Assembly (NCBI GenBank): GCA_000961845.1
Contig: LADZ01000016.1
Location: 20,465 to 84,464, forward strand
Length of the DNA: 64,000 nucleotides
Direction: 5' to 3'
Source of the DNA: Flavobacteriales bacterium BRH_c54
GTDB lineage: Bacteria > Bacteroidota > Bacteroidia > Flavobacteriales_E > Vicingaceae
Under the pieces are notes generated by a model. The model saw only the letters and a program-made list of their open reading frames with translations, was not told where the DNA came from and ran no database searches. Below are positions 1 to 64,000 of this stretch, in pieces. The position numbers and the translations under genes were made by a program. Every line of letters starts with the position of its first letter. The stretch's first letter is position 1.

Positions 1-197
1 AAACCACCTTTTTTAGGCATCATCACATCTAAAATACAAGCATCAAAGTTGTTGTTCACAAAAGTTTTTAGTGCTTGTTCGCCATCAATACAAAGAATAA
101 CTTCATATCCCATTGCTTTAAGGTTGTCTTGAACAACAAAACCTAAATTGGTATCATCTTCGGCTAATAAAATGTGTAGTTTTTTATTGTTTCCCAT
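1..197 (-). CDS. OmpR-type response regulator, N-terminal receiver part (truncated by window edge)
   Basis: This is the start of a response regulator that runs off the left edge of the window. The 65 visible residues form the first half of a CheY-like receiver: the acidic pocket E13-D14-D15, then the phospho-acceptor D57 in the typical LDVMMP context. The start codon lies 7 bases after the stop of the upstream histidine kinase, so the two are almost certainly co-transcribed and cognate. The output domain is outside the window. An OmpR-type winged helix is the usual partner for this kinase class in Bacteroidota (RprY-like), but that is inference. Confidence 0.85.
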   Translation of the reverse strand, partial: MGNNKKLHILLAEDDTNLGFVVQDNLKAMGYEVILCIDGEQALKTFVNNNFDACILDVMMPKKGG

Positions 198-204
198 ACT
201 TTAT

Positions 205-1488
205 CTATTTATTGTTTATTTTAAGTGGCAATTTAATAATAAATGTAGAACCTTCATTCTTTTTACTAACTAATCGCACACTTCCATTGTAGAATTCCAC
301 AATGGTTTTTACATAATTTAATCCTAAGCCAAACCCTTTGATATTATGCACATTGCCTGTTGGTTCTCTGTAAAATTTTTCAAAAATATGTTTTTGTGCT
401 TCTTCAGAAATACCTACACCATTATCTCTCACACTTATTTCTATTCCATTTTTGTATGGAGAAGTACTTATTGTTATGGTAGGGTTTTCAGGTGAATATT
501 TTATAGCATTATCAATAAGATTATACAAAATATTAGAAATATGTACTTTATCACCATGGAAAATATGTTCAGGAGCTTTTAATTGAGCTGTAATTTGTCC
601 TCCCTGCTGACTAACAAGCAATTCAAAGCTTTTTATAGAATTTTCTATTAATTCATGTAAATCTATCGGTTCATTTTCAAGCTTAAGTTTGTCTCTTTCA
701 ATAGTTGCTAACTGAAGTACTTTATCTACTTGGTTTTTCAATCTATTGTTTTCGTCTTGAATAATTTTAGCGTAACTTTTTAAGCGTTCGGGTTGTTGAG
801 TAATGTCAGGGTTAAGTAATACCTCTGCCGAGAGTGATATAGTAGAGATAGGGGTTTTAAATTCGTGTGTAATATTATTGATGAAATCGTTTTTAATTTC
901 GGACAATCGTTTTTGTTTGAGTATGATGTTAATAGTATAAGAGAAGAAAATAATAATGATTAAAATTATAGACGAACTAAATATCCAAATGCCCATTTTA
1001 TTTAGGATGTAGGCATTTTTGGTTGGAAAATAAACGCCAAAATAATGTCCGTCTTTATCCCATTTTATATTTGATGAAGCAACCTGAAGTTCATCTTTTT
1101 CAGCATCTTGTACCGAAATGTAATTACCAAAAACAATAGAATCGGTAAAACAATCATAAATTACATATTCAAAGTCTAAGGTAAGGTTTCGACTAGTAAA
1201 ATGCTTTTTTAATAAGGTTTCTAAAAGGTAAGGATGAACAGTGTCATTGATTACTGCAGTAAAATAATTAGAACTTATTTGTTTTACGGGGTTAATTAAA
1301 TCAGATTCATCTTTATTGATGTTCAACAATTCATGAGTTACATTTGTAAGAGCAATGTGCACCCTGTCATTAAACTGTTTTTCTTCTAAATTATAAGCAT
1401 TTTTTACCCAAAATATTTGAGTAGCTATCATTCCTATTAAGGAAACAACAGCAAAAACAATTATAATTTGGATAGTTTTTCTATTCAT
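205..1488 (-). CDS. Membrane sensor histidine kinase (HisKA/HATPase)
   Basis: The protein has 427 residues, with a membrane segment at about 7-28, a periplasmic sensor region of about 135 residues, and a second membrane segment at about 165-190. The dimerisation/phosphorylation domain carries the H-box with H208 in an ITHEFKTP context. The ATPase domain shows the N-box (about 319-332), G1 box DNGVGIS (355-361), an F-box FEKFYRE and the G2 box GFGLGL (385-390). All catalytic motifs are intact, so it should be active as an autokinase. No HAMP domain is obvious between the second membrane segment and the H-box. The periplasmic domain is not recognisable, so the signal is unknown. It is first in a two-gene run with the response regulator at the window edge and resembles RprX-type kinases. 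Confidence 0.9.
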   Translation of the reverse strand: MNRKTIQIIIVFAVVSLIGMIATQIFWVKNAYNLEEKQFNDRVHIALTNVTHELLNINKDESDLINPVKQISSNYFTAVINDTVHPYLLETLLKKHFTSRNLTLDFEYVIYDCFTDSIVFGNYISVQDAEKDELQVASSNIKWDKDGHYFGVYFPTKNAYILNKMGIWIFSSSIILIIIIFFSYTINIILKQKRLSEIKNDFINNITHEFKTPISTISLSAEVLLNPDITQQPERLKSYAKIIQDENNRLKNQVDKVLQLATIERDKLKLENEPIDLHELIENSIKSFELLVSQQGGQITAQLKAPEHIFHGDKVHISNILYNLIDNAIKYSPENPTITISTSPYKNGIEISVRDNGVGISEEAQKHIFEKFYREPTGNVHNIKGFGLGLNYVKTIVEFYNGSVRLVSKKNEGSTFIIKLPLKINNK

Positions 1489-1587
1489 TTATAGGGTCAA
1501 TTATTTCTAGTGCTTGTTTAATAATGATAAAAGTAAGAAAATTCGTTACTATGTGCTAAAATTTAAAATCATTAAAGATGAAAAATG

Positions 1588-1595
1588 TAATTTTG
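1588..1595 (+). promoter_or_regulatory. Bacteroidota -7 promoter box upstream of fabD
   Basis: The octamer TAATTTTG matches the Bacteroidota primary-sigma -7 consensus TAnnTTTG and lies about 42 bases before the fabD start. No clear TTG -33 element is seen at the expected distance. Confidence 0.5.
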
Positions 1596-1636
1596 TAGTA
1601 TAAAATTAAGTTGAAATTTATTTAAAAATATATTAT

Positions 1637-2512
1637 ATGAAAGCATATGTATTTCCCGGGCAAGGTTCTCAATTTGTAGGAATGGGTAAAGATTTATACG
1701 AAAATTCAGTATTAGCAAAAGAAATGTTTGATAGAGCAAACGAAGTGCTAGGTTTTAACATTACCGATATCATGTTTAATGGTACTGATGAAGATTTGAA
1801 ACAAACAAAGGTAACTCAACCGGCAATATTTTTACATTCGGTTATTTTAGCTAAAACTATGAGGGATGCTTTTCAGCCTGATATGGTTGCCGGGCATTCT
1901 TTAGGAGAATTTTCTGCTTTGGTTGCAGCTGGAGCACTTTCTTTTGAAGATGGGTTAAAATTGGTTTTAGCTAGAGCTTTAGCCATGCAAAAAGCTTGTG
2001 AAAAAGAACCATCTACTATGGCAGCTATTTTAAATTTAGATGATGATGTAGTAGAGAAAATTTGTAGCGAAATTGATGGAGTTGTTGTTCCTGCCAACTA
2101 TAATTGCCCAGGACAGTTAGTAATTTCAGGAAGTGTGGAAGCAGTACAAACAGCTTGTGAAAAACTAACAGAAGCTGGAGCAAGAAGAGCATTGATTTTA
2201 CCTGTTGGGGGAGCTTTTCATTCTCCGCTTATGGAACCTGCAAGAGAAGAACTAGCAGCAGCAATAAATAGTACGAATATTAATTCACCAATTTGTCCTA
2301 TTTATCAGAATGTGAATGCTTTGCCAATGACAGATTCGGAACAAATTAAAGCTAATTTAATAGCACAACTTACTGCTCCTGTAAAATGGACACAAACTAT
2401 GCAAAACATGTTGCAAGATGGTGCTTCATCTGTTATAGAAGTTGGTCCGGGAAAAGTATTACAAGGCTTATTTAAAAAAGTAAACAGAGAAATAGAAACT
2501 CAAAGTGCTTAA
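1637..2512 (+). CDS. fabD: Malonyl-CoA:ACP transacylase
   Basis: This enzyme transfers the malonyl group from CoA to acyl carrier protein in the cytoplasm, supplying the extender unit for type II fatty acid synthesis. The 291-residue length is normal for FabD. The N-terminal GQGSQ oxyanion motif (8-12), the nucleophile S88 in GHSLG, the carboxylate-binding R113 and the catalytic H195 in GAFHSPL are all present, as is the C-terminal VGPGKVLQGL signature. It is the first gene behind a -7 box and is followed 28 bases later by a small membrane protein that shares its terminator. FabI, another enzyme of the same pathway, is 16 kb away on the other strand. Confidence 0.97.
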   Translation: MKAYVFPGQGSQFVGMGKDLYENSVLAKEMFDRANEVLGFNITDIMFNGTDEDLKQTKVTQPAIFLHSVILAKTMRDAFQPDMVAGHSLGEFSALVAAGALSFEDGLKLVLARALAMQKACEKEPSTMAAILNLDDDVVEKICSEIDGVVVPANYNCPGQLVISGSVEAVQTACEKLTEAGARRALILPVGGAFHSPLMEPAREELAAAINSTNINSPICPIYQNVNALPMTDSEQIKANLIAQLTAPVKWTQTMQNMLQDGASSVIEVGPGKVLQGLFKKVNREIETQSA

Positions 2513-2540
2513 ACTAATATACATTTAAAATTACTCAACT

Positions 2541-2741
2541 ATGAAACTTATATTATTTTCAATAGTATTGTTAGGGTTAGGAATTGCAGGGATTGCAGTT
2601 AAAATTCTTTTGAAAAAAAACGGCAAATTTTCAGGAACTTGTGCCAGTAACAGTCCTTTTTTAAATAAAGAAGGAGAGGCTTGCGGTTTTTGTGGTGCTT
2701 TACCGGAAGAACAATGTAAAAAAGAAGAAGAAAAAAACTAA
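2541..2741 (+). CDS. Small membrane-anchored protein with four cysteines
   Basis: A 66-residue protein with one N-terminal hydrophobic helix (about residues 2-24) followed by a basic stretch and a short soluble tail. The tail contains C34, C48, C51 and C59, including a CGFC (CxxC) motif, and ends in an acidic/lysine-rich segment. The arrangement could bind a metal ion or form disulfides; the sequence does not decide. The short spacing to fabD and the shared hairpin at 2790-2826 support real expression as the second gene of a small operon. I recall similar small proteins in other Bacteroidota but know of no assigned function. Confidence 0.7.
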   Translation: MKLILFSIVLLGLGIAGIAVKILLKKNGKFSGTCASNSPFLNKEGEACGFCGALPEEQCKKEEEKN

Positions 2742-2789
2742 CAGTTTTTTATTGAAACTAGTTAGAGATGTTTCATTCTTGTAGTATAA

Positions 2790-2826
2790 AAAAGAGAGGC
2801 TTACCAAACTGGTAAGCCTCTCTTTT
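2790..2826. terminator. Bidirectional intrinsic terminator
   Basis: A perfect 17-bp stem (AAAAGAGAGGCTTACCA and its complement) closes over a 3-base loop and ends in an A/T-rich run on both sides. It lies between the fabD unit on the plus strand and the convergent M4 protease gene on the minus strand, so it can serve both. Confidence 0.9.
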
Positions 2827-2853
2827 AGTTTTAGGTTTTAAATAGAAAGTATT

Positions 2854-5800
2854 TTAAGGTTTAATAAATTTTGACGAATAGTTAAAACTATCATTGGTTA
2901 TTCTGATAAAGTAAACTCCTTTAGAAGCATTGTTTAAATTAAGTTTTTCAATTTGATTGTCGCTACCAACAGTAATGATTTTGTCAATAACTACTTGTCC
3001 TAAGGCATTCATTACAGTAGCATTGTAATTTCCTGTAGGGATTTTTTTAATTCTTACTTCAAGTTCGTTTTGCGTAGCATTGTAGAAAGCGTTAATGCCA
3101 TTATTTTGTTGTAACTCATCAATGTCGGTACAACTGTTTACTGTTGCTGTTACAGGTTCTCTGCCGCTAATACAATCAGGAGCTTTCACTTTCCAATTGT
3201 AGAAAAAATAATAATGAGACAAACCTCCATTTGTTCCTGCAGTACTTCGAGTTATTGAACCCATGCCGTTTAAGGTATAAGGATAATTAACACCTCCATC
3301 ATTTCTGTAAAGGTTAATAGCAGAACCATTAGCAAGTCTTAATTGGTAATCTGTTCCGGGCATTACATTAAAATTTAATGGTACAGTAAATTGTCCTGTA
3401 GGAATATTTACCGTAGTTGTTGCAATAAGAACATTACTACTGCTTCTTAACTCTATTGTTCTGTTTCCGGCAGTACTTGAATATACATCTACTTCAATAA
3501 TTTCCATTGGAGCATAAACATCAAACAATAAATGTTGTTGCGTATTAAAATTAGCTCCACCACCTGAGTTATTTGGTTTTCCCATAGTTAGAGTAGGAGA
3601 GATAATGGCATCTTCAACATAATAGGTTGTAGTTGTAGCCAATACAGGAGTTGTATAACTTGTGCCAGTGTTAATAATTGTTCCTCCGGTAGCAACATTG
3701 TACCAATTTAATGTTCCATTTCCTGATGCAGAAAGGTTGGCAACAGTATTTTCACAAATAGCATCACCTACTACAGACGGGTTTGAAGGCATATTAACAT
3801 TTATATAGTTGGTTTTGGTCTCAACATGATTACCAACAGAGTTTGTAGCAGTTAACTGAACAGTATAAGTTCCACTAGTAGTATAAGTATGCGAAGGGTG
3901 CTGAAGGGTTGAATTATTTCCATCACCAAAATCCCATAACCAACTAGTTGGACCGTTAGTTGACATATCTGTAAACTGAATTTCTCCTGTACAAGTACTA
4001 TCAATATTTGATGTGAAATCAGCAACAGGAGCAACGTTTGATAGGTTACAAGACCAACTTATTTCAAATCCTGCATCTTCAACTCCACCATCAGAAGAAA
4101 ACTCTATAGTTATAGAGCCTCCTGTAGAAGCTATTGTTGTTGGTACATTATTGTTGCAATATGTTCCAATTAAAGTAGCGCCTGTGGTTGCTCCATCGTA
4201 AACATTTAAATAATCATAATTACAGGTAGTTCCTTGTCCAGCTTCAATGTCAAAACTAGTAAAGTTAAGCGTTACATCAGCTGCTCCTGTCGGTGAAATA
4301 GTAATTACTGAAGTTTCATTCGCTCCATAATTTCCATTCGGTCCACCACTATCGAAAATAGTTCCAGTACATGCTGTTTGTGTAGCAGCCGAACCATTTG
4401 CCGGCAAGGTAATGATACAAGGTAAATTGTTATCAATAGTAATGTAAGCATTTTTTACGATAGTATCTTTTCCGCAAGAAGCTCCTCCATCTGCAATTAG
4501 CGTAACATTGTAAATTCCGTTTGCTGTATATGTGTGAGTAGGGTTCGTTTGTGTGCTAGTGTTTCCATCACCAAAGTTCCACTGAAAAGTATTTCCATTA
4601 ATACTAGTGTTGTTAAAAGTAACAGTAAAAGGAGCAACGCAAGAAGTAGTTATTGAAGCATTAAAATCACTTACCGTAAATGGAGAGTATGGTCCACCAA
4701 CTCCAACAGCATACCAAGCATTTGTTGTAGATGCTACTTCAGGGGAACAACCACCATATAAATCAATGGCAGATTGAATAGCATAAAAACGAGCATCTGC
4801 ATAACCGGATGAAGTTGTTAAATAAACTATTAAGTTTCTATAAGCTATTTTTCCGGCTTTTGTTAATCCTAATCCGGTAACATTATAGCTGTCATTATTA
4901 TCATTTGTTCCTGAGCCTCCTATAGTTAGTAAGTAATACCAATGATTTTGTACACCACTGTTAGTATGTACACCACCATTGTCACCTCCTGTAAGAGAAG
5001 CCCAGTTTTGACCAAAATAAGTGTCCGGATCACCTTCAGCTTTTGGGTTTTGCATGTTTCTAATAACAATTCCTAAATCTTCACCCACTTGCCAACTGTT
5101 TTGAGTTGGACGAGCATATCTTTCAATACTATTTCCAAAAATATCACTAAAAGATTCGTTTAACGCACCTGATTCCGCTTGGTAAACTAAGTTAGCAGTA
5201 AAAGTGGTAAGTCCATGAGTAATTTCGTGTCCGGCAATATCAATAGCAGTTAATGGAGTTGCATTGTTATTCCCATCACCGTAAGTCATTCGTTGTCCAT
5301 CCCAAAAAGCATTAAAAAAGTTATTGTCGTAATGAACATAACTGTTTAGTTGAAAACCATTATTATCAATACTGTTTCTTCCATGTTCAAGAAAAAAATA
5401 ATCATACGTCATTTCTGCACCCCAGTGAGCATCAGTAGCATAAACATCAACAGCTGGATTAAAAGTTGTCCAGTTGGCTGTAGCATTTGTAAAATCAGTA
5501 TTAGAATAATTTGTAGTGTTACTACAGTTAAATGTTCTAATACCATTTCCTCTTCCTGTTTCTCTTAGTCTATAGTTGGTGCCTGTAAAATCAGAAGTCA
5601 TGGTTTTTGTTCCGCTATATCCTGTAGCAGCAGTACCAACAACATCAGCATCGTGTAATTTGCTTTCTTCCCAAAGAACAGTTCCATTGGTAGCATCAAT
5701 ATAAATTTCTCTTCTGCTTAAAGGTTTTTGGGCATAAACATTAAAAACATAAGCCAATTTAAGTGTATTGGCAACATTTCCATCTTCATTAATAAAAACC

Positions 5801-6363
5801 AATTCTCCTTTTGGGTAATAAGTTGCGTTTGGATCATTTTGCTCCCATTTTAAATGGTTTTCTGCTTCAGCAATTTCCCATTTATATAAATCGGCATTAA
5901 TGTGATTAAGGGCTTTGTATAAAGCAGTACTTTCTGCTATTGAGTTTTTTGATGGGGCATTTGCATTATCAAACAATTCTCCATTCATTGAGTAGATAAG
6001 TCCATTTTTAGTATGAGCAATAAACATTGCTAATTTTACGGGAATTCCATTAATGGTTTGTTGATATCTGTAGTGGGTATAACCTAAATCATCTTGATAA
6101 GTGTCTAATAATTTTAAACCATAATTGTCATCGGTTTTGTAGTATTGTCTTAACCAACTTTCAAGTTTTGTTAAAGGAAGTTCTTTTCCATTTATAAATT
6201 GAACATAATTAGGAACAGTAGTAAAGTCTTTAATTCTGACTAAGTTGGAGTTTGCTGCTAGTTGATGGGCTTCATTTCCTGTAAAGATATTAGCATCATT
6301 GTTAGCAAAAGCTGTTGAAAAAGTAATGACAACAGCTATTAAAATAGATAAGATTTTTTGCAT
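2854..6363 (-). CDS. Secreted M4 (thermolysin-like) metalloprotease with PKD, CUB and T9SS sorting domains
   Basis: This 1169-residue protein should be an extracellular zinc protease exported by the type IX system. In order it shows a signal peptide (1-20), an FTP-type propeptide (to about 240), the peptidase domain with HEITH (H379, E380, H383), the third zinc ligand E403 in LNESFSD and the catalytic H465 in GGVHTNSG. These are followed by a PKD domain (about 565-645), a CUB-like domain (about 655-775), a second PKD (about 780-860), an Ig-like repeat (about 865-930), an unassigned beta-rich stretch, and a C-terminal type A sorting domain (about 1090-1169) ending in KFIKP. All catalytic residues are present. 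It is monocistronic and faces the fabD unit across a shared terminator. The substrate is probably environmental or prey protein; that part is inference. Confidence 0.94.
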   Translation of the reverse strand: MQKILSILIAVVITFSTAFANNDANIFTGNEAHQLAANSNLVRIKDFTTVPNYVQFINGKELPLTKLESWLRQYYKTDDNYGLKLLDTYQDDLGYTHYRYQQTINGIPVKLAMFIAHTKNGLIYSMNGELFDNANAPSKNSIAESTALYKALNHINADLYKWEIAEAENHLKWEQNDPNATYYPKGELVFINEDGNVANTLKLAYVFNVYAQKPLSRREIYIDATNGTVLWEESKLHDADVVGTAATGYSGTKTMTSDFTGTNYRLRETGRGNGIRTFNCSNTTNYSNTDFTNATANWTTFNPAVDVYATDAHWGAEMTYDYFFLEHGRNSIDNNGFQLNSYVHYDNNFFNAFWDGQRMTYGDGNNNATPLTAIDIAGHEITHGLTTFTANLVYQAESGALNESFSDIFGNSIERYARPTQNSWQVGEDLGIVIRNMQNPKAEGDPDTYFGQNWASLTGGDNGGVHTNSGVQNHWYYLLTIGGSGTNDNNDSYNVTGLGLTKAGKIAYRNLIVYLTTSSGYADARFYAIQSAIDLYGGCSPEVASTTNAWYAVGVGGPYSPFTVSDFNASITTSCVAPFTVTFNNTSINGNTFQWNFGDGNTSTQTNPTHTYTANGIYNVTLIADGGASCGKDTIVKNAYITIDNNLPCIITLPANGSAATQTACTGTIFDSGGPNGNYGANETSVITISPTGAADVTLNFTSFDIEAGQGTTCNYDYLNVYDGATTGATLIGTYCNNNVPTTIASTGGSITIEFSSDGGVEDAGFEISWSCNLSNVAPVADFTSNIDSTCTGEIQFTDMSTNGPTSWLWDFGDGNNSTLQHPSHTYTTSGTYTVQLTATNSVGNHVETKTNYINVNMPSNPSVVGDAICENTVANLSASGNGTLNWYNVATGGTIINTGTSYTTPVLATTTTYYVEDAIISPTLTMGKPNNSGGGANFNTQQHLLFDVYAPMEIIEVDVYSSTAGNRTIELRSSSNVLIATTTVNIPTGQFTVPLNFNVMPGTDYQLRLANGSAINLYRNDGGVNYPYTLNGMGSITRSTAGTNGGLSHYYFFYNWKVKAPDCISGREPVTATVNSCTDIDELQQNNGINAFYNATQNELEVRIKKIPTGNYNATVMNALGQVVIDKIITVGSDNQIEKLNLNNASKGVYFIRITNDSFNYSSKFIKP

Positions 6364-6468
6364 GGATAGATTTTTTAGTAATTATCGGTCATAAAATTAA
6401 CAATAATTCACATAAAAAATTAGTGGAAATACTTAAATTCTTGGAATCTTAAAAAGAAAAATTTTGGA

Positions 6469-7722
6469 TTAAAAACTTACTTTTTCACCATTCAAAATAA
6501 CCGTTTCAACCGGATTAGAACCAAAAGCGTAAGGTATATGTTGAAAAGAAGGAATTACTTTGGTGATAATAAGGTTAGCTTTTTTGCCAACAGCTATACT
6601 TCCAAGCTCATTACTTAAATTCATAGCGTAAGCTCCGTTTATGGTAGCTGCATTTATTGCTTCCTCGGGAGTCATTCTTAATTTTATACAAGCCAATGAA
6701 AGCACAAAAGGCATGTTTCCTGAAGGGGTTGATCCGGGATTGTAATCTGTGGCTAAACAAACAGGCAAATTGTTATTAATAAGTTCTCTTGCAGGAGCAT
6801 AAGGAATGTTTAAAAAGAAAGAACATGAGGGAAGTAACGTAGGCATTGTGGATGAATTGGCTAAATCTTTAATGTCTTGCTCTGTCATTACTTCTAAGTG
6901 ATCAACAGATAAAGCATTGTTTTTAACTCCCACCTGAATTCCACCAATAGAGTTAAACTGATTGACGTGTATTTTTGGAGTTAAGCCTTGTTTTATTCCT
7001 GCCTGAATAATTCGTTCAGTTTCTTCGGGAGTGAAATAATTTTTCTCACAAAAAACATCAATATAATCAGCTAAGTTTTCTTCTTCTATAATAGGAAGCA
7101 TTTCGTTTATAATACTATCTATATATCCATTTCTGTTTTCTTTAAAAGTTGTAGGTAGCGCATGGGCTCCTAAGAAAGTAGCTTTTATGGTAATGGGACA
7201 AGCTGCTTTTAATCTTTTAATTACTCGCAACATTTTTAGTTCACTTTCTACTGTTAGTCCATAGCCGCTTTTAATCTCTATAGCTCCTGTTCCGGTGCTA
7301 ATTACTTCATTTATTCTATGAAGAGCAGCATCAAATAATTCATTTTCTGAGGCAGCTTGTAACTTTTTAGCAGAATTTAAAATGCCGCCACCTTTAGCAG
7401 CAATTTCTTCGTAAGTAAGTCCATTAATTCTATCCACAAATTCACTTTCTCTAGTAGCAGCAAAAACAATGTGCGTGTGAGAGTCGCAAAAAGTAGGCAT
7501 CACCACTTTGTCGCTAGCATCTATTACTTCTAAATTAGACCAATCTGTAATTCCTCCCCAGTTATCCATAGCACCAAAAGCAATTATTCTATCTCCTTCT
7601 ATGGCTAACCATGCATTTTCTATAGTGTTAAGCGTTGCCATTTCTTTGCCAACTACTTTTTCTTTGGGAGTTGTTTCTACCTGAATAAGCTGTTTGATAT
7701 TTTTTATTAAGATTTTTTTCAT
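6469..7722 (-). CDS. hutI: Imidazolonepropionase
   Basis: HutI hydrolyses 4-imidazolone-5-propionate to N-formimino-L-glutamate, the third step of histidine breakdown. The 417-residue protein belongs to the amidohydrolase superfamily and has the metal ligands H82 and H84 in DSHTH, the substrate-side R91, the LGAHALP loop (H187), the ligand H252 in HVNQF, a later His in VDHLE and D326 in ATDYNPGS. It lies 34 bases downstream of the molybdopterin oxidoreductase gene and is probably co-transcribed with it. No hutH, hutU or hutG is in the window, so the pathway genes are dispersed. The family assignment is strong. Confidence 0.95.
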   Translation of the reverse strand: MKKILIKNIKQLIQVETTPKEKVVGKEMATLNTIENAWLAIEGDRIIAFGAMDNWGGITDWSNLEVIDASDKVVMPTFCDSHTHIVFAATRESEFVDRINGLTYEEIAAKGGGILNSAKKLQAASENELFDAALHRINEVISTGTGAIEIKSGYGLTVESELKMLRVIKRLKAACPITIKATFLGAHALPTTFKENRNGYIDSIINEMLPIIEEENLADYIDVFCEKNYFTPEETERIIQAGIKQGLTPKIHVNQFNSIGGIQVGVKNNALSVDHLEVMTEQDIKDLANSSTMPTLLPSCSFFLNIPYAPARELINNNLPVCLATDYNPGSTPSGNMPFVLSLACIKLRMTPEEAINAATINGAYAMNLSNELGSIAVGKKANLIITKVIPSFQHIPYAFGSNPVETVILNGEKVSF

Positions 7723-7756
7723 TTTATGGATTAGGGTTTTTTAGATAAATTAAATT

Positions 7757-10045
7757 TTAACGAGAAATAGCTACTTCAATAAATTTAGAAACTGGTGTAT
7801 TGCTTTTGTCTGCAACACTATCTATAGGAACCAATACATTTGTTTCTGGGAAATAAGTGGCAACACAACCTTTTGCAATGTTGTAAGGTACAATTTTAAA
7901 ATTGTGAGCAACACGTTCTTCTCCGTTGAAAAAGCTGGTTAGATGAACAATTTGTTCTGCCTGTAAATTGCTTTCTTCTATGTCTGATTTGTTCATTAAT
8001 ATCACTCTTCTTTCGTTGAGAATTCCTCTGTATCTATCGTCCATACCATAAATAGTGGTGTTGTATTGGTCGTGGGTTCTTATGGTCATCATAATAAAGT
8101 TGCCTTTTGCTACTTTATTTTCTACTAAAGGATTAATGGTAAATTTTGCTTTTTTGTCGGGCAGATTGAAATTTCGTTCTCTGGCACCATTAGGCAAATA
8201 AAAACCACTAGGTTGTTGAACTTTTTCATTAAAATTTTCAAAACCGGAAATAGTTGCCGCAATGTGGTTTCTTATTACATTGTAATCCTCTTTCATTGCT
8301 GTCCAATTGATGGGGCTGTTTTTAAAAGTGGCATTAGCAATTCCTGCAATAATAGCATGTTCACTTTGTAAATGTGGTGAAGCAGGCTCAAAGCTTCCTT
8401 TGCTTTTATGTACAATTCCCATAGAATTTTCAACGGTAATAAATTGTTTTCCTGAAGCTTGTATGTCTGTTTCGGAACGAGAGATGCAAGGTAGAATTAG
8501 GGCTTCTTTTCCTGTAACCAAATGAGAACGGTTAAGTTTGGTAGAAACTTGTATGGTTAAATCGCAATTTTGCATGGCTTTTCCTGTGTATTCACTATCG
8601 GGAGTAGCAGAAATAAAATTTCCTCCCATAGCCATAAAAACTCTTACTTTGTTTTCGTGCATGGCTTTAATAGCTTCTACGGCATCATAACCATCTTCTT
8701 TTGGGCAATTAATAGAAAAATGTTCTTCTAATTTATTTAAGAACTCAGGATTAGGTTTTTCCCAAATACCCATGGTTCTGTCGCCTTGCACATTGCTATG
8801 TCCCCTAACAGGACAAGTTCCTGCTCCGGGTTTTCCTATACTTCCTTTTACCAATAAAAGATTTACCACTTCTCTAATAGTATTTACTGCATTTTTATGT
8901 TGGGTTAATCCCATTGCCCAGCAAACAATAATTTTTTTCTTTTCAATGAGTAATTCGGCAAAAGCTCTTATTTCAGCCTCACTAATTCCACTTTCAGCAA
9001 CTGCCTTATTAAAATCAGTATTTTTAATGTCGGTTATAAATTCATCATAATTCACACAATGGTTATTGATGAAATCTAAATCAAAAACTTTCCCCGGATG
9101 GTTAGTTTCAGCTTCCAACATAAGGTATAAAACAGCTTTTAGTAAAGCAATATCACCGTTAATTTTTACTTGTAAGTAAACATCGTTAATTTTTTCTCCT
9201 CCTTTAATGATAGAAAGTGGATTTTGAGGATCGACAAAAACATTATTTCCTGCTTCAGGAATAGGGTTGATGGTGATGATTTTTCCACCATTTTCTTTAC
9301 ATTTTTCTAAAGCAGAAAGCATTCTAGGGTGGTTAGTGCCCGGATTTTGCCCCATCACAACAATTACTTCTGCAATATGTAGATCTTCTAAGGTTACGCT
9401 TCCTTTTCCAATGCCTAAAGTTTCGCTTAGTGCAGTACCACTAGATTCGTGACACATATTGGAACAATCGGGTAGATTGTTAGTGCCCAATTGACGGACA
9501 AAAAGTTGGTACATGTAAGCAGCTTCGTTACTTGTTCTTCCTGATGTATAAAAAACGGCTTCATCTGGGGTAGAAAGACTATTGAGTTTATTGCCAATTA
9601 ATTCAAAGGCTTTTTCCCAAGAAATAGGTTCATAATAAGAACTATTTTCTTTTAAGTACATGGGTTCTGTAATTCTTCCTGCCTTTCCGATAGCATAGTC
9701 TGTCCATTTACTAAGTTCTTCTACACTATGTTTTTTAAAGAATTCGGGAGTAACTTTTTTGGTAGTAGCTTCTTCGGCTATGGCTTTCACGCCATTTTCG
9801 CAATACTCGCCCAAAGAAGAACGCTTTCCGTCCGGATCGGGCCAGGCACAACCGGGACAATCAAAACCATCTTTTTGGTTCATTTTGTTTAGTACTTTAA
9901 TGCCTTGCCAGATGCCTAGCTCTTCACTTATGTGTTGCATAGAAGATATTAAGGCTGGAATTCCGGCTGCTTTTTCTTTACGTTCCGTAAGTTTTAGATT
10001 GCTAAACTCCTCTGGAGGAACAATTTGTACTTTTCTATTTGACAT
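7757..10045 (-). CDS. ydeP: FdhF/YdeP-family molybdopterin oxidoreductase
   Basis: A 762-residue cytoplasmic member of the molybdopterin (bis-MGD) oxidoreductase family, related to formate dehydrogenase alpha subunits. The N-terminal GFDCPGCAWPDP segment (C63, C66) with a later C82 is diagnostic of the FdhF/YdeP subfamily. The motif CHESSGTALSETLG and the C-terminal molydopterin-dinucleotide-binding domain (from about 640, with TIRTHDQYNTT) are also typical. There is no long N-terminal ferredoxin region or partner subunit nearby, consistent with a single-subunit enzyme. In E. coli, YdeP is linked to acid resistance but its substrate is not known, so no reaction is assigned. It is transcribed from a box at 10067-10074 and precedes hutI. 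Confidence 0.88.
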   Translation of the reverse strand: MSNRKVQIVPPEEFSNLKLTERKEKAAGIPALISSMQHISEELGIWQGIKVLNKMNQKDGFDCPGCAWPDPDGKRSSLGEYCENGVKAIAEEATTKKVTPEFFKKHSVEELSKWTDYAIGKAGRITEPMYLKENSSYYEPISWEKAFELIGNKLNSLSTPDEAVFYTSGRTSNEAAYMYQLFVRQLGTNNLPDCSNMCHESSGTALSETLGIGKGSVTLEDLHIAEVIVVMGQNPGTNHPRMLSALEKCKENGGKIITINPIPEAGNNVFVDPQNPLSIIKGGEKINDVYLQVKINGDIALLKAVLYLMLEAETNHPGKVFDLDFINNHCVNYDEFITDIKNTDFNKAVAESGISEAEIRAFAELLIEKKKIIVCWAMGLTQHKNAVNTIREVVNLLLVKGSIGKPGAGTCPVRGHSNVQGDRTMGIWEKPNPEFLNKLEEHFSINCPKEDGYDAVEAIKAMHENKVRVFMAMGGNFISATPDSEYTGKAMQNCDLTIQVSTKLNRSHLVTGKEALILPCISRSETDIQASGKQFITVENSMGIVHKSKGSFEPASPHLQSEHAIIAGIANATFKNSPINWTAMKEDYNVIRNHIAATISGFENFNEKVQQPSGFYLPNGARERNFNLPDKKAKFTINPLVENKVAKGNFIMMTIRTHDQYNTTIYGMDDRYRGILNERRVILMNKSDIEESNLQAEQIVHLTSFFNGEERVAHNFKIVPYNIAKGCVATYFPETNVLVPIDSVADKSNTPVSKFIEVAISR

Positions 10046-10066
10046 ACCAATATGTTTTGATGCTTA

Positions 10067-10074
10067 CAAATATA
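10067..10074 (-). promoter_or_regulatory. -7 promoter box for the ydeP-hutI unit
   Basis: Minus-strand TATATTTG is a perfect TAnnTTTG match, ending 21 bases before the ydeP start codon, so the leader would be very short. No obvious -33 TTG is present. Confidence 0.55.
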
Positions 10075-10093
10075 ATAAAACTCTAATAAGTTG

Positions 10094-10128
10094 GAAGTCG
10101 GAAGACCGAAGTCGGAAGACCGAAGTTT
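10094..10128. repeat. Heptanucleotide tandem tract (five units, consensus gaagNNN)
   Basis: Five consecutive 7-base units begin with gaag: gaagtcg, gaagacc, gaagtcg, gaagacc, gaagttt. The exact higher-order period is 14. It sits between the ydeP promoter and the stop codon of the small gene at 10143. Confidence 0.85.
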
Positions 10129-10142
10129 TTCCAATTAAACTT

Positions 10143-10391
10143 CTAAACTTTTTCTTTAATAGTTTTATACTCATTTTCAGAAATTACATCGCAATAAGCT
10201 TCATAATTAATACTTAAATCTTCAATTAAATTTCTGTCAGGTAAAATTTTGGCTTTAAAGTGATGAAGCGTATAAGCGTTGCCAAGCACCTGAATTTCTT
10301 CAAATTCCTCTTTGGAGATAATCTTAAAATAAGATTTGTTGTTTTTATATTTTCTATAAATAGGATAATTTATATTTGAAGTGTCTGTCAT
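10143..10391 (-). CDS. Small hypothetical protein
   Basis: An 82-residue soluble protein beginning with ATG, rich in Lys, Glu, Tyr and Ile, with no signal peptide, membrane segment or recognised motif. The overall pattern (a YRKYKNNKSYFKI strand followed by alternating strands and a helix) suggests a small alpha/beta fold. It stands alone between the ydeP unit and guaB, which is divergent to it. The composition fits neighbouring real genes and no competing frame is better, so I accept it as coding. I do not recognise its function. Confidence 0.6.
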   Translation of the reverse strand: MTDTSNINYPIYRKYKNNKSYFKIISKEEFEEIQVLGNAYTLHHFKAKILPDRNLIEDLSINYEAYCDVISENEYKTIKEKV

Positions 10392-10484
10392 GAATAAAAA
10401 TTAAGCTTTAAAAGGCTCGTAAAGCTAAGAAAAACCTAAACAATAATTAGTAAAAATTAACAAAAAATAAAGAACATTTTTTAG

Positions 10485-10492
10485 TACTTTCG
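10485..10492 (+). promoter_or_regulatory. -7 promoter box upstream of guaB
   Basis: TACTTTCG, one mismatch from TAnnTTTG, lies 22 bases before the guaB start. The same octamer occurs before two other plus-strand genes (17496 and 24033), which supports it as a real variant in this genome. Confidence 0.55.
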
Positions 10493-10514
10493 CAACAATT
10501 ATTTTCAAAAATTT

Positions 10515-11987
10515 ATGAGCGATTTATCAGATAAAATAATAGGAGAGGGGTTAACCTACGATGACGTGTTAATGGTACCTGCCTATTCAGAAGTGCTTCC
10601 TAGAGAAGTTTCAATTACAACGAAATTCACTAAAAAAATTGAGCTTAAAACACCAATAGTTTCTGCTGCTATGGATACCGTAACAGAATCTAAATTGGCT
10701 ATTGCTATAGCTCAAGAAGGAGGAATAGGGGTGTTGCATAAAAACATGACTATTGAGCAACAAGCAGAAAAAGTGAGAATTGTTAAGCGTTCTGAAAGTG
10801 GTATGATTCAAGATCCTGTTACTATATTGAATGGAGCAAATGTTGGTGATGCATTGGCATTAATGTCTAAACATAAAATAGGTGGTATTCCTGTTGTAAA
10901 CGAACAAAAAAAATTGGTTGGAATCGTGACCAATAGGGATTTGCGTTTTCAGAAAAATATGGAAACGCCTATTGCTCAGGTAATGACTTCTGAAAATATT
11001 ATTACTGCCCAACAAGGAACTAATTTAGAAAAAGCTAGAGAGATTCTTCAAGAATATAAAATTGAAAAATTGCCTGTAGTAAATGAAAATAATGAACTAA
11101 TTGGTTTAATTACATATAAAGACATCAAAAAAGTTATTCTTAAACCAAATGCTTGTAAAGATGAGTACGGAAGATTGAGAGTAGCAGCAGCAGTTGGAGT
11201 AACTGCAGATGTGTTAGAGAGAGTAGGGGCTTTAGAAAAAGCTGGAGTTGATGCTGTAATTATAGATACTGCTCACGGACATTCAAGAGGAGTGATAGAA
11301 ACATTAAAAACAGTTAAGTCAACTTTTCCAAACTTGCAAGTAGTAGTAGGAAATATTGCTACTAAGGAAGCAGCTTTAGCATTGGTAGAAGCTGGAGCAG
11401 ATGCAGTGAAAGTGGGGATTGGACCAGGTTCCATTTGCACTACAAGAATTATAGCAGGTGTTGGTGTTCCGCAACTTTCGGCAGTAATGATGGTTGCCGA
11501 AGGATTAAAAGGTACAGGTGTGCCGATGATTGCTGATGGTGGAATTAGATTTACTGGAGATATTGTAAAAGCTTTATCGGCAGGAGCAGATTCAATTATG
11601 GCAGGCTCATTGTTTGCAGGTGTTGATGAATCACCGGGAGAAACCATCATTTATGAAGGTAGAAAATTTAAGGCTTATAGAGGTATGGGTTCAATAGAAG
11701 CTATGCAAAAAGGTTCTAAGGATAGGTATTTTCAGGATGCAGAAGATGATATAGCTAAATTGGTTCCAGAAGGAATTTCGGGAAGAGTACCTTACAAAGG
11801 GTTTTTAAGCGAAGTAATCTATCAAATGATTGGCGGATTAAAAGCAGGGATGGGTTATTGTGGAGCAAAAAATATTGAAGAGTTGAAAAAAGCTAAATTT
11901 ATAAGAATAACAGCTTCCGGAATGAATGAAAGTCATCCGCATAATATTACCATTACTAGAGAAGCTCCTAATTATTCTAGACGTTAG
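10515..11987 (+). CDS. guaB: Inosine-5'-monophosphate dehydrogenase
   Basis: GuaB oxidises IMP to XMP with NAD+, the committed step of GTP synthesis. The 490-residue chain has the (beta/alpha)8 barrel interrupted by a tandem CBS pair (about 95-205, the nucleotide-sensing Bateman module). The active-site loop GPGSICTTR places the catalytic cysteine at C308, and the mobile flap with YRGMGS is present. Length and motifs are those of standard bacterial enzymes. It is the first gene of a plus-strand run followed 44 bases later by a periplasmic PPIase; that neighbourhood is probably transcriptional read-through and not a functional link. Confidence 0.97.
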   Translation: MSDLSDKIIGEGLTYDDVLMVPAYSEVLPREVSITTKFTKKIELKTPIVSAAMDTVTESKLAIAIAQEGGIGVLHKNMTIEQQAEKVRIVKRSESGMIQDPVTILNGANVGDALALMSKHKIGGIPVVNEQKKLVGIVTNRDLRFQKNMETPIAQVMTSENIITAQQGTNLEKAREILQEYKIEKLPVVNENNELIGLITYKDIKKVILKPNACKDEYGRLRVAAAVGVTADVLERVGALEKAGVDAVIIDTAHGHSRGVIETLKTVKSTFPNLQVVVGNIATKEAALALVEAGADAVKVGIGPGSICTTRIIAGVGVPQLSAVMMVAEGLKGTGVPMIADGGIRFTGDIVKALSAGADSIMAGSLFAGVDESPGETIIYEGRKFKAYRGMGSIEAMQKGSKDRYFQDAEDDIAKLVPEGISGRVPYKGFLSEVIYQMIGGLKAGMGYCGAKNIEELKKAKFIRITASGMNESHPHNITITREAPNYSRR

Positions 11988-12031
11988 GAATTGGAAATTA
12001 AACGAAAACTAAAAATTAAATTAGAATAAAA

Positions 12032-14011
12032 ATGAAAAAATTAATTGTTTGTATAAGTTTCTTATTAGGAACATTGGTAGTTTTTGCTCAGAAAAATGAT
12101 AGTCCGATATTAATGGAAATTGGAGACAAAAAAATCACCTTAGAAGAGTTTGAAGCCATTTACAATAAAAACTCAGACAATAAAAAAAATACGAAAGAAG
12201 AAGTGGAAGATTATTTAGATTTATACATTAAATTTAAATTAAAAGTAGTTGAAGCTGAAGATTTAGGAATGGATACTTTACCTGCTTTTATACAAGAATT
12301 AGAGGGGTATAGAAAGCAGTTAGCCCAACCTTATTTAAGTGATAGAGAAGTTACTGAAAAGTTAATTGAAGAGGCTTATGAAAGAATGAAATATGATGTT
12401 AAGGCAGCTCATATTTTAGTGAAAGTGACTTTAGAAGCAGATCCAAAAGATACTTTGGCAGCTTATAACAAAATAATGAAAATTAGAAAAAGAATTGTTG
12501 GTGGAGAAGATTTTGAAAAAGTAGCTGCAGAAGTTTCTGAAGATCCTTCAGCAAAAAACAATCAAGGTAATTTAGGTTATTTTTCAGCTTTTCAAATGGT
12601 TTATCCTTTTGAAACAGCGGCTTACGAAACTGAAGTAGGAAAAATTTCTATGCCTGTAAGAACGAGTTTTGGTTATCATTTAGTAAAAACTATTGATAAA
12701 AGAAAAGCCAGAGGAATTATGAAAGTAGCTCACATAATGGTAAGAGCAGATAAAAAGTTAGGTGAAGAAGAAATTAATCAAAAAAAGGAAAAGATAGATG
12801 AAATCTATGCAAAAGTAACTGCTAAAGATGCTGATTTTACGGCTTTAGCAAGACAATACTCAGAAGATAAAGAATCTGCAAAAAGAGGTGGTGAGTTACC
12901 TGCTTTCGGTGCCGGAAAAATGGTAGAAGAGTTTGAAACAGCTGCTTTCGCTTTAGAAAATGATGGAGATATTTCAGTACCTATACTTACAGATTACGGT
13001 TGGCACATCATTAAACGTTTAGAGTTGAAAAACTTAGAATCTTATGAGGAATTATACCCAACATTAAAAGCTAAAGTAGCAAGAGATTCCAGAGCAAATA
13101 AGAGTAAAGAAATTGTAATTGAAAATATTAAGAAAGAGAATAATTTTAAAGAAGACCTAAAAAGAAGAAACGATTTTTATACAGCTGTAGACCAAAAGAA
13201 GTTTAACAAAGGAGAATGGAAGGCTGAAGATGTTGCTAAATTGGATAAAGTAATGTTCGGGTTTTATCCAACAGATGGAGAAAAATTTGAATACAAACAA
13301 ACACAATTTGCTAAAAGGTTAGAAAACCACATGAGTAGAAATGAACCTACTAATGTAGACTTAAAACCTTACATTAATAAACTATACAATACTGTGGTTG
13401 AAGAAATGACTATGAGATTTAAAAACAGAAGACTTCCTGTTGTAAATAAAGAGTTTAGAATGTTGTTGCAAGAATATAGAGAAGGAATTTTGTTGTTTAA
13501 CATTACCGATGAAAAAGTATGGAGCAAAGCAGTTAAAGATTCTACTGGCTTAGAAGCTTTTTACCAAGCAAACAAACAAAATTATATGTGGGGAGAACGT
13601 GTAGATGCAGTTATTTATAAATGTAGCAACGAAAAAGTAGCTAAAAAAGTAGAGAAATTAATTAAAGTGAAAGCTAAAAAAGGATATAATAATGAGGATA
13701 TTCTTAAACAAATCAATAAAGACAGCCAACTTAATTTAACCATTGAAGAAGGTAAATTTACTAAAGAACAAAATGAATTAGTTGCCAAAGCTAAATGGGA
13801 AAATAAAGCGGTAACCAAACTTAACAACGAAAATGAAGTTGTATTGATTAAAGTAAAAGAAGTATTAGCTCCTCAACCTAAATTATTAGATGAGGTGAGA
13901 GGGTTGGTAACTTCAGATTATCAAAACAAATTAGAAAAAGAGTGGGTAGAAACATTAAGAAAAAAATACCCTGTAAAAATCCATAAAGAAGTATTGTCTA
14001 AGTTACAGTAA
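12032..14011 (+). CDS. Periplasmic peptidyl-prolyl isomerase with two parvulin domains
   Basis: A 659-residue exported foldase. It has a signal peptide (about 1-19, ending VFAQ), an N-terminal SurA/PrsA-like helical chaperone region (about 25-118), then two parvulin (PpiC/rotamase) domains at about 121-225 and 230-335. Each carries the AHI-(L/M)-V entry strand and the G-YH or G-WH substrate-site signature (FGYHLVK, YGWHIIK). The roughly 320-residue C-terminal half is helical and charged with no family I recognise. The role is likely folding of outer-membrane or T9SS proteins in the periplasm. It is followed 43 bases later by a lipoprotein and then by a second double-parvulin PPIase, so the three form a foldase run. 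Confidence 0.9.
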   Translation: MKKLIVCISFLLGTLVVFAQKNDSPILMEIGDKKITLEEFEAIYNKNSDNKKNTKEEVEDYLDLYIKFKLKVVEAEDLGMDTLPAFIQELEGYRKQLAQPYLSDREVTEKLIEEAYERMKYDVKAAHILVKVTLEADPKDTLAAYNKIMKIRKRIVGGEDFEKVAAEVSEDPSAKNNQGNLGYFSAFQMVYPFETAAYETEVGKISMPVRTSFGYHLVKTIDKRKARGIMKVAHIMVRADKKLGEEEINQKKEKIDEIYAKVTAKDADFTALARQYSEDKESAKRGGELPAFGAGKMVEEFETAAFALENDGDISVPILTDYGWHIIKRLELKNLESYEELYPTLKAKVARDSRANKSKEIVIENIKKENNFKEDLKRRNDFYTAVDQKKFNKGEWKAEDVAKLDKVMFGFYPTDGEKFEYKQTQFAKRLENHMSRNEPTNVDLKPYINKLYNTVVEEMTMRFKNRRLPVVNKEFRMLLQEYREGILLFNITDEKVWSKAVKDSTGLEAFYQANKQNYMWGERVDAVIYKCSNEKVAKKVEKLIKVKAKKGYNNEDILKQINKDSQLNLTIEEGKFTKEQNELVAKAKWENKAVTKLNNENEVVLIKVKEVLAPQPKLLDEVRGLVTSDYQNKLEKEWVETLRKKYPVKIHKEVLSKLQ

Positions 14012-14054
14012 CTATATATAATAGTTAATGGTGGTTAACAAATAACAAACAACA

Positions 14055-14930
14055 ATGAAACAACTGATAGGAGTCGCTATAATTTTACTTTCACTTGTTT
14101 CTTGTGAGTTAGATTTTTTTGCAAAACAAGAAGAAGATGACAAACAAGATGTTGTTGTAGAACTGGGAGAATATCAGTTAAAATTGAAAGAAATTGAAAA
14201 TTTAACGTTAACAGGTATTACTAAAGAAGACAGTTTAACGATTGTAAATAATTTTATTGAAAATTGGATTAAAGAAAAATTAGTCTTGCAAAAAGCAGAG
14301 CTTAATTTAGATCAAAATCAGCAAGATTTTAAAAAACAATTGGAAGATTACAGAACAACACTTCTAATTTATACTTATGAAAAAGAGTTAATAAAACAAA
14401 AATTAGACACTTTTGTAGCTGAAGATGAGATTAAAGCCTATTACGATAAAAATCCTGAAAATTTTAAACTGATAAACGATATCGTTAAAGTGAAGTTTAT
14501 GAAAGTGCCATTAAAAGCACCTAAAATTAAAAGAGTAAAAAAGAATTTTGCTTCAAATGAAGAAAAAGACCAGCAAGAAGTAAAAGAATATGCACATCAA
14601 TATGCCGAAAAATTTTATTTTAACGAAGAAGAATGGATAGAAGTAAATGATTTAAAAAAAGAACTACCTTTATCGGTTAATTATCAAATTGCGGCAAACA
14701 ACAATATGGTGCTTGAAGATTCGTTAGCCTATTATTTTTTAAAAATTAACGACCATATAAAAAGTGGAGATGTTGCTCCTTTAGCATTTGAAACTAACAA
14801 CATTAGAAACATCATTATTAATAAGAGAAAACTTAATCTTTTAAAGAAATTAAAACACGATTTATACCAACAGGCAATTAACTCTAACAAAGTTAAGTTT
14901 TACAATAAACAAGAAGATAAACAAGAATAA
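14055..14930 (+). CDS. Lipoprotein with SurA-N-like helical region but no parvulin domain
   Basis: A 291-residue protein with a lipoprotein signal peptide (LVSC, C17) and a helical core rich in Lys, Glu, Gln and Asn. The stretch around residues 35-140 resembles the N-terminal chaperone region of the flanking PPIases (an ITKEDSL..VNNFIENWIKEKLVLQKAE type helix pair followed by a tyrosine-rich helix). Where a parvulin domain would start, after DIVKVKFMKVP, the rest lacks the AHIL and GYH signatures. The likely role is a periplasmic, membrane-anchored chaperone partner to the neighbouring isomerases. This is inferred from position and N-terminal resemblance only. Confidence 0.75.
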   Translation: MKQLIGVAIILLSLVSCELDFFAKQEEDDKQDVVVELGEYQLKLKEIENLTLTGITKEDSLTIVNNFIENWIKEKLVLQKAELNLDQNQQDFKKQLEDYRTTLLIYTYEKELIKQKLDTFVAEDEIKAYYDKNPENFKLINDIVKVKFMKVPLKAPKIKRVKKNFASNEEKDQQEVKEYAHQYAEKFYFNEEEWIEVNDLKKELPLSVNYQIAANNNMVLEDSLAYYFLKINDHIKSGDVAPLAFETNNIRNIIINKRKLNLLKKLKHDLYQQAINSNKVKFYNKQEDKQE

Positions 14931-14975
14931 AACTAATTTTAAGTTTGAGATTAGACAACTGAGAAAAATAGACAT

Positions 14976-16325
14976 ATGATAATAAATATAAAAAACATAC
15001 TCTTCCTTACGCTAATTTTAATTGGCAGTACATTAAAAAGTCAAACTGATGGGAAAGTATTAGATAAGACAATTGCCGTGGTGGGAGGAGAAATGTTGTT
15101 ATTTTCCTCTTTAGAAACTCAAATAGTTTCTTTAAAATCTCAAGGAGTAATTGTAGATGATGATAATAAATGCGAAATAATGGAAGAGTTATTATTTCAA
15201 AAATTATTAATTCATCAAGCAAAACTAGATAGTTTGGAAGTTAGTGATGAAGAAGTGGAGATGGAAATTGATAGAAGGTTAAATTATTTTATTGCACAAA
15301 TTGGTTCTGAGCGAAAATTGGAGCAATACTATAAAAAGACCATTAAAGAAATTAAAGAAGAGTTTAGAGGTACGGTTAAAGATCAAATGGTTAGTCAGCG
15401 TATGCAAGGAAAAATTACTTCGGGACTAACTATTACGCCAAAAGAAGTGAGAGATTTCTACAAAAAAATTCCTGAAGACTCAATACCAATGATAGAATCG
15501 GAAGTGAAGTATGCTCAAATATTGATTTATGCTAAAGAAAGCGAAGAAGAAATAAATGCAGCTAAAGAACGAATTCAAGCCATTAGAGATAGAATTATTA
15601 AAGGTGAAGACTTTTCAACCTTAGCGATTCTTTATTCAGAAGATGAAGGTTCAGCTAAAAATGGTGGAGAAATAGGTTTTTTAGGACGAGCAGAATTAGT
15701 TCCTGAATACTCAGCTACCGCTTTTAAATTAAAAAATACCGCAGTTTCTGAAATTGTGAAAACCAAGTTTGGCTTTCATATTATTCAATTAATAGAAAGA
15801 AGAGGTCAAAAAGTTAATACCAGACATATCCTTATCAAAATTAAAGTAAGCGAAAAAGAAGTTCAAAATGCTAAAAATCTGGCGGATAGCATTTACAATG
15901 CATTGCCAACAGATACATTAACCTTTGGCGATTATGCTTTAAAATATTCTAACGATGAAAGTTCAGCCAAAAGCGATGGAGTAGTTGCTAACCCTCAAAC
16001 AGGTACTGCGTTTTTTAGTTTAGATGAAGTAGAACCACAAGTTTATTATACCTTAGAAAAACTTAAAGAAGGAGAAATTTCAAAACCTGTTCCTGCTCAA
16101 TCTGCTGATGGTAAAAAAGGATATAGAATAGTTCAACTAATTAGTAAAACAGAACCTCATAAAGCTTCGTTAGAAACAGATTATTCTAAAATTCAACAAG
16201 CAGCATTAGGAGCTAAAGAAGGAGAACATACATTAAAATGGATTAAAGAAAAGTTAGCAGATACACACGTTAACATTAGTGATGAATATAAAGGTTGTTC
16301 ATTTGAAAATCCTTGGGTAAAATAA
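14976..16325 (+). CDS. surA: SurA-type periplasmic peptidyl-prolyl isomerase
   Basis: A 449-residue exported foldase with a signal peptide (about 1-22), a SurA N-terminal domain (AVVGGEMLLFSSLE, about 34-150) and two parvulin domains (about 175-275 and 280-395). Each has the entry strand (YAQILIYA, TRHILIKI); the first has the canonical FGFHIIQL site and the second a degenerate GYRIVQL, so it may be catalytically weak. That matches SurA, where one parvulin domain is often inactive. It should chaperone outer-membrane beta-barrel proteins. It sits third in the foldase run and just before a MoxR ATPase gene. Confidence 0.88.
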   Translation: MIINIKNILFLTLILIGSTLKSQTDGKVLDKTIAVVGGEMLLFSSLETQIVSLKSQGVIVDDDNKCEIMEELLFQKLLIHQAKLDSLEVSDEEVEMEIDRRLNYFIAQIGSERKLEQYYKKTIKEIKEEFRGTVKDQMVSQRMQGKITSGLTITPKEVRDFYKKIPEDSIPMIESEVKYAQILIYAKESEEEINAAKERIQAIRDRIIKGEDFSTLAILYSEDEGSAKNGGEIGFLGRAELVPEYSATAFKLKNTAVSEIVKTKFGFHIIQLIERRGQKVNTRHILIKIKVSEKEVQNAKNLADSIYNALPTDTLTFGDYALKYSNDESSAKSDGVVANPQTGTAFFSLDEVEPQVYYTLEKLKEGEISKPVPAQSADGKKGYRIVQLISKTEPHKASLETDYSKIQQAALGAKEGEHTLKWIKEKLADTHVNISDEYKGCSFENPWVK

Positions 16326-16353
16326 TTTTTACCGTTAACTAAAAAACTATACT

Positions 16354-17325
16354 ATGTCAGAAAATAAATATAAATCAGAAGTTGAAGCAATAGATGACTT
16401 TGTTAAAAGATACGATATTTTAAAACAAGAAATTGGGAAAGTAATTGTAGGGCAAGATGAGGTAATAAAAAGTGTGTTAATTTCTATTTTTAGTAGAGGA
16501 CATTGTTTGTTGGTGGGGGTACCTGGTTTGGCAAAAACCTTACTTATTAATACATTGGCAGATGCATTAGGATTGAGCTTTAACAGAATTCAATTTACTC
16601 CAGATTTAATGCCGTCAGATATTATTGGTTCTGAAATTTTAGATGAAACAAAGAACTTTAAATTTATTAAAGGTCCTTTATTTGCTAACATTATTTTAGC
16701 TGATGAGATTAACAGAACACCTCCAAAAACACAATCGGCATTATTAGAGGCTATGCAAGAGAAAACCGTTACAGCCGCAGGAAATCATTATAAATTAGAC
16801 AACCCTTTCTTTGTGCTGGCAACTCAAAACCCTATAGAACAAGAAGGAACCTATCCTTTGCCTGAAGCTCAGTTAGACAGGTTTATGTTTAATATTTGGG
16901 TAGATTATCCTAAATATGCTGAAGAGTTAGCCATTGTAAAAGCTACTACAACAGATAGTGATATCCAATTAAATAAAGTAATGACTGCTGATGAAATTAT
17001 TTTCTTTCAGAATTTAATAAGAAAACTACCTGTTGCAGAAAATGTATTGGAGTATGCTGTGAAGTTGGTATCTAGTACCAGACCGGGTAATGAGTTCTCT
17101 CCCGAAATAGTGAATAATTATTTAAGTTGGGGAGCAGGACCAAGAGCTTCACAATATTTAATTGTTGGAGCTAAATGTCATGCGGCACTTAATGGGAAAT
17201 ATTCTCCGGATATTGATGATGTAAAAGCTGTAGCAACACCAATTTTAAGACACAGAATTGTAAGAAATTACAAAGCAGAAGCAGATGGCTATTCTATAGA
17301 AAAAATTATAGAAGCTTTGTTATAA
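16354..17325 (+). CDS. MoxR-family AAA+ ATPase
   Basis: A 323-residue cytoplasmic AAA+ ATPase. The Walker A is GVPGLAKT (55-62), the Walker B is ILADEINR (about 112-119), the sensor I region is ATQNPIEQEGTYPLPEAQLDRF, and a C-terminal helical lid follows. MoxR proteins act as chaperones for the assembly or metal loading of partner complexes, often with a VWA-domain protein; no VWA gene follows here, so the partner is not in this window. It lies 28 bases after surA and is the last gene of the guaB run. The family call is firm, the role is not. Confidence 0.92.
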   Translation: MSENKYKSEVEAIDDFVKRYDILKQEIGKVIVGQDEVIKSVLISIFSRGHCLLVGVPGLAKTLLINTLADALGLSFNRIQFTPDLMPSDIIGSEILDETKNFKFIKGPLFANIILADEINRTPPKTQSALLEAMQEKTVTAAGNHYKLDNPFFVLATQNPIEQEGTYPLPEAQLDRFMFNIWVDYPKYAEELAIVKATTTDSDIQLNKVMTADEIIFFQNLIRKLPVAENVLEYAVKLVSSTRPGNEFSPEIVNNYLSWGAGPRASQYLIVGAKCHAALNGKYSPDIDDVKAVATPILRHRIVRNYKAEADGYSIEKIIEALL

Positions 17326-17495
17326 AAGCTTTTTGGCTGTTTTTACAAATTTCATTTAACATCTTTTAAGACGACATGTTTTAAATTGCCTTATATTATG
17401 GCTAATTTAGAAGCATGCACTTCCTTAAGGTTATTATTACAACTCATATCGAGTTGATGCACAAATTTACTTTATGAGATTGTACAATCTTTATT

Positions 17496-17503
17496 TACTT
17501 TCG
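17496..17503 (+). promoter_or_regulatory. -7 promoter box for the coiled-coil protein gene
   Basis: TACTTTCG lies 56 bases before the ATG at 17560. A TTTATG at 17471-17476, with a 19-base spacer, could be the -33 element. The 234-base gap upstream also holds a weak AACTC/GAGTT hairpin at 17441-17455 and no ORF that I can see. Confidence 0.5.
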
Positions 17504-17559
17504 GAGTAAGCCGAAAATCCCGAAAAAGAGTAGGCGTTATTTTTCAAAAAATATACATT

Positions 17560-17844
17560 ATGAACAGAGAAGAATATAAAAAAGAAGCAAAATCAACAAT
17601 TGACGAAGTTTTTAATCAAATAAATGAGTTAGAAGCTAAAAAAGAAAATGCTAAAGAAGAAGTTAAAGCGAGTTATAATGAGAAATTAGCTGAACTAAAA
17701 GCTAAAAGAGACGAAATGCAAACCAAATACGAAGACTTACTAACTTCTTCGGAAGATAAATGGGAAGAAGTAAAGGATACTTTTGATAGTGCTTCTAACT
17801 CATTTAAACAAGGTTTTTCGGAATTAACTACCTTGGTTAAATAA
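17560..17844 (+). CDS. Small charged coiled-coil protein
   Basis: A 94-residue, almost wholly helical protein built of Lys, Glu and Ala-rich heptads (ELEAKKENAKEEVKASYNEKL and the following turns), ending in an amphipathic segment (SFKQGFSELTTLV). There is no signal peptide, membrane segment or cysteine. The shape resembles small stress-response or apolipophorin-like helical proteins in other bacteria, but I cannot assign a family. It has its own -7 box and its own terminator hairpin, so it is an independent single-gene unit and could be strongly expressed. Its position next to fabI is probably coincidental. Confidence 0.75.
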   Translation: MNREEYKKEAKSTIDEVFNQINELEAKKENAKEEVKASYNEKLAELKAKRDEMQTKYEDLLTSSEDKWEEVKDTFDSASNSFKQGFSELTTLVK

Positions 17845-17867
17845 TAGAAAACTTGGCGAGTTGATAA

Positions 17868-17904
17868 AAAAAAAGCAACCTAAATTATTTAGGTTGCTTT
17901 TTTT
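17868..17904. terminator. Bidirectional intrinsic terminator
   Basis: A 17-bp stem around AGCAACCTAAA with a 3-base loop, flanked by A and T runs, lies between the convergent coiled-coil gene and fabI. Confidence 0.9.
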
Positions 17905-17928
17905 ATAAGGTTAGCTTTTATAGCTTAA

Positions 17929-18735
17929 TTACATGAATTTATCCATTACTTTTTGACTTACACCAACATTAGAGAAACCTCCATCGTGAAATAAGTTTTG
18001 CATGGTTACATATTTAGTTAAATCAGAAAATAGAGAAATGCAATAATCTGCACAAGCTAATGCACTTGCATTACCTAATGGAGACATGTCTTCAGCATAA
18101 TTAATAAATGCATCAAATCCTTTCACACCACTTCCAGCTGTTGTAGCTGTAGGCGATTGAGAAATAGTGTTTACTCTTACTTTTTTATCTATTCCAAAAT
18201 GATATCCAAAATTTCTAGCAATAGATTCCAATAGTGCTTTGGCATTAGACATATCATTATAATTGGGGAAAACTCTTTGTGCAGCAATATAAGATAATGC
18301 TAAAATTGAACCCCAATCATTCATTACATCTTTTTGCATGGCCACTTTCATTACTTTATGAAAAGAAATAGCAGAAATATCCATTCCTTTCATGTAATAT
18401 TCATAGTTGTTTTCTGTATAGGGGATACCTTTTCTTACGTTTAATGACATTCCTATGGAGTGAAGAATAAAGTCTATTTTACCGAATTTTTTAGTTGTAG
18501 CATCAAATAACTTTTCTAAATCTTCTATTGATGTTGCATCTGCAGGAATAACATCAGAGTTGGTTTTTTTGGCTAACTCATCTAATTCTCCCATTCTTAT
18601 AGCAACAGGTGCATTGGTTAAAATAAATTCTGCACCTTCCTCATGAGCTCTTTCTGCAACTTTCCATGCTATAGAATGTTCGTTTAACGCTCCGAAGATG
18701 ATTCCTTTTTTTCCTTTTAATAAATTAGTAGACAT
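17929..18735 (-). CDS. fabI: Enoyl-[acyl-carrier-protein] reductase (NADH)
   Basis: FabI reduces trans-2-enoyl-ACP, the last step of each fatty acid elongation round. The 268-residue SDR-fold protein has the FabI-type nucleotide site (GALNEHSIAW, 15-24) and the catalytic Y149, Y159 and K166 in the SYIAAQRVFPNY...AK context, with the expected Y-x6-K spacing. The start is the ATG at 18735, about 30 bases downstream of a perfect -7 box. It follows recN in orientation but has its own promoter and a shared terminator, so it is a single-gene unit. Confidence 0.96.
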   Translation of the reverse strand: MSTNLLKGKKGIIFGALNEHSIAWKVAERAHEEGAEFILTNAPVAIRMGELDELAKKTNSDVIPADATSIEDLEKLFDATTKKFGKIDFILHSIGMSLNVRKGIPYTENNYEYYMKGMDISAISFHKVMKVAMQKDVMNDWGSILALSYIAAQRVFPNYNDMSNAKALLESIARNFGYHFGIDKKVRVNTISQSPTATTAGSGVKGFDAFINYAEDMSPLGNASALACADYCISLFSDLTKYVTMQNLFHDGGFSNVGVSQKVMDKFM

Positions 18736-18768
18736 TTTTCTTTCTTTTATAAAAACTTTTTAGAGCCA

Positions 18769-18776
18769 CAAATATA
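18769..18776 (-). promoter_or_regulatory. -7 promoter box for fabI
   Basis: Minus-strand TATATTTG, a full TAnnTTTG match, lies about 33 bases before the fabI start codon. Confidence 0.6.
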
Positions 18777-18849
18777 GTGAGATTAATAAAATAAAAGCTA
18801 AAGATTTAGACTTAATTACACTCTTACCCTTTTCTTGTGGTTTTTCAGC

Positions 18850-20508
18850 CTATTTTACAGCTAATAAATGACGTGCATTTTCTTTTGCTGCTCCTGTTAG
18901 TTCCTTTCCACTTAGCATTTTAGCAATTTCGTCAATTCTGTCGTCATCCATAAGCACTTTCATTTTAGTAAGGGTTTTGTTTTGATGGTTTTCTTTATAA
19001 ATTTTAAAATGAGTATTTCCTTTGGCTGCAACCTGTGGTAAATGAGTTATAGCAATTATCTGAATTTTTTTGCTCATCAGTTCCATAATGGCAGCCATTT
19101 TATAAGCAATATCTCCAGATACACCAGTATCTATTTCATCAAAAACAATGGTTTGTATGGAAGAATTTTCTGCTAAAATAGCTTTTATGGTAAGCATTAA
19201 CCTAGATAGTTCTCCTCCTGAAGCTGTTTTGTGTAAAGGTTTTAAAGTCATACCCTTATTGGCAGAAAACATAAATTCTATTTGGTCTATTCCTGTAATA
19301 GCAAATTCTTTATTCACTTGATGTTCAATTTTAAAAGAAGCATCTTCCATCCCTAATTCTTTAAGGTTGCCAATGATGTTTTTTTCTAAGGCTTTAAAAC
19401 TATTTGTTCTTTTGGCAGATAACTTTTCAGCAATATTCAACAGTGTTTTTTTACGTTGTTCAATTTCTTTTTTCAGTTGTTGTATTTTTTCTTCAGCAGA
19501 ATTAATATCGTTTAACTGATTTTCGAGTTTATTTTTTAACTCCATTAGCTCGTCAGCATCTGCTACTTTATGTTTTTGTGTTAGAGCATAAATGCTGTTT
19601 AGTCTACTGTTGAGGTAGTCTAATTTAGAAGCATCAACATCTACATTGTCGTTTTCTGCATCAATTTCTCCAGCAAGATCTTTTAACTCTATTAAAACGG
19701 TGTTTAATCGTTCTAAGAGCTGACTATAACCCTCAGAACAATGACTAATTTTTGAGAAGCCTTGTGTAATAGTGTTCATTCTGGAAATGATACTATCATC
19801 ACTATTTAAAAGTAAATTTGCCGAAAGTTGTAAAGTAGTGTGAATTTGTTCGGCATTATTAATAATTTCTAACTGACTTTCAATATTGGCTTGTTCTCCC
19901 GATTGAAGTTTTAAGGATTTCAATTCTTCCAACTGAAAAGAAAGGTAATCTAAATCAGATTTTGCTTCATTTTCTGTGCGGAGCAATTGCTGATAACTTT
20001 GTTGTAATTTTTGATATTCGGAAAAATGCTGTTTATATTCTTTTAAAAGTTCATCGGTGTTGGCAAAAGCATCTATCACTTCTGTTTGAAAATCAGATGA
20101 ATTAAGCTCTAAGGTTTCGTGTTGAGAATGAATATCTATTAAGGTTAACGATAATTCTTTAATCGTATTGAGGTTTACAGGAGTATCGTTTATAAAAGCT
20201 CTGGATTTACCATTGGCACTTATTTCTCTTCTAACTATAATGGGAAATTCTAAATCTAAATCATTGCTTTTAAAAAATGGAGCAACCAATTTTTCGGAAA
20301 CGTTAAAGGTTCCTTCTACTACACATTTTTTTTCTTTATCGTTGAGAACGGAAGTATCTGCTCGCTGACCAAGAATGAGCGATAAAGCTCCTAAAAGTAT
20401 AGATTTTCCTGCTCCGGTTTCTCCCGTTATCACAGTAAAATCATTGTTAAAATTAAGCTGAAGTTGCTCAATAATAGCGTAATTTTTAATGACAAGCGAT
20501 TGCAGCAT
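18850..20508 (-). CDS. recN: DNA repair ATPase RecN
   Basis: RecN is an SMC-like ATPase that acts at double-strand breaks with RecA. The 552-residue protein has the Walker A GETGAGKS (29-36), a central coiled coil interrupted by a short hinge (about 150-380), the ABC-type signature TASGGELSRLML and the Walker B IVFDEIDTGVSG near the C-terminus. Length is normal. It is separated from the upstream porD by 137 bases and has a candidate box of its own, so it may be transcribed both from bamD-rpoZ-coaBC-porD read-through and independently. Confidence 0.96.
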   Translation of the reverse strand: MLQSLVIKNYAIIEQLQLNFNNDFTVITGETGAGKSILLGALSLILGQRADTSVLNDKEKKCVVEGTFNVSEKLVAPFFKSNDLDLEFPIIVRREISANGKSRAFINDTPVNLNTIKELSLTLIDIHSQHETLELNSSDFQTEVIDAFANTDELLKEYKQHFSEYQKLQQSYQQLLRTENEAKSDLDYLSFQLEELKSLKLQSGEQANIESQLEIINNAEQIHTTLQLSANLLLNSDDSIISRMNTITQGFSKISHCSEGYSQLLERLNTVLIELKDLAGEIDAENDNVDVDASKLDYLNSRLNSIYALTQKHKVADADELMELKNKLENQLNDINSAEEKIQQLKKEIEQRKKTLLNIAEKLSAKRTNSFKALEKNIIGNLKELGMEDASFKIEHQVNKEFAITGIDQIEFMFSANKGMTLKPLHKTASGGELSRLMLTIKAILAENSSIQTIVFDEIDTGVSGDIAYKMAAIMELMSKKIQIIAITHLPQVAAKGNTHFKIYKENHQNKTLTKMKVLMDDDRIDEIAKMLSGKELTGAAKENARHLLAVK

Positions 20509-20539
20509 AGTTGGTTTTTTGATGTTAAAATTTCCAACT

Positions 20540-20547
20540 CAAAAATA
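20540..20547 (-). promoter_or_regulatory. Candidate -7 box for recN
   Basis: Minus-strand TATTTTTG fits TAnnTTTG and lies 31 bases before the recN start. There is no clear -33 element, so this is tentative. Confidence 0.4.
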
Positions 20548-20645
20548 CATGTTTTTAATAGAAATATGAGAATTAGTATGGAAGTTTATGAGCTTTGGTT
20601 TTTTCTAATAACAGAGTATGAATAAAGGTAAAGGTTAGAAAGTAG

Positions 20646-21548
20646 TTATTTTCTAATTTCTTTATATTTACTTCCGTTCATGGGATTTATTTTATCGAGT
20701 AAAGTAATCACCTCACTTTTTTCGTTAGCAAGACCACCTTTAAAAAGGTTTACAATCTCATCGGCTTTAGAATTAAAGAAAACCTGTAAATGAAAAGCTC
20801 CCGGTTTGGCTTTATAAACATTATCTAGAAGTTTTAAACTCTCTAACACTTTAGCTCTACCTTTGGCAACATCCTTAGCCATTTCATCAAAACCCAAACG
20901 GTGGTATTCGTAATAACATTGTCTTAACGATTCGTGAGTTGGATGAAGCAAGTCTTGCACTATCCAATATCTGTTAGTGTTATTTTCAAAAGCTTTCCAG
21001 CCCGGTTCGGCAGCTCCTTGAGCATTAGATACAATTTTTTGAGCTTGTAAAAAATAAGGAGTTCCACCTTTTAATTCGAAAGAATCGTAATCTAAACCAA
21101 TAATAATGTAGGCATAAAAAGCCAACACAGAAGTAAGGTTAGAGAGGTGTGAATTTTCTGAATATTGTAAGTTGTCAAATTCGTTAAACCTAAATTCAAA
21201 TTCTTTATCAATATGATTGAGCAAAGTACTGTTGTAGGAACTGTTAAAAACCGGTCTTCTAGATTGAATCTGAATGGTAGCTTTAAACTCTGTAGCAGAA
21301 ACCATCTCATTTACATTGATTAAGATAGAACATTCAATTCTTTCGTTTGGCTGATAAACGTGGTTAGTCCATTTCCGACTATTCATAAATTCAAAAATGT
21401 TTTTTTCCATAACGTCAAAAACACTTTTGTCGGTAGCCTGAACTTGCGTGGAGCTAATTTGTACTTTACAATCTAGTTCCTGAGCGGAAACGCTCATAAA
21501 TAAACTTATGCAGCAGCTTAATAGTACTATTTTTATATATTCAATCAT
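20646..21548 (-). CDS. porD: PorD-family (DUF4835) type IX secretion protein
   Basis: A 300-residue exported protein (signal peptide about 1-22, ending VSAQ) of the Bacteroidota DUF4835 family, which contains Porphyromonas PorD. PorD-family proteins are associated with the type IX secretion system, but the biochemical role is not settled. Features typical of the family are the start of the mature part (ELDCKVQISSTQVQ), the SRRPVFNSSYNS strand and the central FYAYIIIGLDYDSF segment. The start codon overlaps the coaBC stop by 4 bases (ATGA), so translation is coupled. The five T9SS-tailed proteins elsewhere in the window show that the system is in use here. Confidence 0.87.
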   Translation of the reverse strand: MIEYIKIVLLSCCISLFMSVSAQELDCKVQISSTQVQATDKSVFDVMEKNIFEFMNSRKWTNHVYQPNERIECSILINVNEMVSATEFKATIQIQSRRPVFNSSYNSTLLNHIDKEFEFRFNEFDNLQYSENSHLSNLTSVLAFYAYIIIGLDYDSFELKGGTPYFLQAQKIVSNAQGAAEPGWKAFENNTNRYWIVQDLLHPTHESLRQCYYEYHRLGFDEMAKDVAKGRAKVLESLKLLDNVYKAKPGAFHLQVFFNSKADEIVNLFKGGLANEKSEVITLLDKINPMNGSKYKEIRK

Positions 21549-22762
21549 TTTTTAGAAAAATGTTTGGTTAAAATAATGTTGAAGATATCTTCTACAACTT
21601 TTACCTTCGACTTCAACTCAAAATTAGTAATATTATTGTTTTTGTCTATAAGTGTTATTTTGTTTGTTTCGTGGTTAAATCCTGCACCTTTGTCGTTTAA
21701 AGAATTTAAAACAATGTAATCTAAGTTCTTTTTAGCCAATTTCTTTTTGGCATTTTCAATTTCGTCATGTGTTTCGAGAGCAAAACCAATTAACAATTGA
21801 TTTTTGGTTTTAATTTTTCCTACTGAGGCTAAAATATCTTTTGTTGGTTTTAGTTGAATTATTAATTCATTTGTTTTGGAAGTTTGCTCAGCTTTTTTAA
21901 TTTTTTTATCGGTGCTCATTGCAGGAGTAAAATCTGCTACAGCTGCAGCCATAATAATAATGTCAGTATTTTTAACTTGCTGATGAACGGCATTGTACAT
22001 GTCTTCAGCAGTAACCACATTAATTCTATTAATATTTTCTGAAGTTGTAATTTTTGTCGGCCCGATAATTAAATCTACATCGGCACCTAAATTAGCAGCA
22101 TGTTCGGCAAGTGCAATGCCCATTTTTCCTGTAGAAAAGTTACTGATAAACCTTACAGGGTCAATTTTTTCTATAGTTGGTCCTGCGGTAATCAATAATT
22201 TTTTTCCTTTAAGTGGGAGAGAAGTTGTAAAATGCTTTTTAATAGCTTCAAAAATTTGTTCAGGCTCTTCCATTCTTCCTTCTCCACTAAGTCCACTAGC
22301 AAGTTCTCCTGATGGAGCATTTAGTATTTTGTTTCCAAATTTTTCTAATTGTTTTAAATTGGTTTTTAGGGTAGGATGTTGGTACATATCTAAATCCATT
22401 GCCGGAGCGATTAAAACAGGGCATTTGGCTGAAAAATAGCAAGCCAATAGGAAGTTATCACAAATACCATTAGCAAATTTAGCAATGGTATTGGCAGTAG
22501 CAGGAGCAACAACAAAAAAGTCAGCCCAAAGGGCTAACTCTACATGGTTGTTCCAATTATTCGATTCGTTTTTAAAAGTAGTTAAAACAGGATTTTTAGA
22601 AAGTGTTGCTAGCGTTAAAGGAGTAACAAAATCTAATGCTGAAGAAGTTGCTGTAACCTTTACATTAGCACCGGCTTTAATCAACAAACGGATTAAAAGA
22701 GGTATTTTATAGGCAGCAATTCCACCGGTAATACCTAGGAGAATATTTTTGCCTTTTAGCAT
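21545..22762 (-). CDS. coaBC: Bifunctional phosphopantothenoylcysteine synthetase/decarboxylase
   Basis: CoaBC converts 4'-phosphopantothenate to 4'-phosphopantetheine in CoA synthesis. The N-terminal flavin decarboxylase domain (about 1-180) has the GGIAAYK nucleotide motif, the catalytic H73 in HVELALW and the ANGICDN loop. The usual PxMN motif reads PAMDLDM (120-126), with Asp for Asn; this seems to be a Bacteroidota variant and is probably not a defect. The C-terminal synthetase domain (from about 185) shows ITAGPTIEKIDPVRFISN and AAAVADF. Length (405) is normal. It lies between rpoZ (6-base gap) and porD (4-base overlap). Confidence 0.96.
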   Translation of the reverse strand: MLKGKNILLGITGGIAAYKIPLLIRLLIKAGANVKVTATSSALDFVTPLTLATLSKNPVLTTFKNESNNWNNHVELALWADFFVVAPATANTIAKFANGICDNFLLACYFSAKCPVLIAPAMDLDMYQHPTLKTNLKQLEKFGNKILNAPSGELASGLSGEGRMEEPEQIFEAIKKHFTTSLPLKGKKLLITAGPTIEKIDPVRFISNFSTGKMGIALAEHAANLGADVDLIIGPTKITTSENINRINVVTAEDMYNAVHQQVKNTDIIIMAAAVADFTPAMSTDKKIKKAEQTSKTNELIIQLKPTKDILASVGKIKTKNQLLIGFALETHDEIENAKKKLAKKNLDYIVLNSLNDKGAGFNHETNKITLIDKNNNITNFELKSKVKVVEDIFNIILTKHFSKK

Positions 22763-22768
22763 GGTTAA

Positions 22769-23095
22769 TTATGCTTTATCGGCATCAGGATTTTTGATGA
22801 ATAATTTTTCATCTAAAAATTCTTTTAATGCCATTGCGTTAGTTTTTGGTAAACGCTCGTAAAATCTAGAGATTTCAATTTGCTCTCTGTTTTCAAAAAC
22901 CTCTTCTAAATTGTCAGTTGTTGATGCAAATTCCTGAATTTTATTAACTAATTCTTCTTTTAAATCAACAGCAATTTGATTAGATCTTTTAGCAACTGCT
23001 ACAACAGATTCGTAGATGTTTCCTGTAACGTCTTCAATTGCTTGTAAGTCTCTGGTAATTGTAGATGTTTCTGCGTTTGTGGTTTTGAAATTCAT
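22769..23095 (-). CDS. rpoZ: RNA polymerase omega subunit (Bacteroidota type)
   Basis: A 108-residue protein of the Rpb6/omega family as found in Bacteroidota. The conserved core is GNIYESVVAVAKRSNQIAVDLKEEL (about 25-50), with the R-S-N-Q-I helix that packs on the beta-prime C-terminus. The C-terminal half is the lineage-specific extension. Omega stabilises RNA polymerase assembly. It is packed between bamD (4 bases) and coaBC (6 bases), an arrangement I recognise from other Bacteroidota. Confidence 0.88.
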   Translation of the reverse strand: MNFKTTNAETSTITRDLQAIEDVTGNIYESVVAVAKRSNQIAVDLKEELVNKIQEFASTTDNLEEVFENREQIEISRFYERLPKTNAMALKEFLDEKLFIKNPDADKA

Positions 23096-23099
23096 GTTG

Positions 23100-23909
23100 T
23101 TATAAATTTTCTAGTTTAATTTTATTTTGTTCTTCTTCCATTTTGGAATAAATATTTTGAGCTTCCTTTAAATATTTACTTTCCCCAAATGAATCTGCAA
23201 AGTTATAATAAGCTTCGATAGTATTGCCAATTCTTTCTAATTTTTTTTCTTTAACACTGTTTATGGCTAATAAATAGTGTGATTTTAAGATTAAAAAGTT
23301 CAATTCTTCCATATGTTTAGTGTCCGGATAGTCTTTTATATGGTTACCCAAAGCCACAATTGAAGCTTTATAATCTTGTATTTTAAAATATTGTTTGGCA
23401 TTTTGGTAAGATTTAGTTTCTAATTTAACTCTTAATTTATCCATTAAAACATTGCTGGAATCAACTAAATGATGCTCCGGAAAAGTATTAATAAATACTT
23501 GTAGTGAGTTAATTGCATTGTAAGTTTCTGTTTGGTCTAATTCGGAAATTGGTGATAATAAATATTGTGAATATCCGTGCATAAACAACATTTCTTCTAC
23601 ATGTTTGCTGGTAGGATAGGTGGTAGCAAATTTTTTGAAATGGTAAGCAGCAGCATAAAGCAAATTAGACTGATAATTTGAATAAGCATAGAGAAAATAA
23701 ACTTTTTCAGCTCTATCAGTTCCCCTTAGCAAAGGTATTAATTCTTCTAAAAGAGGAATAGCTCTGTCATATTTTCCTTCATCATAATACTTTTGTGCGG
23801 CTTCATATTTTAGGTCAACATCAGAACTTTTAAGTATTTTCTGATACTTGCTGCAACCTAATGAAAGCATTAGAATGAATAGAAGATATAAACTGTTTTT
23901 CTTAAACAT
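23100..23909 (-). CDS. bamD: Outer membrane assembly lipoprotein BamD
   Basis: BamD is the essential lipoprotein of the BAM complex that inserts beta-barrel proteins into the outer membrane. The start is set at the ATG at 23909, because a longer frame would need a TTG codon and would displace the lipoprotein signal peptide; from this ATG the lipobox is LSLGC with C19. The mature part consists of TPR repeats (about 35-240), including AQKYYDEGKYDRAIPLLEE and the SNVLMDKLR helix. It is the first gene of the bamD-rpoZ-coaBC-porD run and diverges from the UMF1 transporter gene. Confidence 0.92.
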   Translation of the reverse strand: MFKKNSLYLLFILMLSLGCSKYQKILKSSDVDLKYEAAQKYYDEGKYDRAIPLLEELIPLLRGTDRAEKVYFLYAYSNYQSNLLYAAAYHFKKFATTYPTSKHVEEMLFMHGYSQYLLSPISELDQTETYNAINSLQVFINTFPEHHLVDSSNVLMDKLRVKLETKSYQNAKQYFKIQDYKASIVALGNHIKDYPDTKHMEELNFLILKSHYLLAINSVKEKKLERIGNTIEAYYNFADSFGESKYLKEAQNIYSKMEEEQNKIKLENL

Positions 23910-24032
23910 AGCGGCAAATATACTCAAAGAAATTAAGATGGAAATTACTTGGTTAATATAAATGTGTTAAAAAGTTACTAAACGCAAGTTTAATTTTATT
24001 ATTTCTTCATAAAACAAGTTTTTGCTTAGTTT

Positions 24033-24040
24033 TACTTTCG
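24033..24040 (+). promoter_or_regulatory. -7 promoter box for the UMF1 transporter
   Basis: TACTTTCG in the context TTTTACTTTCGCAAA lies 21 bases before the GTG start codon at 24062. It is identical to the guaB box. Confidence 0.5.
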
Positions 24041-24061
24041 CAAAAAGAGATTTAAACTATA

Positions 24062-25345
24062 GTGAAAATTAACAATCAGAAAATAATTAATGCATGGGCA
24101 ATGTACGATTGGGCTAACTCCGTGTATGCGTTAATTATTACAACAGCCATTTTCCCTATTTTTTATGAAAAAACTACAACTGAAGAAGTAATTTTTTTCG
24201 GAAAGTCTTTCGTTAATACAGAGCTTTATTCCTATGTTATTTCGTTCTCTTTTATGTTGTTGGTAGTGCTTTCTCCTATACTTTCGGGTATGGCAGATTA
24301 TTCCGGAAATAAGAAAAAGTACTTGCAGTTTTTTTGTTATTTGGGAGCTTTTTCTTGCATTAGTTTATATTTTTTTGATGCCGAACATGCATTGGAATTA
24401 AGCATGTTACCTGTGTTGTTGGCAAGTATAGGTTTTTCGGGGAGTTTGGTTTTTTATAATGCCTATTTGCCCGAAATTGTAACACCTGATTTACAAGATA
24501 ATGTAAGTGCAAAAGGTTTTTCGTTAGGCTATATAGGTAGTTCATTGTTATTAATTGTTTGTTTGGTATTGCTACAAGGTTTTGATATGCCTGTAAAGTG
24601 GGTTTTTGTAATAACCGGAGCTTGGTGGATAGGCTTTGCTCAGTTTACATTTATAGCGTTGCCTAACAATGTTTATAATAAGCGCCCGAAAGGAAACAGA
24701 TTTTTAAAAGGATTTAAAGAACTTAAAAAAGTTTTTAAAGAGCTAAAACATCAATACAATTTAAAAAAATATTTGTCTGCTTTTTTTGTTTATAGTATGG
24801 GAGTTCAAACCATTATGCTAATGGCTGTTTTTTTTGGAACGAAAGAAATTGAGTGGAGCAGCAACGAGGAAATGCAAACAGGTTTAATTGTAAGCATATT
24901 GGTAATACAATTTATAGCTATTGCAGGAGCTCAGGGAATGGCATTTCTATCAAAAAAAATTGGTAATATAAAAACTTTATTGTTTGTAGTTTTCTGTTGG
25001 GTAATTATATGTATTTCAGCATATAGTTTGGTATATACCCCCTTGCATTTTTATATTATAGCAGCTTCAATTGGTTTGGTAATGGGTGGGATACAATCGT
25101 TATCTCGTTCTACCTATTCTAAATTATTACCCGAAACACAAGATCATGCTTCGTATTTTAGTTTTTATGATATTTTGGAAAAAACGGGTGTAGTAATAGG
25201 AACTTTTTTCTTTGGTTTTATAGAAGGACTCTTTGATATTAGATCATCAGTGTTAATTCTAATTGTATTTTTTGTAGTAGGATTTTTATTGTTGCTTAGA
25301 GTAAAATCGACTAAAAAAATACTAAATGAAGCTATGGAAAAGTAA
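24062..25345 (+). CDS. UMF1-family MFS transporter
   Basis: A 427-residue inner-membrane protein with about twelve hydrophobic helices. The N-terminal AMYDWANSVYALIITTAIFP is the signature of the UMF1 (Atg22-like) branch of the major facilitator superfamily. In eukaryotes that branch is linked to amino acid efflux from vacuoles; bacterial substrates are unknown. The start codon is GTG and no ATG lies close enough to restore the first helix, so GTG is preferred. Its last 14 bases overlap the 3' end of the convergent GDSL gene, with no terminator between them. Confidence 0.88.
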   Translation: MKINNQKIINAWAMYDWANSVYALIITTAIFPIFYEKTTTEEVIFFGKSFVNTELYSYVISFSFMLLVVLSPILSGMADYSGNKKKYLQFFCYLGAFSCISLYFFDAEHALELSMLPVLLASIGFSGSLVFYNAYLPEIVTPDLQDNVSAKGFSLGYIGSSLLLIVCLVLLQGFDMPVKWVFVITGAWWIGFAQFTFIALPNNVYNKRPKGNRFLKGFKELKKVFKELKHQYNLKKYLSAFFVYSMGVQTIMLMAVFFGTKEIEWSSNEEMQTGLIVSILVIQFIAIAGAQGMAFLSKKIGNIKTLLFVVFCWVIICISAYSLVYTPLHFYIIAASIGLVMGGIQSLSRSTYSKLLPETQDHASYFSFYDILEKTGVVIGTFFFGFIEGLFDIRSSVLILIVFFVVGFLLLLRVKSTKKILNEAMEK

Positions 25346-26648
25346 CACCTCTATAATCACCTACAACTACTGTTGGAATGGTAGAACTGTAATGCTGATT
25401 AATAACATCAATAAATTTATTAGTGATTATAGCATAACCTCTTGAGTTTGGATGTACACCATCAAGTGAAAAAACACCTCCCGAAACAAACTCAGGAGTA
25501 AAATCAATGCCATCAAAAATTAATCCCGATTCTAAATCTCGCATAAACTCGTACATATCTGCAACAGCAAAGCCATAAGAAGCAGCTAAAGAACGAATAA
25601 CATTGTTATAAGCTATAACAGTACTCTGAGAAATGGCTTTTTCATCTTTATCTAAAACAAAAGTATGGTCTAGCGGTTTATTTTGTGAAAGTCCATTTCC
25701 AATAGCTAATTCATCTGAAGCAGTTAACAATATTAAGTCTTCGTTTGTAGCTTTTCTAACATTTCCCGGATTGTTGGAATAAGGTCCTTCAGTAATCCAA
25801 ACATCGCCACCAATAGCATTTAAGGTAACTGTTTTAAAATAAGGAATTGAGGTTACATCTGGAATGGTAGCGCAAACTCCTTTTGCTCCCATATTTTTAA
25901 AAGCTAACAAAACTGAATCGTATTTGTTACTAAATTCTGTTACATCAGTTAATTTAGAAAAATATTCGTTAAACTGAGCTTCATAACCATCATCACCACC
26001 AGCTGTCGACCAACCCAAAACATCATTATTTCCTAACCAATTCGTAAAAAAAGTAGCATTGCTATTTTTGATGTGGTCTAAATAGCTAACCTTATTGGCT
26101 GCTGTTCCCCAATCTAAAAAACGAGCATAAGGGTTAACATTACTCACAAAATAGTTGACTGAAGCAGAAGTATTTCCTCCACCTACAACATTGGCTAATT
26201 TAAAGCCAGAAACTCCCAAGTTATTATATTTTAATGACTTGTTTCCCCAAGTCTCCCATGAAGGATCATTTTTAATAGCATCGGGATGATTGTCGTTTCT
26301 TTCAGAATCATAGACTTTAATTACTTTTATCTCCTCATTTTCCCACTTTAAGTGAATGTAACCCGAACCATTTCCTTGCACTGTTGGCTGTAAATAGCTT
26401 AAGTTAGGATTGATTAATTTAAGTTGTTTAGATAAAATAGCCGGGTAAGAACTTTCGTGCTGCCCCAATTCATTATGCAAACCACCATCCTGATAACCCT
26501 GTGTAAGCGAGTTTCCTACGGCTACATAATTACTAAAATCTGCACTGCCTGATGCTATTTCAAATTCATCAAAATCAGTTTTAGTACATGAGAAAAAAGT
26601 AACACTGATGCTTAACAATAAAAGGCTATAATATGTTTTGGTATTCAT
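25332..26648 (-). CDS. SGNH/GDSL-family hydrolase lipoprotein
   Basis: A 438-residue lipoprotein (lipobox FFSC, C21) with the SGNH hydrolase layout: block I GNSLTQG with the nucleophile S47 (45-51), block III GNND (about 200) and block V DGVHPNSRGY with the Asp-His pair (about 402-411). It probably acts as an esterase at the cell surface or in the periplasm on an acylated glycan or lipid; the substrate is not deducible. It is the last gene of the manC-tatC-lptB-comEC run, 57 bases after comEC, and its tail overlaps the transporter gene on the other strand. Confidence 0.87.
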   Translation of the reverse strand: MNTKTYYSLLLLSISVTFFSCTKTDFDEFEIASGSADFSNYVAVGNSLTQGYQDGGLHNELGQHESSYPAILSKQLKLINPNLSYLQPTVQGNGSGYIHLKWENEEIKVIKVYDSERNDNHPDAIKNDPSWETWGNKSLKYNNLGVSGFKLANVVGGGNTSASVNYFVSNVNPYARFLDWGTAANKVSYLDHIKNSNATFFTNWLGNNDVLGWSTAGGDDGYEAQFNEYFSKLTDVTEFSNKYDSVLLAFKNMGAKGVCATIPDVTSIPYFKTVTLNAIGGDVWITEGPYSNNPGNVRKATNEDLILLTASDELAIGNGLSQNKPLDHTFVLDKDEKAISQSTVIAYNNVIRSLAASYGFAVADMYEFMRDLESGLIFDGIDFTPEFVSGGVFSLDGVHPNSRGYAIITNKFIDVINQHYSSTIPTVVVGDYRGVTFP

Positions 26649-26705
26649 AAGTTTTTAAATATTTAGGGGATAAATGTAGTGATTTTTTATCATTAAAAAA
26701 AAGAA

Positions 26706-28832
26706 TTATAACTGTTTGGTGTATGCTCCATCAGTCAAAACCGACCAACATTTAATGTTTAGTGCTTTTGCTTCCGATTTTAATTTTTCTGAAATGTAGT
26801 TAGAGTTGGAAGCATCTATAATAATTTCTTTAGGTTTAAATGTTTGTAGTAGTTCTTGAATAGAAAAATTAGGATTTTTAGTAATAATTAATAAATCGAG
26901 AGGTAAAGGTTTTGTAATACTTTTTAGTTGAAAATCAGGAGGAAGAATTGCCATTTTTTCATTAAAAAACTGAAGGTAATTCCGTTTTATAAACACGTTT
27001 TTATTGTCTGTTATATAAAGAGTAGATAACTGGTTTCTATCAGTTAATTTGTTTAGCGTTACTATTTTTTCAGATTCTACTCCTTTCTGAATCCAATTAT
27101 TCTGTACATGAAACATGAGTTTACTTTTATTGTTTAGGAGTTTTATATCAGAAAACAATACATTGTCATTCCCTTCAATTAAATTAATTGCAGAATGCCC
27201 GGGAATGTTATAAACAGTTAAGTATTTCTGATTTATCTGATGAATATTATCTTTTAAACGAAAGCTGAAAATAATGATAAAACAAGCAACTCCCGCCATA
27301 AAGTATTTTAAATTTTTATAGTGAATAGTAAGGATAATTAAAATAATAGCAAGATAAGTTAAGTAATTATCCAACAAATTAAATTTTATATTTTGAGTAA
27401 GCGAATAGGGGATTTTATCAATAAATATAACAGCTTCGTTTAAACCGAGAATAATCATGTTGAGTATTTTTCCTAATAAACTGCCAATAATTGGGATGGG
27501 AGAAGCAATAAGTGTAATTATGCCTAGATATAATATTAAAATTGCCAGCGGAATTACCACTAAGTTGGAGAGCATAAAATAATTGGGAAACTGATGGAAA
27601 TAATATAATCCCAAGGGGAAAGTAGCTATTTGTGCTGCGATAGAAACAGCGGTAAGCTCCCAAATTTTATCCAACAGCCACCATTTAGAGTAGAAAAGGT
27701 TATAAACCCAAGGTTGAATAACTACAATCCCAATTACGGCAAGGTAAGAAAGTTGAAAACCAACTTCCATTAATAAAAATGGGTTGATAATGAGTAAAAA
27801 CAAAGCAGAAGCTGCCAAGGTGTTGAAAAAGTTTGCATTGCTTTTGGTTGTTTTGGCAGCAACAATAAAGCTAAACATGGTGGCCGCTCGCATTACTGAA
27901 GGCGATAAGCCTGTTAAAAGAGCATAAGCCCACAGCAATGTAATGATGAGAACTCCTTTAATGTAGTTGCCATACTTTACTTTATTAAAAAACTGAAATA
28001 TTTGATTTAGAATCAAAAAGATAATACCAACATGAAGTCCGGAAACTGCCAACACATGCATAGCTCCTGCACTAGAGTATGCACTTTTTAGCTGAGCGTC
28101 AATTTCATTTTTATAACCTAAAATTAAAGCGGAAGCCACATTAAGTTGTTTGTCTTTAACTCCCATTTCTTCTAGTTTACTTATCAGCATTTTTCTGATA
28201 TTGCTAGCATAAGCAAAAATAGAGATGTCGTTATTTTTATGGATTATTTTCCAATTGTTACTACGCAAATAGGCTTGTTGGTGAATAAGGTGGTATGACA
28301 AATATCGTTTAAAACTAAATTCATGCGGATTTTTAGGTGCTGGAACATCTTTTAAAATTGGTTCAAAAGAAATGATATCACCTAGTTTTAAACGGTTTGC
28401 CAACGTGTCTTTTTGCAGGTAAATAATAGATTTGCCATTGGTATTTTTCCATTTTTCGTTGGTTTTTAAACCGATAATTTCTACTACCGCTTTTACAGAG
28501 TTGGCTTTTTCTTCGGTAGGTTCAATAACTTCAGCAATAATAAATCTATTGTCGGAATCATTTAATTGATAAGAAGAATGAGATTGATTGGTTTTGATGG
28601 AAGTTAAGCTATAGGCTGCTAATATAAAACTACCATAAATAAGTACACCAAAAATCCATCTGAATTGATAGTTAGTATTAATTTTTTTGATGGAGAAAAG
28701 TATAATATAGCTAACAACAACTCCTAAAAATAGATATTGGGGTAGGTCTGAACTTGCCGGAAGGTAAATGGCAAAAATAATTCCTATAATAAAAGGAATT
28801 AAAATACGAACTAATGGGATATAGTTAAGCAA
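26706..28832 (-). CDS. comEC: ComEC/Rec2-family DNA uptake channel protein
   Basis: A 708-residue polytopic membrane protein. An N-terminal DUF4131-like region with an OB-like soluble part (about 30-210) is followed by the Competence domain with AMHVLAVSGLHVG (about 250-262) and roughly eight helices. It should pass single-stranded DNA across the inner membrane in natural transformation. The C-terminal 180 residues occupy the place of the metallo-beta-lactamase domain, but the HxHxDH motif is absent, so nuclease activity is unlikely. The start codon must be TTG: an in-frame stop lies three codons upstream and there is no ATG near. It is 53 bases from lptB. Confidence 0.87.
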   Translation of the reverse strand: MLNYIPLVRILIPFIIGIIFAIYLPASSDLPQYLFLGVVVSYIILFSIKKINTNYQFRWIFGVLIYGSFILAAYSLTSIKTNQSHSSYQLNDSDNRFIIAEVIEPTEEKANSVKAVVEIIGLKTNEKWKNTNGKSIIYLQKDTLANRLKLGDIISFEPILKDVPAPKNPHEFSFKRYLSYHLIHQQAYLRSNNWKIIHKNNDISIFAYASNIRKMLISKLEEMGVKDKQLNVASALILGYKNEIDAQLKSAYSSAGAMHVLAVSGLHVGIIFLILNQIFQFFNKVKYGNYIKGVLIITLLWAYALLTGLSPSVMRAATMFSFIVAAKTTKSNANFFNTLAASALFLLIINPFLLMEVGFQLSYLAVIGIVVIQPWVYNLFYSKWWLLDKIWELTAVSIAAQIATFPLGLYYFHQFPNYFMLSNLVVIPLAILILYLGIITLIASPIPIIGSLLGKILNMIILGLNEAVIFIDKIPYSLTQNIKFNLLDNYLTYLAIILIILTIHYKNLKYFMAGVACFIIIFSFRLKDNIHQINQKYLTVYNIPGHSAINLIEGNDNVLFSDIKLLNNKSKLMFHVQNNWIQKGVESEKIVTLNKLTDRNQLSTLYITDNKNVFIKRNYLQFFNEKMAILPPDFQLKSITKPLPLDLLIITKNPNFSIQELLQTFKPKEIIIDASNSNYISEKLKSEAKALNIKCWSVLTDGAYTKQL

Positions 28833-28885
28833 TATCTTTTAGTTTTTAGGATCAATTAGCGTTTAGCTTCTTGATTATATTTGGA

Positions 28886-29617
28886 TTAAACTTTTCTTTT
28901 TAATTCAAAACTCTGACCTAAATAAACTCTTCTAACTTGTTCGTCTGCTGCTAATTCTTCGGCTGTTCCTGCTTTAAGGATTTTACCTTCAAAAAGTAAA
29001 TAGGCTCTGTCGGTAATGCTAAGTGTTTCTTGCACGTTGTGGTCGGTAATTAAAATACCTATATTTTTTTGTTTTAAAGTAGCAACAATGCTCTGAATAT
29101 CTTCAACAGCAATGGGGTCAACTCCTGCAAAAGGTTCATCAAGTAAAATAAAGCTAGGGTCGGAAGCTAGAGCACGAGCAATTTCTGTTCTTCTTTTTTC
29201 TCCTCCCGATAAGTTATGCCCTAGGTTTTTACGAACATGTCCTAAACCAAATTCTTCAATAAGCGATTCTAATTTTTCTTTTTGTTGAGCTTTGGTTAAA
29301 TCCATCATTTCTAAGATGGCACTAATGTTATCTTCAACACTCAGTTTTCTAAAAACAGAAACTTCTTGAGGTAAATAACCAATTCCCATTTGAGCTCTTT
29401 TGTACATAGGGAGTTTGGTAATGTTTTTATCATTTAAAAAAATCTCTCCTTCATTTGGTTGAACCAAACCTACAATCATGTAAAATGAAGTGGTTTTTCC
29501 GGCTCCATTCGGTCCAAGTAATCCAACAATCTCCCCTTGCTTAACATCTATAGAAACACCCTGAACAACTGTTCTTTTTCCATACTTTTTAATAATATTT
29601 TCGGCTCGTAAAATCAT
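28886..29617 (-). CDS. lptB: LPS export ABC transporter ATP-binding protein
   Basis: A 243-residue ABC ATPase with Walker A GPNGAGKT (about 34-41), Q-loop in [12 protein letters not shown], signature LSGGEKRR (about 138), Walker [14 protein letters not shown] and H-loop ITDHNVQ. The GYLPQE and FRKLSVEDN motifs mark it as LptB, which powers lipopolysaccharide extraction with LptFG. It sits 15 bases after tatC and 53 before comEC. LptF, LptG and LptC are not in the window. Confidence 0.94.
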
Positions 29618-29632
29618 TAATAAAAATTAAAT

Positions 29633-30445
29633 TTAGTTGTTTTTGTTTACTATTCTAGAGATAAAAATACTGAATTCGTACAATAAAAGTAGTGGAATTG
29701 TTAGTAAAATTTGACTAGTAATATCAGGAGGTGTAATTACAGCCGATAAAATAAGTGTTACCACAATGGCTATTTTTCTGTATTTACGCATTACTTCGGG
29801 AGTTAAAATTCCCATTTTAGATAGGAAATAAACCAATAAAGGCAATTCGAAAACCAACCCGCAAGCTAAGGTTAAGGTGGTTACTGTTGAGATAAAAGAT
29901 TGAATACTAATTTGATTTTCAACCAACTCACTTACTTGGTAGTTGCCTAAAAACTGTACAGAAAGCGGTGAGATAAAATAGTAGCCAAACAAAATTCCCA
30001 TCATAAATAAGGCAGAACCCGAAAGAATTAAAGCGGTAGCATATTTTCTTTCTTTTTTATGAAGAGCAGGACGAATAAAACGCCAAATTTCAAATAATAA
30101 GTAAGGAAAAGCCAATACTATTCCGGCAATAATAGAAGTAATGATGTGGATAGTAAATTGCCCACTCATAGTAAGGTTGATTAAACTAAATTTAATATCG
30201 CCTAAACACAAGGCATCACCTTTGCCAATCCATTCCGAGAACCTGCAAAAAAGTTGGTAAGTAAAAAAATCGGAATTTTTTTGAGCCAAAATAATCTCAT
30301 CAAAAACAATGTTTTTAAAAACAAAAGCTAACGAGGCAAAAACTAAAATAGCGATACTGGAACGAACTAAGTGCCAACGCAACACTTCAAGATGATCTAA
30401 AAAAGACATTTCTTTTTTTTCTGTATTTTCGTTTTGGTCGCTCAT
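29633..30445 (-). CDS. tatC: Twin-arginine translocase subunit TatC
   Basis: TatC is the receptor of the Tat system, which moves folded proteins across the inner membrane. The 270-residue protein starts with the conserved FLDHLEVLRWHLVRS segment (about 15-29) and has six hydrophobic helices with YLLFEIWRFIRPAL and the FGYYFISPLS loop. TatA is not adjacent. It sits 18 bases after the mannose-1-phosphate guanylyltransferase gene and 15 before lptB. Confidence 0.95.
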   Translation of the reverse strand: MSDQNENTEKKEMSFLDHLEVLRWHLVRSSIAILVFASLAFVFKNIVFDEIILAQKNSDFFTYQLFCRFSEWIGKGDALCLGDIKFSLINLTMSGQFTIHIITSIIAGIVLAFPYLLFEIWRFIRPALHKKERKYATALILSGSALFMMGILFGYYFISPLSVQFLGNYQVSELVENQISIQSFISTVTTLTLACGLVFELPLLVYFLSKMGILTPEVMRKYRKIAIVVTLILSAVITPPDITSQILLTIPLLLLYEFSIFISRIVNKNN

Positions 30446-30463
30446 TAATTAAAGGGGTATTTT

Positions 30464-31543
30464 TCAATAAAATTTTTCGTCTTTTGTAAGCTTGATGTCA
30501 TTAACAAACTGCTTAATTTGTTGTTCATCTTCTTTTTTACACACCAATAGAATGTTATCTGCTTCAACCACTATGTAGTCTTTTAATCCTTGCAGTACCA
30601 CTAGTTTGTCTTTAGGAACATTAATAATGTTCCCTTCAGATTCGTATAACATTACATTTTTTCCAACAACAGCATTTTCATGTTCATCATGTGGCAAATG
30701 GGTGTAAATAGAACCCCAAGTTCCTAAGTCTGACCAGCCAATATCAGCACTCATTACATATACATTTTTAGATTTCTCCATAATGCCGTAATCTATAGAA
30801 ATGTTTTTGCATTGAGCATAAATAGACGTAATGGCTTTTATCTCTTCGGAAGTATTAAAAGCTGCTTTTTGTTCTTCAAAAAGTTGAGTTATAGTTGGTA
30901 AATGGCTTTCAAATGCTTTTTGAATACTTTTTAAACTCCAAACAAACATGCCTGAATTCCAAGTAAAGTCCCCACTTTGAATAAACTCTTTTGCCAATTC
31001 TAAGTTTGGTTTTTCAGTAAATGTTTTTACTTTTTTTATTTCATTGTCTTCTTCTTCAATAAACTGAATATAGCCATAACCGGTATCAGGTCGGGTAGGA
31101 GTAATGCCCAAGGTTACTAAACAATCGTTGTTTTCGGCATAGTTTAGGGCAATGTTGGCTACTCGTAAAAACTCTTCTTCTTTAAGAATAAGATGATCGG
31201 CAGGAGCAACTAAAATAGTTGCATTTGGGTTTTGGGTAGCAATTTTATAATTGGCATAAGCAATGCAAGGAGCAGTATTTTTTCTGGAGGGCTCGCATAG
31301 TACTTGACTCTTGTCAATGCCTTTTAGTTGTTCTAAAACTAAGGCTTCATAACTGTCGTTGGTTACAATGTAAATGTTTTTTTCAGGACAAAGTTTTTTT
31401 AATCGGTTAAAGGTTTGTTGCAAAAGCGTTTCTCCAGTACCTAGTATGTCTAAAAATTGTTTTGGGCGAGCAGTTCTGCTCATAGGCCAAAATCGGCTTC
31501 CAATACCGCCAGCCATAATTACACAATAGTTGTTTTTGTTCAT
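30464..31543 (-). CDS. manC: Mannose-1-phosphate guanylyltransferase
   Basis: This enzyme makes GDP-mannose from mannose-1-phosphate and GTP, feeding capsule, O-antigen or glycoprotein sugars. The 359-residue protein has the pyrophosphorylase signature MAGGIGSRFWPMSR...PKQF (10-29), the APADHL metal/nucleotide site, and FTEKP and WNSGMF further on. It lacks the C-terminal isomerase domain of long ManC enzymes, so it is monofunctional. It is the first gene of the manC-tatC-lptB-comEC-GDSL run. The 285 bases upstream contain a candidate box (31577-31584) and the attC-like palindrome. Confidence 0.93.
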   Translation of the reverse strand: MNKNNYCVIMAGGIGSRFWPMSRTARPKQFLDILGTGETLLQQTFNRLKKLCPEKNIYIVTNDSYEALVLEQLKGIDKSQVLCEPSRKNTAPCIAYANYKIATQNPNATILVAPADHLILKEEEFLRVANIALNYAENNDCLVTLGITPTRPDTGYGYIQFIEEEDNEIKKVKTFTEKPNLELAKEFIQSGDFTWNSGMFVWSLKSIQKAFESHLPTITQLFEEQKAAFNTSEEIKAITSIYAQCKNISIDYGIMEKSKNVYVMSADIGWSDLGTWGSIYTHLPHDEHENAVVGKNVMLYESEGNIINVPKDKLVVLQGLKDYIVVEADNILLVCKKEDEQQIKQFVNDIKLTKDEKFY

Positions 31544-31686
31544 TGAAAAATGAATTTAAGATGATTTTTAAAGCTGCTAAATTAGTAATTATTTGTATGC
31601 AATAGTTAGGTGCTTGAATGCAACTTTAGGCAAGAGGATAAATGGTGATGTTCGACATCATTTGGGATATATTTTATTAATTTTTT

Positions 31687-31819
31687 CCTTCAACGGTTCG
31701 CGTATATGACTTGTGGCGGATTTCGAAGAACGTTCCTTTCCACAGTGACCAAAATTAGCTAAAAGCACTAAGCTCTGTTTTACCACTTTACCCGCCATAA
31801 GTTATATACGCTGTTGGGC
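31687..31819 (-). repeat. attC-like imperfect palindrome (integron recombination-site architecture)
   Basis: Two 20-base arms at 31700-31719 and 31792-31811 pair perfectly except for two G-T wobbles and enclose a 72-base loop. Outside the arms lie GTTGGGC (31813-31819) and CTTCAAC (31688-31694). They are the inverted R boxes expected of an attC site (GTTRRRY and RYYYAAC), the second with one mismatch. The order on the minus strand (R'' after the gene stop, then the arms, then R') is that of the 3' end of an integron cassette. No integrase gene is in the window. Confidence 0.6.
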
Positions 31820-31828
31820 GTTTGTGCT

Positions 31829-32269
31829 TTATTTTTCTTTTTTCTGTCCTATATCAATGTAATACAAGTCATAGGTGTGTATTCCAAGAAAATTTCTTTT
31901 TTTCTCAATTTTAAACAGGTTCATTACTTCTTGTCCTGTTACGCGTATTTGTCCATGATTGGTCGTTATTTCAATTTCGTTAAATCCTAAGTCGTCATAG
32001 GTGATTGGTGTCGCAATACCCGAAGCTGTTACTATTGGCATTGCCTGGTTTTCGCCAAGTTTAATTGTTTTACAATTATTTAAAGTGTCCGTATGCTGTA
32101 GTTCAATTCCAGAATTGTCGTAGTTGACATAAGAAAGGTCATGACCACAGACTTTGATTTCTATTGGATTGTCTTTGTTATTACGAAGTTCACCAACGTA
32201 AATTGGGTCACATGCCGTCAATGTCCCGAGAACTACTAATGTGGATAAATATCTTTTCATTTTTTGCAT
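31829..32269 (-). CDS. Small lipoprotein in an integron-cassette-like unit
   Basis: A lipoprotein of about 146 residues. I place the start at the ATG at 32269; the ATG at 32260 (MKRYLS...) is an equally good signal-peptide start, and a TTG at 32278 is rejected because it lies inside the R box. The lipobox is GTLTAC followed by Asp-Pro. The mature domain is beta-rich with no family I recognise. A GTTGGGC box lies 3 bases upstream of the start and an attC-like palindrome begins 10 bases after the stop, the tight packing typical of cassette genes. It has no obvious own promoter. Neighbours manC and lolD belong to unrelated housekeeping units, which supports insertion. Confidence 0.7.
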   Translation of the reverse strand: MQKMKRYLSTLVVLGTLTACDPIYVGELRNNKDNPIEIKVCGHDLSYVNYDNSGIELQHTDTLNNCKTIKLGENQAMPIVTASGIATPITYDDLGFNEIEITTNHGQIRVTGQEVMNLFKIEKKRNFLGIHTYDLYYIDIGQKKEK

Positions 32270-32272
32270 GAC

Positions 32273-32342
32273 GCCCAACTTGTTTATATATGTAGTTTTA
32301 TTACATATACATAATCAATTTTGGGTGTATATATGTAGTTTT
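32273..32342 (-). repeat. Short palindrome with direct repeats upstream of the cassette gene
   Basis: The perfect box GCCCAAC (32273-32279) is followed by a TATATGTA/TACATATA hairpin (32287-32309) and a TTTGGGTG remnant (32320-32327). A perfect 15-base direct repeat TATATATGTAGTTTT occurs at 32285-32299 and 32328-32342. It could be a short or decayed attC site at the 5' side of the cassette, and the direct repeat may be an insertion scar. Confidence 0.4.
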
Positions 32343-32410
32343 TGGTTGCTTATATTTTATCAAATGTATAAAAATAGCTTACAAAATCAGTAAAATAGTT
32401 TTTAAGTTGC

Positions 32411-33064
32411 TTACACAGAGATTTTACCATCTTTCATTACTAACTTTCTATCCGCCATGTTGGCTAATTCTTCGTTGTGGGTTACAATTACAAAAGTTTG
32501 GTTGGTTTTAGCTCTTAAGTCAAAAAATAATTGATGTAACTCTTTAGCAGCAACAGAGTCTAAGTTTCCTGAAGGTTCATCTGCTAATACCACAGCGGGG
32601 CTATTAATTAAAGCTCTACAAACGGCCACTCGTTGTTGTTCTCCTCCGGAAAGTTCGGAGGGTTTGTGGTGTATTCTTGCTGTAAGCCCTAATAAATCAA
32701 GCAACTCAATGGCTTTTTTTTCAGCTTCAGCTTTTGGGGTGTGGTTAATAAATGCCGGAATGCAAACATTTTCTAAGGCTGTAAATTCAGGCAGTAAATG
32801 GTGAAATTGAAAAACAAAACCAATGTGTTTGTTTCTAAAGGTGGAAAGTTTTTTATCTGAAAGTACAGAGGTATTTTCATCGTTGATGATGATTTTTCCT
32901 TCATCAGCTCTATCTAAGGTTCCCATAAGGTGCAATAAAGTGGACTTTCCTGCTCCCGAAGAACCCACAATAGAAACTATTTCTCCTTTTTTTATGGATA
33001 AATCTACCCCCTTAAGTACTTTAAGGTCGCCATAGCTTTTGTGCAAGTTTTCAATAACTATCAT
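32411..33064 (-). CDS. lolD: Lipoprotein-releasing ABC transporter ATP-binding protein (LolD-like)
   Basis: A 217-residue ABC ATPase with Walker [11 protein letters not shown]-loop [13 protein letters not shown], signature LSGGEQQR, Walker [13 protein letters not shown] and H-loop VTHN. The Q-loop sequence [16 protein letters not shown] is characteristic of LolD, which energises the LolCE complex to release lipoproteins to the outer membrane; the broader MacB group is the alternative. No lolC or lolE is adjacent. It follows the outer-membrane-like protein at 33074 by 9 bases and is co-transcribed with it. Confidence 0.88.
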
Positions 33065-33073
33065 CGCTTGTTT

Positions 33074-33838
33074 TTAGTAATAGTAAAATTCTTCTTGTGT
33101 TCTCTTATTTAGCCTGATAATCCAACCCACTCTAAATCCATAAAGAAAATCGGAGTTAACTTTATTATCGGGCATGCCTGTATCATAGTTGAATTTTCTT
33201 AAACTTTTTGTCCACCCTTGAGTAAGATCCACTCCTCCGAAAAAGTTGATAAGTCTGTTTTTACTAAGGTACATATAACCGGCAAAAGCATTTACAGCAT
33301 ATCCAAAAGAAAAACGGTCGTAGCCTTTTTTATGTTCATCAGTTAGACTGTGAATTGTTCCTTGGTACTTAATACTTATTTTATGCTGAAGTGTTCCAAT
33401 TCCTCCGTACACAAGAAAACCTGAATTCTTATTAGGAGCTAACACATTAAACAATCTTCCACCCACCAGAAAAAATGAAGAACCACGTTGATCAAAAAAA
33501 ACCTCTGTAGGTTTTCCTTCTGAATTGATTATCATGCCATCGCTATCTTTAAGTTGGTCGAGAATATTGTTTTGTCTAACAGTGGCTCCCCATAAGAAAT
33601 TACCTTTAATGCCATAATACCAATTTTTCTTGGTTTTAACCGCAAAGCTACCACCTACATTGTTGTTGGTGCCAAAACGGTCTGCCATATCAGCACCAGT
33701 TAGTTGAACAGCATAAGAAGCTTTAAACAAAGGAATGGTATAAGCAGAATCTGAAACTACAGGTTTTTCGAAAGCCTGCGACCAAAGTAAATTGGACATA
33801 AAAAAAACAAGATTGAGGATAAGTAATTTTAGTTTCAT
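33074..33838 (-). CDS. Putative outer-membrane beta-barrel protein
   Basis: A 254-residue exported protein (signal peptide about 1-20, ending LWSQ). The mature part alternates short amphipathic strands with Gly/Tyr/Phe-rich turns (SFAVKTKKNWYYGIKGNF, FLVGGRLFNVL, GFLVYGGIG, FGYAVNAFAGYMYL, FFGGVDLTQGW, FLYGFRVGWII), the pattern of an 8- to 12-strand outer-membrane barrel. It ends with an aromatic C-terminus (FYYY), although a basic TQEEF stretch precedes it. I know of similar conserved Bacteroidota proteins next to lolD but not their function. It probably forms a two-gene operon with lolD. Confidence 0.72.
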   Translation of the reverse strand: MKLKLLILNLVFFMSNLLWSQAFEKPVVSDSAYTIPLFKASYAVQLTGADMADRFGTNNNVGGSFAVKTKKNWYYGIKGNFLWGATVRQNNILDQLKDSDGMIINSEGKPTEVFFDQRGSSFFLVGGRLFNVLAPNKNSGFLVYGGIGTLQHKISIKYQGTIHSLTDEHKKGYDRFSFGYAVNAFAGYMYLSKNRLINFFGGVDLTQGWTKSLRKFNYDTGMPDNKVNSDFLYGFRVGWIIRLNKRTQEEFYYY

Positions 33839-33882
33839 TAATACAGAATTTGGTAGTGCAAATTAAAGCAATTTAAAACAAA

Positions 33883-33920
33883 TTAAAATAAAAAGAGGCT
33901 GCCCTGTGGGACAACCTCTT
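33883..33920 (-). terminator. Intrinsic terminator of the subtilisin gene
   Basis: Read on the minus strand, a 12-bp stem (AAGAGG...CCTCTT with one bulge, 33893-33920, loop TGT region) is followed by a T-rich run (33883-33894). It lies just after the stop codon at 33944. Confidence 0.8.
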
Positions 33921-33943
33921 CCTATAACGAATGTTAACTAATT

Positions 33944-36900
33944 TTATTTTAAGAATTTGCTGTTGAATTTCGCATCATTGTTATAGATATTGATGAAATA
34001 AATTCCTTTAGCATTTTCATTAAAAGGAACTGTAATAATTCCTTCATTGTTATTGATGTTTAATTTAGTTGAAACTATAACTTGTCCTAATGAATTTAAG
34101 ATATTTAAGTTGTAAGTTCCTTGAGCAATATTCTCATAAGAAATGTTGATGTTGTTATTGATATTATCAAAATAAGCAACCATTGATTTTCCATTGTTTA
34201 AATCATCAATACTATTACAAACATCCACTACAATAGAACCATTATGTATATCTGTTCCACATGAGTTAGAAATTACCACAGCAAAATTATGCGTTCCTGC
34301 AACACCAAAACTTACTAATGGATTAGCTATTGTTGATGACCCCATAGATGGACTTCCTTGAGGGAATGACCAGTTGTAAGAAGTAGCACCTACTGAACTC
34401 GAAGCATCAAACTGAACATTCATGTTTTCACAAATATTACTGTTTGGAGTAAAAGTAACTACAGCAGATGGTGCTTGGTTTACAGTAATGGTTATTTGGT
34501 CAGTATTAGAACAACTTCCTGTAGTACCTGTAACGGTATAAGTTGTAGTAGCAGTAGGAGTAAAAGCAACTCCATCAGTTACTCCATTATCCCAAGTATA
34601 AGAAGAGGCATTACCACTTCCTGTTAAAGTAACAGATTGACCTGCACAAATAGAAGTAGAGGTAGCAGTAGCTGTCACAGTTGGAGCAGGGGTTACAGTA
34701 ATGGTTATCTGATCTGTGTTAGAACAACCTCCTGTAGTACCTGTAACGGTATAAGTTGTAGTAGCGGTAGGAGTAAAGGCAACACCATTAGTTACACCAT
34801 TATCCCAAGTGTAAGCAGAAGCATTGCCACTTCCTGTTAAAGTAACAGATTGACCTGCACAAATAGAAGTAGAGGTAGCATTAGCAACTACAGTAGGAGC
34901 AGGATTTACAGTAATGGTTATTTGATCTGTATTAGAACAACTTCCTGTAGTACCTGTAACGGTATAAGTAGTAGTAGTTGAAGGAGTGAAAGCAACTCCA
35001 TTAGTTACCCCGTTATCCCAAGTATAAGAAGAAGCATTACCACTTCCTGTTAAAGTAACAGATTGACCTGCACAAATAGAAGTAGAGGTAGCATTAGCTG
35101 TTACAGTTGGAGCCGGATTAACAGTAACGGTTACTTGAGCTGTATTTTGACAACTGTTAGTACCTGTTCCGGTTACAGTGTAAGTTGTGGTAGTTGAAGG
35201 AGTAAAAGCAACACCATTAGTTACACCATTATCCCAAGAGTAAGAAGATGCACCACCTCCTGTTAAAGTTACAGGGGCGCCAGCACAAATAGTTGTTGCT
35301 GTAGCATTCGCAGTAACTGTAGGAAGCGCTTCAATGGTAACTGTTCCATTGTATGTGTCAGTACCACAAGCACTTGTTATTTGTAATGAGTAGTTGTGTG
35401 TTCCGGCAGCTCCAAAACTAACTGTTTCAAAAGGATTGGTGGATGAACTCATAGATGGACTTCCTTGAGGGAATGACCAACTGTATGTTGAGGCATTGGT
35501 TGAACTTGTTCCATCAAATACTACGTTTGTTCCTTGACAAATAGTAGTTGATGGCGTTACAGTTACATTAGCAACAGTTGGTAAGTTCATTACATAGATA
35601 GTTACAAATCCATTACCAGAACAACCTCCTGTAGTTCCTGCAACATTATAAGTTGTAGTAGATGTTGGAGAAACAGTAATTGCGTTGGTTGTTTGTCCAC
35701 CCGGAGACCACAAATAGCTTGTTGCACCAGATGCAGTTAGTGTTACAGAAGTTCCTGAGCAAATGGTATCAGCTGTTGTAGCTATACTAACATTTGGAGA
35801 TGGATTAACGGTTATGGTTACAGAATCAATTCTATATCTGCTACATCCTCCACCAACAACTTCTAAATAAGTAGTATATGTTCCGGCAGAGCTATACAAT
35901 ACACTATCAATTACATTGTTTGAATTAGCAGGGTTCATTCCCGGGAAAGACCATAATAATGTATCTTGACCTGTAGAACCTGTAGCATCATATTGCACCA
36001 CTTCTCCTTCACATATAGTAGTTGGAGTAGCAGTTAAAGAAATAGCAGTGGTGTCATTAGTTAACCAAGGGAAGAAATAATGAGTTACACTTAATCCCCA
36101 GCCACCTGTACCATTATAAGCATTCCATGTATTGTCATTCCATTGCTCCCAAGCAGTATTTGGGGTAGATTGTGCATCTGCATTAGTCACAACGGCAATG
36201 GTGTCACCTACTGCCATGTTTAAGTTAGCAAAACGTACTCCTACAAACACTTCTCCCGAAGCAGGAAGAGGAACAGCATTGTCAAACTCAATGAAAGGAA
36301 TACCGGGAGTATTTGCTATAACATAAGACATAGGCAATGTTTTTGTACCTAATAAAGCACCAACTGTTCCTCCTGTTCCATCATATACATTTACATCAAT
36401 AGTCTTAGTTGGTGTATTGGTAGAAGCTCTTGCAAACCATATATAAGTACCTATCAAATAATTGAAACCACTTGTTTGAGTAGCATTATAATAATTTAAC
36501 TTAGCTCTATCGCCATAGCTGTTTGTTCCTGCAACATATCCATTTCCTGCACCTGCACTATATAATGTTGGTGTCCATCCAAAATGAAAAGGACTACCGG
36601 TAGTATCCATATCTATAATTTCGCATGTTCCCGGTTGAACAACATTGATGTAATTGGTTTTGGTTTCAGTATCATTACCATTAGTGTTAGTAACTGTTAA
36701 AGAAACTTCATACAAACCAATATTGTTATAAGTAACCGTATGTGGACCTTGAGTATTTGCTGTAGCTGGTACAACACCCCCTAAGCTCTGATTGTCAAAA
36801 TTCCATGACCAAGTGGTAGGAGCAAATGTTGACTGATCTGTAAAAGTAACAGAACTACCTGCATAAACAGTAGTTACATTGGCTGTAAATTCAGCAACAG

Positions 36901-38287
36901 GAGGATTACTTAAGCTGGCAGAAACACATTGTAAAGCTTGAAAAGCATTTATTCTCCCTGCTCCAAGTCGTCCAATATATCCTGGGTTGGCACCATCAAT
37001 ATTATCAGCAGAAGAATACATACAATTAATTAATGCTGTATTTGGCATAGTTGGGTTTAAAGATTTCATTAAACCTAAAAGTCCTGAAACCATTGGAGAA
37101 GCCATAGAAGTACCACTCATATAAGAGTAGCTATTGTTTGGTATAGTACTCGCAATATTACTACCCGGTGCGGTAATATCAACAGAATTCCCATAGTTAG
37201 AAAAACTTGACTTAACATCACCTGTTGTAGAAGAAGCTACAGAAATTACATTATTATAATTAGAAGGATAATGAGGGGTATTGTCATTATTTACATTGTC
37301 ATTTCCTGCTGCAGCAACAACTATAGAACCATTGTTCCAAGCAAAATTAACTATATTTTGACCAGTAGTTGAGTAGCCTGTTCCTCCCCAAGAGCAATTA
37401 ATAACATCAGCACCATTAACTGCAGCGTAATAAATTCCATCATATCCATTAGTTACTGAATTAGATCCGGCATTGTTTCTAGTGGCTTTAACAGCCATAA
37501 TGCTAATACCAAACCCAATAGAAGAAACTCCAATAGTATTATCTGTTTCTGCACCTGTAGTTCCTGCAACGTGTGTTCCATGACTAAAAGCAGTAGTTGG
37601 TGGGTTTGGGTTATTATCATTATCACCAACATCATAACCATTTACATCATCCACATATCCATTATTATCATCATCAATACTGTTATTAGGTATTTCTCCC
37701 GTGTTAGTCCATATTTGATTAGTTAAATCTGGGTGAGTAATTTGTACTGCATTATCTACCGTAGCTACAACTATGTTGGCATTACCTGTACTAATATTCC
37801 AAGCTTGTTCTGCTTGAATTTGAAATAAGCCCCACATATTAGTAGTGTTGTGATATTGGTCGTTTGGAGTATAAGAAGTTTTATATAAAGGTACTTTTTC
37901 AGCATAATCAACAGCACCAGAAGCTTCTAATTCATTAATAAAAGTTTCTACGTTTTCTATATCATCAAATTCAATTAAATAAGTGTTTAACAAATCCTGA
38001 GAGGAATATGCTTTTGGAAATGGTCTTGAAAGTTTTTTAATGGTATGATTTACAAAAACATTTCTTAAAAAAGGCATAGATGATAATTTAATGTTTTCAT
38101 CATTAAATGCTTCAATATTACCACTCTTAGAAGCTTGTTTTACAATAAAATTTTCTTCAGAATTTTTTATTTTAAACCAAATTTTACCGTCTTGATAATC
38201 TTCATAAACTTTTTGAGAATATCCGATACTTACAGTAAATGCTAACAGAAGTGTTAAAATACTTTTAAATAATAAATTTGTTTTCAT
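33944..38287 (-). CDS. Giant secreted subtilisin-like serine protease with PKD/Ig repeats and T9SS tail
   Basis: A 1447-residue S8 peptidase. It has a signal peptide (about 1-24), a propeptide (to about 145) and a catalytic domain with D178 (VVATVDNAV), H236 (SHGTHVAG), oxyanion N329 (AAAGND) and S394 (SGTSMASP), all intact. Next come a PKD domain (about 465-550), a beta-rich segment (about 555-745), further PKD/Ig-like domains, and four consecutive Ig-like repeats of about 71 residues each (about 1020-1305), then a last PKD-like domain and a type A T9SS sorting domain (last 80 residues, ending KFLK). It is a single-gene unit closed by a terminator hairpin. It is probably anchored or released at the cell surface; the repeats are likely stalk or carbohydrate-adhesion modules. 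Confidence 0.94.
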   Translation of the reverse strand: MKTNLLFKSILTLLLAFTVSIGYSQKVYEDYQDGKIWFKIKNSEENFIVKQASKSGNIEAFNDENIKLSSMPFLRNVFVNHTIKKLSRPFPKAYSSQDLLNTYLIEFDDIENVETFINELEASGAVDYAEKVPLYKTSYTPNDQYHNTTNMWGLFQIQAEQAWNISTGNANIVVATVDNAVQITHPDLTNQIWTNTGEIPNNSIDDDNNGYVDDVNGYDVGDNDNNPNPPTTAFSHGTHVAGTTGAETDNTIGVSSIGFGISIMAVKATRNNAGSNSVTNGYDGIYYAAVNGADVINCSWGGTGYSTTGQNIVNFAWNNGSIVVAAAGNDNVNNDNTPHYPSNYNNVISVASSTTGDVKSSFSNYGNSVDITAPGSNIASTIPNNSYSYMSGTSMASPMVSGLLGLMKSLNPTMPNTALINCMYSSADNIDGANPGYIGRLGAGRINAFQALQCVSASLSNPPVAEFTANVTTVYAGSSVTFTDQSTFAPTTWSWNFDNQSLGGVVPATANTQGPHTVTYNNIGLYEVSLTVTNTNGNDTETKTNYINVVQPGTCEIIDMDTTGSPFHFGWTPTLYSAGAGNGYVAGTNSYGDRAKLNYYNATQTSGFNYLIGTYIWFARASTNTPTKTIDVNVYDGTGGTVGALLGTKTLPMSYVIANTPGIPFIEFDNAVPLPASGEVFVGVRFANLNMAVGDTIAVVTNADAQSTPNTAWEQWNDNTWNAYNGTGGWGLSVTHYFFPWLTNDTTAISLTATPTTICEGEVVQYDATGSTGQDTLLWSFPGMNPANSNNVIDSVLYSSAGTYTTYLEVVGGGCSRYRIDSVTITVNPSPNVSIATTADTICSGTSVTLTASGATSYLWSPGGQTTNAITVSPTSTTTYNVAGTTGGCSGNGFVTIYVMNLPTVANVTVTPSTTICQGTNVVFDGTSSTNASTYSWSFPQGSPSMSSSTNPFETVSFGAAGTHNYSLQITSACGTDTYNGTVTIEALPTVTANATATTICAGAPVTLTGGGASSYSWDNGVTNGVAFTPSTTTTYTVTGTGTNSCQNTAQVTVTVNPAPTVTANATSTSICAGQSVTLTGSGNASSYTWDNGVTNGVAFTPSTTTTYTVTGTTGSCSNTDQITITVNPAPTVVANATSTSICAGQSVTLTGSGNASAYTWDNGVTNGVAFTPTATTTYTVTGTTGGCSNTDQITITVTPAPTVTATATSTSICAGQSVTLTGSGNASSYTWDNGVTDGVAFTPTATTTYTVTGTTGSCSNTDQITITVNQAPSAVVTFTPNSNICENMNVQFDASSSVGATSYNWSFPQGSPSMGSSTIANPLVSFGVAGTHNFAVVISNSCGTDIHNGSIVVDVCNSIDDLNNGKSMVAYFDNINNNINISYENIAQGTYNLNILNSLGQVIVSTKLNINNNEGIITVPFNENAKGIYFINIYNNDAKFNSKFLK
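34478..35335 (-). repeat. Four tandem 213-bp coding repeats in the subtilisin gene
   Basis: Four units encode about 71 residues each with the core CAG(Q/A)(S/P)VTLTG...YTWDNGVT(N/D)GVAFTP. Three are close to identical in DNA as well as protein; the fourth, the first in the protein (about 35113-35335), is more divergent. The TTTTYTVTG strand is shared by all. Confidence 0.85.
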
Positions 38288-38440
38288 AGTAATTAATTTT
38301 GATTAAAAATTTCGACCTAAAAGTAAGTATTTTTTGCGGAAAATACTTAGTCCTATGGTCAATTGACTTATCAACAATTGTTAATAAAACAAGCTCAATA
38401 CTAATGTTTTAAAAGAGGAAGAAATGGAAGTAAATTGATG

Positions 38441-39505
38441 TTACGGAAGAAACAAAATGTATCCGGAATTAATGCCTGACTGAAATTGATGGGAAAGTTG
38501 TTGGTTGTTTTTGTAAACAGAAATAGTACTATTTTGCACAAAATCTTTTGCATCAGCAACATAAATTTCTTGAGTAGTTGGGTGTATACCTAAGCTATAA
38601 AAAACCTCCCCATTATTGGAAACCCAATTTGATGTTGGTAAGGATGTATCATTAATATTCATTTTAAAAATATGATTATTAATGAAGTATAAATTTTCTT
38701 TTGAGTTATCAATTATTAAATCTGACGGAGAGTGATTAATATTGCCAAATACCAAAGTTTGTTCAATAGTTCTTAAGGTTGGATTAAACTTTATTAATTG
38801 AGCATTAGCTTCATTAAAACCACCGTCACACATTATCCAAATGTTATTATTTTTATCTAATACTAAGCTATTTGGTTGAATTCCTACCGAAATATTATCA
38901 ATAATTTGATGATTAGTTGTATTAATGAGTATTAATTTGTTGTTACTCATGTCACAAACATAAGCAGTATCGTTATAAATAAGCATTTCTTCTGTCCAAT
39001 TAGAGTTAGTTGTAATACTTCCAGAAATGGTGTTGTTTATTAAGTTTACGATGTTAATTTTATTGGAAAAGAGATTGCTTACATAAGCTGTTGATGAATT
39101 TATAGGTAGAAAATACCTGGGAGAATCAAAACCTGTAATGGTAGCTATTGAAGTAAAATCAGCTTTATCAATAATTTCAATTTTATTGGAATTATTCACT
39201 ACTACCACTATTTTTTCATTGAAATAATAAGCAGATTGGGCTACATCGCCTAAAGGATAATTATTGACTTGTTGAAAAATACCGTGATGTATATTTCTGT
39301 TTGTGGAGTTGTATAGTGTTAAAGTTGCGTTTCCAAAACCAAAATTCCCTTCATTAATAATAATAACATCATTTTGAATAGAAGGGGAAATGGCGTTTTC
39401 CTCACAGTTTTTACATTGCGGACCAAATTCTTCTTTTTTACAAGAAGAAAAAGTTAACAGGAATAATGCTAAGCCAACAAGGATATTTGAGGTGAAATTG
39501 TTCAT
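38441..39505 (-). CDS. btuG: BtuG-like beta-propeller surface lipoprotein
   Basis: A 354-residue lipoprotein (lipobox TFSSC, C22, followed by a CKNC motif) folded as a YVTN/YncE-type beta-propeller: the blades contain repeated 'x-IIDK/VNL...IATITGF' strand pairs and the VSNLFSNKINIVNLINN and YVCDMSNNKLILINTTNH motifs (about 70-300). In Bacteroides, BtuG is a propeller lipoprotein that binds cobalamin at the mouth of BtuB; similar DUF5074 propellers accompany BtuB in many Bacteroidota. Here it overlaps btuB by 4 bases (TGA/ATG) and is the last gene of the riboswitch operon, so a B12-capture role is a strong inference. The symbol is by context. Confidence 0.7.
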   Translation of the reverse strand: MNNFTSNILVGLALFLLTFSSCKKEEFGPQCKNCEENAISPSIQNDVIIINEGNFGFGNATLTLYNSTNRNIHHGIFQQVNNYPLGDVAQSAYYFNEKIVVVVNNSNKIEIIDKADFTSIATITGFDSPRYFLPINSSTAYVSNLFSNKINIVNLINNTISGSITTNSNWTEEMLIYNDTAYVCDMSNNKLILINTTNHQIIDNISVGIQPNSLVLDKNNNIWIMCDGGFNEANAQLIKFNPTLRTIEQTLVFGNINHSPSDLIIDNSKENLYFINNHIFKMNINDTSLPTSNWVSNNGEVFYSLGIHPTTQEIYVADAKDFVQNSTISVYKNNQQLSHQFQSGINSGYILFLP

Positions 39506-41391
39506 AATTTAAAAGCTAAGGTTAGCATGTAGTTTCTTAGTGGCATTGGTCTCCAGGCAATAGATTGGTAGGTTTGGTTAAAAAGGTTGTTCACTTGAAA
39601 ACGTAAATTAAAGGTAGTAGTTTTTAGTTTAATATCTTGAGAAAGAGAGACGTTAGAAATATAATTTGCCGGTAAATACCAATTGTTATCAGTGCTAATG
39701 TATCTTAATCCAGTGTAATAATAACCGTAACTTAAGGTGGTATTTTTATACGTTAATTTTATGTTTGAATTAAATTGATGTTGAGGTACATAAATTAATT
39801 GTTTGTAAAGAGCATCATCGGTATTTTTAGGTAAATCAATGTTCTTTGAAATGGTGTAAGCATAATTCCCTCTGATGCTTAAATCAACTTTGTTGAGCTT
39901 GTATTTGATGGTTAGCGTGCTTTCAACACCTTTGTTTTCTACTTTCTTTAAATTAGTAGGACTCCAAATATTTCCTGCACTTGGCTGCCATAAAATCCAG
40001 TTGGAAACATGAGCAAAAAAGAAAGTATTTTCTGTGGTAATAGTTGTTTTCCCAAAAGCTTTTTGGTATTTCAGTCCAGCTTCACTCATTTTTGCTTCTT
40101 CGGGTTTTAAATTAGGATTTCCACCAGGTGTCCAATACAAATCGTTAAAAGTGGGGTAGTTGTGATTTATTCCCGCAGCAGCTTTTAATGTTACACTTTC
40201 TAATTTAGGAAGTTGATAACCTAATGAAATACTTGGAGCTAAAGGTTTGAAGTAATCATCAACAACAGTCATTCTATTAAAAACAGTCCAATTTAAGCGT
40301 TTTAAATTTCCGGAAAAACCTGTTAGCCAACTATTGTTGAATCTTTTGTGCTCGCTATTATAACCATCTGCTTTAGCTTGTTCATGTCTTATATTAATTT
40401 TATTCAAAAAAGTAATTTTATCGTTTATAAAATAATTGACATCTATATGGTTATCAATTAAAAGACTGTTATTTTTTGAATTGATATCAATAAGTTTATT
40501 GTTGTAAATTAAGTTGTCGTGAATAAGAGCAGTACTTATTTTATAAGAGATTTTGTTTTTAAAACCAGTAGTATTGATTAACAAACGAAAAGATTCATCT
40601 TGTTGTGTTTCATCATTTTTTTCTACCAGCATGGTTGAGGGTAAGTTTCTATCGCTATTGAAATACCAAAACCTTATGCCAATGGTTTGGTTTTTTACTT
40701 TTTTATAAATGGCTTGTTGAAATCCGTATTGTTTTAAGGCTGCATTTTGAAGTCTTTCTTCAGGATTTTCTTTTTTGGAAAAGTTATGATATACTAAATC
40801 ATTCTCTGCATCGGAGTGTAAAATTCGTGTTTCGTAAAACCAATTGTTGGTTCCTAAATATGAAACTTTTCCACTATGAATTTGTTTGTTAAAACTGCCT
40901 ATGGAATAGTTGTAGTTCAATTTTACCGATTTTGTTGAATCATTAAAATTGGGCAAAGAATTTTGCAGGTTTATACTACCTCCTAATGCACCATTTCCGT
41001 CAATTAGTCCACTTGCACCGTAATGGAGCTCTACCTTATCAAAAAATGGAGTGGGGTATAAAGAAAAATCTATTTGCCCGTTCATGGGGGAATTTAAAGA
41101 AACGCCATTCCACAATACACGTGTATGGCCTGCACCTGTACCTCTAAAAGATACGGAGGCTAAAGAACCCGAACCATAAGACTTAATAAAAACGGTAGAA
41201 TTTTCTTGTAACAGTTGGGCTAAATTTTCAACAGATTTGGTGATAACAGCATCTAAGTTGGTTGTTTTGTAAGTGGCGGATACTGCTAATTCTTCAATAA
41301 CAAAGGGTTCAAATTTAATAGTGTCATTCAGTAATTGTCCAAAGGTGTTTTGAACAATAAACAGGGTAAATATGACGCTTATTAATTTCAT
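39502..41391 (-). CDS. btuB: TonB-dependent receptor, BtuB-like
   Basis: A 629-residue outer-membrane receptor with a signal peptide (about 1-18), a plug domain (about 40-150) carrying VSFRGTGAGHTRVLWNGVSLN and GALGGSINL, and a 22-strand barrel ending in an aromatic-rich LTLAFKL. The length is close to that of BtuB. The position behind a cobalamin riboswitch and before the propeller lipoprotein identifies the probable substrate as vitamin B12 or related corrinoids. No clear TonB box is recognised near the N-terminus. It overlaps the propeller gene by 4 bases. Confidence 0.88.
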   Translation of the reverse strand: MKLISVIFTLFIVQNTFGQLLNDTIKFEPFVIEELAVSATYKTTNLDAVITKSVENLAQLLQENSTVFIKSYGSGSLASVSFRGTGAGHTRVLWNGVSLNSPMNGQIDFSLYPTPFFDKVELHYGASGLIDGNGALGGSINLQNSLPNFNDSTKSVKLNYNYSIGSFNKQIHSGKVSYLGTNNWFYETRILHSDAENDLVYHNFSKKENPEERLQNAALKQYGFQQAIYKKVKNQTIGIRFWYFNSDRNLPSTMLVEKNDETQQDESFRLLINTTGFKNKISYKISTALIHDNLIYNNKLIDINSKNNSLLIDNHIDVNYFINDKITFLNKINIRHEQAKADGYNSEHKRFNNSWLTGFSGNLKRLNWTVFNRMTVVDDYFKPLAPSISLGYQLPKLESVTLKAAAGINHNYPTFNDLYWTPGGNPNLKPEEAKMSEAGLKYQKAFGKTTITTENTFFFAHVSNWILWQPSAGNIWSPTNLKKVENKGVESTLTIKYKLNKVDLSIRGNYAYTISKNIDLPKNTDDALYKQLIYVPQHQFNSNIKLTYKNTTLSYGYYYTGLRYISTDNNWYLPANYISNVSLSQDIKLKTTTFNLRFQVNNLFNQTYQSIAWRPMPLRNYMLTLAFKL

Positions 41392-41406
41392 TAATTTGGT
41401 TTAAAA

Positions 41407-41434
41407 GTTTGAGGTTTGAGGTTTGAGGTTTGAA
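41407..41434. repeat. Heptanucleotide tandem tract (GTTTGAG units)
   Basis: Three exact GTTTGAG units and one GTTTGAA lie in the 89-base gap between btuB and the upstream T9SS gene. Confidence 0.85.
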
Positions 41435-41480
41435 GTTAGTTTGAAAGTTGTCAATCGGTTTTCCTTTCCCTCTTCCCTTT

Positions 41481-42470
41481 TTACAACTTTATTATTTTGT
41501 GTGTTGATACTTGTTTGTTGGCAATAATTTTTAAAAAATAAATACCTTTTTCTAAGTTAGTTGTATTAATGGTAGTGTTATTTGATGGTGTTGTTTCTTC
41601 AAGTAGTGTTTTACCATTCATATCAACAATAGTATAGTTATAATCAGTGTTGGTGTTTAACTCTAAGGTTAAATTAGTTGAAAATGGATTGGGATAAATT
41701 TGGTTGACTATTGGTTCATTTTCATTAATGTTCGTTGGTTGTTGGTGAATGATACCAATGGCGTCTAAGTCAAAACCACCAGTAGGAAATGGAGTAGGAA
41801 AAGGGTCATTGATAATATTGTTGTCATCATCATAAGTGCCATAAGTTGGATTAATGCTACCAACCACATCAATAATTTTAACGTGAGTAATATTATTTAC
41901 ATCCAACCCCGGAGTTCCATCTACATCATCTAAATCAAAAGGAGTTCCGTATTGAGCTCGGTATTTTCCGGCCAAGTTATGAATATAAGTAGCATCCATA
42001 TTGGCATTATTATCAAGTTGAGTAGTATCTTGAGTTAGCGAATGAGCAGGAAATCTAAAAAAGTTGATACCATCTGAACTTACTTCAACAAAAGCAAGTT
42101 CTAAAAACTGTCCGTCAAATGAGTTTTCGAAAATAGCAAAATCTGCTCCGGAGCTATTTTTAATGGGAGCTGTAAAAGTTAAAACAGCACTGCCTCCATC
42201 ACCAAGACTAACAACTCCTCCTGTTCCTGATTTTCCTAAAACATCAGTTACTGTTCCGGCTGTAGTTTTTCCTAAAGAAGTATCAGCAATATTTTGCCAA
42301 CCTCTTTCTATTATAGCGCTAGTGGCCCAAGCTACAAAAACAGATGAATCTTTATGAATAGCAGTTGTGCCTATTTGTCCAACAGCTGGGGCATAAGGTC
42401 CTTGAGCAATTGCTTGGTTATTAAAAAATAACAGATTGATTATAAGTATTATGTATAGATAAAATTTCAT
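41481..42470 (-). CDS. T9SS-exported cell surface protein of the B12 operon
   Basis: A 329-residue secreted protein with a signal peptide (about 1-22, ending AIAQ), a beta-rich domain (about 25-250) and a type A sorting domain (about 255-329, ending HKIIKL). The domain contains GDGGSAVLTFTAPI, SGADFAIFENSF and FVEVSSDGINFFRFPA, plus an acidic DDDNN segment that could bind calcium. Similar 'cell surface protein' genes accompany BtuB in other Bacteroidota; the assignment to cobamide binding is by context only. It lies 4 bases from the PP-loop gene and 89 from btuB. Confidence 0.78.
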   Translation of the reverse strand: MKFYLYIILIINLLFFNNQAIAQGPYAPAVGQIGTTAIHKDSSVFVAWATSAIIERGWQNIADTSLGKTTAGTVTDVLGKSGTGGVVSLGDGGSAVLTFTAPIKNSSGADFAIFENSFDGQFLELAFVEVSSDGINFFRFPAHSLTQDTTQLDNNANMDATYIHNLAGKYRAQYGTPFDLDDVDGTPGLDVNNITHVKIIDVVGSINPTYGTYDDDNNIINDPFPTPFPTGGFDLDAIGIIHQQPTNINENEPIVNQIYPNPFSTNLTLELNTNTDYNYTIVDMNGKTLLEETTPSNNTTINTTNLEKGIYFLKIIANKQVSTHKIIKL

Positions 42471-42474
42471 TGTT

Positions 42475-43197
42475 TTAATTTTTTGGAATTAAGTCAATAA
42501 ACCAAAAGCCATTTGTTTGATTATTGGAAGGTAAAGAACAATCACTTGTTGTTTTTATGTTTAAAGGTTTATACACTATTTCTTTTTTAATAAAAGGAAT
42601 CTCATTTTTAAAAATAGGTCCGTCATAACAAAAAGTATGGTATTCGCCATTTTCGCCACAAGGGTCAACATGAGATGGAAGTTGTTGGAGAAAAGAAGCA
42701 TCTATTTCTTTGCCTATCCATTCTTGTTTTAAAAACCCATCATTAATACAACATAAAATGGTTTTAAATTTTTTGGAAATAAAATCATTAATTAAAAGAG
42801 TTGTGTTCATTTTCCATAAAGGAAAAATGGCTTTCATACCTATTTTTGATAAGTTATTTTCTCTGTAAACTCTTAAATCTTCAAGGAAGATATCTCCAAA
42901 AATAACGTGTTCAATACCTTCTGTTTTTGCTTTTTGTAAGGTAACAGCCATCTGCTGCTCATAAGTTTCGTTAGATGCTGTTGTAAGTCCCACTTTTAAC
43001 AATGGAATTCCTATTGCCTCTACCTGCTTATCCAATAATGCTTCACGAATTCCGTGCATAGAAATTCTTTTTACATCTTGATTGATAGTAGTTAAAAGAT
43101 ACTTTACATCAAACTGTTTTTCTGCTAACACTTTGTGCAAACAATAGGCAGAATCTTTGCCTCCGCTCCAACAAAATATGGCTTTTGGAATTGACAT
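42475..43197 (-). CDS. Dph6-like PP-loop ATP pyrophosphatase (ATP-dependent amide ligase family)
   Basis: A 240-residue cytoplasmic PP-loop ATPase with SGGKDS (11-16), which binds ATP and forms an adenylate. It belongs with diphthine-ammonia ligase (Dph6) and its bacterial relatives by sequence, with the HGIREALLDKQ and FGDIFLEDLR motifs and the HVDPCGENGEYHTF C-terminal motif. Bacteria lack diphthamide, so the acceptor must be something else. It is the second gene of the B12-riboswitch operon, 4 bases before the next coding region, so it is expressed with corrinoid uptake genes. A role in amidating a corrinoid or a side product is speculative. Confidence 0.82.
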   Translation of the reverse strand: MSIPKAIFCWSGGKDSAYCLHKVLAEKQFDVKYLLTTINQDVKRISMHGIREALLDKQVEAIGIPLLKVGLTTASNETYEQQMAVTLQKAKTEGIEHVIFGDIFLEDLRVYRENNLSKIGMKAIFPLWKMNTTLLINDFISKKFKTILCCINDGFLKQEWIGKEIDASFLQQLPSHVDPCGENGEYHTFCYDGPIFKNEIPFIKKEIVYKPLNIKTTSDCSLPSNNQTNGFWFIDLIPKN

Positions 43198-43204
43198 TAA
43201 TTGC

Positions 43205-44221
43205 TTAGTTTTTAATTACTTTTTTAATGGCAGTTTGGTTTTCAGTTGTATATTTTATAAAATAAATTCCATTAGCAAAAGCACTTAAATTAATAGTGTG
43301 ATTTTTATCGCTTAGATTGCTTTCAACTAAAATGGTTTTACCTGTAATATCTACCAGTTCTATTGAATTTAGCATTACCTCACTAGCAATAGTTAAAAAA
43401 TTAGTTGTAGGATTCGGATAAAAACTAACGTTATTAGTTTCAGCTAATTCATTAACATTAACAGTTTGGTCATTAAAATTATCCATGCAGAAAAAAGCAG
43501 GTGTATTCATTCCCCATTGTCCAACATCTGATGAATTTAATGTAAAAATTAAACTATCCACATTGCCTAAAGAAGTTAAGTCAACCCATTCCCATTGTTT
43601 AACAATATAGTCTTGGTTGTTGTCAACAAAACGATAATCTGCCAAATAAAAATTAACGCTATCGGTAGTGATATTTCCATTCGTATATCCTTTTATAGTC
43701 AATAAAAACCAATCAGGATCATTGCCTGTAGCGCCTCCAAATTGTTTGCCAATAGCATCTCCATCTCTCATACTGTTAGCAGCATAAGTGCTATTGGTAA
43801 CAAATACACCTGTTACCATATTATTTTGAGCAAGTCCGGAAAGTTGAATAACAGCATTATTTTGGGCAACAATATAGTTATCAGAGTTGTTGTAGCCACT
43901 AGCTGCTTTAGAGGCATATAAGTTGCCAAAACCAGAGGTAACACTATCGGTTACATTTGAATATGCAAAGCCTTGCGTCCAATATCCGGGAGCTCCCCAA
44001 GCGGTATCATAAACATTAGGAAAAATAGCAGTTCCGCTAGTAAATGAACTGTAAAAAGCACCATTGATGTGTGTTCCACTGTAATCAGAGCCACTCCAAT
44101 AACTGTTAGTAGATAAGTTTAGATTTTCAAAATCTGAAACGGTTTGAGCGTTGATGTAAGTTGCGGATAACATCAATCCGAGGAAAGCTGAGCTTGCCAA
44201 TTTCATTTTTTTTCTCATCAT
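43205..44221 (-). CDS. DUF4465 T9SS-exported protein (BtuH-like)
   Basis: A 338-residue exported protein with a signal peptide (start preferably at the ATG at 44206, MKLASSAF..., although ATGs at 44221 and 44218 are in frame; cleavage after YINAQ), a beta-jellyroll DUF4465 domain (about 30-250, with WTQGFAYSN and VDSLIFTLNSSDVGQWGMNTPAFFCMDN) and a T9SS sorting domain (about 258-338, ending KKVIKN). DUF4465 genes are frequently found behind B12 riboswitches, and I recall BtuH-type B12-binding surface proteins of Bacteroides as related. It is the first gene after the riboswitch. The cobamide-binding role is inferred. Confidence 0.82.
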   Translation of the reverse strand: MMRKKMKLASSAFLGLMLSATYINAQTVSDFENLNLSTNSYWSGSDYSGTHINGAFYSSFTSGTAIFPNVYDTAWGAPGYWTQGFAYSNVTDSVTSGFGNLYASKAASGYNNSDNYIVAQNNAVIQLSGLAQNNMVTGVFVTNSTYAANSMRDGDAIGKQFGGATGNDPDWFLLTIKGYTNGNITTDSVNFYLADYRFVDNNQDYIVKQWEWVDLTSLGNVDSLIFTLNSSDVGQWGMNTPAFFCMDNFNDQTVNVNELAETNNVSFYPNPTTNFLTIASEVMLNSIELVDITGKTILVESNLSDKNHTINLSAFANGIYFIKYTTENQTAIKKVIKN

Positions 44222-44305
44222 CTTTTTTTGTTTTAATGAGGTTAATAAATAAATTAACTCAAGCCAATCAAATACATAAATGCAGTAGTTGGTTAACTTG
44301 TTTTG

Positions 44306-44349
44306 AAAAAAAATAAAGTGAAGAGAAATTTTTGTTAGAAAAATTCTTC
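44306..44349 (-). terminator. Intrinsic terminator between riboswitch and coding region
   Basis: On the minus strand a stem GAAGAATTTTT/AAAAATTTCTCTTC (one bulge) with a 5-base loop is followed by CACTTTATTTTTTTT. The T8 run maps to 44306-44313. It lies 85 bases before the first start codon and after the aptamer, where a transcription-attenuation platform should be. Confidence 0.75.
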
Positions 44350-44389
44350 GCCTTTATTCCCGAAAGCATGTTGAAGTGAAACACTTCTG

Positions 44390-44548
44390 TTAGTGGCAGG
44401 TCTCCTGACTTTCTCCTTATTTTTACGCCTTCCCGATGGTTAATCAGTGGCAAAATGTAAAAACTTACAGAGCTTACAGTTGCGGGTACAGTTCAGGTTT
44501 TTCACCTGATTCCCTATTAATTCCAGACGTTAAATCTGAAAACCAATA
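44390..44548 (-). promoter_or_regulatory. Cobalamin (adenosylcobalamin/B12) riboswitch aptamer
   Basis: The minus-strand sequence contains the B12 box AGTCAGGAGACCTGCCA (44394-44410), the GGGAATCAGGTG element (44503-44514), the ACTGTACCCGCAACTGTAAG core (44471-44493), and flanking stem segments. All conserved blocks are in the canonical order at normal spacing. It controls the DUF4465-PPloop-T9SS-btuB-btuG operon. Confidence 0.95.
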
Positions 44549-44554
44549 ACGCAG

Positions 44555-44583
44555 CAAATGTATAACAAAATTTTAAAATGCAA
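44555..44583 (-). promoter_or_regulatory. Promoter of the B12 operon
   Basis: Minus-strand TACATTTG (44555-44562) matches TAnnTTTG. TTG on the minus strand (44581-44583) is 18 bases further upstream. The predicted start falls near 44548, right at the 5' end of the aptamer. Confidence 0.65.
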
Positions 44584-44619
44584 AATTTTATGATGAAATG
44601 TTTATGAACATAAACAAAA

Positions 44620-45846
44620 CTAGCTGTTTATATGTTGAGCGGTAATCCATGCGGTAGTCCATGCTGCTTGGAAATTAAAGCCTCCGGTAAGCGCATCAAT
44701 ATCTAGCACTTCTCCCGCAAAAAATAAATTGGGCTGTAGTTTACTTTCCATGGTTTTAAAATTGACTTCATTAAGTTTTATGCCTCCGCAGGTAACAAAT
44801 TCTTGTTTAAAGGTAGTTTTTCCTTTAGAAAAATATTCATCGGCAGCCAAGATGTTGGTTAAAAGATGAAGTTGTTTTTTAGAAACATCTCCCCAATTGA
44901 TGTTTTCATCTATAGTAGCTTTTTGCAAGAAATATAGCGTTAGTTTTTTAGGGAAATCAAACGGAAAAGCATTGCTTACTTTTTTGGTGGCAACCTTAGT
45001 TTTAAAATCGGTTAATTGTGTTGTAATTTCTTCTGCCGATAAGTTGGGTAACCAATTAACAAAATAAGTAAAGTTATAGTTCTTTTCTTGCAGAAAACGA
45101 GCTGCCCAAGCACTTAGTTTTAATACTGCCGGACCACTCATTCCCCAGTGGGTAATTAATAACGGACCTTCTTCTTTGTAGTTACTTTCTTTAATTTTTA
45201 TAGCTACATGGTTTACACTAATTCCCTGAAGTTCGCAAATGGGGTGTTGAGGTAAATTAAACGTAAAAAGAGATGGAATAGGAGGTTGAATGCTATGTCC
45301 TAAATCGGTTAAGAACTGATATTGTTCTGCTTTGTTAAAACCTCCTGCGGTTACTACAATTTTTTCTGCTGTAAATTCTCCGTTGTTGGTAGTTAATTCA
45401 AAACCATTAGTTAAGGGTAAAATTTTTTCTACTTTGGTTTCAGTAATTATGGCTATTTTATGCTTTTTAGCAAGGTGTAAAAAGCAATTCACTATGGTTT
45501 CGGAAGTGTTGGAAACAGGAAACATTCTTCCGTCACTTTCAGTTGTTAGTTCAATATTTTTTGATGCAAACCATTCAATAGTATTGAGTGGTTGAAACTG
45601 ATAAAAAGCACCTAACAATTCTTTTCCCCCTCTGGGATAATAACTACTAAGTTCTTTAGGCTCAAAACAAGTGTGTGTTACATTGCATCTTCCACCACCA
45701 GAAATTTTTACTTTTTTTAATAAGTGAGAAGTTTTTTCTAAAATAGCAACAGAAAGATGAGGATGAAGTTCGGCAATATTGATAGCAGCAAAAAAACCGG
45801 CCGCACCACCTCCAATTATTATTACGTTAACATGTTGCTTACTCAT
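44620..45846 (-). CDS. HI0933/YhiN-type FAD-dependent oxidoreductase
   Basis: A 408-residue flavoprotein with an N-terminal Rossmann dinucleotide motif IIGGGAAGFFAA (10-21), the GGGRCNVTHT FAD-side loop and the C-terminal FFAGEVLDIDALTGGFNFQ motif. These define the HI0933/YhiN family, sometimes annotated as aminoacetone-oxidase-like; the physiological substrate is unknown. It overlaps the bioD stop by 4 bases (ATGA), so it is translationally coupled to the biotin genes, but a biotin role is not established. Confidence 0.88.
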   Translation of the reverse strand: MSKQHVNVIIIGGGAAGFFAAINIAELHPHLSVAILEKTSHLLKKVKISGGGRCNVTHTCFEPKELSSYYPRGGKELLGAFYQFQPLNTIEWFASKNIELTTESDGRMFPVSNTSETIVNCFLHLAKKHKIAIITETKVEKILPLTNGFELTTNNGEFTAEKIVVTAGGFNKAEQYQFLTDLGHSIQPPIPSLFTFNLPQHPICELQGISVNHVAIKIKESNYKEEGPLLITHWGMSGPAVLKLSAWAARFLQEKNYNFTYFVNWLPNLSAEEITTQLTDFKTKVATKKVSNAFPFDFPKKLTLYFLQKATIDENINWGDVSKKQLHLLTNILAADEYFSKGKTTFKQEFVTCGGIKLNEVNFKTMESKLQPNLFFAGEVLDIDALTGGFNFQAAWTTAWITAQHINS

Positions 45847-46454
45847 AAAAGTGATTGAAAATGGTTTTTATAAGACAAAACTACCTCTTTATTTATAACA
45901 GCGTGTTGTTTTATTCTTCCTAAGCAGTTAACTTTTGTGTGGGACAAAATAAACGCTTCGCTATTTGTATTTTCCTCACCATTAAAAATAATTCCTTTTA
46001 TGTTGATATTTCGAGCTTGTAAGCTTTCTATGCTCAACAATGTATGGTTAATGCTTCCTAAATAGTTTTGAGAAACTAAAATTACTTCAGCAGGTATTTT
46101 TTCAATTAAGTCAATAATCAATGTGTTATCATTTAAAGGAACCATTAATCCTCCGGCACCTTCAATTATTAAATTATTTGTGGTTGTAGGCAGTTTAATT
46201 TCATTTAAATTTATTTCAATACCATCCATTTTAGCAGCAGCATGTGGCGACATGGATTGCGTTAAACAATAGGCTTCTTTATGAAAAACAGATTTCTTAT
46301 TGCTAACAAGGTTTTTTACTTTATCCGTATCTGAATTTTCCAAATCTCCGGCTTGTACGGGTTTCCAGTAATCGGCTTCTAAGGCCTCGGTTAAAATAGC
46401 TGAAACTATTGTTTTACCTATATTGGTTCCTATTCCGCTTATAAAATAATTCAT
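45843..46454 (-). CDS. bioD: Dethiobiotin synthetase
   Basis: BioD forms the ureido ring of dethiobiotin from DAPA, CO2 and ATP. The 203-residue P-loop protein has the GIGTNIGKT nucleotide motif (7-15), the KPVQAGD Mg/substrate loop and EGAGGLMVP. It sits 3 bases after bioF and overlaps the flavoprotein gene downstream. BioB is 5.5 kb away, on the same strand but separated by a plus-strand sensor pair; no bioA or bioC is in the window. Confidence 0.94.
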   Translation of the reverse strand: MNYFISGIGTNIGKTIVSAILTEALEADYWKPVQAGDLENSDTDKVKNLVSNKKSVFHKEAYCLTQSMSPHAAAKMDGIEINLNEIKLPTTTNNLIIEGAGGLMVPLNDNTLIIDLIEKIPAEVILVSQNYLGSINHTLLSIESLQARNINIKGIIFNGEENTNSEAFILSHTKVNCLGRIKQHAVINKEVVLSYKNHFQSLL

Positions 46455-46457
46455 TAA

Positions 46458-47567
46458 TTATATTTTTAATGTATTTACTAAATTATCAACTTCTTGTTTT
46501 GAATTAAAACTATGCAAACAAATTCTTAAGCGTTCTTGTCCTTTAGGAACTGTTGGAGAAAGTATGGGTCTTACATCAAAACCATTTTGTTGTAGTTTGT
46601 CTGCCATTGCTTTAACCTCATTATTACCGGGTATAATAATACATTGTATAGGACTATAAGAGTTTAAAGTTTGATGTTTAATGTTTGAAGTTAAATTTCT
46701 GAAATGATTAATCAACTCTTTTAATGTATTAATTCTATTTAAGTTTTGAAGCAAAAACTCATGTGCATTTTTTATGGTAATAATGCTATGAAGCGGTAAA
46801 GCTGTAGTATAAATAAAAGCTCTAGAAAAGTTGATTAAATAATTTCTTAATTCATTACTACCTAAAATTGCTGCACCATGTACACCAAAAGCTTTTCCGA
46901 AGGTTACAATTCGAGCAAAAACGTCATTTTCTAAGCCTAACTCACTCACTAATCCTTTTCCATTACCAAAAATGCCTACAGCATGAGCTTCATCTACAAT
47001 TAGTGCAGCATGGTATTTTTTACAAAGAGCAACTATTTCGCTTAGTGGAGCTATATCACCATCCATAGAATAAACGGACTCAATCACCACATAAAGCAAC
47101 CCTTTGGCATTGCTTAGTTTTTGTTCTAATACAGCCAAGTTATTATGGGGAAATGAAAAATTACTTCCATTACTAAGCCTTATTCCATCTCTTATGGAAG
47201 CATGGATAAATTCATCGTAAATAATGGTATCGTTTCTTTGTGGCAGACATTGAAAGAGTCCAATATTAGCGTTGTAGCCCGAATTAAAAATTAGAGCAGT
47301 ATGAGTATTATAAAAGTTGGCTAAAAAAGCTTCTGTTTCTTCGGTTAACTTATAATTTCCGGAAATTAATCGTGAACCTGTTGCTCCATAATTTAAGAGT
47401 TCAGATGTATTGTTATTTATATGGTGAATTGTTGTTTCTTTAGCAAAACCTAAATAATCATTAGAACAAAAATCAATTAAATCCTTATTACACTTAAGTG
47501 TTCTAAATGCATTTTCGGATTTACTTTTATTAATGCGTTCGTTTATAAATTTATTGTGGTCAACCAT
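46458..47567 (-). CDS. bioF: 8-amino-7-oxononanoate synthase
   Basis: BioF condenses pimeloyl-ACP/CoA with L-alanine, using PLP, to give KAPA. The 369-residue chain shows the alpha-oxoamine synthase motifs: GSRLISG, NSGYNANIG, DEAHAVGIFG (D192, H195) and the PLP lysine K225 in TFGKAFGVHGAA. Residues 291-302, encoded by 46662-46696, are specified by a heptanucleotide repeat tract yet keep the length found in E. coli BioF, so the protein should still be functional. A -7-like box TACTTTAG is at 47606-47613. Confidence 0.94.
   Translation of the reverse strand: MVDHNKFINERINKSKSENAFRTLKCNKDLIDFCSNDYLGFAKETTIHHINNNTSELLNYGATGSRLISGNYKLTEETEAFLANFYNTHTALIFNSGYNANIGLFQCLPQRNDTIIYDEFIHASIRDGIRLSNGSNFSFPHNNLAVLEQKLSNAKGLLYVVIESVYSMDGDIAPLSEIVALCKKYHAALIVDEAHAVGIFGNGKGLVSELGLENDVFARIVTFGKAFGVHGAAILGSNELRNYLINFSRAFIYTTALPLHSIITIKNAHEFLLQNLNRINTLKELINHFRNLTSNIKHQTLNSYSPIQCIIIPGNNEVKAMADKLQQNGFDVRPILSPTVPKGQERLRICLHSFNSKQEVDNLVNTLKI
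46662..46696. repeat. Heptanucleotide tract inside bioF (GTTTRAN units)
   Basis: Five consecutive 7-base units on the plus strand: GTTTAAA, GTTTGAT, GTTTAAT, GTTTGAA, GTTAAAT. Together they encode bioF residues about 291-302. Confidence 0.8.
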
Positions 47568-47605
47568 TTTTTTTGTTTATTGATAGCTTTACCAATTTTG
47601 TATGG

Positions 47606-47613
47606 CTAAAGTA
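47606..47613 (-). promoter_or_regulatory. Candidate -7 box for bioF
   Basis: Minus-strand TACTTTAG is one mismatch from TAnnTTTG and lies 40 bases before the bioF start. Confidence 0.35.
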
Positions 47614-47680
47614 AGGTTTTTAGTCTAAGCTTAATAATAAATTATAAGTGGATTTTACACATTTTAGAATAAGTAATTCT

Positions 47681-47707
47681 ACTTAAATAAATAGGAGTAA
47701 TTTAAGT
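47681..47707. repeat. Inverted repeat between bioF and the sensor kinase
   Basis: A perfect ACTTAAAT/ATTTAAGT pair is separated by 11 bases, with a shorter AAGTA/TACTT pair (47671-47684) overlapping its left arm. It could be an operator in the 206-base divergent region. Confidence 0.4.
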
Positions 47708-47774
47708 GATAGCCGTAAAAAACAAACTTACTTGAGTGGTAACTTTATAACAATAATTATTGATAAAAAATTAA

Positions 47775-50700
47775 ATGATAGAACAAGCTAATTTTTCGCT
47801 TCAAAAAGTAATTAATAAACTATTAGAAATTACTACTAAAGAAAAAGATATTGATACTTTTTTGATAAAATCTTTAGATGTTATTGTTGGTGAAACAGAA
47901 TTACTAGGTTTTTTGGATAAAGGAATAATATTTTTGAAAAGAAATAATGAATTTATGAGGGTTATTGCTCATAAAAATATAGATGAAGCAGTACTTAAAC
48001 AATGTGGACATGTTAGAAAAAAAGATTGTGTATGTGGAAAAGCTTTATGTTCAATTACACATCAATTTAAACAGGATGTCTCAAAAGTTCACAATAATAA
48101 GGTAATACTTACGGAAAAAAATATATGCTCTTTCCCGATTAACTATAAAGATAATTGTTATGGTGTTTTAACACTTTACTTAAAAGATGAAGCTTATTAT
48201 TTTGACACTACAGTAAATGAAATTACTTCTATATGTAATACTATAGGATTAGTTATTCATGAAAAAAGAATGCAACGATATGCAGATTTCGTGAAAAACA
48301 AATTAGATGTAAGTTATGGAGATCAATATTTTAAACACCTTGCTAACTTTTTTATAGAAGAGTTTAAAATGAAATATTGTTTTATTGGTACTTATAATAA
48401 TAGTTTGGAGCAAATTAGCTCTATTGTGTTTATGGATAAGAATGAACAATTAGATGATATAGTTTGTAATATAGAAAATTCTCCAACGGAAGTTTTATTA
48501 AAAGAGCATTTTTGTATGTTCCCAAAAAATGTTCAAACTATTTTTCCGGATGATGTTGAATTGAAGAAATATGATGTTCAAAGTTATGTTGGAATATTAT
48601 TACATAATGAAAATGAAACTCCTGTTGGAGCTATCCTATTAATGCATGATAAAGCTATAGATGAGAAAGAACAAGAAGACATGAAACAAGTACTTTCTAT
48701 TTTTACTCCTAGATTGAGAGGGGAGTGCGAAAGAAAACTTCATGAAAACAATTTATTTATAGAACAAGAAAAGTACAAAAATATAATTGAAGAACTGCAA
48801 GATGTTTTTATTAGAACAAAAATCACTGATGATGGTAATGAAATAATTGAGGCATCACCTTCTGCATTTAAGTTTTCAGGATATCAACCTGAGGATTTAA
48901 TCGGCAAATCACCGGAAATTTTTTATTTTGATTTGAACCAACGGAAAGCATTTCACCAAAAACTTTTCGAAGATAAAAAAGTTGAAAACTTTCCATTAAC
49001 TTTTGTAAAAAAGAACCAAGATTTAATCCATGCTAAAATAAATGCTCAATTGATTTGTGATGAAAATAGCATACCAATAGAAATTAGAATTTTTGGTAGA
49101 GACATTACAGAATCTATTAATGAGGAAATAAGAAAAGAAATAGCTTATGTAGTAGCCAAAAAATCGCAACGTAGAGCAATTAACATCAACACTATTTCTG
49201 AATATTTATATAAAATGCTTGGAAGAGTAACCAATGTTTCTAATTTTTATATTTCATTTTTTAATGAAGCAGAAAAAACAATATTTTTTCCGGTTCATGC
49301 TGATGGTGAAGATAATAAGATTGAATTTGAGGTAGAAAAAGAATTTAATTCTAATGGGTTTTTTGAATATATTATTTCTCATAAATCATCTATAATTCAT
49401 AATGAAGCTGAGTTACATGAATTAATTTTAAGAAACAGGTTGAAAGTTACCAGAACTGTTCCTAAATCATTAGTTTCATTTCCTATAAGAAATGAAGGAA
49501 AAGTGGTAGGAGCTTTAACGGTTATGTCTTATACCACATCAAAAACAATTTGTAATAGCGACTTAGAATTGCTCGAGTTTGTTTCTACTCAATTATCAAC
49601 AATAGTAGAAAGAGAGCAATGGCAAAAAAGCTTAATAGAGAAAGAAAAATATTTTAGAACCCTGGTAGAAAGCTCGCATGAAGTTATTGGAATTGTTGAT
49701 GTTAATGGAGTAATGCAATATATATCCGAGTCGGTTAAAAGTATTTTAGGATATAATTCTTATGAAATGATAGGAAAATCTTTTGTTGACTTTGTTCCGG
49801 AGTATTATATTCAACAAGTTAAACATAACTTTGATAAAACAACTCAGCAGTTAAGAAATAATAATTCGGATACGGTAAAAGTTATAAATAAAAATGGTGA
49901 AACACGGATTATACATTTTACTTTAAATAATCAACTAACAAACAATGTTGTACAGGGAATTGTCTTTAATGCTCAGGATATAACTGAAAAACATTATGCT
50001 CAAAAAAAGTTAGAGGCATCTAAAGCTAAATTAATAGAACAAGAAAAAAACTACAGAAATATATTTAATAATTCTAATGATGGAATTGTGTTGTTTGATG
50101 AAAATTTTAAGATAATAGATGTTAACAAAAGGATGACAGCTATATCTGGGTTTACTAAGTACGAGCTACTTAAGAGTTCAATATTAGAAACACTACAATA
50201 TACTGAGAATAATGAAATAATTAAAGAAATTAGAAAGTTAGATGGTATTAATAAAAAAAGTGTTCTAGTAGAAAAAATTATACCTCATAAGGAGAATAAA
50301 ATACTTTATTGTAAAGTTTTCGTTAAAAAAATACCTGAAAGTGAAAATGAACAAGGGTATTTTATTGCTTTTATAACTGATATAACAAAAAGTAATGAAG
50401 CCATACAAAAAGCCATTGATCTTGAAAATGCCTTGCATTACACAACAAATGTTATTTATGCTGATTTAACAGGTAAAATAATGAATGTGAGCGAAAATGT
50501 TTCTAAAAAATCAGGGTATTCAAAAAAAGAATTAATAGGTGCCAGTACTAAAATTTTTAATTCTAATTTTCACCCTAAAGAGTTTTTTAAAGAAATGTGG
50601 GAGACTATTTTAAAAGGGGATGTTTGGAGCGGAGAAGTAAGAAATAAAAGAAAAGATGGTTCTATTTATTGGGTTTATTCTACAATAATTCCCATTAGAG

Positions 50701-51425
50701 ATATTTATAAAAAAGTAGCATACTTTATTAATGTACAACAAGATATTACTGAAGTAAAGCAAGTAAAATTAAATAGAATTAGAGACGTAATAGATGCTCA
50801 GGAGAAGGAAAAAGAGAATTTTGCTAAAGAATTACATGATGGATTAGGGCAAATATTATTAGCATCTAAAATGAATTTAAGTTCGTTGCAGGAAGATATG
50901 CTAAAACTAGATGAACCCATTTTAGATGTTTACAATAACTCCATGAAATTATTGACAGCATCTATCCAAGAAGCAAGAAATGTTTCTCATGGATTAATGA
51001 CAAGGGTTTTAGCTCAGTTTGGATTAGCTCAGGCAATAGATGATGCCATTAATAATGTTAATATGCTTGATAAATCTTTAGTTTTCACTTTTAAACACAA
51101 TATTGAGGGAGTAAGGTTTGAAGGAGAGCAAGAAAAAGCACTGTATAGAGTAGTTCAGGAATTAATTACTAACATTCTAAAACATTCAAAAGCCAGTAAA
51201 GCATCAATAAACTTAAATTTAGATAACAATTTATTACATATTGAAGTAAAAGACAACGGAGTAGGGTTATTTAATAACCTTAAAGATAATGGGAGTAAAG
51301 GTATAGGGTTAAAAAACATTGAAACAAGACTCGACTACCTTTCCGGAACTTTTAAGATAAGTGATAAAGTTAAAAATGGTACGAAAATTAACATTGTTGT
51401 TCCGGTTAGTTTTTTTGATAAATAA
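47775..51425 (+). CDS. Soluble multidomain GAF/PAS histidine kinase (HisKA_3)
   Basis: A 1216-residue cytoplasmic kinase without membrane segments. Domains in order: GAF (about 11-165, with a C77, C85, C87, C92 cluster in CGHVRKKDCVCG), a second GAF-like region (about 185-315), PAS (about 325-450), GAF (about 465-615), three PAS domains (about 625-740, 755-870, 885-995), a NarL-type dimerisation domain with H1021 in ELHDGLGQ, and an HATPase with the VVQELITNILKH N-box and DNGVGL (1160-1165) and SKGIGLKN. It should phosphorylate LuxR/NarL-type regulators; the downstream receiver is one candidate. The signals are unknown; the GAF/PAS array suggests redox, light or small ligands. Confidence 0.9.
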   Translation: MIEQANFSLQKVINKLLEITTKEKDIDTFLIKSLDVIVGETELLGFLDKGIIFLKRNNEFMRVIAHKNIDEAVLKQCGHVRKKDCVCGKALCSITHQFKQDVSKVHNNKVILTEKNICSFPINYKDNCYGVLTLYLKDEAYYFDTTVNEITSICNTIGLVIHEKRMQRYADFVKNKLDVSYGDQYFKHLANFFIEEFKMKYCFIGTYNNSLEQISSIVFMDKNEQLDDIVCNIENSPTEVLLKEHFCMFPKNVQTIFPDDVELKKYDVQSYVGILLHNENETPVGAILLMHDKAIDEKEQEDMKQVLSIFTPRLRGECERKLHENNLFIEQEKYKNIIEELQDVFIRTKITDDGNEIIEASPSAFKFSGYQPEDLIGKSPEIFYFDLNQRKAFHQKLFEDKKVENFPLTFVKKNQDLIHAKINAQLICDENSIPIEIRIFGRDITESINEEIRKEIAYVVAKKSQRRAININTISEYLYKMLGRVTNVSNFYISFFNEAEKTIFFPVHADGEDNKIEFEVEKEFNSNGFFEYIISHKSSIIHNEAELHELILRNRLKVTRTVPKSLVSFPIRNEGKVVGALTVMSYTTSKTICNSDLELLEFVSTQLSTIVEREQWQKSLIEKEKYFRTLVESSHEVIGIVDVNGVMQYISESVKSILGYNSYEMIGKSFVDFVPEYYIQQVKHNFDKTTQQLRNNNSDTVKVINKNGETRIIHFTLNNQLTNNVVQGIVFNAQDITEKHYAQKKLEASKAKLIEQEKNYRNIFNNSNDGIVLFDENFKIIDVNKRMTAISGFTKYELLKSSILETLQYTENNEIIKEIRKLDGINKKSVLVEKIIPHKENKILYCKVFVKKIPESENEQGYFIAFITDITKSNEAIQKAIDLENALHYTTNVIYADLTGKIMNVSENVSKKSGYSKKELIGASTKIFNSNFHPKEFFKEMWETILKGDVWSGEVRNKRKDGSIYWVYSTIIPIRDIYKKVAYFINVQQDITEVKQVKLNRIRDVIDAQEKEKENFAKELHDGLGQILLASKMNLSSLQEDMLKLDEPILDVYNNSMKLLTASIQEARNVSHGLMTRVLAQFGLAQAIDDAINNVNMLDKSLVFTFKHNIEGVRFEGEQEKALYRVVQELITNILKHSKASKASINLNLDNNLLHIEVKDNGVGLFNNLKDNGSKGIGLKNIETRLDYLSGTFKISDKVKNGTKINIVVPVSFFDK

Positions 51426-51497
51426 ATTAGGAAATTGAGGTTCGAAATGTGAGAACTAATAACTATAAGCTCAGAAACAATATAAAAATATATAAGT

Positions 51498-51911
51498 ATG
51501 ATAAGAATATTAATAGTAGACGACCATCAAATAATTAGAAATGGAATAAAGCTAATGCTTAGAACTGTTCCCGAATTTAATGTTATTGCTGAAGCAGAAA
51601 ATGGAATAGAAGCTGTTGAGTATGTAGAAAAAAATGCTCAAAATATTGATGTTATTCTTATGGATATTAGTATGCCAAAGCTAGATGGAATAGGAGCAAC
51701 TAAACTAATAAAAGAAAAATTCCCTGAATTAAAAATAATAGCCCTTACCATGCATTTGGAAGAGAGTTATATTAAAGACATGATAAAATCAGGAGCTTCC
51801 GGTTATATGCTTAAAGAAAGCGATAAAAGTGTTGTAGCAAAAGCAATAAACTTAGTTGCTCAAGGAGGAAATTATATTGATAAAGAAGCAGAAAACTTTT
51901 TAAAGCATTAA
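51498..51911 (+). CDS. Receiver-only response regulator (NarL-type, lacking the DNA-binding domain)
   Basis: A 137-residue receiver with D8-D9 and the phospho-acceptor D56 (VILMDISMP), switch threonine in IIALTMH and the lysine in YMLKES. The sequence is the full NarL/FixJ-type receiver, but it stops at the point where the linker to a LuxR helix-turn-helix would begin. Either it is a genuine single-domain regulator or a truncated copy. The stop overlaps the 3' end of bioB on the other strand by 4 bases, so there is no remnant of an HTH between the genes. It follows the large kinase by 72 bases. Confidence 0.88.
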   Translation: MIRILIVDDHQIIRNGIKLMLRTVPEFNVIAEAENGIEAVEYVEKNAQNIDVILMDISMPKLDGIGATKLIKEKFPELKIIALTMHLEESYIKDMIKSGASGYMLKESDKSVVAKAINLVAQGGNYIDKEAENFLKH

Positions 51912-53011
51912 GATTTTAATGCCTTTCTTATTGCTTTAGCTTTTTCGGCAGCCTGTTTATTTTTTTCAATTACATGTCCCGGGCGACTCCACTTTACTTT
52001 TTCTTCAGAAGTTAAAACAGGAGTGTCTTTTCTGATTTTTACTTTTCCGGTATTGTCTTTTTCTTTTTCAGAAGGTGTTAATCCTAACAGGTTAAACAGT
52101 TGCATATCTTCATTATCTCCCGGATTTGGAGTAGTAAGCAATTTATCTCCTGCAAAAATAGAACTTGCTCCAGCCATAAAACATAATGCCTGACCTTCTT
52201 TGCTCATTTGCATTCTTCCTGCAGATAGTCTTACTGTACTTTTTGGGAAAACAATTCTTGTAGTAGCTATCATTCTAACAACATCCCAAATAGGAACAAT
52301 TTCTTGTTCTTCCAAAGGAGTTCCTTCAACAGGAACCAATGCATTTATCGGGATAGATTCAGGAGCTTCGCTTAACTTTTGTAAGCCCATTAACATACCA
52401 ATTCTATCATCAACAGTTTCTCCCATACCTATAATTCCACCAGAACAAACTTTTAGAGCACTTTTTCTAACGTTTTCTAAGGTTTCAATTCTATCGTTAA
52501 ACCCTCTTGTAGAAATTACTTCTTTATAATATTCCTCAGAAGTATCTATATTGTGATTGTAATAATGTAAACCTGCTTCAGCTAATCTGCTAGCCTGACT
52601 TTCGGTAACCATGCCTAAGGTACAACAAACTTCCATGTTCATAGCACTTAAGCCTTTTACCATTTCTATCACTTGGTCAAAATCTTTCCCATCCTGAACA
52701 TTTCTCCAGGCAGCTCCCATACAAACTCTGGATGAACCTGTAGCTTTTGCAGCCTCTGCCTTAGCCAATACTTCATCAATAGGCATTAAATCATTTTTTT
52801 CTATGTTGGTATGATATCTTGCTGCTTGCGGACAATAACCACAATCTTCCGGACAACCACCTGTCTTTATAGAAATAAGTTTGCTAACTTGAATTTTTAA
52901 TGGATCATGATATTGACGATGCACAGTGGCTGCTTCGTAAATTAGCTCCATTAAAGGTTTGTTGTATATTGCTAAAATTTCTTCTTTTGTCCAGTGTTTG
53001 TTGTCTGTCAT
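51908..53011 (-). CDS. bioB: Biotin synthase
   Basis: BioB inserts sulfur into dethiobiotin with radical SAM chemistry. The 367-residue protein has the radical SAM cluster cysteines C53, C57 and C60 (GGCPEDCGYCPQ), the SAM-binding GAAWRN and VCCTLGM loops, and the conserved YNHNIDTS and NALVPVEGTPL segments. Its C-terminal tail of about 40 basic residues is longer than in E. coli. It has its own -7 box and sits away from bioF-bioD. Confidence 0.95.
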   Translation of the reverse strand: MTDNKHWTKEEILAIYNKPLMELIYEAATVHRQYHDPLKIQVSKLISIKTGGCPEDCGYCPQAARYHTNIEKNDLMPIDEVLAKAEAAKATGSSRVCMGAAWRNVQDGKDFDQVIEMVKGLSAMNMEVCCTLGMVTESQASRLAEAGLHYYNHNIDTSEEYYKEVISTRGFNDRIETLENVRKSALKVCSGGIIGMGETVDDRIGMLMGLQKLSEAPESIPINALVPVEGTPLEEQEIVPIWDVVRMIATTRIVFPKSTVRLSAGRMQMSKEGQALCFMAGASSIFAGDKLLTTPNPGDNEDMQLFNLLGLTPSEKEKDNTGKVKIRKDTPVLTSEEKVKWSRPGHVIEKNKQAAEKAKAIRKALKS

Positions 53012-53030
53012 AGTTTTTATTTTAAGAGAG

Positions 53031-53038
53031 CAAAGATA
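53031..53038 (-). promoter_or_regulatory. -7 promoter box for bioB
   Basis: Minus-strand TATCTTTG fully matches TAnnTTTG and is 20 bases before the bioB start. The inverted repeat at 53065-53104 covers the region where its -33 element would lie. Confidence 0.6.
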
Positions 53039-53064
53039 ATAGTTTTTTTTAGTAGAAAGTTTAT

Positions 53065-53104
53065 AAAGTTCATAAAGTGAAAAGTGTGTAACTTTATGAA
53101 CTTT
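53065..53104. repeat. 14-bp perfect inverted repeat between bioB and trmD
   Basis: AAAGTTCATAAAGT (53065-53078) and its exact complement ACTTTATGAACTTT (53091-53104) enclose 12 bases. AGAAAGTTTATA- and TATAAATTTTCT-type flanks extend it imperfectly to about 53053-53121. It lies in the divergent promoter region. Confidence 0.75.
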
Positions 53105-53126
53105 TTACTTTATAAATTTTCTGCTT

Positions 53127-53801
53127 ATGAGAATTGATATTATTACTGTTTTACCTGAATTATTAGAAAGTCCTTTTGGTGCTTCTATATTAAAAAGAGC
53201 TCAAGAAAAGGGTTTGGTAGAAGTTGTTGTACATAATTTGAGAGATTATTCAACCAATAAACAAAAAAGTGTGGATGACTATGCTTTTGGTGGTGGAGCA
53301 GGAATGGTATTGCAAATTCAACCCATAGCAGATTGTATAGAAAAATTAATAACAGAAAGAACGTATGATGAGATAATATACATGACTCCCGATGGTGAAA
53401 CGTTTAATCAAAAAACGGCTAATCAACTTTCTTTATATAAAAATATTATTATTCTGGCAGGACATTATAAAGGGATAGACGAAAGATTAAGAGAGCTTTA
53501 TATTACCAAAGAAATTTCTGTTGGAGATTATGTGTTAACAGGAGGAGAGTTACCTGCAGCAATAGTTTGTGATGCTGTTATTCGGTTAATTCCGGGAGTT
53601 ATTAGCGATGAAACTTCGGCATTAACAGATTCTTTTCAAGATGGATTATTGTCGCCTCCGGTTTATACCCGTCCGGAAGATTATAAAGGAATGAAAGTGC
53701 CGGAAATTCTATTAAGTGGCGACCATAAAAAAATTGAACAATGGAGGGAAGAGCAAGCATATAAAAGGACTAAAGAAAGAAGACCTGACTTACTAGGTTA
53801 G
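53127..53801 (+). CDS. trmD: tRNA (guanine37-N1)-methyltransferase
   Basis: TrmD methylates G37 next to the anticodon and prevents frameshifting. The 224-residue SPOUT enzyme has the trefoil-knot motifs [23 protein letters not shown] and RPEDYKG, and a C-terminal [13 protein letters not shown] helix. Length is normal. It is monocistronic and diverges from bioB; its stop codon lies inside the terminator hairpin. The usual rpsP-rimM-trmD-rplS neighbourhood is absent. Confidence 0.96.
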
Positions 53802-53813
53802 TAAATCAGGTCT
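53781..53813. terminator. Terminator overlapping the trmD stop codon
   Basis: AGACCTGA and TCAGGTCT (8 bp) plus TTACT/AGTAA enclose a 5-base loop, with T-rich flanks on both sides. It can serve trmD and the convergent T9SS gene. Confidence 0.8.
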
Positions 53814-53838
53814 TTAAAGAAGGCAAAACTATAAAGTA

Positions 53839-55272
53839 TTATTCCTTAATAAACTTTAAGTTAGTTTTATTATCTCCATTTTTTAAGCTTATGAAATACA
53901 TACCATTCGTTAAGTTGCTTGTTTCCAATTGAATTTTATTTATGCCTTTATTAGTAAAATGTTGATTGTTCAGAATAATTCTCCCTGATACATCATAAAT
54001 AGTAATGACAGTAACTTCGGTAGAGTTGGCATTAAATTCTAACACACCATTATCGGTAATTGGATTCGGATAAATAGTTGGGTTAGAAATATTGTCATTA
54101 ATTTTAACAGGAACGATGTCTGAGTATTCAAATTTACCATCAAAATCAGTTTGTTTTAAACGGTAGTATGAAGTTCCTGAAATCGGATTTTTATCTAAAG
54201 AGTTGTAAGATTTAAGTTCCGAAGAATTTCCTGCACCATCAACAATACCAACAACTTCAAAATTTTCTCCGTCAATAGATTTTTCTACGGTAAAGTAATC
54301 GTTATTTATTTCAGAAATAGTTTTCCAATCTAATACTACATTACCAGACTCTTGTTCATAGTTAGCATTAAAGTTTAATAACTTAATTGGCAATACGGTT
54401 GCTCCTACAAAGTATGGACAATGTTGAGAGTGTGTACAAGTTGATGGTACAGTAAAGGTATAACAGAAAACGTAATCATTACCAACTGTTAATCCACTAA
54501 AGGTTAAGCTAGATAATGTTCCTGTTTGTATAGCTCCGCCACAAGTGGCATTATATAAAGACCATGAAAATCCTGTAACATTACCAGCTCCACAGTTGGA
54601 TGTGATAATTACATTAAAATCAACGCTAGTAGCAGTTGCCTGAAAGGAATAGCAAAAAGTATTTGCACTACTTGGTTGTAATTCAGGTGCAAAAGGAGAA
54701 GTTTGGCAATCAGCTACAACAGTTGCAGTAGTAGGTGCAGTAGCATATCCTGATGCAGTTCCACAGGGTGTAGCACATTGATCACAAGGTGGATCTGGTT
54801 CTCCCGTACTTATACAAAACTCAGCACTACCACCATTACCACATGCACCTCCAGGAGAATAACATACTTGTACGTAGTAGGTGTTTCCAACAGTTAGTCC
54901 TGAAAGTGAATGTAAGTCATCTAGTGGGGTCCCTGATAAACAAGATATTTCCGTACCAACACATGAACCTGTGGCTGCATAAACATTAGATGAAATATGA
55001 CACCCAGCAGTTGCAGTTACATCAATATTTACAAACATACTAGTACCTGTTGCAGTAAAAGAGTACCAAGAACACTCAGAACCAGCAAACAAACAAGAAC
55101 TAGCCGCTTGTGCGCCACCACTACAAGTAGTTCCATTAATACAGGCAGCACCTGGTGTTAATGTTGTGGCTGATGGACAAGTACCATTGGTTGTTGTAGG
55201 TGCACATCCTCCGGCAAAAGCAAAAGTGGTAGTTAAGAAAGTTGAAAGTATAAATAAATATAATTTTTTCAT
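53839..55272 (-). CDS. T9SS-exported cysteine-rich surface protein
   Basis: A 477-residue secreted protein with a signal peptide (about 1-19, ending AFAG), a cysteine-rich N-terminal half with two beta-sandwich modules (about 25-160 and 165-290; the cysteines come in CSGGAQAASSC and CDQCATPC groupings), an Ig-like domain (about 295-395, LLNFNANYEQ...) and a type A sorting domain (last 80 residues, ending KFIKE). I do not recognise a catalytic domain. The module pattern resembles surface adhesins or scaffolds. It follows a small exported protein gene by 23 bases. Confidence 0.85.
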   Translation of the reverse strand: MKKLYLFILSTFLTTTFAFAGGCAPTTTNGTCPSATTLTPGAACINGTTCSGGAQAASSCLFAGSECSWYSFTATGTSMFVNIDVTATAGCHISSNVYAATGSCVGTEISCLSGTPLDDLHSLSGLTVGNTYYVQVCYSPGGACGNGGSAEFCISTGEPDPPCDQCATPCGTASGYATAPTTATVVADCQTSPFAPELQPSSANTFCYSFQATATSVDFNVIITSNCGAGNVTGFSWSLYNATCGGAIQTGTLSSLTFSGLTVGNDYVFCYTFTVPSTCTHSQHCPYFVGATVLPIKLLNFNANYEQESGNVVLDWKTISEINNDYFTVEKSIDGENFEVVGIVDGAGNSSELKSYNSLDKNPISGTSYYRLKQTDFDGKFEYSDIVPVKINDNISNPTIYPNPITDNGVLEFNANSTEVTVITIYDVSGRIILNNQHFTNKGINKIQLETSNLTNGMYFISLKNGDNKTNLKFIKE

Positions 55273-55295
55273 ATGGATAAAGGTGTTTTTTAGGA

Positions 55296-55640
55296 TTATT
55301 CAGTTATATAAGTAGCAACAGGAGTAAAGTCTTTTGCATAGATTACTGAATAAGGCAGGATTTTAATTTTGGTTTGTTCATCTACAATAATGTATTCCAC
55401 TTCTTCTGCTTTTCTTTTTTCGTTTACAGTAAATAAAATTTTATTGTCTATTGAAGGAATGCTTTCCGTTGCTTTGTAAATAATTTGGTAAGTACCTTCT
55501 TTTGGTAACTCTTTGGCAAAAGAAATACCGCTTGCTGTTTGAACCTGTTCTTTCTCAACAATTTTAGAAACTGCGTTTTGACTATACAAAAATGAAGTTG
55601 TAACAGTCATAAGTAAAATAGTAATTATTAGGCTTTTCAT
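55296..55640 (-). CDS. Small exported protein
   Basis: A 114-residue protein with a signal peptide (about 1-20, ending LYSQ), then a single beta-rich domain (KELPKEGTYQIIYKATESIP..ILFTVNEKRKAEEVEYIIVDEQTKIKILPY) that ends at VATYITE. It has no cysteine after the signal and no recognised family. It has a good -7 box and is followed 23 bases later by the T9SS gene, so both are probably one operon. Function unknown. Confidence 0.72.
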   Translation of the reverse strand: MKSLIITILLMTVTTSFLYSQNAVSKIVEKEQVQTASGISFAKELPKEGTYQIIYKATESIPSIDNKILFTVNEKRKAEEVEYIIVDEQTKIKILPYSVIYAKDFTPVATYITE

Positions 55641-55684
55641 TTTTTTAGTTAGGGTTTATAAGTATTTTTACTTAAAATTTTTAA

Positions 55685-55692
55685 CAAAACTA
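55685..55692 (-). promoter_or_regulatory. -7 promoter box for the small exported protein operon
   Basis: Minus-strand TAGTTTTG, a full TAnnTTTG match, lies 45 bases before the start codon at 55640. Confidence 0.55.
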
Positions 55693-55759
55693 CGTAGAAT
55701 AATTAAATTTTTAAAAAAGGCAGCTAATTATTTTGTTAATTCTAAGTAGGTTATAAGTG

Positions 55760-55789
55760 TTGTTAGGAATTCAACAAAACATATATTTG
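55760..55789 (+). promoter_or_regulatory. Promoter of the MFS/spermidine synthase fusion
   Basis: TTG (55760-55762), a 19-base spacer and TATATTTG (55782-55789) form the best complete promoter match seen in the window, 18 bases before the ATG. Confidence 0.7.
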
Positions 55790-55806
55790 CAACAAAAAAC
55801 AAGTAA

Positions 55807-57294
55807 ATGAAAAAGAATTTATCAATATTATTATTCTTCCTTGCTTTTGTAGAAGGTGGAGCGGTAATGTGCGTAGAATTATGTAGTGCCAAAATATTAT
55901 CGCCTTATTTCGGAACTTCTATTTATGTCTGGGCAGCAGTGTTGGGAATAACCTTAACAGCATTAACTACCGGGTATTATTTTGGTGGGTATTTATCTTC
56001 AAAAAAGAGTGATACTAAAGTAGTAGCTTGGCTAATGTTAATTGGTGGTTTATTGCTTGCTGTAACTCCAATAATCAGTAATTTTATTTTACCAATTACT
56101 ATCAATTTTTCATTAATAACCGGAACGATAGTATCTTTAATGTGCTTTTTATTTCTTCCGTTAATGTTATTTGGAGCCGTTTCGCCCATGCTAATTAATT
56201 TATTAACCTCTCAAGCAAAAGAATCGGGTAAAAACAGTGGGACAGTTTATGCGGTATCTACATTAGGAGGTATATTTTCTACTTTTTTAGTGGGGTTTTA
56301 TTTGCTGCCAACTTACGGTATTACCAACACTTTATATGCTTATGGTGTGTTGGTTATACTTACAGCTGTTATTTTATTTATTTTTTCAAAAAATGTTGAT
56401 GTTAAGGTAGTAATAGTAACACTTTTTGCTTTAATCTCTTTTAACTTTTCAACACATAAAACCCCGGGAGTTATTGTTGAGTCTGAAGGAATTTTAGGCA
56501 ATATTAAAGTAATGGACAGACAATATCCCAATGGAAAAGTATATAGAGAATTAATGGTAAATAACATCTCTCAAACCATTATGGATAGAAACAATCCAAA
56601 TGAAAGTCTGTGGAATTATGTAGATGTATTAATGTATAATATTAACAATTACAGTAATGGAAAAAAAGCATTGTTGTTGGGAATGGGAGGAGGAACTGTA
56701 TATAAACAGTTAATTAATAATGGGTATGATGTTGATATTGTAGAAATAGATGCTCGTATTGAAAAATTGGCGAAAGAGTATTTTTATATTGATAAAGCTG
56801 TAGAAGTAATTATAGATGATGCCAGACATTATATCCGTACAACAGACAAAAAATACGATGTGATTATTTACGATTTATACCACAGCGAAACACCTCCGGT
56901 TCATTTAATGACCAAAGAAGCATTTGCCGACATTCAACATCAATTAACAGATAATGGGTTGCTGGTGGTTAATTTTTACGGTTTTATAAGTGGAAGTAAA
57001 GGAAGAGCTGCACGTTCTTTATATACAACGTTAAAACATACTGCTTTCGATGTTCATTTAATTGCAACAGACGGAGAAGAACATCAACGAAATTTGTTAT
57101 TTATGTGCGGAAAGAACGAATTAAAAGCGAAGCAGCAAATTATTCATAAAATGATATATGAAATGGATATGAATTTTGATGATGCACTATTATTAACGGA
57201 CGACAAACCTGTTTTAGAACATATTTATTTAGAAGCTGCTCTTCAGTGGCGAAAAGATTACAACGAACTGAATGCCAAGAATTTTCTGAGGTAA
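55807..57294 (+). CDS. Fused MFS-like membrane/spermidine synthase-like protein
   Basis: A 495-residue fusion. The N-terminal half (about 1-215) has seven to eight membrane helices of the 'fused MFS/spermidine synthase' type, including the GAVMCVELCSAKILSPYFGTS motif. The C-terminal half is a Rossmann methyltransferase/aminopropyltransferase fold with LLLGMGGGT (289-297), VEID (312-315) and DDARHY (337-342). In SpeE the catalytic pocket reads D-x-x-D; here it is YDLY (355-358), so polyamine synthase activity is doubtful. Fusions of this kind are widespread with unknown function. It is monocistronic. Confidence 0.83.
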   Translation: MKKNLSILLFFLAFVEGGAVMCVELCSAKILSPYFGTSIYVWAAVLGITLTALTTGYYFGGYLSSKKSDTKVVAWLMLIGGLLLAVTPIISNFILPITINFSLITGTIVSLMCFLFLPLMLFGAVSPMLINLLTSQAKESGKNSGTVYAVSTLGGIFSTFLVGFYLLPTYGITNTLYAYGVLVILTAVILFIFSKNVDVKVVIVTLFALISFNFSTHKTPGVIVESEGILGNIKVMDRQYPNGKVYRELMVNNISQTIMDRNNPNESLWNYVDVLMYNINNYSNGKKALLLGMGGGTVYKQLINNGYDVDIVEIDARIEKLAKEYFYIDKAVEVIIDDARHYIRTTDKKYDVIIYDLYHSETPPVHLMTKEAFADIQHQLTDNGLLVVNFYGFISGSKGRAARSLYTTLKHTAFDVHLIATDGEEHQRNLLFMCGKNELKAKQQIIHKMIYEMDMNFDDALLLTDDKPVLEHIYLEAALQWRKDYNELNAKNFLR

Positions 57295-57314
57295 TTAAAG
57301 TTTTCATTTTTTAC

Positions 57315-57346
57315 TTGGTTCAAGGAATTTATTAAAGGTACTTTTG
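57315..57346 (+). promoter_or_regulatory. Promoter of the SulP gene
   Basis: TTG (57315-57317), a 21-base spacer and TACTTTTG (57339-57346) lie 28 bases before the ATG. Confidence 0.65.
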
Positions 57347-57374
57347 CACCTTTTTTCACAAAACCTAACTAAAA

Positions 57375-58949
57375 ATGAAGAAATATTTCAATTTATTTGA
57401 TTTAACACAAAAAGTAAATTACAGAACAGAAGTATTATCCGGTTTAACAGTTGCTTTAGCACTTGTTCCGGAAGCTGTTGCATTCTCATTGTTAGCAGGT
57501 TTATCTCCGCTAACAGGTTTATATGCGGCCTTTGTAATGGGTTTAGTTACTGCTATTTTAGGTGGTCGTCCGGGAATGATTTCAGGTGCTACCGGAGCTG
57601 TTGCAGTTGTTTTTGTTGGTCTAATAGCAGTATTAAAACAACAAAATCCTGATATTTCAGTAGATGAAATTACCCAGTATGTTTTTGCCACAGTAATAAT
57701 TGCGGGAGTTTTACAAATATTAGTAGGGGTCTTAAGGTTAGGAAAACTAATGCGTTTAGTTCCGCATCCTGTAATTTTTGGGTTTGTTAATGGTTTGGCA
57801 ATAATTATTTTCATGTCTCAGTTAAGCCAATTTACAACAGATAGCACAGATCCAAATGCACCATGGATGCAAGGAACGCAATTAGTTACTTTTTTAGGAT
57901 TGGTATTGTTATCCATGTTAATTATTTGGGGGTTACCTAAACTTACTAAAGTTGTTCCGGCTGCATTAACGGCTATTTTGGTAATTTTTGGATTAGTTTA
58001 TTTTTTAGAGATAGACACAAGTACTGTAGGAGATATTGCTTCTGTACAAGGTGGATTTCCTCCATTACACATGCCTGCAATACCGTTAAATTTAGATACT
58101 TTTTTATTGATTTTTCCTTATGCAGCAATTGTTGCAGGTGTTGGATTAATTGAAAGTTTACTTACTTTAAACATTGTAGATGAAATTACTGAAACCAGAG
58201 GAAGAGGAAATAAAGAAGCTGTAGCACAAGGTATTGCCAATGTTTTTTCAGGATTTTTATCAGGAATGGGTGGTTGTGCGATGATAGGTCAGAGTTTAAT
58301 TAACATTTCATCTGGAGCAAGAGCAAGGTTATCAGGAATTGTAGCTGCTATTATGTTATTAGTTTTTGTAATGTTTGGTTCTAATTTAATTGAAAAATTG
58401 CCCATGGCGGCACTTACCGGTTTAATGATTATGGTTTCTATTGGCACCTTTGAATGGGCAAGTTTAAAAACATTTAAGCGTATGCCTAAATCTGATGTTT
58501 TTGTAATGATTATGGTTACTTTAATTACCGTATTCTTACATAACTTAGCATTGGCTGTAATTATAGGCGTAATAATAGCCGCACTTGTTTTTGCTTGGGA
58601 TAATGCTAAAAGAATTAGAGCAAGAAAACATATAGACGAAAATGGAGTGAAACATTATGAAATTTATGGTCCCTTATTTTTTGCTTCTATAACTGCTTTT
58701 AATGAAAAATTTGATGTGCTAAATGACCCTAATGAAGTAATTATAGATTTTGAAGAAAGTAGAGTAGTGGATATGTCTGCAATAGAAGCGTTAAATAAAT
58801 TGACAGAACGTTACCATAAAGTAGGTAAAAAAATTCATTTAAAACACTTAAGTGCAGATTGTAGAGCCTTACTTAAAAATGCCGATAAAATAATTGATGT
58901 CAATGTAATGGAAGATCCAACTTATAAAGTGGTGGTAGATAAAATTTAA
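57375..58949 (+). CDS. SulP-family anion transporter with STAS domain
   Basis: A 524-residue inner-membrane transporter with 10-12 helices: the SulP signature at residues 19-37 (SGLTVALALVPEAVAFSLL), the PHPVIFGFVNG segment and FSGFLSGMGGCAMIGQS. A C-terminal STAS domain (about 435-520) carries VVDMSAIEAL. SulP proteins move sulfate, bicarbonate or other anions; the sequence does not fix which. The glycine-rich VVGL/GMGG motifs are intact. It is a single-gene unit, 126 bases from the following regulator. Confidence 0.92.
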   Translation: MKKYFNLFDLTQKVNYRTEVLSGLTVALALVPEAVAFSLLAGLSPLTGLYAAFVMGLVTAILGGRPGMISGATGAVAVVFVGLIAVLKQQNPDISVDEITQYVFATVIIAGVLQILVGVLRLGKLMRLVPHPVIFGFVNGLAIIIFMSQLSQFTTDSTDPNAPWMQGTQLVTFLGLVLLSMLIIWGLPKLTKVVPAALTAILVIFGLVYFLEIDTSTVGDIASVQGGFPPLHMPAIPLNLDTFLLIFPYAAIVAGVGLIESLLTLNIVDEITETRGRGNKEAVAQGIANVFSGFLSGMGGCAMIGQSLINISSGARARLSGIVAAIMLLVFVMFGSNLIEKLPMAALTGLMIMVSIGTFEWASLKTFKRMPKSDVFVMIMVTLITVFLHNLALAVIIGVIIAALVFAWDNAKRIRARKHIDENGVKHYEIYGPLFFASITAFNEKFDVLNDPNEVIIDFEESRVVDMSAIEALNKLTERYHKVGKKIHLKHLSADCRALLKNADKIIDVNVMEDPTYKVVVDKI

Positions 58950-59005
58950 AGTATAAAGAACTCTTTTTAAGTATTTATACGTAGTTGTTTTCAGTATTAA
59001 CTACA

Positions 59006-59036
59006 TTGAATAATGCCTCATGTACCTTTAAATTTG
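59006..59036 (+). promoter_or_regulatory. Promoter of the LuxR-type response regulator
   Basis: TTG (59006-59008), a 20-base spacer and TAAATTTG (59029-59036) lie 39 bases before the ATG. Confidence 0.65.
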
Positions 59037-59075
59037 TCGTATTAATTAGAGATTTTAATAACCAAAAATAGTTAC

Positions 59076-59729
59076 ATGGAAACAATTAATATTTTACTGG
59101 TTGACGACCATACATTAATTAGAGAAGGACTTAAACTAATTCTTAAAAAAAATAAGAATTTTAAAATAATTGGGGAAGCTTCTAATGGGATAGAAGCAAT
59201 AAGATATATTGATAAGAATGCAGATAAAGTTCATGTAGTAATGTTAGATATTACCATGCCGGAATTAGATGGTTTTGAAGTAGCGAAGATTGTTAGACAG
59301 AATCATCCTGAAATTAAAATCTTAGCATTAACCATGCATAGTGAAGAATCTTACATTACAAAAATGATAGATGTTGGTGTTCATGGATATGTATTAAAAG
59401 ATTCAAATTTAGAAGATTTATCATCAGCCATAAAAACTATTTTAGAAGGAAAACCTTATTACAGTAGTGATGTGTCTGCAATTATGATAAATAGTTTAAT
59501 GAATAAAGATAAAAAGAAAGATAATAGTGAGTTAGATAATCTTACAGATAGAGAAGTTGAAATTATTAATTTAATTACGGAAGGGTTGAAAAGTAGTGAA
59601 ATTGCCGACCAACTTAAGTTATCTACCAGAACAATTGAGGTACACAGAAGAAATTTGATGAAGAAGTTAGATGTTAAAAATACAGCAGAACTGGTAAGTT
59701 TTGTCTTAAAGAGTAAATTAATTTCATAG
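59076..59729 (+). CDS. NarL/LuxR-type response regulator (orphan)
   Basis: A 217-residue regulator: receiver (1-125) with D10-D11, phospho-acceptor D58 (VVMLDITMP) and the ILALTMH and YVLKDS switch segments, then a LuxR-type HTH (about 150-215: LTDREVEIINLITEGLKSSEI). It is closely similar to the HTH-less receiver at 51498 over its first 130 residues and has no kinase gene next to it. The large HisKA_3 kinase 8 kb upstream is the best candidate partner. Confidence 0.92.
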   Translation: METINILLVDDHTLIREGLKLILKKNKNFKIIGEASNGIEAIRYIDKNADKVHVVMLDITMPELDGFEVAKIVRQNHPEIKILALTMHSEESYITKMIDVGVHGYVLKDSNLEDLSSAIKTILEGKPYYSSDVSAIMINSLMNKDKKKDNSELDNLTDREVEIINLITEGLKSSEIADQLKLSTRTIEVHRRNLMKKLDVKNTAELVSFVLKSKLIS

Positions 59730-59754
59730 TTAATTTAGATAGTGTTAGTAAGCC

Positions 59755-59789
59755 GTAAAGCCTTTGAAAATTTTTTTCAAGGGCTTTAC
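59755..59789 (+). terminator. Intrinsic terminator of the response regulator gene
   Basis: GTAAAGCC..TTGAA and TTCAA..GGCTTTAC form a 13-bp stem with one bulge over a 7-base loop, followed by TTTTA. Confidence 0.8.
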
Positions 59790-59791
59790 TT

Positions 59792-60865
59792 TTATACTAT
59801 TTTTTTGGTAATATATTCTGAATTGAAAAGCCTTAATGCTCCCATATATTTTAATCGGAAAGAAATTAAATCACCAATATGGTAATCTTTATCCGATTTT
59901 TCAATATCCAATACCAACATATCAGAACTGGCACCAACAATAGTTATATTTTTATCTTCGGGGATAATTAAATCTGAGTTGGCAACATCCAATACACCTA
60001 AGTCTATAATAGCTCTGTGATGTGTTTTACCATAATCTTCCGGATTTATTTCAAACTCTTCACCACTGGGATTTTCTCCCATAGCACCTGTAGGGTTGAT
60101 AGGTTTTTCGGTTATTTCTATAATCTCTGCATAGAGTTTAAAAACATCGGTTTCCATGCCTTCAAAAGTTTCTCCGGTAATTAAGTTGTTACCAAAAAAC
60201 AAGGCTTCACCCACTCTAAAATGATTGATTCCGGCAGGCAATTGTTTCATTAATAACATTGGAATTACCACGCTTGTTCCACCTGTAACCCAGGGTATTT
60301 TTCTGTTAAATTTGGCTTCAATTAATTGTTTGTACAAACTTAATTGTACCATTTTATCTTCCGATGGATAAACTCCATGTAAGCAATTAAGGTTAGTTCC
60401 AATTCCTGTAACTTGTATGTTAGGTAATTTAAAAATAGAACCATAAAAATCCATTAAATGGTTTCCCATAACGCCCTCACGCAAATCTCCCAACTCTACC
60501 ATAATGATAACCTTATGGGTTTTATTTTGTCTAACAGCTTCTTCCGAAAGCCATTTTATAGTTTCAAATTCGGTATTAAAACTAGCATCAGCATATTGAA
60601 CAATTTTTTTGATACTTCTTTTTGCCGGAGGTTTTATGTAAACAGTATCAATTTCCGGAGCAAGCTTTTTAATTTTTACCAAATTACTTACACGAGCATC
60701 ACAAATTTCTTTAATGTTTAATTTAAGTAATTCTTTAAGATAAAGCTCGTTGCCGCATAATAGTTTACTTACTACAGCCCATTCTATATTATTCGACTTA
60801 AAAAGCTTATCGAGGTAGTTGTAGTTCTTTTTTAGTTTATCTCTGTAAAGTTCTATAAAAGCCAT
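59792..60865 (-). CDS. Ornithine/alanine racemase-like PLP enzyme (Orr family)
   Basis: A 357-residue PLP-dependent fold-type III protein with the PLP lysine K34 in AVVSKLLCGN, MVELGDLREGV, GIGTNLNCLHGV and FRVGEALFFGN. These are the hallmarks of the ornithine/alanine racemase (Orr) family. The substrate is probably a basic amino acid; ornithine is the usual example. It is the last of four tightly packed genes and follows alr by 7 bases, giving the cluster two racemase-fold enzymes. Confidence 0.87.
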   Translation of the reverse strand: MAFIELYRDKLKKNYNYLDKLFKSNNIEWAVVSKLLCGNELYLKELLKLNIKEICDARVSNLVKIKKLAPEIDTVYIKPPAKRSIKKIVQYADASFNTEFETIKWLSEEAVRQNKTHKVIIMVELGDLREGVMGNHLMDFYGSIFKLPNIQVTGIGTNLNCLHGVYPSEDKMVQLSLYKQLIEAKFNRKIPWVTGGTSVVIPMLLMKQLPAGINHFRVGEALFFGNNLITGETFEGMETDVFKLYAEIIEITEKPINPTGAMGENPSGEEFEINPEDYGKTHHRAIIDLGVLDVANSDLIIPEDKNITIVGASSDMLVLDIEKSDKDYHIGDLISFRLKYMGALRLFNSEYITKKIV

Positions 60866-60872
60866 AATTCTA

Positions 60873-62027
60873 TTATTTTATAATTTTTCTGGGAATATCT
60901 TCGGGTAAACGGGTAAGTAGTTCGTAATTTAATTGGTGACTCATCTCTCCAAAAGAGTTAACAGAGATAGTAATTCCATTTTGTTGACCAATCAAAACTA
61001 CTTCATCCCCTTTCTCAACTTCAGGTATATTAGTAATGTCAACAATCATCATGTTCATATTTACTAAACCAATTACATCTACACGATGTCCTCTTATAAT
61101 TGCTTTTCCTTGATTACTTAATGAGCGACTAAAACCATGCGCATATCCAACAGGAATAGTAGCAATTTTCATATCTGTTTCGGCCAACACCGTTGTTCCG
61201 TAACTGATGTATTCTCCAACTGCTACAGCTTTTGTTCCCATAACATAACTTTTCCAGGTAATTAAAGGTTCTAAAGGATTAGTGTTGATTTTATTTTTAG
61301 TGTAGTATTTCATTTGCGATTCTCTGCTAGGCCAAAAACCGTATTGCATTATTCCTACACGAACTAAATCGTTTATAGTTTGAGGGTAATTAATAATAGC
61401 AGCTGAACATGCTAAATGTTTTTGCCTGAAATCTATATTATTACTTTTAAAAAATTTGTAAACCCTATTGTAAACAACAATTTGTTTTTTTACTCTAAAG
61501 TAATTGGTAATACTTTCTGCTCCGGCAAAATGAGTGCACAACCCTTTTACATCTAAGTGTTCTTTATTGTCTTCAATAAAATGAATAACATCTTTTAGTT
61601 CATCTACACAAAAACCTGTTCGGTTCATACCCGTTTCAATTTCTATGTGCACAATGGCTTTTTTCTTTAGTCGTTTGGCAATTTTAACAGCTTTTTGCAA
61701 CCTTTCTAAATCGAATACAAAAAATTCAATGTTTAGATTGATGGTCCATTCCAGTTCCTGTGTAGAATCTGCAACTCCCATAATCATTACAGTACTTTCT
61801 CCATTACTTACTTTTTTAAAGCGATGTGCTTCGTAAGCACTGAAAACAGAAAAATGGTTTACACCCACTTCTTCAGCCATTGGAGCAAAAGTTTCTATGC
61901 CATGTCCATAGGCATTTCCTTTAATTACAGATGAGAAAATACAAGATTCGCCAATGAGCGAACGTATAAATGTTAGGTTGTTTTGATATGCGCTTTTACT
62001 TATTTCTATTGTTGAGGTAACATCCAT
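60873..62027 (-). CDS. alr: Alanine racemase
   Basis: A 384-residue fold-type III racemase with the PLP lysine K36 in SSVIKGNAYGHG, HIEIETGMNRTG, the catalytic Y276 in ISYGTT and IATIPVGYAHGFSR. It should make D-alanine for peptidoglycan. The usual VxMDM substrate-loop motif reads VNMNMM (322-327), so the conserved Asp is Asn (N325), which may shift substrate preference. Bacteroidota often fuse alr to murF; this one stands alone. It lies 7 bases from the Orr gene and 15 from the M20 gene. Confidence 0.88.
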   Translation of the reverse strand: MDVTSTIEISKSAYQNNLTFIRSLIGESCIFSSVIKGNAYGHGIETFAPMAEEVGVNHFSVFSAYEAHRFKKVSNGESTVMIMGVADSTQELEWTINLNIEFFVFDLERLQKAVKIAKRLKKKAIVHIEIETGMNRTGFCVDELKDVIHFIEDNKEHLDVKGLCTHFAGAESITNYFRVKKQIVVYNRVYKFFKSNNIDFRQKHLACSAAIINYPQTINDLVRVGIMQYGFWPSRESQMKYYTKNKINTNPLEPLITWKSYVMGTKAVAVGEYISYGTTVLAETDMKIATIPVGYAHGFSRSLSNQGKAIIRGHRVDVIGLVNMNMMIVDITNIPEVEKGDEVVLIGQQNGITISVNSFGEMSHQLNYELLTRLPEDIPRKIIK

Positions 62028-62042
62028 TTTTAAGGTACTATC

Positions 62043-63176
62043 TTAAGTTAATAATTTTTGGGCTATATTGATAAACATAGCAGTTCCTATTGGAGCAATT
62101 TCATCCGGAAAATCGTAATCAGGATTATGAAGTCGTGGAGTATTTTCACCCGATCCCAATCCAAACATTGCTCCTTTATATATAGTAGTGAAAAGTCCAA
62201 AATCTTCTCCCCAAGGAAAAGGTGATGGTTTTTCTAAGGTGTCAAAATTGTTATCTGTGGCAGTTTGTTTAATAATATCAACTATTTCGGGATTGTTTTC
62301 ATTGGCTTCAAAAGCTTCTGTAAAAGAAATAGCAATGGTTAATTGTTCTTCTTTAGCAATGGTCTCAGCTATAGCACTTATTTTGTCAGTAAGTTCTTTT
62401 GTCCGTTCATTACTAAGTGTTCTTATGGTAAAATGCGTTTCGCCATACCCTGCTGAAGTACCGTAAGCTTTACTTCCTATGTGTGTATAAATGGGAGTAA
62501 TAACCGTATAATGTTCGTCATCTTCAATATTTCTGGCAAGGGCTAATGTTTGTTGTGTTATCTTACTTATTGCCAATGAAGGGTTAATGCCTTTGTGTGG
62601 TTCGGCAGCATGAGAGGTTTTTCCTGTAAGCTTAATAATAATACTGGTTACAGAAGGGGTAAAGTTGCCATATTTATATACTATTTGTCCTTTTTTGTAC
62701 CCCGGAACATTGTGTAAGGAAATAGCATAATCAGGTTCAATTTGCTTAAAATTAGTGTCTGCCAATACTTCCTTAGCACCTTCGCCATTTTCTTCGGCAG
62801 GCTGATAAAGTAATACCACTCTTCCTTTTTTAGGTCGATTGTTACTATAATATTTCCCTGCAGCAGCTAATATACTCATGTGTCCGTCATGTCCACATAA
62901 ATGAGCTTTTCCGGCTGTTTTAGATGCGTAATCAACCGTATTAATTTCCTGAATGGGCAATGCATCCAGTTCGCAACGAAGCATTACTGTTTTTCCGGGA
63001 GCTTTTCCGTTAAAGACAAAAGCAATGCCCGTTTTACCTAAATGTACCATTTGGTCGGGTTGGAGCTGATCAAAAAAAGCAATAATTCTTTTTTTGGTTT
63101 CAAATTCTTCTCCTGAAATTTCAGGGTGTTGATGCAGTTCTTTACGCAAAAGAACAATTTCGTTGTCGGTGATCAT
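62043..63176 (-). CDS. M20-family amidohydrolase (N-acyl amino acid hydrolase type)
   Basis: A 377-residue metalloenzyme of the M20D group. It has the metal ligands and catalytic residues in HLCGHDGHM (C94, H96) and QPAEEN (E128, E129), a lid/dimerisation domain (about 175-285, GKTSHAAEPHKGINP) and a C-terminal LHNPDYDFPD histidine. Relatives deacylate N-acyl amino acids or hippurate-like compounds. It overlaps the GNAT gene by 4 bases and precedes two racemases, suggesting work on an N-acylated or D-amino acid; this is inference. Confidence 0.88.
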   Translation of the reverse strand: MITDNEIVLLRKELHQHPEISGEEFETKKRIIAFFDQLQPDQMVHLGKTGIAFVFNGKAPGKTVMLRCELDALPIQEINTVDYASKTAGKAHLCGHDGHMSILAAAGKYYSNNRPKKGRVVLLYQPAEENGEGAKEVLADTNFKQIEPDYAISLHNVPGYKKGQIVYKYGNFTPSVTSIIIKLTGKTSHAAEPHKGINPSLAISKITQQTLALARNIEDDEHYTVITPIYTHIGSKAYGTSAGYGETHFTIRTLSNERTKELTDKISAIAETIAKEEQLTIAISFTEAFEANENNPEIVDIIKQTATDNNFDTLEKPSPFPWGEDFGLFTTIYKGAMFGLGSGENTPRLHNPDYDFPDEIAPIGTAMFINIAQKLLT

Positions 63177-63607
63177 TTTTTTAAACGCATTTCTAAATAC
63201 GGATTACTAAATCCCATTTTTTCATATAAAAATTTAGCAGGATTATCTTTTTCAACATGTAATGCAATATCGCCATCCGTGTTTTCTATGGCTTTTTGCA
63301 TGATTTGTTTTCCAACACCTTTTCCTCGTTGGTTTTTGTTTACGGCAATGTAAACTAAAATATTTTCGGGAATATAACCACTCATCCCTGTTTTGTTGAT
63401 GATGGTAGCTCCCACAATTTCGTTATTTTCTATGGCTAACAAAATTAAGCCACCCTTATTAGGTGTAAATACATAGTCAATACATTTTTGGATAGCTTCT
63501 TTGGCATCTCCGTATTGATCTAAATGTTCGTATAAAAAGTTGACAATTTTATTGTCATTAAAAATTGAGTGTTTTCCTGTTTGTGGTGTTATAAGTAAAA
63601 TTTCCAT
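63173..63607 (-). CDS. GNAT-family N-acetyltransferase
   Basis: A 144-residue GNAT protein with the acetyl-CoA pyrophosphate loop NQRGKGVGKQIM and a terminal strand-loop ALHVEKDNPAKFLYEKMGFS. The acceptor is unknown. It is the first gene of the GNAT-M20-alr-orr run and its stop overlaps the M20 start by 4 bases. Together with an amide hydrolase, an acetylation/deacetylation pair on an amino acid is plausible but not shown. Confidence 0.85.
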   Translation of the reverse strand: MEILLITPQTGKHSIFNDNKIVNFLYEHLDQYGDAKEAIQKCIDYVFTPNKGGLILLAIENNEIVGATIINKTGMSGYIPENILVYIAVNKNQRGKGVGKQIMQKAIENTDGDIALHVEKDNPAKFLYEKMGFSNPYLEMRLKK

Positions 63608-64000
63608 TGTTTGTCTTGATTATTAATTTTTAGAATTAATTTAAATAAAGTACATCAAGAAAAGTCAGCGATAGAAATATGATAAAAGAAAAGTGATAAT
63701 TAAATTGAGAATCATCTTTTTTGTTTGGTTTCAGGCAAAGTTACTATTAATTAAGGCTAATTCCAAAAATGACCTACCGCTTAGGGTTTTTTAAGAATAA
63801 AAATCAATACTGACCTAACTAAAAAGTTCAATTATAAAAAAAACTAATAACTTACACCTAATACCCGAGCGAGGGCAATCGAACAAACGGTGCGAAATCC
63901 TGAGTAATCGGACCGGGAAATGCGGTGGCATGTGGGTAAAGATTACAAAGGATTTGGCGTTTGTTCTTGATTTTTGGCTCTTTTTATCAAGAAAAAGAGC
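63608..64000. other. Non-coding stretch without identified gene, ending in a dispersed-repeat-like element
   Basis: I see no credible ORF, RNA gene or clear promoter here. The last 130 bases are noticeably richer in G and C than the region before and resemble a repetitive element often seen in Bacteroidota genomes, but only one copy is in view. A TACTTTAT-like box (minus strand, 63645-63652) may serve the GNAT operon. Confidence 0.5.
63977..64000. repeat. Inverted repeat at the window edge
   Basis: GCTCTTTTT and AAAAAGAGC pair perfectly over a 6-base ATCAAG loop, and a CTTGAT just upstream (63965-63970) can pair alternatively with ATCAAG. The structure matches the ends of the dispersed repeat and continues past the window. 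Confidence 0.6.

What the first reader, a model, noticed from the sequence alone, without database searches (positions are those of the whole stretch)
38441..44583. A riboswitch-driven B12 capture operon with two T9SS-tailed proteins
Seen: cobalamin riboswitch, then DUF4465 protein, PP-loop enzyme, second T9SS protein, BtuB-like receptor and propeller lipoprotein, all on the minus strand with 4-nt overlaps or short gaps. Known: BtuB/BtuG and BtuH-type B12 capture in Bacteroides uses surface lipoproteins. Inferred: here the two extra surface components are delivered by type IX secretion instead, an alternative architecture for cobamide capture.
Basis: partly seen in the sequence, partly recalled or inferred. 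Interest (0 to 1): 0.75.

Follow-up and report, generated by a model that had tools for sequence, protein, structure and literature searches.

The report
Type IX-secreted vitamin B12 catchers
In this Flavobacteriales-type bacterium a vitamin B12 riboswitch heads an operon that encodes a B12-receptor-like protein plus two proteins with type IX secretion tails, which are predicted to catch B12 outside the cell; relatives across the Bacteroidota carry similar operons, whereas the known B12 catchers of gut Bacteroides are lipoproteins.

Summary
RF00174 (121.5 bits) precedes five minus-strand genes: DUF4465+T9SS tail, DUF71-B12 PP-loop enzyme, protein C+T9SS tail, BtuB-like receptor, BtuG-like lipoprotein.

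DUF4465 binding of B12 is published; I found no report of T9SS delivery in five searches. Binding, secretion and regulation are untested. New variant of a known kind.

The parts
44378..44562 (-). cobalamin riboswitch aptamer (RF00174), head of the operon; its first 8 nt (TACATTTG, 44555-44562) fit the flavobacterial -7 box TAnnTTTG
   Evidence: promoter consensus from passages of PMC9723704; the fit was read by eye from the sequence printed
43205..44221 (-). DUF4465 (BtuJ-type) protein, signal peptide (judged by eye), C-terminal T9SS type A tail; the exchangeable partner of C
43475..43987 (-). DUF4465 domain (residues 79-249), HI-loop motif NTPAF (Phe where most described members have Tyr)
43214..43420 (-). 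T9SS sorting tail of the DUF4465 protein (residues 268-336)
   Evidence: PF18962 59.5 bits
42475..43197 (-). PP-loop ATP pyrophosphatase of the DUF71-B12 subgroup (motif ENGEYH)
   Evidence: motif from PMC3541065
41481..42470 (-). protein C: signal peptide (judged by eye), BtuH-like domain, T9SS type A tail
41733..42401 (-). BtuH-like domain of C (residues 24-246), with invariant Asn116 and Phe118
41490..41699 (-). T9SS sorting tail of C (residues 258-327)
   Evidence: PF18962 55.4 bits
39502..41391 (-). BtuB-like TonB-dependent receptor
38441..39505 (-). BtuG-like beta-propeller lipoprotein (DUF5074), lipobox-like LTFSSC
33944..38287 (-). T9SS-tailed S8 subtilase with PKD domains; possible sixth gene of the operon (membership uncertain; tail above the TIGR04183 cut-off but below Pfam's)

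Best explanation
A cobalamin riboswitch heads an operon whose two T9SS-tailed proteins, a DUF4465 (BtuJ-type) protein and a protein C with a predicted BtuH-type domain, likely are exported by type IX secretion to the cell surface, where they would bind cobamides and hand them to the BtuB/BtuG-like transporter encoded behind them. Shown by sequence: the riboswitch, the gene order, the two tails, the BtuB and BtuG homologies, the T9SS translocon in the genome, and the linkage of C to B12 riboswitches in its family and in most other Bacteroidota loci examined. Inferred: low B12 opens the riboswitch; both proteins cross the inner membrane by Sec and the outer membrane by the T9SS, and the type A tail is cut with attachment to LPS or release; bound cobamide passes to BtuG and through BtuB by TonB; the DUF71-B12 enzyme acts on imported cobamide in the cytoplasm. 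Lipidation would carry only the BtuG lid; the capture proteins would use T9SS.
Against: No binding, secretion or expression datum exists for these genes. C has no sequence match to BtuH in the PDB by profile; the profile-profile match covers only 37-84 columns (80.8%), and with fewer BtuH rows it was weaker (8.2e-4); Foldseek ranks an F5/8C domain (3nng) first and gives BtuH chains TM 0.45-0.49; beta-sandwiches match each other readily. Only two of the described BtuH contacts could be mapped. The window's DUF4465 has Phe at the HI-loop position that PMC13398666 reports as Tyr in 97% of homologues. 10 of 80 C loci have neither riboswitch nor B12 gene nearby, four of them with under 2.5 kb upstream, and 31 of 80 have no recognised T9SS-tailed partner within 6 kb, contig ends included. 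The propeller partners find no BtuG chain in a PDB profile search, and a profile of the DUF4430-type repeats finds no transcobalamin there.
Confidence: 0.76

Rival explanations
1. C is a carbohydrate-binding (CBM32 or F5/8C-like) surface protein that is co-regulated with B12 uptake but does not bind cobamides; only its DUF4465 or propeller partner binds B12.
Against: Both solved BtuH domains outrank every CBM32 row shown by 2.0 Z or more, over more residues; C stands behind a B12 riboswitch without BtuB, BtuG or a partner gene near in eight loci confirmed by Rfam and is fused to DUF4465 in two.
Confidence: 0.14
2. The two T9SS proteins are released rather than kept on the cell, and act as soluble or vesicle-borne cobamide carriers that are recaptured, like a siderophore (a sub-case of the best explanation).
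For: Type A tails can lead to LPS attachment or release (recalled). Vesicle-borne BtuJ feeds B. thetaiotaomicron (PMC12751083 passages).
Against: Nothing in the sequence tells release from attachment; no recapture receptor distinct from BtuBG was looked for.
Confidence: 0.25
3. The tails are by-products of a T9SS-rich lineage and the riboswitch link is chance or hitch-hiking.
For: Many T9SS-tailed proteins exist in these genomes (34 matches to C in this genome; the ones listed besides C itself are tail regions), and 10 of 80 C loci lack a B12 neighbour.
Against: 39 of 39 testable C places behind a riboswitch in 46 genomes, in-place exchange of the partner, riboswitch-C units.
Confidence: 0.03

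Closest known systems
Bacteroides thetaiotaomicron B12 loci 1 and 2 (BtuJ, BtuH, BtuGH, BtuG, BtuB)
   Same: Riboswitch-led operons with BtuB, a BtuG propeller and extra B12-binding proteins of the DUF4465 and BtuH types; domains fuse, as in BtuGH (PMC10404256, PMC12751083, PMC8941943 passages). Comparable loci L257 and L258 were fetched here; the BtuH2 orthologue in L258 was confirmed against 7biz, L257 only by gene content.
   Different: There the extra binders are lipoproteins, some enriched in vesicles (PMC12751083); here they carry T9SS tails, C is a stand-alone divergent BtuH-like domain without PKD domains, and a T9SS-tailed BtuG-like propeller or DUF4430 protein can stand in for DUF4465.
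DUF4465 family survey, PMC13398666 (abstract, Results and Discussion read)
   Same: Same domain; B12 binding by eight members, one from Fluviicola; gene neighbours include TonB-dependent barrels and PF16819 propellers.
   Different: It counts over 70% lipoproteins and gives the rest periplasmic targeting signals; a word search found no T9SS, type IX, sorting or operon in it. Here the 120 best of 3986 hits to the window protein all carry PF18962.
DUF71-B12 subgroup, PMC3541065 (abstract and passages)
   Same: Motif ENGE[FY]H and B12-operon context.
   Different: It was predicted to do the work of bacterial CbiZ in genomes with CbiB; this family keeps DUF71 in 37 of 46 genomes with CbiB in 1 and CobS in 2.
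Vertebrate transcobalamins (DUF4430 C-terminal domain; PMC4350170, one passage)
   Same: Three of 80 C loci have a T9SS-tailed partner with PF14478 repeats above cut-off.
   Different: Not in the window; bacterial, repeated two or three times, T9SS-tailed; no transcobalamin chain found by PDB profile search.

Membership tests
Cobalamin riboswitch (RF00174) | covariance-model score above gathering | tested here: met
   121.5 against 31.5 bits
Cobalamin riboswitch (RF00174) | B12-dependent control of the downstream genes | not testable with these tools
   needs transcript data
DUF4465 / BtuJ B12-binding proteins | PF14717 domain | tested here: met
   167.6 bits; DUF4465 chains 9fct, 9i2l and 9hmu, among others, match
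DUF4465 / BtuJ B12-binding proteins | HI-loop Tyr (97% of homologues in PMC13398666) | tested here: not met
   NTPAF in the window; among 120 T9SS-tailed relatives 161 NTPxF and 51 NTPxY in the 20 commonest motifs printed; in the 80 wider loci NTPxY is the commoner. This lowers certainty of binding, not membership by PF14717
DUF4465 / BtuJ B12-binding proteins | B12 binding | not testable with these tools
   published for others, not for this protein
BtuH B12-binding domain (protein C) | BtuH fold | tested here: met
BtuH B12-binding domain (protein C) | sequence homology over the domain | tested here: inconclusive
   hhalign P 1.3e-5 over 37-84 columns; with fewer BtuH rows 8.2e-4, and 0.035 with a wrongly chosen row; no hit in the PDB profile search
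BtuH B12-binding domain (protein C) | B12-contact residues | tested here: inconclusive
   Asn399 and Phe401 align to invariant Asn116 and Phe118; Gln333, His476, Tyr510, Trp511, Trp577 and Leu578 could not be mapped
T9SS type A cargo | signal peptide plus PF18962/TIGR04183 tail above cut-off | tested here: met
   tails; the N-terminal signal was judged by eye only
T9SS type A cargo | T9SS machinery in the genome | tested here: met
   SprA and PorU models above cut-off; other components not searched
T9SS type A cargo | secretion through T9SS | not testable with these tools
   needs an experiment
BtuG | DUF5074-type propeller lipoprotein homologous to solved BtuG | tested here: met
   lipobox by pattern
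BtuB | TIGR01779 cut-off | tested here: not met
   100.5 against 599.7 bits; it is the best match and the second is also a BtuB model, hence 'BtuB-like'
DUF71-B12 | ENGE[FY]H motif | tested here: met
   ENGEYH; 27 of 29 proteins found in the mapped loci, window included
DUF71-B12 | co-occurrence with CbiB (published pattern) | tested here: not met
   CbiB in 1 of 46 genomes, 0 of the 32 good ones

The most novel reading that the evidence does not exclude
T9SS-bearing Bacteroidota own a phylum-wide cobamide-capture relay of their own: a new BtuH-like family (C) exported by type IX secretion, paired with an exchangeable second exported binder (a BtuJ-type jelly roll, a BtuG-type propeller or a transcobalamin-type DUF4430 protein), working as LPS-linked or released 'cobalophores' that load BtuBG, followed inside by a DUF71 ligase that re-amidates damaged cobamides, because these auxotrophs cannot rebuild them.
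Probability: 0.32. Interest if true: 0.83.

Novelty: new variant of a known kind. Interest (0 to 1): 0.67.

Why it matters
Models of B12 capture in Bacteroidota rest on gut Bacteroides, whose binders are lipoproteins. If environmental Bacteroidota export theirs by type IX secretion, surveys that sort proteins into lipoproteins and periplasmic ones miss a large part of the system, and competition for B12 in their habitats involves binders that may be releasable. C gives an unnamed protein family a testable function, the exchange of three unrelated partner folds in one operon position points to new B12 binders by position alone, and the DUF71-without-CbiB pattern reopens the role of an enzyme whose family is named after diphthamide synthesis.

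Tried and rejected
Sequence searches of C against the PDB (phmmer, profiles) gave only T9SS tails or weak chance hits. The first BtuH alignment held a histidine kinase picked by mistake as BtuH1 and gave P 0.035; redone. The first riboswitch alignment A3 mixed strands and was replaced by A4, from which model R1 was built. The fold search with full-length C was dominated by the tail and by multi-domain enzymes, so the N-domain was modelled alone. The DUF4465 search over the phylum found 9 of 296 genomes, 8 over the cut-off, and served mainly to fetch BtuH and BtuJ orthologues. A CbiZ-like role of the DUF71 enzyme was rejected for this family for lack of CbiB and CobS. R1 hits in L200 and L203 are weak and not reported by Rfam; the L174 hit is partial and not counted. 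A first tally of the 80 loci misplaced the start of C in a few loci; one search replaces it, with L230 added by hand because searches show its riboswitch. A sigma-70 promoter scan found no more sites than shuffles and was not used. The T9SS-tailed neighbour of C in L200 was not identified.
Full report
OBSERVATION. A cobalamin riboswitch (RF00174, 121.5 bits, E 5.7e-30) lies at 44378-44562 on the minus strand, the only one found in the genome. Behind it on the same strand follow a DUF4465 protein with a T9SS tail, a PP-loop enzyme, a second T9SS-tailed protein (here 'C'), a BtuB-like receptor and a DUF5074 propeller lipoprotein. The receptor falls below the curated TIGR01779 cut-off, but that model is its best match; the propeller's closest solved chains are BtuG-type.

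THE DUF4465 PROTEIN. DUF4465 is the BtuJ domain. Published work shows B12 binding for BtuJ1 and BtuJ2 (PMC12751083, passages) and for six further distant members, one from Fluviicola (PMC13398666; abstract, Results and Discussion read). That survey counts over 70% lipoproteins and gives the rest periplasmic targeting signals; its text contains neither T9SS nor type IX. Yet the 120 best of 3986 hits to the window protein all carry PF18962 as well as PF14717 (the other hits are not listed). One caution: the HI-loop tyrosine that the survey finds in 97% of homologues is Phe in the window (NTPAF) and in most of these 120 (161 NTPxF, 51 NTPxY among the 20 commonest motifs printed), while NTPxY is the commoner in the wider set of loci.

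LINKAGE IN THE FAMILY. The tool searched 46 genomes of the order, this one included; all belong to one family. DUF4465 occurs in 25 of 46, full-length C in 40 of 46 at 41 places, a riboswitch in 42 of 46, the PP-loop enzyme in 37 of 46. Every genome with DUF4465 has C. Of 41 C places, 39 have a riboswitch on the contig, and in all 39 it is on the same strand 1.0-3.0 kb upstream; the other two are G022 (only a partial match) and G032 (C starts 265 nt from the contig end). Gene order was mapped in 44 genomes (G003 and G036, 69% and 66% complete, had neither C nor riboswitch). The T9SS-tailed gene accompanying C is DUF4465 in 25 genomes and a 415-459 aa protein in the 14 others that can be tested; none has both; in the window and three close relatives the PP-loop gene lies between partner and C. 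The 14 proteins align with the BtuG-like lipoproteins over 311 columns (hhalign 99.6%, E 1.2e-22), although a PDB profile search finds only their tails. On a tree of 39 C proteins the partner type changed at least twice, G023 having a propeller within a DUF4465 clade. In the four genomes that have the riboswitch but no C (G020, G021, G037, G042) no T9SS-tailed gene was seen with BtuB and BtuG, so the pair appears to come and go together. Pfam finds the T9SS tail in 65 of 65 proteins (25 DUF4465, 40 C; one per genome, the second C copy of G031 left out) and in 14 of 14 propellers.

LINKAGE ACROSS THE PHYLUM. Record titles name Flavobacteriales, Chitinophagales, Bacteroidales, Sphingobacteriaceae, Winogradskyella, Mariniflexile, Flavobacterium, Fluviicola and Taibaiella. 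With a covariance model built from the family's riboswitches a riboswitch lies upstream of C in 61 of 80 (two, L200 and L203, are weak and not reported by Rfam). 70 of 80 have a riboswitch or a BtuB, BtuG, BtuF, DUF71, DUF4465 or propeller gene within reach; 10 have neither, four of them with under 2.5 kb of upstream sequence, and Rfam found no riboswitch in these ten. In eight loci the riboswitch stands before C with no BtuB, BtuG or partner gene near (L194 and L230 have a BtuF-like gene; contig ends limit some); Rfam confirms 8 of 8. In L181 and L205 DUF4465 and C are fused in one protein, much as BtuG and BtuH are fused in Bacteroides (PMC10404256 passages). The T9SS-tailed partner near C is DUF4465 in 31 loci, a propeller in 10, another T9SS-tailed protein in 6, fused DUF4465 in 2 and none recognised in 31. 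Five of the six others (L180, L212, L232, L235, L237) share a repeat; three of them (L180, L232, L237) match DUF4430 (PF14478) at 44.0-69.3 bits against a cut-off of 23.8. A passage of PMC4350170 places DUF4430 at the C-terminus of vertebrate transcobalamins. A PDB profile search with the repeats found no transcobalamin. So three unrelated folds, each with B12-binding members or kin, occupy the same place.

MACHINERY AND NEED. SprA is in 45 of 46 genomes, and a PorU match, cut by a contig end, in this one. The genome has methylmalonyl-CoA-mutase-family genes, but no CobS or CbiB was found, so it would depend on imported cobamides. In two relatives a further riboswitch precedes ribonucleotide reductase genes, which would fit repression by B12.

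THE PP-LOOP ENZYME. Its motif ENGEYH places it in the DUF71-B12 subgroup of PMC3541065 (abstract and passages); 27 of 29 proteins in the mapped loci share ENGE[FY]H. That paper proposed a role like bacterial CbiZ because nearly all genomes with CbiB have one or the other. Here 37 of 46 genomes have the enzyme, 1 has CbiB and 2 have CobS; among the 32 good genomes the numbers are 29, 0 and 1. Products of a CbiZ-like cleavage could hardly be rebuilt. An ammonia ligase that restores hydrolysed amide side chains of imported cobamides is my alternative; it is inference only.

MECHANISM. Low B12 would open the riboswitch; Sec and T9SS would export the two binders, with tail cleavage and LPS attachment or release (recalled for type A tails); cobamide would pass to BtuG and through BtuB. 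Which binder comes first is unknown.

LITERATURE. Five searches joining type IX secretion, T9SS or sorting domains with B12 terms listed no paper that, by title and abstract, describes T9SS-exported B12 binders. I read passages of three of the listed papers: PMC9723704 (a cobalamin riboswitch before a TonB-dependent transporter in Flavobacterium psychrophilum, no T9SS link stated), PMC12578637 and PMC12016528; none makes the link. The others were seen as listings only, and the library holds only openly licensed papers.

VERDICT. A real delivery variant of a known B12-capture system, found in many Bacteroidota and not met in the searches made, with a newly recognised BtuH-like family. Interest 0.67.

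Noticed in passing
33944-38287 (-): A T9SS-tailed S8 subtilase with PKD domains follows the BtuG-like gene without a clear terminator between; a strong subtilase match lies downstream of the B12 genes in 11 of 44 mapped genomes, several maps being cut by contig ends. It may belong to the B12 operon.
   Followed up: partly
L181:5946-7610, L205:4315-6096: Natural fusions of DUF4465 with the BtuH-like C domain, the first with a T9SS tail.
   Followed up: yes
L180:8806-9990, L232:7486-9111, L237:8319-9944; also L212 and L235: T9SS-tailed proteins with two or three repeats next to C; in the first three the repeats match DUF4430, the transcobalamin C-terminal type.
   Followed up: partly
L132, L136, L145 (G015, G019, G028): Tandem DUF4465 domains in one T9SS-tailed protein as C's partner; many of the best database hits are also double-length.
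   Followed up: no
L162, L163 (riboswitch loci of G033 and G026): A second cobalamin riboswitch in two relatives precedes ribonucleotide reductase genes, in L163 with a 4HBT thioesterase gene first.
   Followed up: partly
L119, L148 and other propeller-type loci, downstream of DUF71: A roughly 1800-2200 aa repeat protein follows the PP-loop gene in propeller-type genomes; its link to B12 is unknown.
   Followed up: no
17501-17536 (+): Rfam DUF805b RNA match, 36.9 bits against a gathering score of 35.6.
   Followed up: no
L194, L230, L236: Riboswitch-C units with matching flanking ORF lengths (805 aa in front; 159 and 216 aa behind, all on the other strand), two with a BtuF-like gene downstream, suggest a second conserved B12 locus type.
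   Followed up: no
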